13,047 nucleotides of DNA, from the NCBI GenBank assembly GCA_024278215.1, contig JAJRTR010000060.1, forward strand, positions 1-13,047, given 5' to 3'. The DNA comes from a bacterium (GTDB lineage: Bacteria > UBP15 > UBA6099 > JAJRTR01). The notes under the pieces were generated by a model that had not been told where the DNA came from, made no database searches, and was given only the letters and a program-made list of their open reading frames with translations. Numbering within the stretch: position 1 is the first letter of the stretch; each line of letters starts with the position of its first letter. This document shows, in pieces, positions 1-13,047 of the stretch. Both the position numbers and the translations under genes were made by a program.

Positions 1-455
1 ACCCTTTTGATGTTCACTCCGGTCGCTCCGGCGCTTACGTTGGAAACGCAGACGCGGTATGTTCGATGGTCAACGAGATAAACCGCGACGTTCGTGCGCG
101 CGGAGCTGTATTCGGGGTGGTCATGATCCCTTATGTCCTTGACGACAAAAGGTACGATTCCCCGGGAGACAATATTTACCCGCCGGAATTATATGGAAAC
201 GCTTTTCTGGATTGTATGAACCACAGCGGCATCCCCTTTTTCAATCTTCACGGCGCGTTCGACGGCAACAGCCTCGATATCAATAATCCGGATACAGTTT
301 TTTTCAGGGACCGCCATTTCAATGAAACCGGGAACAGGAAAGCGGCGGAACTGCTCGCACCGTTTGAAAGGAAACTCCTAGGCGCAAACCCGCATATTTC
401 ACCAATGCGGGCCAATAATCGGGAGAATGCCTGTAATACAAAGCGCGGCAAGTGA
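1..455 (+). CDS. SGNH/GDSL-hydrolase-like protein, C-terminal part (5' truncated by window edge)
   Basis: The frame is open from the first complete codon at position 3 to a TGA at 453-455, so about 150 C-terminal residues are visible and the true start lies outside the window. The ATG at 66 is probably internal. The diagnostic element is the segment FRDRHFNETGN (Asp codon 309-311, His codon 315-317), which matches the D-x-H...N..G block that supplies the catalytic Asp and His in SGNH hydrolases and AlgX/AlgJ-like O-acetyl-handling proteins. Before it are alternating beta and helix stretches (VFGVVMIPYV, GIPFFNLHG) typical of the flavodoxin-like SGNH fold. The nucleophile Ser block would lie upstream and cannot be seen. 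The last ~24 codons run through a dispersed palindromic repeat, so the tail after ERKLLG is probably not ancestral. A role in acylation or deacylation of a surface glycan is inferred from the neighbours. Confidence 0.75.
   Translation, partial: PFDVHSGRSGAYVGNADAVCSMVNEINRDVRARGAVFGVVMIPYVLDDKRYDSPGDNIYPPELYGNAFLDCMNHSGIPFFNLHGAFDGNSLDINNPDTVFFRDRHFNETGNRKAAELLAPFERKLLGANPHISPMRANNRENACNTKRGK
387..418 (+). repeat. 32-bp palindromic dispersed repeat, copy 1
   Basis: The element contains a perfect 7-bp stem, CCCGCAT (389-395) and ATGCGGG (405-411), around a 9-nt loop, ATTTCACCA. The copy at 9901-9932 on the minus strand matches at 31 of 32 positions, the only difference being C/T just after the stem. 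Similarity stops on both sides. This copy lies inside the 3' end of the first gene and is translated there as NPHISPMRAN. Size and structure fit a REP-like or MITE-like element. A terminator or mRNA 3'-end role is possible, but no T-tract follows. Confidence 0.8.
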
Positions 456-456
456 G

Positions 457-472
457 TGTGCGGGGGAGCACA
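457..472. terminator. Weak hairpin between convergent genes
   Basis: TGTGC (457-461) can pair with GCACA (468-472) around a G-rich 6-nt loop. It sits in the 26-bp gap between two converging stop codons. The stem is only 5 bp and there is no T-run, so a terminator role is a guess from position. Confidence 0.2.
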
Positions 473-481
473 GAACGAACC

Positions 482-1081
482 TCATCCGAGCACGGCGCGC
501 CACCTTTCAATATTTCTCAACTTTGTGCAGACGGCATCGGGTGTGATGCCGCGCCCGACGAGTAGTGCGGCTATCGTTTCTATGTCATGTTCACGCGACT
601 GAAGTTCCGGGGACACGACGCAGATTTTGAAACCGGCTTCCTTCAACATATCGCAATCCGGTTTTTCAAGTGGAAACTCCGTAAAGCAGTCGACCCACAC
701 CCACTGCGCGAGTCCCCGTGCCGCCATCACTGTTTCGATGCTTTCATACTCGGAATACCTTACCGCCTGCCGGGTTTGCTCTTCCGCACCGAGCCGCGCT
801 ATCATCGGGAACGACGAATCGAGAAAAAAGAAATTCTCGATACTGTACTCTTTGAGGAGTTCCAGCGTGCGGAATTCGATCCCCTCGCTTTTTACATTTA
901 TTATCATTGTGCCGTGCCTGTATTGTTCAAGATAGAGTGAAAAATCCACACCTCCAAGAAAAGGGTCATGGTTGAGAATCAGGCGTTTGCCGTAAGCCCT
1001 GAGGTCGAGTTCGACCCCGAACGACACCGGCACGTTTTTCAACTCATCAATTGTGTTTATCCTGTGAGCTATGAATTCCAT
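482..1081 (-). CDS. Glycerophosphodiester phosphodiesterase-like (PLC-like TIM barrel) protein
   Basis: This 199-residue protein begins almost directly with the first catalytic block of the family. His6-Arg7 (FIAHRI) corresponds to the usual HRG. Glu24 and Asp26 (GVELDLR) are the expected metal-binding pair, and His38-Asp39 (LNHDPF) the second catalytic His block. NVK (62-64) and the late DAVCTK (182-187) fit later barrel strands. It is shorter than most GDPD enzymes (roughly 230-300 residues), so the barrel may be minimal and the substrate different. No signal peptide or membrane segment is seen, so it is probably cytoplasmic. The ATG at 1081 overlaps the end of the upstream glycosyltransferase gene by 35 bp. 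There is no clear Shine-Dalgarno motif, which suggests translational coupling. Last gene of the four-gene operon. A role on phosphodiester-linked sugar or polyol intermediates is inferred. Confidence 0.72.
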   Translation of the reverse strand: MEFIAHRINTIDELKNVPVSFGVELDLRAYGKRLILNHDPFLGGVDFSLYLEQYRHGTMIINVKSEGIEFRTLELLKEYSIENFFFLDSSFPMIARLGAEEQTRQAVRYSEYESIETVMAARGLAQWVWVDCFTEFPLEKPDCDMLKEAGFKICVVSPELQSREHDIETIAALLVGRGITPDAVCTKLRNIERWRAVLG

Positions 1082-1781
1082 GTTTTATATCATGTTTCAA
1101 TCGGACACTGAAATCAAATGTTCTTTTGATGAATTTCCATTTTGCGGGCAGGCCGGTGTTCCATGTCGAATGTCCGTGCCGCCTGCCGGGGAAAACAACG
1201 GGAAACCTGATGACAGAAAGATGGAGTTTTCTGGCCATATAAAAAGCGTACAGGTCGAGAGAGAAATCATTGGGCGGGTTCTCCCATCTCGCGAAGAAAC
1301 TTCTGTGGAATACATTCGGCTGTGCATTTATATCCCACAGGGTTACACCGAGATAAATAGTTTCGAAAGCGCTCATTCCGAATGTGAATATGTTGTCGGC
1401 GAGAGGCCTGCCGCGCCGTGCTCCCTTTACGAAGATGTTCCGGGCATCGCCTCTCGATTCGATGATTTCGAGCGCTTTCAGCGTGTCGCCGGGGTCTGTC
1501 TGGAGATCTGCGTGAGTCCATGCGAGAAACTCACCTTCAGCCTCCTTTAAACCGGAGATTATTCCGAAACCATAGCCCCTGTTTTCCTTCAAATGTACGA
1601 TCTTGAGAAAAGGAAAGTAGGGGGCCAGGTGTGTGAGAACTTCGCCGCTGTCGTCCGTCGAGCCGTTTTCCACAATTATCATTTCGACGTCATTCCTCCG
1701 CAGGTTTTTCCCAAAGTCACTTATAAGCAACGGTATGTTTCGCGACTCATTGTAACATGGTATAACAATGGAAAGTTTCAC
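1047..1781 (-). CDS. Family 2 glycosyltransferase (GT-A fold, DPM1-like)
   Basis: A 244-residue GT2 enzyme. The N-terminus KLSIVIPCYNE is the classical start of the nucleotide-binding Rossmann half. VENGSTDDS (37-45) and ENRGYGFG (66-73) follow the usual spacing. AWTHADLQTDP (87-97) is the metal/nucleotide-diphosphate block, in the ADLQ form typical of polyprenyl-phosphate mannosyltransferase-like members. There are no C-terminal membrane helices, so it is either soluble or only peripherally membrane-associated. The start is GTG at 1781, with a GGAG motif 7 nt upstream that decides it. It begins 15 bp after the stop of the nucleotidyltransferase gene, so the two are almost surely co-transcribed. 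It is expected to transfer a nucleotide-activated sugar or polyol, possibly the one activated by the upstream gene, to a lipid or glycan acceptor. Donor and acceptor cannot be read from sequence. Confidence 0.88.
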   Translation of the reverse strand: MKLSIVIPCYNESRNIPLLISDFGKNLRRNDVEMIIVENGSTDDSGEVLTHLAPYFPFLKIVHLKENRGYGFGIISGLKEAEGEFLAWTHADLQTDPGDTLKALEIIESRGDARNIFVKGARRGRPLADNIFTFGMSAFETIYLGVTLWDINAQPNVFHRSFFARWENPPNDFSLDLYAFYMARKLHLSVIRFPVVFPGRRHGHSTWNTGLPAKWKFIKRTFDFSVRLKHDIKHGIHSSQDKHN

Positions 1782-1796
1782 CGGACGGCTCCGCTT

Positions 1797-3431
1797 CTAT
1801 TCGTATTTCTGAGAAAAACTCGAGTATTTCGCCGATAGATCGTCCACAGCGCCCGGAGAAACCAGTGGGTCCGTCTCGAGGCGGTAGGGGTGGCGGAGAC
1901 ACTTATGGAAATAACTCTGCCAGTATGTATATGTTTTCAAATCGTCCGGGGTGCCCCAGCACACATAGTGGTCGACGTCGAACACTTTCACATTATAGCC
2001 CATCCCGGCCAGTTCGCCGGCGAGACTGTCGATATAGAGTTCGCCGTTCACCCGGATGTTCTTAGACACAATGCGCTCATAGCCGTCGATGAAGAGACTT
2101 GCCGAGGAAAAATAAAAAGCGCCGATGAGCGCGTGATCTTCGAGCGGCTTGCCGGAGATCGGTTTTTTGACCGAAACGGTCGCCGCGCGGCCCGGTTCGG
2201 CAAGGACGGCCCAGCCATACATTCCGGGATCGCGCATCACACATGGATTCCCCCGGAACGTCCATATTACAACATCTGTGTCGCCGCTGCTGATAAGAGA
2301 CAAAAACTTTGCGTTGTTCCAGATCATACCATTATCACAGGCTGATATGAAGATCGGCTCATCGGGGGCTATCCCTTCCAGTCCCAGCCGGACTGTGGTC
2401 GCCTGGCCGTCTGTAACACTGTCCAGCACAACAGCCCGCGCGCCGGGATATTCATTATGTATTTCGCACGGCAGGTCGAATGATTCCCCGTGCTCACGCA
2501 AGTATACGAATACCACCCGATCCGCCCGGGGAGCGCAGGCAGCCGCCTGGAGAAACATCGGTTTCCCGCTTACGGCAACAAGTGGTTTCGGGATGTCGTA
2601 GTCAATAGCGAACCTTGCACCTTTCCCTGCGATCGGCATCAGCATCGTTCCCCGGATTTTCCCGCGCTTCCGCGGTTTGACAGCCTCCCGGAAGTAATTC
2701 GACCACGCGGTGTATTCCGCAATATCCCGTGGTGTTCCCCACTGCAGCATGTGCTGTATTTCGTAGACGGAGACCCTGAGCCCGGCGGCGGCGAGAAGGT
2801 TGTACACCATACTTACATAGTATTCACCTTTTACCTGCACATTCAGTTCCATCAAACGGGGGAAGAACCTGCGGACATATTCCCCTTTCCTGAAATAGTA
2901 TGTTCCATTCGATGCGAATTCACTCAACCTGTCGTTCGTGAAAGGTTTTTTCTCCTGTATCTCGATCATCCATTGCCGCTCATCGCGGATAAACGCATAG
3001 TTGGAGGGATGCAGCATGTGTGGATGGAATCCCCGATAGGCCGGGATTGCGCCGTCGGCATTTCTTCCGCGGGTGTGATCGAGGAAATCCCGGTAGTTCC
3101 AGAAAGTCCCGAAGTCGCAATAATTCACGATCACTTCATCGTCATGTACTAGGTCCGGGAACCGGCATACCGAATAGACGGGGCCTTTCTTGTGGGGAGG
3201 CGTTCCGACTATGACGCCGGCGGGAGCGATACGGCGCAGAACACTTTCCAGACCCGAATCCGCCAGGTGATCGCTGTTGCATATAAACAGGAAATCGGAT
3301 TCTCCCGGAAAGAGGTTCACCACATGCTCGATCATCGGCATGTCATCGACTTCGATCAATGGTTTGGGAACCATGCAGCCGGATTCGACAAAACGGCTTC
3401 CGGCTCCGGCCATCGGGATAATTATCTGCAT
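1797..3431 (-). CDS. Tandem two-domain sugar/polyol-phosphate nucleotidyltransferase
   Basis: The 544-residue protein holds two complete nucleotidyltransferase domains head to tail. Domain 1 (about 1-250) has GAGSRF (9-14), PKPLIEV (22-28), NYCDFGTFW (103-111) and QWGTPRDIAEYTAW (230-243). Domain 2 (about 261-510) repeats the same order: GKGARF (269-274), PKPLVAV (281-287), SACDNGMIW (363-371) and CWGTPDDLKTYTYW (491-504). Both keep the Gly-rich NTP-binding loop, the PKPL lysine and the metal-binding Asp of the C-D-x-G block (Asp106, Asp366), so both could be active. The reaction is expected to be NTP + sugar- or polyol-phosphate to NDP-derivative + PPi. A GAGGG motif lies 10 nt before the ATG at 3431, and the gene starts 17 bp after the aldolase stop. 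The domains have clearly diverged, so they may use different substrates or one may be regulatory. Confidence 0.88.
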   Translation of the reverse strand: MQIIIPMAGAGSRFVESGCMVPKPLIEVDDMPMIEHVVNLFPGESDFLFICNSDHLADSGLESVLRRIAPAGVIVGTPPHKKGPVYSVCRFPDLVHDDEVIVNYCDFGTFWNYRDFLDHTRGRNADGAIPAYRGFHPHMLHPSNYAFIRDERQWMIEIQEKKPFTNDRLSEFASNGTYYFRKGEYVRRFFPRLMELNVQVKGEYYVSMVYNLLAAAGLRVSVYEIQHMLQWGTPRDIAEYTAWSNYFREAVKPRKRGKIRGTMLMPIAGKGARFAIDYDIPKPLVAVSGKPMFLQAAACAPRADRVVFVYLREHGESFDLPCEIHNEYPGARAVVLDSVTDGQATTVRLGLEGIAPDEPIFISACDNGMIWNNAKFLSLISSGDTDVVIWTFRGNPCVMRDPGMYGWAVLAEPGRAATVSVKKPISGKPLEDHALIGAFYFSSASLFIDGYERIVSKNIRVNGELYIDSLAGELAGMGYNVKVFDVDHYVCWGTPDDLKTYTYWQSYFHKCLRHPYRLETDPLVSPGAVDDLSAKYSSFSQKYE

Positions 3432-3448
3432 CGGCGCTTGCCCTCATT

Positions 3449-4555
3449 TTATATATCGCGGCGGTGTTTCTCGGCTTCCCAACCGCCCAGATACATTATC
3501 TCATCTTCCCGCAGCGGCTTCATCTTCTGTCCTTTGCCCGCCAGAACAAGAAGATGAAATTTCAGAATGGACTCCATGTCGCGGACCGCCCGCATGTTCG
3601 TTGCGACAAAAAAAATGCGGCCTCGATAGATCACGGTCCGGGGGGGCTCGCCGTATTTATCAAGATAGGCTTTTAAAACATCATAGTCGTCGAGACTTTC
3701 AATATTTAAAGGCATGAAGCCGTTGTATACCACTGTGTCCGGACGAAAAGGCGGCTCGTATAGTAATTCCGGATGAGCCGCTGCAATGCGCAATAGGCCC
3801 GCGTCCGCCGCCTCACCGCAAACGTACTGTGTCCCCGATACTTCATTTACATACCCGGACACAGCATTTGTTATTCTGAATCTCTCCGTCGTTATTCCGG
3901 AAGCGGATTCAAGAGCGGTTGCGACATAGTCGGTGGTTTCAATCACATCCGAAATGTCTGATCCGGAAACGATAAGGCCGTGGTTCTCCAGAAAAACCAC
4001 AAGATGTTCGCCGGCTGCATCGACACCACGCTTTTTTATTTCCCTGATCACAGCATGTGCAAGCTCGATTCCGGGGGTATGATATTCCACGAGAACAGCG
4101 TCCGGGAAAGTTGCGCCCAGGACCTCCCTCCATCCGTCCCGCGAAGCTACCGCTGTAGCAGTCAGGGGATGCGTGTGCAGAACACATTTGCCGAGAACCG
4201 AGTGCATGAATGTTTCGATAGAGGAACGCAGCGAGCCGGACACAGCCACTCGCTCCAGAGCCGATACCGCGAATCGCTCGAAGTCTTTCCTGTCGGGATG
4301 TTTCGACAACATAAACTCGTCAAGCATTTCTATCAGAAGTTCGTAATGCACTTCGGCCAGTCCACAGCCGGGCGCAACATCACCAAGAGAAAAACCTGAC
4401 GCTGTGATAATCATAAGCCCCGCTTGCGTTTTCACGGAAGCATTGCCGCCGCCCGCCTGGACCAGGTCGAATCTTTCACCGGCGAATCTTGACATTCGCG
4501 TCAATTCATCAATAGCTGTTTCATTGATATTCTTCATTATGCTATTTGGCATCAC
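3449..4555 (-). CDS. Class II aldolase/adducin-family protein with C-terminal extension
   Basis: This 368-residue protein has a class II aldolase domain in about the first 220 residues. GGGNAS (35-40) is the phosphate-binding loop. SSIET (111-115) holds Glu114, the equivalent of the catalytic Glu of fuculose-phosphate aldolase. HTHP (127-130) supplies two zinc-ligand histidines, and NHG (191-193) contains His192, the third. All key residues are present, so aldolase or epimerase chemistry on a phosphorylated sugar is plausible. About 150 further residues (220-368) have no counterpart in short FucA-like enzymes and resemble nothing I can name firmly. The start is uncertain: GTG at 4555, ATG at 4552, or Met7 at 4537. 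A GGAG overlaps the first GTG, so it cannot serve that codon at normal spacing. First gene of the operon; it probably supplies the phosphorylated unit that the next gene activates (inference). Confidence 0.82.
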   Translation of the reverse strand: MMPNSIMKNINETAIDELTRMSRFAGERFDLVQAGGGNASVKTQAGLMIITASGFSLGDVAPGCGLAEVHYELLIEMLDEFMLSKHPDRKDFERFAVSALERVAVSGSLRSSIETFMHSVLGKCVLHTHPLTATAVASRDGWREVLGATFPDAVLVEYHTPGIELAHAVIREIKKRGVDAAGEHLVVFLENHGLIVSGSDISDVIETTDYVATALESASGITTERFRITNAVSGYVNEVSGTQYVCGEAADAGLLRIAAAHPELLYEPPFRPDTVVYNGFMPLNIESLDDYDVLKAYLDKYGEPPRTVIYRGRIFFVATNMRAVRDMESILKFHLLVLAGKGQKMKPLREDEIMYLGGWEAEKHRRDI

Positions 4556-4700
4556 TCCGAAAATATATTAACAGATGCGGGAAATCATGTAAAATATCAG
4601 TGCTATGTCCTTATCCCGCTGTAAGCGACAACATATCGTCGCAAAAAAGTTGCGAACACCGGTGCGGTCGGTCTGCGCGTTAAGATACGGAGAATAAACA
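4556..4700. promoter_or_regulatory. Divergent intergenic region with alternative hairpins
   Basis: This gap separates two divergent transcription units, so it should carry both promoters, but I find no convincing -35/-10 pair on either strand. GCGAC (4625-4629) can pair with GTCGC (4638-4642). The overlapping arm TCGCAA (4639-4644) can instead pair with TTGCGA (4650-4655). The two hairpins exclude each other. They could be operator half-sites or an attenuator-like leader for the plus-strand gene. GGAG at 4689-4692 is the ribosome binding site of the plus-strand gene. Confidence 0.35.
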
Positions 4701-5705
4701 TTGATGAACATATTTATATTAGTTATATCGTTTGTTCTGACGTTTACCGTAGCGTTTCTCTCTTCGAGGTCTTTAAACGTCCGTGCCCGAGCTGTAATAT
4801 TCGCCGTCTATTTTTTCTTGTATGTACTGTTTTTTCCGGTCTTCCTGTGGTTGCCGGTATATTTTACGGTCGATTTCTCGAAAAAAGTGGCATACCCCGA
4901 AGGATTCAAGGACGGAATATACTTCAATCGTGTCAATGAAAGCAGACTTCTCCCGATCAACAAGGATGGGCTGATCGCCGACATGGACTACAAGCCCGGC
5001 GCGTCAGGCAAGTGCCGGATAGTGATTATCGGAGACTCTTTCGCCGCAGGATATGGACTGAAGTTCAAGGATACTCTGGGGGCGTATCTCCAGAACGATC
5101 TTGGGAGCGGATACCAGGTGATAAATGGCGCTTTCTTCGGAACCAATACTGAAATGCAGGTTGATTACTTCTGCAACCACCTGCTCAAATATAAGCCTGA
5201 GATCGTGATCATACGGCACCGGATGGACGATGTGATGCCGCTGGCGGAGAAATATTATCTCGAACGGACAGGCGACGTTATCAGGAAATACGCACCGCAC
5301 TGGCCGCCCGCAATCAGGAACCGGTTTTTCAGATTCGAGATGCTTCTCATCCGTGAAAGGTTCTGGAGCTACTACCGCGCCAATACCCGGAAAGTCATCA
5401 AGGAAAACATGCTGGACTTTTTCGATCGACTGAACAACTGCACATCCGCGGAAGGCATACGTGTGTTGTTGATAAGCGATAAATGCCGCCGGGGATACGA
5501 GGCGGTCTGCGAGGCTGCGGGAGTGGAAGCCGCGAGTTTCGGCTGGGAAATATTAAATCCGCACGAGACGATCGATTTCTCCGCACCGGAAATGATTATC
5601 GCAGGGGACGGGCATCCGTCGGCACGTGCAAACCGTGTTCTCGCAGGCCTCATCCGCGATAAACTTCACAGCGATCACGCGAAGCCGGGGACCGGTCGCT
5701 GGTGA
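4701..5705 (+). CDS. Membrane-anchored SGNH-hydrolase-like protein
   Basis: A 334-residue protein with two hydrophobic N-terminal segments (about 4-22 and 30-56), so the catalytic part is tethered to the membrane. GDSF (111-114) is SGNH block I with the nucleophile Ser113. NGAFFGTNT (142-150) lies where the oxyanion Gly is expected. GDGHPS (302-307) supplies Asp303 and His305 of the triad. In place of the usual GxND block III there is IIRHRMDDV (170-178), which lacks the canonical Asn, so the oxyanion hole is unusual. Start: TTG at 4701 or the adjacent ATG at 4704, with GGAG 8 or 11 nt upstream. It is divergent from the glycan operon and convergent with the nitrogenase-like genes. Such proteins commonly add or remove acyl groups on exported polysaccharides; that role here is inferred. 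Confidence 0.8.
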   Translation: MMNIFILVISFVLTFTVAFLSSRSLNVRARAVIFAVYFFLYVLFFPVFLWLPVYFTVDFSKKVAYPEGFKDGIYFNRVNESRLLPINKDGLIADMDYKPGASGKCRIVIIGDSFAAGYGLKFKDTLGAYLQNDLGSGYQVINGAFFGTNTEMQVDYFCNHLLKYKPEIVIIRHRMDDVMPLAEKYYLERTGDVIRKYAPHWPPAIRNRFFRFEMLLIRERFWSYYRANTRKVIKENMLDFFDRLNNCTSAEGIRVLLISDKCRRGYEAVCEAAGVEAASFGWEILNPHETIDFSAPEMIIAGDGHPSARANRVLAGLIRDKLHSDHAKPGTGRW

Positions 5706-5737
5706 GCAGCCTCAATACTGCTTAGTTTATACCCCAC

Positions 5738-5756
5738 GATAGGCGGGACGCCTGTC
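5738..5756 (+). terminator. Candidate terminator hairpin after the SGNH gene
   Basis: GATAGGCG (5738-5745) pairs with CGCCTGTC (5749-5756) around a GGA loop. The 8-bp stem contains one G-U wobble that works only in plus-strand RNA, so the hairpin favours transcripts from 4701-5705, whose stop is 33 nt upstream. No T-run follows. Confidence 0.35.
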
Positions 5757-5784
5757 GCAGCGGTGATAGTACAGCAGAAAGTAG

Positions 5785-5803
5785 AACAGGCATCCCTCCT
5801 GTT
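5785..5803 (-). terminator. Candidate terminator hairpin after the NifK-like gene
   Basis: AACAGG and CCTGTT (5785-5790 and 5798-5803) form a 6-bp stem with a 7-nt loop, and the flanks can extend it imperfectly. It lies about 26 nt past the stop of the minus-strand gene, and the minus strand continues CTACTTTCTG, only weakly T-rich. It is plausible as the end of the nitrogenase-like operon. Confidence 0.35.
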
Positions 5804-5829
5804 TCTTCGTACAACTTTAAATCTGCGGG

Positions 5830-7137
5830 TTACCGGCTTCTGTTTTTGTCCGGCGGCGGGCGCATCAGTTCGTTCGAGACAGTATCTATGAAGTTGAGGG
5901 CACCGCTGAAGCCAAGGTAAGGCGAGTCGGACAGCGCGTGCCTGTGATAGTTCGTAAAGCCGAATGGCACGGAGACGCAGGTACCGGGAGGACTGTTGAT
6001 GTAGTTGCGCAGCATGTCTTCGGCAATGATAATATCGCAACCGTCGCGGAAAGCTTCCGAGGTGACTTGCACTATCTCGCCGGGCTTAAGATTGAAACGG
6101 CAGGGTATCCCGTCCCGAACAAGTGATTTAGGCAGGGGTGTCAGGTGTTTTTCCTGAGCTGTGGCGATCATCGCAAGCGGCCTGCAGCCCAACTCGATAA
6201 AGAAATCACGCACAGGTTCCATCATGTGGGGGTCGCCGCCGAAGAAAAAGCGTCGGCCAAGAAATATTTTGTTTATTATCCACTTCATGCCGGGCAGCAC
6301 ACGGGCGAGCTCGGACTCGGAATATGCAGCCGCCTGCTCTTCGAGTCCGAGGGCCGCGCCGATTTCTTCAAGCCAGCGGACAGTACCGTGAAAGCCGAAA
6401 GGGAGACCTGTTTCTATAAGTTTAGCGCCGGTTCGGGAGGCGATAATTCGCGCGGCTTCCCTGGCGTGTGGAAGAGATATGATAACACCGGCGCTCCCCG
6501 CCCGACGCAGATGGGAAAGCGGTCGTCCGCTGAGCCAGATCGATACGGGATCGAGCGACAACCCCCGCAGCATATTCTCGATTTGCGTGATATTTGATGT
6601 ATGGTCTTTCTCGTTTCTATCCATCATATAACCTATGACGGCAACTCGCGCCGGTCCCGGGTCACCGTTCAGGTCCAGGTTCGATGCAAGTGATTTCATT
6701 GCCTGCGCATAACCGTCGAGCCAGTCCGAACTCAGTGACAGAGACGGCACTTCGAAAATCGGTTTCGACAGTTTCCTGCCCATGTCTCTCACAATCGAAT
6801 CGTACTGAGTGGCGGTTATCGTAGCCATGGGCATAGAGACATACATTAGCCCGCCGGCTTCCGGCAGCGCACAGGTTTCGTGGATGATTCTCCGTATTTT
6901 CTCCGACCTGTCGTGAACTATGCTTGTCACGTCCAGATTCCGGGGTCTTACTATTCTGTCCGGGCCGGAACAATTCAGCAGGGTCGAGTTGAGATCATGC
7001 CGTCCGTAAATAAATTCTGCCTTGAATGTGGCACAGTCCGGACCGTCCACATACAGGTACAGGTCGGGGATTGCGTTCACCGCAAGATACAGGCCGATGA
7101 TATATGAGTAGTTTATCGGTAGAGCCGCTTCTTCCAT
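5830..7137 (-). CDS. Nitrogenase component 1-like subunit (NifK/BchB-like)
   Basis: This 435-residue protein has the nitrogenase component 1 fold. YVDGPDCATF (29-38) matches the GPxGC block with Cys35. GFHGTVRWLEEIGAALG (248-264) matches the component 1 segment that leads into a conserved helix. RRFFFGGDPHMMEPVRDFF (295-313) matches the K-R-V-x-I-x-G-D-P block. The C-terminus PFGFTNYHRH...PYLGFSGAL (391-414) matches the GFP..DR/H...P..GY.G signature. Of the three cysteines NifK gives to the P-cluster, only Cys35 is in place. The N-terminal position reads ALPIN, and the TTC position reads VSMPM (100-104). It should pair with the NifD-like half of the fusion encoded just upstream (68-bp gap) as the second half of a reductase core. 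The ATG at 7137 has only a weak ribosome binding site, and an in-frame stop lies 16 codons earlier. Substrate unknown. Confidence 0.88.
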   Translation of the reverse strand: MEEAALPINYSYIIGLYLAVNAIPDLYLYVDGPDCATFKAEFIYGRHDLNSTLLNCSGPDRIVRPRNLDVTSIVHDRSEKIRRIIHETCALPEAGGLMYVSMPMATITATQYDSIVRDMGRKLSKPIFEVPSLSLSSDWLDGYAQAMKSLASNLDLNGDPGPARVAVIGYMMDRNEKDHTSNITQIENMLRGLSLDPVSIWLSGRPLSHLRRAGSAGVIISLPHAREAARIIASRTGAKLIETGLPFGFHGTVRWLEEIGAALGLEEQAAAYSESELARVLPGMKWIINKIFLGRRFFFGGDPHMMEPVRDFFIELGCRPLAMIATAQEKHLTPLPKSLVRDGIPCRFNLKPGEIVQVTSEAFRDGCDIIIAEDMLRNYINSPPGTCVSVPFGFTNYHRHALSDSPYLGFSGALNFIDTVSNELMRPPPDKNRSR

Positions 7138-7205
7138 GTTTGCCGAACGTATCCAATCCGGAAGTTTCGTAATACTTCAGCCGACCGAAGCGAAGCTTCT
7201 TTTTA
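7138..7205 (-). other. Intercistronic gap with two short inverted repeats
   Basis: Between the fusion gene and the NifK-like gene, GAAGT/ACTTC (7161-7165, 7174-7178) and GAAGC/GCTTC (7187-7191, 7195-7199) can form 5-bp hairpins. They may set the ratio of the two subunits or stabilise a processed end. On the plus strand the second one is followed by TTTTT (7200-7204), but no plus-strand gene ends here. Confidence 0.3.
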
Positions 7206-9845
7206 TTACTGCAGGAACTTCCTGTACCGGCTGAAGAAAGGAACAGAGCAGGCGGCGACAAGTCTTCTTAGTGTGCGTACAGCCCCTGTGAATCCCATCT
7301 CGAAGAATTGCAGGGAGAATTGTTCTTTTCCGGCACGCACGATACGCTGATCGAAATAGAAATCCGAATAGAAACAACTTGCCGGAGAATCGAGCATGAG
7401 CTTTTCGAGTTCCGCGGGAGTCGAGAAGGTTCCGAGGTCTTTTTCCATAATTTTTCCGCCAAGGCGGGGACTCCCGGCCCGCGCGGGGTGATAAGTCAGG
7501 TACTGAGTCCCGAAGCCGATCTCTTCGAGCATTTCCATAATCGGCACTCCCCCGGCAAGCCGCGCGTTTGAAATCATTTTCATGCCGGCGCCCTCAAACA
7601 CAAACCCTAAAGTATATTTACGTGCTTCCTCCGCCAGGCGGTTCCACTCATCGAGCTGCTCTTTTTCGATTTTTTCGATCGCGTCGAGTTTCTTGTCGGG
7701 GACACCAAGTTCCCCGGCTACGGTCTCCAGCCATTCTCGTGTGCCGCGCATTCCGTAGGGCGCGGGCGGCATGATGGTTTTCACGGGGACATCGCCGAAT
7801 ATCTGATTGTATATCCCGGTATATGTGTCGTCGGGATAAAAAACGGTGAGCGCGGCTGCTCGATAATTATCAAATATGCACGGGTCTATTTTCGGGATGA
7901 AAATCTCGTTCACAACAATGCCCAGTACGCCAAGAAGTGAAATGATTTCATCGAGTCCTTTTTTTTCAGGAAAGCCGATCAGGTTGACTGCAAGCGGGTT
8001 GACTTCTTTTTCGGCGAAACCGGTTTCTTTTTTGAGACTGATAAAGAATTCATGATGCGGATTGATGCTTATCGAATTCTCAGGCCCCGCGTAGAACAGG
8101 GGCACGGGACACTTTTCCCTTGCCGCCGCAATGAGGGAAGGCACATCCTCGCCATAGACCATCGGAACACAGGTATTGTTGAAAACAAGAATCCTGCTGC
8201 TGCCGATTTCGTCAATTGCATCCGATATCAGGGCCGAGAGTTTCTCGCCCGAACCCATAATGACATCCATCTCCCTGATATCTGTCGAGTATGTCTTCGA
8301 GCCGCTGTGAAACATCTCCGTATCCGGCGACATAGCAGGCGAAAGCCAGGGGTAGTTATAGGGGATAAACTCATCGGACTTGATCTGCGGTGTTGCGAAA
8401 GCGCACTCGACATCCGTGTGCATGATCTGGGTTACGGGGATGTCGTAGACAAGCACCTGCCCCCTGTTGCGAGAAAACTGCCAGTACGCGAAAAAGCGTG
8501 CCCATTTATCGGCGCAAGAGCCCTCTATGGAAACTACGTCCGGCCCGTTGCCTTTCGAGTCGTTCCCGGTCGTTTCCAGACATTTTCTGCGTATCGTTTC
8601 GAGCTCGTCGAGCCGGAAATCACCGAGTCTGTGCGATACCCTCTGGAGTAGCCTGACAAAAGGCGCGGTGATTCTGCCTTCATCAAGAAAAATATCGAAG
8701 TGCGCAGCGGCGATATCAGGGCTCGCGCTCCTGTCCGCCGGTCTCAGAGAAACCCTGGCCTGACCTATCAACGGCCCGGAAAAACCTATCGCCACACCGC
8801 CCCCGGATATTTCATCGACATAATCAACAGCGAAGCCCTGACCTGCAACGCCCGTTCCCCGCAGGCCCAGCAACAGAGAAAAAGCGTCATTCAGTTTTTC
8901 TTCTTCCCGCCGCAGATGCCCGACCGGCGTTGCGGCGACCATTGCCCCGGCAGTTTCGCCGGTCGTTCGCGGCTTCCTGAGGTTTCGCAGGCTCTGAAGA
9001 TCATCAGGATCAATAAGATATTTCATGAAAGCCTTCTGATCCAGCGGTGACGGCAGCGGTATTTCAGACACATCAAGTCCGAGAAGTTTTTCCGCGACAG
9101 CAGCCACCTGCAAGGAGAACTCACTGGACGGGTCATATTCAAACGCCGTGAGTCCATGGTGCCTGGCAAGAACAGGCGTTTCCGATATCGGTAGACTTCC
9201 CAGCGTCCGCGCTTCTATGAGTGAGACAAACTCACCGGACTTCAGCTTCGGACCGCCGCCGCCCCTTTCGTTCACCACAACTCCCGCCAGCGCAACTCCA
9301 TTCACACTGTATCTCAAAACCGCTTTTGCTATATTATTCGCCGCATAGTACGACATCTCGTCCTCGGCTATCACAATGACTACTTTATTACCGAAGCCCT
9401 TCCGCAGTGGTGCCGCGAATCCACCGCAGACTACATCGCCCAGAACATCAAAAACGACAACGTCGAATTTCCCACTCTCCATGACATTCCACTTCTCGAG
9501 ATATTCCATCACCCTGGCTATACCTCTGCCGCCGCAGCCGATGCCCGCCTCCGGGCCTCCGGCCTCGATACACTTGATCCCCAGACGGCCCTTGTTGAAC
9601 ACCGACCCCGCCTCACGGTCATTGTCCGCGTTGGATATCCAACTCATTACAGTATTCAGATCATCCATGTTCTCCAGCAGGATCAGTGTCGAGTCGCTCT
9701 TGGGATCGCATCCAACATGCAGCACCTTCAGGCCCTTCGTGGCATAATACGCACTGAGATTGGCGGCCAGTGTCGATTTGCCCACTCCGCCTTTCCCGAA
9801 AACTACTATGTGGTTCGGTGCTTTTTTCCCCACAGCTACTCGCAT
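7206..9845 (-). CDS. Fused NifH-like Fe protein and nitrogenase component 1-like (NifD-like) protein
   Basis: One 879-residue frame contains two proteins that are normally separate. Residues 11-286 are a NifH/BchL-type ATPase: P-loop GKGGVGKST (17-25), VGCDPKSDST (44-53), GIGCGGRG with cluster ligand Cys104 and Arg107 (the ADP-ribosylation Arg of NifH), DVLGDVVCGGF with Cys140, and EYDP (236-239). Residues 287-440 form a linker or extra domain I cannot assign. Residues 441-879 are component 1-like: Cys444, Cys481, VIMGSGEKLSALI (528-540), VFNNTCVPMVYGEDV with Cys559 (554-568), and APYGMRGTREWLETV (695-709). The positions matching FeMo-cofactor ligands Cys275 and His442 of NifD appear to be non-ligand residues. 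An in-frame TGA directly precedes the ATG at 9845, so this is the earliest start; GGAA lies 3 nt upstream. The predicted role is ATP-driven low-potential reduction of an unknown substrate with the NifK-like partner. Confidence 0.92.
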   Translation of the reverse strand: MRVAVGKKAPNHIVVFGKGGVGKSTLAANLSAYYATKGLKVLHVGCDPKSDSTLILLENMDDLNTVMSWISNADNDREAGSVFNKGRLGIKCIEAGGPEAGIGCGGRGIARVMEYLEKWNVMESGKFDVVVFDVLGDVVCGGFAAPLRKGFGNKVVIVIAEDEMSYYAANNIAKAVLRYSVNGVALAGVVVNERGGGGPKLKSGEFVSLIEARTLGSLPISETPVLARHHGLTAFEYDPSSEFSLQVAAVAEKLLGLDVSEIPLPSPLDQKAFMKYLIDPDDLQSLRNLRKPRTTGETAGAMVAATPVGHLRREEEKLNDAFSLLLGLRGTGVAGQGFAVDYVDEISGGGVAIGFSGPLIGQARVSLRPADRSASPDIAAAHFDIFLDEGRITAPFVRLLQRVSHRLGDFRLDELETIRRKCLETTGNDSKGNGPDVVSIEGSCADKWARFFAYWQFSRNRGQVLVYDIPVTQIMHTDVECAFATPQIKSDEFIPYNYPWLSPAMSPDTEMFHSGSKTYSTDIREMDVIMGSGEKLSALISDAIDEIGSSRILVFNNTCVPMVYGEDVPSLIAAAREKCPVPLFYAGPENSISINPHHEFFISLKKETGFAEKEVNPLAVNLIGFPEKKGLDEIISLLGVLGIVVNEIFIPKIDPCIFDNYRAAALTVFYPDDTYTGIYNQIFGDVPVKTIMPPAPYGMRGTREWLETVAGELGVPDKKLDAIEKIEKEQLDEWNRLAEEARKYTLGFVFEGAGMKMISNARLAGGVPIMEMLEEIGFGTQYLTYHPARAGSPRLGGKIMEKDLGTFSTPAELEKLMLDSPASCFYSDFYFDQRIVRAGKEQFSLQFFEMGFTGAVRTLRRLVAACSVPFFSRYRKFLQ

Positions 9846-9850
9846 TCATT

Positions 9851-9860
9851 CCAATATTGG
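9851..9860. promoter_or_regulatory. Perfect 10-bp palindrome at the fusion-gene start
   Basis: CCAATATTGG is its own reverse complement and ends 5 bp before the ATG, so it overlaps the GGAA ribosome binding site on the minus strand. A protein or RNA fold acting here would block translation directly. A chance palindrome of this length is possible. Confidence 0.3.
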
Positions 9861-9900
9861 CGCTGGAGATTCCAGTTCGTACTTCCTGTGCCTGAATCAC

Positions 9901-9932
9901 TTATTAGCCCGCATTGGTGAAATATGCGGGTT
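9901..9932 (-). repeat. 32-bp palindromic dispersed repeat, copy 2
   Basis: Reverse complement of the element at 387-418 with a single mismatch. The stem is CCCGCAT (9908-9914) with ATGCGGG (9924-9930) around a 9-nt loop. It lies in the 254-bp gap between the radical SAM gene and the fusion gene, 55 bp before the fusion start. Its orientation relative to the preceding gene is the same as for copy 1. Confidence 0.8.
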
Positions 9933-9939
9933 AGAGCCG

Positions 9940-9981
9940 CTTGAAAAACTCTCGATCTCGCTACGAACATACTTTTTCAAG
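9940..9981. repeat. 9-bp inverted repeat in the fusion-gene leader
   Basis: CTTGAAAAA (9940-9948) and TTTTTCAAG (9973-9981) are exact reverse complements with a 24-nt spacer. In the minus-strand transcript this gives a long hairpin directly before the 32-bp repeat. It might be the end of a small mobile repeat, an operator, or an mRNA structure. No function is assigned. Confidence 0.5.
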
Positions 9982-9990
9982 TGACTCTTT

Positions 9991-9996
9991 ATTATA
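9991..9996 (-). promoter_or_regulatory. Candidate -10 box for the fusion gene
   Basis: The minus strand reads TATAAT here, a perfect consensus -10 hexamer, inside an A/T-rich patch of the gap before the fusion gene. The hexamer 17 bp upstream (GGTTTT, 10019-10014) is a poor -35 and overlaps a CGGTTT/AAACCG hairpin (9999-10020). If used, transcription would start near 9984 and leave a leader of about 140 nt that contains both inverted repeats. Confidence 0.3.
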
Positions 9997-10099
9997 ACCG
10001 GTTTCGCTTGCGAAAAACCGAAAATTACTCTGAGCGAGCGAATCGACTGGAGAATCTGCCGCTTATGTGCAAATGAAACAGCCGCATGTGGCCGCTTCC

Positions 10100-12046
10100 T
10101 CACAGTCCGAACTTTTCAGAAAGATACTCACTAAAAAAATCCGTGTTCCATACGTCCATTTCGCGTGGCTTGAACCCTTCAGCGCCGACCGGGTGCAGTT
10201 CGTCTGTCCCATAGAACTCCGCATAGTTCTTCCTGATTCCGAAGCAACAGCCGTTAAGCCCACAGTCGGCGCAGGCATCAGTTTTTATCATGTCCCGGCT
10301 TCTTCCCGCCGTCTCCAGAACCCGCGCGTCCGGGAAATACACGGGGTTTCCATCGAGAATACACAGAGGGATGCCGCACATGGCTGTAAGGCCGGAGAAT
10401 GGAACGCGGAGTTCGTAGCATAAGTCGAGCGCTTTTGTCAGAGGTTTTTTCAACTCGCTCATTCTTGGGATCAACCCCCTGAATATCATCGCACCGTATA
10501 TGGGCGCGGCCACGGAAAATACAATTTGTGTCCTGTCGAGCGCGGCGGCAGTGAACTCGACGAATTCGGAAAGCGCCGTGTAATTGAACGAATTTATCAC
10601 ATGGCTGATCAAGACAAAAACGCCGTTTCTCCTGAGATTGGCAATTCCCTTCACCGTTTTATCGAAGGAGCCGGGAAGCCCGGTCAGCATATCAGATACT
10701 TCCGGTTTATGCGAGTGGAGTGAAACAAGGGCAAAATCGAGGCCGGCCTCCGCCAGAGCCTGCACCCTATCTTCCCGATGCAAAAGAACCGCATTCGTCT
10801 GGAGTCCGACTTTCCTGATATTCCCGGTCTTAAGCATCTTCACATATTCGACCAGGTTTGCGTTCAGGGTGGGTTCTCCTCCTGAAATACATACGGAACC
10901 AACTTCGTAATGGCGGAGTTCGTTGATGTATGATTTTACTTTCGATATATCGGGGTTTTTGAAGTATGGCTCAACCCAGCAGAAAAGGCAGCGCTGATTG
11001 CATCTGTAATTTATCCTGAGCAGTACTTCCTCAACGTATTTCTTTCCTTCTTTTTCAATAATTGCGGGCAGCACAAACTCGTTCTCTATGCCTGCAAGGT
11101 CTCGGGGCGAGTCCGGTTCAGCCGGCCACTGTTTCAAAACCGATCCTGTGAATTCCGGGGTCGGCACAACGAGCGCCCGGTCATCATGGTTGTCGAATTG
11201 AGGATGGATTCCCCGGCAGAAAAACCTCAGAAAACAGTCTGCACACAATCCGGGTCTGCGCGGAACATTCTGCCCTGTTTCTCCTGTTATCGGCGGAAAA
11301 ACGAAAAGTGAACGGAAGGTATCCATCGACCTGAACAAACATGGGGCGGGACAGTCGCCCGGCTTGAAGTAAAGGCCCGCACCCGCCTTCACGGCCTCAT
11401 CAAGCGTCTGCTGCAATATCGCTTCCATTTCTGCAATCGTCGCACAATCCTCACTGTTCACCAACTCCAGGAAAATGCTTCCCACATGCGGAAAACTATT
11501 GCCGATGAACTGCACGTGCTGATCCAGATCCATTATCGTTTGTTTCAGGAGTGGTATGCGGATTGCTGTTTCAACACCGGCGGCCGCGGTGGACTCGATA
11601 CCTTTGCGAGCCAGTTCCCAGCCTCCCGTGTATCGGGTCGCGGCATCTGAAACATCGGGGCTGCGGCTGACGTGCAGAAACATAATGTGAGTCAGACCCG
11701 AGGCAAGGATTCTTTCGGCATACGCAGGGTAGGACATCATCAATCCGTTGGTATCAAGGCGGATGGTGCTGAAGCCGAGCCTGACCGCCTGCCTTATGTA
11801 TTCGGCCAGGTGCCGACTGATCGTCGGTTCGCCGCCTGTGAACACCACGGAGTCGGTAGTCTCTCTCAACTCGCACAACCTTTGCAATATAATTTCCGGC
11901 ACTATGTCTGTGGGTTCACACAGCACTTTCTTCCCGCAGAAAAAACAGTTCTGATTGCATTCAGTACATACCGTGATGATTCCCATGCCGAGCATAATAA
12001 AACCTCTGGATATATTACCCGTTTGTGATCTATCCGTTTTTTTCAT
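10100..12046 (-). CDS. Tandem (two-module) radical SAM protein with auxiliary-cluster tails
   Basis: Numbering from the ATG at 12046 (648 residues). Module 1 has the radical SAM motif C30-x3-C34-x2-C37 (CNQNCFFC) and the SAM-binding GGEP (71-74), then a cysteine-rich tail C232, C236, C268, C271, C277. Module 2 repeats the plan: C349-x3-C353-x2-C356 (CNQRCLFC), GGEP (389-392), and a tail C557, C562, C592, C595, C600, C601. The tails look like SPASM/Twitch-type auxiliary Fe-S binding regions, so the chain could carry four clusters. The start is chosen because AGGA lies 6 nt before ATG 12046. The frame extends to a TTG at 12070, and ATG 11995, with AGAGG 7 nt upstream, is also possible. It lies 254 bp upstream of the nitrogenase-like fusion on the same strand. 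Cofactor maturation or peptide/small-molecule modification for that system is inferred. It is not NifB by architecture. Confidence 0.9.
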   Translation of the reverse strand: MKKTDRSQTGNISRGFIMLGMGIITVCTECNQNCFFCGKKVLCEPTDIVPEIILQRLCELRETTDSVVFTGGEPTISRHLAEYIRQAVRLGFSTIRLDTNGLMMSYPAYAERILASGLTHIMFLHVSRSPDVSDAATRYTGGWELARKGIESTAAAGVETAIRIPLLKQTIMDLDQHVQFIGNSFPHVGSIFLELVNSEDCATIAEMEAILQQTLDEAVKAGAGLYFKPGDCPAPCLFRSMDTFRSLFVFPPITGETGQNVPRRPGLCADCFLRFFCRGIHPQFDNHDDRALVVPTPEFTGSVLKQWPAEPDSPRDLAGIENEFVLPAIIEKEGKKYVEEVLLRINYRCNQRCLFCWVEPYFKNPDISKVKSYINELRHYEVGSVCISGGEPTLNANLVEYVKMLKTGNIRKVGLQTNAVLLHREDRVQALAEAGLDFALVSLHSHKPEVSDMLTGLPGSFDKTVKGIANLRRNGVFVLISHVINSFNYTALSEFVEFTAAALDRTQIVFSVAAPIYGAMIFRGLIPRMSELKKPLTKALDLCYELRVPFSGLTAMCGIPLCILDGNPVYFPDARVLETAGRSRDMIKTDACADCGLNGCCFGIRKNYAEFYGTDELHPVGAEGFKPREMDVWNTDFFSEYLSEKFGL

Positions 12047-12104
12047 CGACGATCCTGACACCGGGAGCAAAAAGATTCACTCTTTATATCTGATTCCCGG
12101 ATGA

Positions 12105-12116
12105 TTGGCCGGCCAA
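12105..12116. promoter_or_regulatory. Perfect 12-bp palindrome upstream of the radical SAM gene
   Basis: TTGGCCGGCCAA equals its reverse complement and lies about 58 bp before the chosen start of the radical SAM gene, where an operator would be expected. No regulator gene is visible in the window. It is not the same sequence as the palindrome before the fusion gene. Confidence 0.3.
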
Positions 12117-12315
12117 ACCAAACACCGGTCACTTAAATAATAATGATGCTCGAAAGAGCCTGTCTTTATCTTAATAATATGTCTCATTGCCACGCTAAGT
12201 GAACTGTATTGCGGTTAATGTGGTTAACTCGCAAATTTCACAAATGCGTGTTAAAGGTACTTCGGGACGCCGTAAACGACTGTGTGTTGTCGATAAGATG
12301 TTACGGTGAAAGTGA

Positions 12316-12331
12316 CGTCGGGCGTCCGACG
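12316..12331 (-). terminator. Candidate terminator hairpin of the hydrolase gene
   Basis: CGTCGG (12316-12321) pairs with CCGACG (12326-12331) around a 4-nt loop, two nucleotides past the TAG of the minus-strand hydrolase gene. The 6-bp G/C-rich stem is followed on that strand by TCACTTTC, so the T-run is weak. Confidence 0.4.
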
Positions 12332-12333
12332 AT

Positions 12334-13047
12334 CTATTTCAGGTATTTGCGCAGGAAGGCGACCGCAATATTCCACGCCGCGGTGGAACCGCTGATCTCT
12401 TCCTCGGTGCGGCGCGCCGGGTCTGTGTAGAACAGCAGCGCGTGGCCGAGGCCGGGGAAGATGTGCAGCTCGTATTCTTTGTTATACTTGTCCAGAGCGG
12501 CGGCCATTTCTTTTGCCTGCGAAGGCGGCACGATAGTGTCTTTTTCGCCGTAGAGCAGCAGGACAGGCGTGTTGATCAGGTTCGCATCGAGCGCGGGCGC
12601 GCGCTTCCTGAAAGCTTCGGGTTTGTCCGACGGGCCTTTCCCGTAGACTTTGACGGATAGCGGATCGGAGACGTCAAACCCGTTATCCACGAGGTATTTA
12701 TACCAGGTGAATGTGTCTGTAACGCCATAAGCGCAAATTGCGGCGGCGAATCGCTGGTCGCGCTCGACGGCAAGCAGTGTGATGATGCCGCCATGGCTCG
12801 TGCCCATGATCGCGACGCGCGCCGTGTCGGCCTCGGGCAGCGACCTGAGCGCGGTGGCGGCGTTGAGCGCGTCATCCACTTCGCCATCGGCCACTTCGAC
12901 TTCGCCTTCCGAGCCATCTTCGCCCCTGTAACTCGGCGCGATGATAATGTAGCCCAGTTCCGCGAGTTCGCGACATCTTTTCACCGTAAGTTCCGGTACA
13001 CCACCGATGCCGCCGTGATTGAATATTACACCGGGCAGGCCACCGTA
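12334..13047 (-). CDS. Alpha/beta hydrolase (dienelactone hydrolase / S9 peptidase-like), N-terminus outside window
   Basis: The frame is open to the last base of the window, giving 237 visible residues. The GTG at 12984 is probably an internal Val, because the upstream codons encode the conserved FNHGG oxyanion block (residues 9-13 of the visible part). The full catalytic triad is present: Ser84 in GTSHGG (82-87), Asp171 in YGEKD (167-171) and His203 in GLGH (200-203). The spacing fits dienelactone hydrolase and prolyl-oligopeptidase-like enzymes; without the N-terminus I cannot tell whether a propeller or signal peptide precedes it. The gene looks richer in G+C than the radical SAM gene and its upstream gap. 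It is on the same strand as the radical SAM gene, but 290 bp and a hairpin separate them, so it is probably an independent unit. Confidence 0.88.
   Translation of the reverse strand, partial: YGGLPGVIFNHGGIGGVPELTVKRCRELAELGYIIIAPSYRGEDGSEGEVEVADGEVDDALNAATALRSLPEADTARVAIMGTSHGGIITLLAVERDQRFAAAICAYGVTDTFTWYKYLVDNGFDVSDPLSVKVYGKGPSDKPEAFRKRAPALDANLINTPVLLLYGEKDTIVPPSQAKEMAAALDKYNKEYELHIFPGLGHALLFYTDPARRTEEEISGSTAAWNIAVAFLRKYLK

Follow-up and report, generated by a model that had tools for sequence, protein, structure and literature searches.

The association of the Fe protein with component 1 and its dissociation at each electron are a central idea of the nitrogenase mechanism. The Fe proteins NifH and BchL work as dimers, and the N subunit of DPOR carries three Cys residues. 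Nitrogenase paralogs of the Elusimicrobiota known as Group VI reportedly co-occur with radical SAM proteins (an observation ascribed to Meheust et al., 2020). Isr, Mar and Nfa, assigned to Group IV, each comprise a B-H-D-K set that includes a radical SAM protein (PMC11423573); Mar and Isr act on organic sulfur substrates (PMC11423573; PMC12552129), and MarH is a separate homodimer (PMC12552129). The Group VI paralogs are cited in two papers as putatively involved in tetrapyrrole cofactor biosynthesis (PMC9391474; PMC11257099).

Fusions of a Fe protein to a component 1 subunit are already known as a kind, and have been noticed in print but set aside rather than studied. Dos Santos et al. (2012) mentioned nifH-nifE-like fusions followed by nifN-like genes, with data not shown, and excluded them from their tree (PMC3464626); a 'fused nifH/nifE' was noted in Ca. 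M. intestinalis by Borrel et al. (2014; PMC4153887); and a 2024 survey of archaeal gene fusions contains a NifH-NifD/E fusion in Methanomassiliicoccales (archaeal cluster 443; PMC11237513). Among nitrogenase-like genes, fusion is thus on record from Archaea, Firmicutes and Deltaproteobacteria (PMC3464626, PMC4153887, PMC11237513), and as far as the literature we found goes these proteins are uncharacterised. That literature makes no mention of a folded insert domain in long-linker members, of an H-H-D protein, of a fusion between H and a radical SAM protein, of repeated fusion and fission, or of members lacking tetrapyrrole synthesis.

The window analysed here is a stretch of 13,047 bases that makes up an entire contig of a 4.5 Mb, 95% complete genome (Table 1). 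Its first-pass annotation had proposed that a NifH-like Fe protein and component 1 share one polypeptide, and this was borne out: the minus-strand frame translates into 879 residues without a stop, and the product matches PF00142 (Fer4_NifH; residues 12-277, E = 2.4e-67) and PF00148 (Oxidored_nitro; residues 515-864, E = 9.5e-18), both above the curated cut-offs. The contig belongs to a draft MAG, in which an assembly, frameshift or annotation artefact could join two genes. Nevertheless, in-frame codon statistics gave a positive coding signal in all parts of 7206-9845, including positions 8500-9000, where a frameshift or assembly junction had been named as a possible flaw and no sign of one was seen. 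A search of residues 240-520 for an internal ribosome site plus start found none. Full-length matches spanning both halves, for which the annotation had proposed a search, occur on many independent contigs; given these independent homologs, the architecture cannot stem from an assembly junction. Since fused homologs are conserved across so many independent assemblies, an artefact is refuted for the family and its likelihood here is negligible; the Fe protein-component 1 fusion is confirmed as real. Nor are the homologs always two separate genes, the other outcome that would have spoken against the proposal, as they form a mixture of fused and split forms.

Table 1. Features of the fused gene and its neighbours; coordinates refer to the window.
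Feature	Position	Strand	Basis
Whole fused gene H-M-D, 879 aa	7206..9845	(-)	uninterrupted frame, Pfam, homologs
Fe protein (NifH-like) domain, residues 12-277	9015..9812	(-)	PF00142 E 2.4e-67; fold match; invariant residues
P-loop GKGGVGKST	residues 17-25 of fused protein	(-)	sequence
Fe-protein cluster ligand C104	9534-9536	(-)	sequence, conservation
Fe-protein cluster ligand C140	9426-9428	(-)	sequence, conservation
Switch II of H domain	residues D133-D137	(-)	sequence
Middle region M, residues 278-437: flexible stretch and probable small alpha/beta domain	8535..9014	(-)	prediction
Component-1 (NifD/E-like) domain, residues 438-879 (start about 438)	7209..8534	(-)	PF00148 at 515-864, conservation
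D-domain C481	8403-8405	(-)	conservation
D-domain C559	8169-8171	(-)	conservation
NifK/N-like partner subunit, 435 aa	5830..7137	(-)	PF00148 E 1.7e-39; downstream of fused gene
K-subunit C35 (single conserved Cys)	7033-7035	(-)	conservation
Protein with two radical SAM domains, 656 aa, 'B'-type companion upstream	10100..12070	(-)	PF04055, two stretches

With a Fe protein and an alpha-type component 1 in a single ORF, followed by a beta-type gene, the locus resembles the fusions of Dos Santos et al. (PMC3464626), but differs from them in its long middle region, in the tandem radical SAM gene alongside and in falling into a separate clade. It likewise recalls the Group IV sets MarHDK and IsrBHDK, which combine a radical SAM protein, a Fe protein and two component-1 subunits, the order here being B-(H-M-D)-K. 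The radical SAM, fused and K genes look like one unit, because the next gene past K (4701-5705) lies on the opposite strand. At related loci with enough contig, a K-like gene likewise follows the fused gene immediately, and radical SAM genes are present at many of them.

All hallmarks of the Fe protein family (P-loop, switch residues, two cluster Cys, fold) are found in the H domain. The motifs singled out in the first-pass annotation, namely the P-loop, C104, C140 and switch II, are present as described, both in the window protein and in a set of 39 fused proteins, across which G17-T25, C46, D51, C104, D133, D137, C140, N170 and N192 are invariant. Arg107, also listed there, does occur in the window protein, but only 21 of the 39 have Arg at this position. 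In the predicted full-length model, the fold of H aligns with 6q93_C (VIA-align Z 33.9, rmsd 2.9 over 271 residues); against the NCBIfam nifH equivalog the domain scores 224 bits, not reaching the cut-off of 394. Because those residues are invariant in the 39 proteins, the domain appears to be under selection as a working Fe protein, and going by its residues the fused H is apparently a fully functional one. A degenerate or regulatory leftover, with component 1 served by another donor, would fit the long branch on which the window's H lies in Fe-protein trees (1.24-1.51 changes per column). We nonetheless consider such a leftover very improbable, as the catalytic and ligand residues are intact in this and all other fused proteins and some genomes with the fused gene have no other strong Fe protein match.

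The component-1 half was assigned from Pfam and from sequence matches to MarD and NifE, since the list of structural matches is filled by those to H. It had been called NifD-like; a component-1 domain it is, but profile and structure-database sequence matches make it equally NifE- or MarD-like. Its nearest solved relatives by sequence are MarD (9d9u/9fmg, the top match) and NifE, and NifE is also its best NCBIfam component-1 model, at 36 bits, far under the cut-off of 505. Scores against the nitrogenase equivalogs nifD and nifK in NCBIfam fall far under the cut-offs as well. The three Cys residues that had been highlighted in this half fared unequally: C481 is kept in 38/39 fused proteins and C559 in 39/39, but Cys444 is unconserved, the position being mostly Ala or Gly. 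Across the window's clade (31 fused proteins), H476, E480, C481, C559 and D567 are conserved. Strong conservation of Cys is limited to C481 and C559 and that of His to H476, near C481; past C559 towards the C terminus, neither residue type is conserved. In the K subunits (n = 24), C35, D31, H47 and D48 are conserved, the single Cys being kept in 23/24. The K subunit of the window itself (5830-7137) deviates from its relatives at the strongly conserved residues 60, 111, 188, 391 and 419.

The Mo, V and Fe nitrogenases (NifHDK), by comparison, have six P-cluster Cys, three per subunit, versus two in D and one in K here, and nothing like their FeMo-co ligand pair Cys275/His442 is seen in D across the 31 proteins of the clade. 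As judged from residue patterns, this argues against a nitrogenase-type P-cluster and against a FeMo-cofactor site. The two-Cys pattern of D is that of NflD/CfbD, in which the alpha residues are C88 and C154 (PMC3464626). The system is akin to CfbCD and DPOR (BchLNB) in the simple Fe-S ligand set of its component 1 and in its probable organic substrate, but in these the Fe protein is separate, and CfbD has no K homolog (PMC11423573). Mar, whose D subunit ranks first among solved structures matched by sequence to the window's D, differs in its separate homodimeric H; the present system has two conserved Cys in D and one in K, and no ligands of the FeMo-co type.

Between H and D, the middle region of the window protein gave no Pfam match above noise and no match to PDB sequences, and it was modelled at low confidence (pLDDT below 50 at residues 294-393 and 401-467). 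Over the 39 fused proteins, the H-to-D tether falls mostly into two size sets, of 48-91 and 138-174 residues, with a single protein (L075) at 254. The long-tether set has a conserved middle domain. In the version of bacterium L076 it is predicted as a compact alpha-beta5-alpha2 fold, and the model, built with 17 relatives, has a pLDDT of about 91 over its first 60 residues; the middle region of the window aligns with it weakly, at 15% identity. Among solved structures the best match to the middle domain was of the AMPK regulatory/KA1 type, but with Z 4.2 it is too weak to mean anything, and this identification was rejected. By eye, the middle region of the Myxococcota and Bradymonadales relatives seems to consist of two copies of a related unit (L073:6812-7594, L087:3010-3915, L074:2816-3721, L075:6120-7000). 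The AlphaFold model of the full-length protein has a mean pLDDT of 70.8 and a pTM of 0.55; at that pTM it supports no geometry, and the orientation of H to D was set aside.

Searches for relatives returned no match in the six further genomes of the small phylum to which the window belongs, in a single-protein scan of 84,980 species or in viral contigs. A scan with a Fe-protein pattern did find them: among the matches listed, fused genes occur in Elusimicrobiota (L069, L071, L072), Bradymonadales (L075), bacterium L076, Clostridiales (L095) and Thermoplasmata/Methanomassiliicoccaceae (L100, L143), and both Pfam domains were confirmed on each of these ORFs. The same listed matches include split relatives, for instance in Myxococcota; in L073, L074 and L087, H has a gene of its own, located ahead of an ORF that spans the middle region and D. 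With a profile of the fused proteins, H and D matches fell into a single open frame in 29/294 sampled Elusimicrobiota genomes, some with two or three copies. In the nine genomes of the class to which L073 belongs, the two halves, whenever both could be detected, sit in separate genes. ORFs of 760-957 aa that match NifD in the phylum of genome G029 gave no Fe protein match, and were taken as NifEN-type fusions and discarded.

In the Fe-protein tree, the window protein groups with the Elusimicrobiota/Myxococcota set, apart from the fusions of Clostridiales and Thermoplasmata. A single clade of all fused H domains was rejected by the AU test (p-AU = 5.9e-51), and so was a single clade of the fused members within the window's wider set (p-AU = 1.8e-7); two ORFs that reach a locus or contig end and were labelled split (L166, L130) were left out of the test. 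The fused architecture is therefore shared without forming a single clade, indicating repeated fusion and fission. Further arrangements accompany it. In a Myxococcota MAG (RA.bin121), one frame (L097:2465-5881) encodes H-H-D, with two tandem, non-identical H domains that both have the P-loop and the second cluster motif. In genome G531, a Fe protein is fused to a radical SAM domain (L177:403-2397, minus strand; PF00142 E = 4.2e-82, PF04055 E = 7.3e-19) and adjoined by a K-like gene, and in G625 an intact fused H-D gene is immediately preceded by a free H gene, likewise intact (L198:2559-6249). Elusimicrobia RBG_16_66_12 carries two tandem HMD-K units (L072:2192-9546) with one member of each split across frames, which suggests duplication and decay, or sequencing error.

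We assign a probability of about 0.6 to the reading in which the window encodes a nitrogenase-like, ATP-dependent B-H-D-K reductase whose reductase and catalytic subunit are fused, with a tethered donor and an organic substrate, not N2. D and K would assemble into the usual component-1 heterotetramer, in which a bridging [4Fe-4S] cluster would be coordinated by C481 and C559 from D, by C35 from K and by a non-Cys ligand, the FeMo-cofactor site being absent. The H domains must pair, because each gives half of the Fe-protein cluster ligands and ATP sites. With one H per D, each component-1 tetramer has two H domains, which suffices for a single donor pair. The simplest way would be for both H domains within a (HMD-K)2 complex to come together by means of their long tethers and engage the DK halves one at a time. 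H would then bind and let go inside one complex, replacing diffusion. The tether would raise the local concentration of the donor, and may guard against cross-talk with the cell's other Fe proteins. In the H-H-D protein, where a single D has a complete Fe-protein pair attached, there would be one pair per half. Electrons would pass to an organic substrate, not N2, in a pathway common with the radical SAM enzyme; the fusion of H to a radical SAM protein and the radical SAM genes at many loci tie that enzyme to the same pathway.

A bolder version, tentative at best, is that the Fe protein never leaves: the tethered H (in one case a covalent H-H) would shuttle between undocked and docked states within the complex; the radical SAM enzyme may in addition draw electrons from this Fe protein, as the H-radical SAM fusion suggests.

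A counterpoint to a tethered donor comes from the window's own genome, where contig C196 carries a second, unfused system (L068:1050-6617), with K and D on one strand and H on the other strand, followed by radical SAM. The free Fe protein of this contig, which has Leu at the Arg107 position, could serve the fused system instead. Alternatively, the tethered H might pair in trans, as a heterodimer with a free Fe protein or with the HMD of another complex, so that the fusion acts as a docking anchor and the donor is partly shared; the free H on C196, the free H gene upstream of the fused gene in G625 and the non-identical H domains of L097 would all suit such pairing. The C196 protein, however, has its own DK pair and shares only about 41% identity with the tethered domain. 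In addition, the fused gene is the only strong PF00142 match (>200 bits) in genomes G359, G363 and G364, so that, if these assemblies are complete enough, the fused system need not borrow another Fe protein. We thus regard pairing in trans as unlikely.

As to what the tethered-donor reductase acts on, two other proposals deserve weighing. One is that it reduces a tetrapyrrole, the role proposed for Group VI in the papers cited above, with the window's clade putatively being Group VI; most of its relatives belong to the same phylum as those Elusimicrobiota paralogs. The two-Cys pattern of D is akin to CfbD, HemC is present in the window genome, and several short-linker genomes have TP_methylase-family genes at a distance of up to about 5 kb from the fused one. 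HemB was not found in the window genome, perhaps owing to a gap; with HemC there, the idea that this genome lacks tetrapyrrole synthesis was dropped. By contrast, HemB and HemC are both missing from ten long-linker Elusimicrobiota genomes that encode the fused protein (G358, G451, G410, G584, G519, G642, G632, G605, G479, G630), for which MAG gaps or salvage are possible explanations. For G569, nothing beyond a fragmentary match to HemC was seen. Two other genomes within this long-linker set, G359 and G475, do possess both genes. The ten genomes without HemB and HemC, set beside the two with both, indicate that the system is not tied to endogenous tetrapyrrole synthesis. Members without that synthesis weaken the tetrapyrrole proposal, salvage notwithstanding, and we hold it as a possibility that is more doubtful than not.

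The other proposal is a scaffold for cofactor assembly in the manner of NifEN, on which HMD-K would mature a cluster or cofactor precursor made by the radical SAM protein. The radical SAM neighbour is reminiscent of NifB, and NifE is both the best component-1 model for D and among its solved-structure matches, but the score of 36 against a cut-off of 505 bits is low, the window has no separate catalytic DK pair for a scaffold to supply, and Mar and Isr, which share the BHDK set, act on organic sulfur substrates (PMC11423573; PMC12552129). A scaffold function is accordingly quite unlikely in our view, and the reductase with a tethered donor and an organic substrate remains the reading we prefer.

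In the characterised systems that the first-pass annotation had named, the Fe protein is indeed separate, and the mechanistic question it raised stands. Nature has produced such fusions in two or more separate lineages, and with their close split relatives they offer matched pairs with which to ask whether dissociation from the complex is needed. The same pairs probe how a donor pair forms with one H per catalytic half, and whether a tether speeds or insulates the delivery of electrons. That several members lack tetrapyrrole synthesis also questions the sole function proposed in the literature we found.

Some further genes were seen around these systems. An SGNH-like gene adjoins the unfused system on C196, as one (4701-5705) does that of the window. 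Near the fused system of several long-linker Elusimicrobiota there is a peptidase U32-family gene (L187:7554-8504; L069, L179, L195). Beyond the SGNH-like gene, the minus strand of the window at 482-4555 holds possible glycerophosphodiesterase-like, glycosyltransferase 2, double nucleotidyltransferase and class II aldolase-like genes, which have the appearance of surface polysaccharide synthesis.
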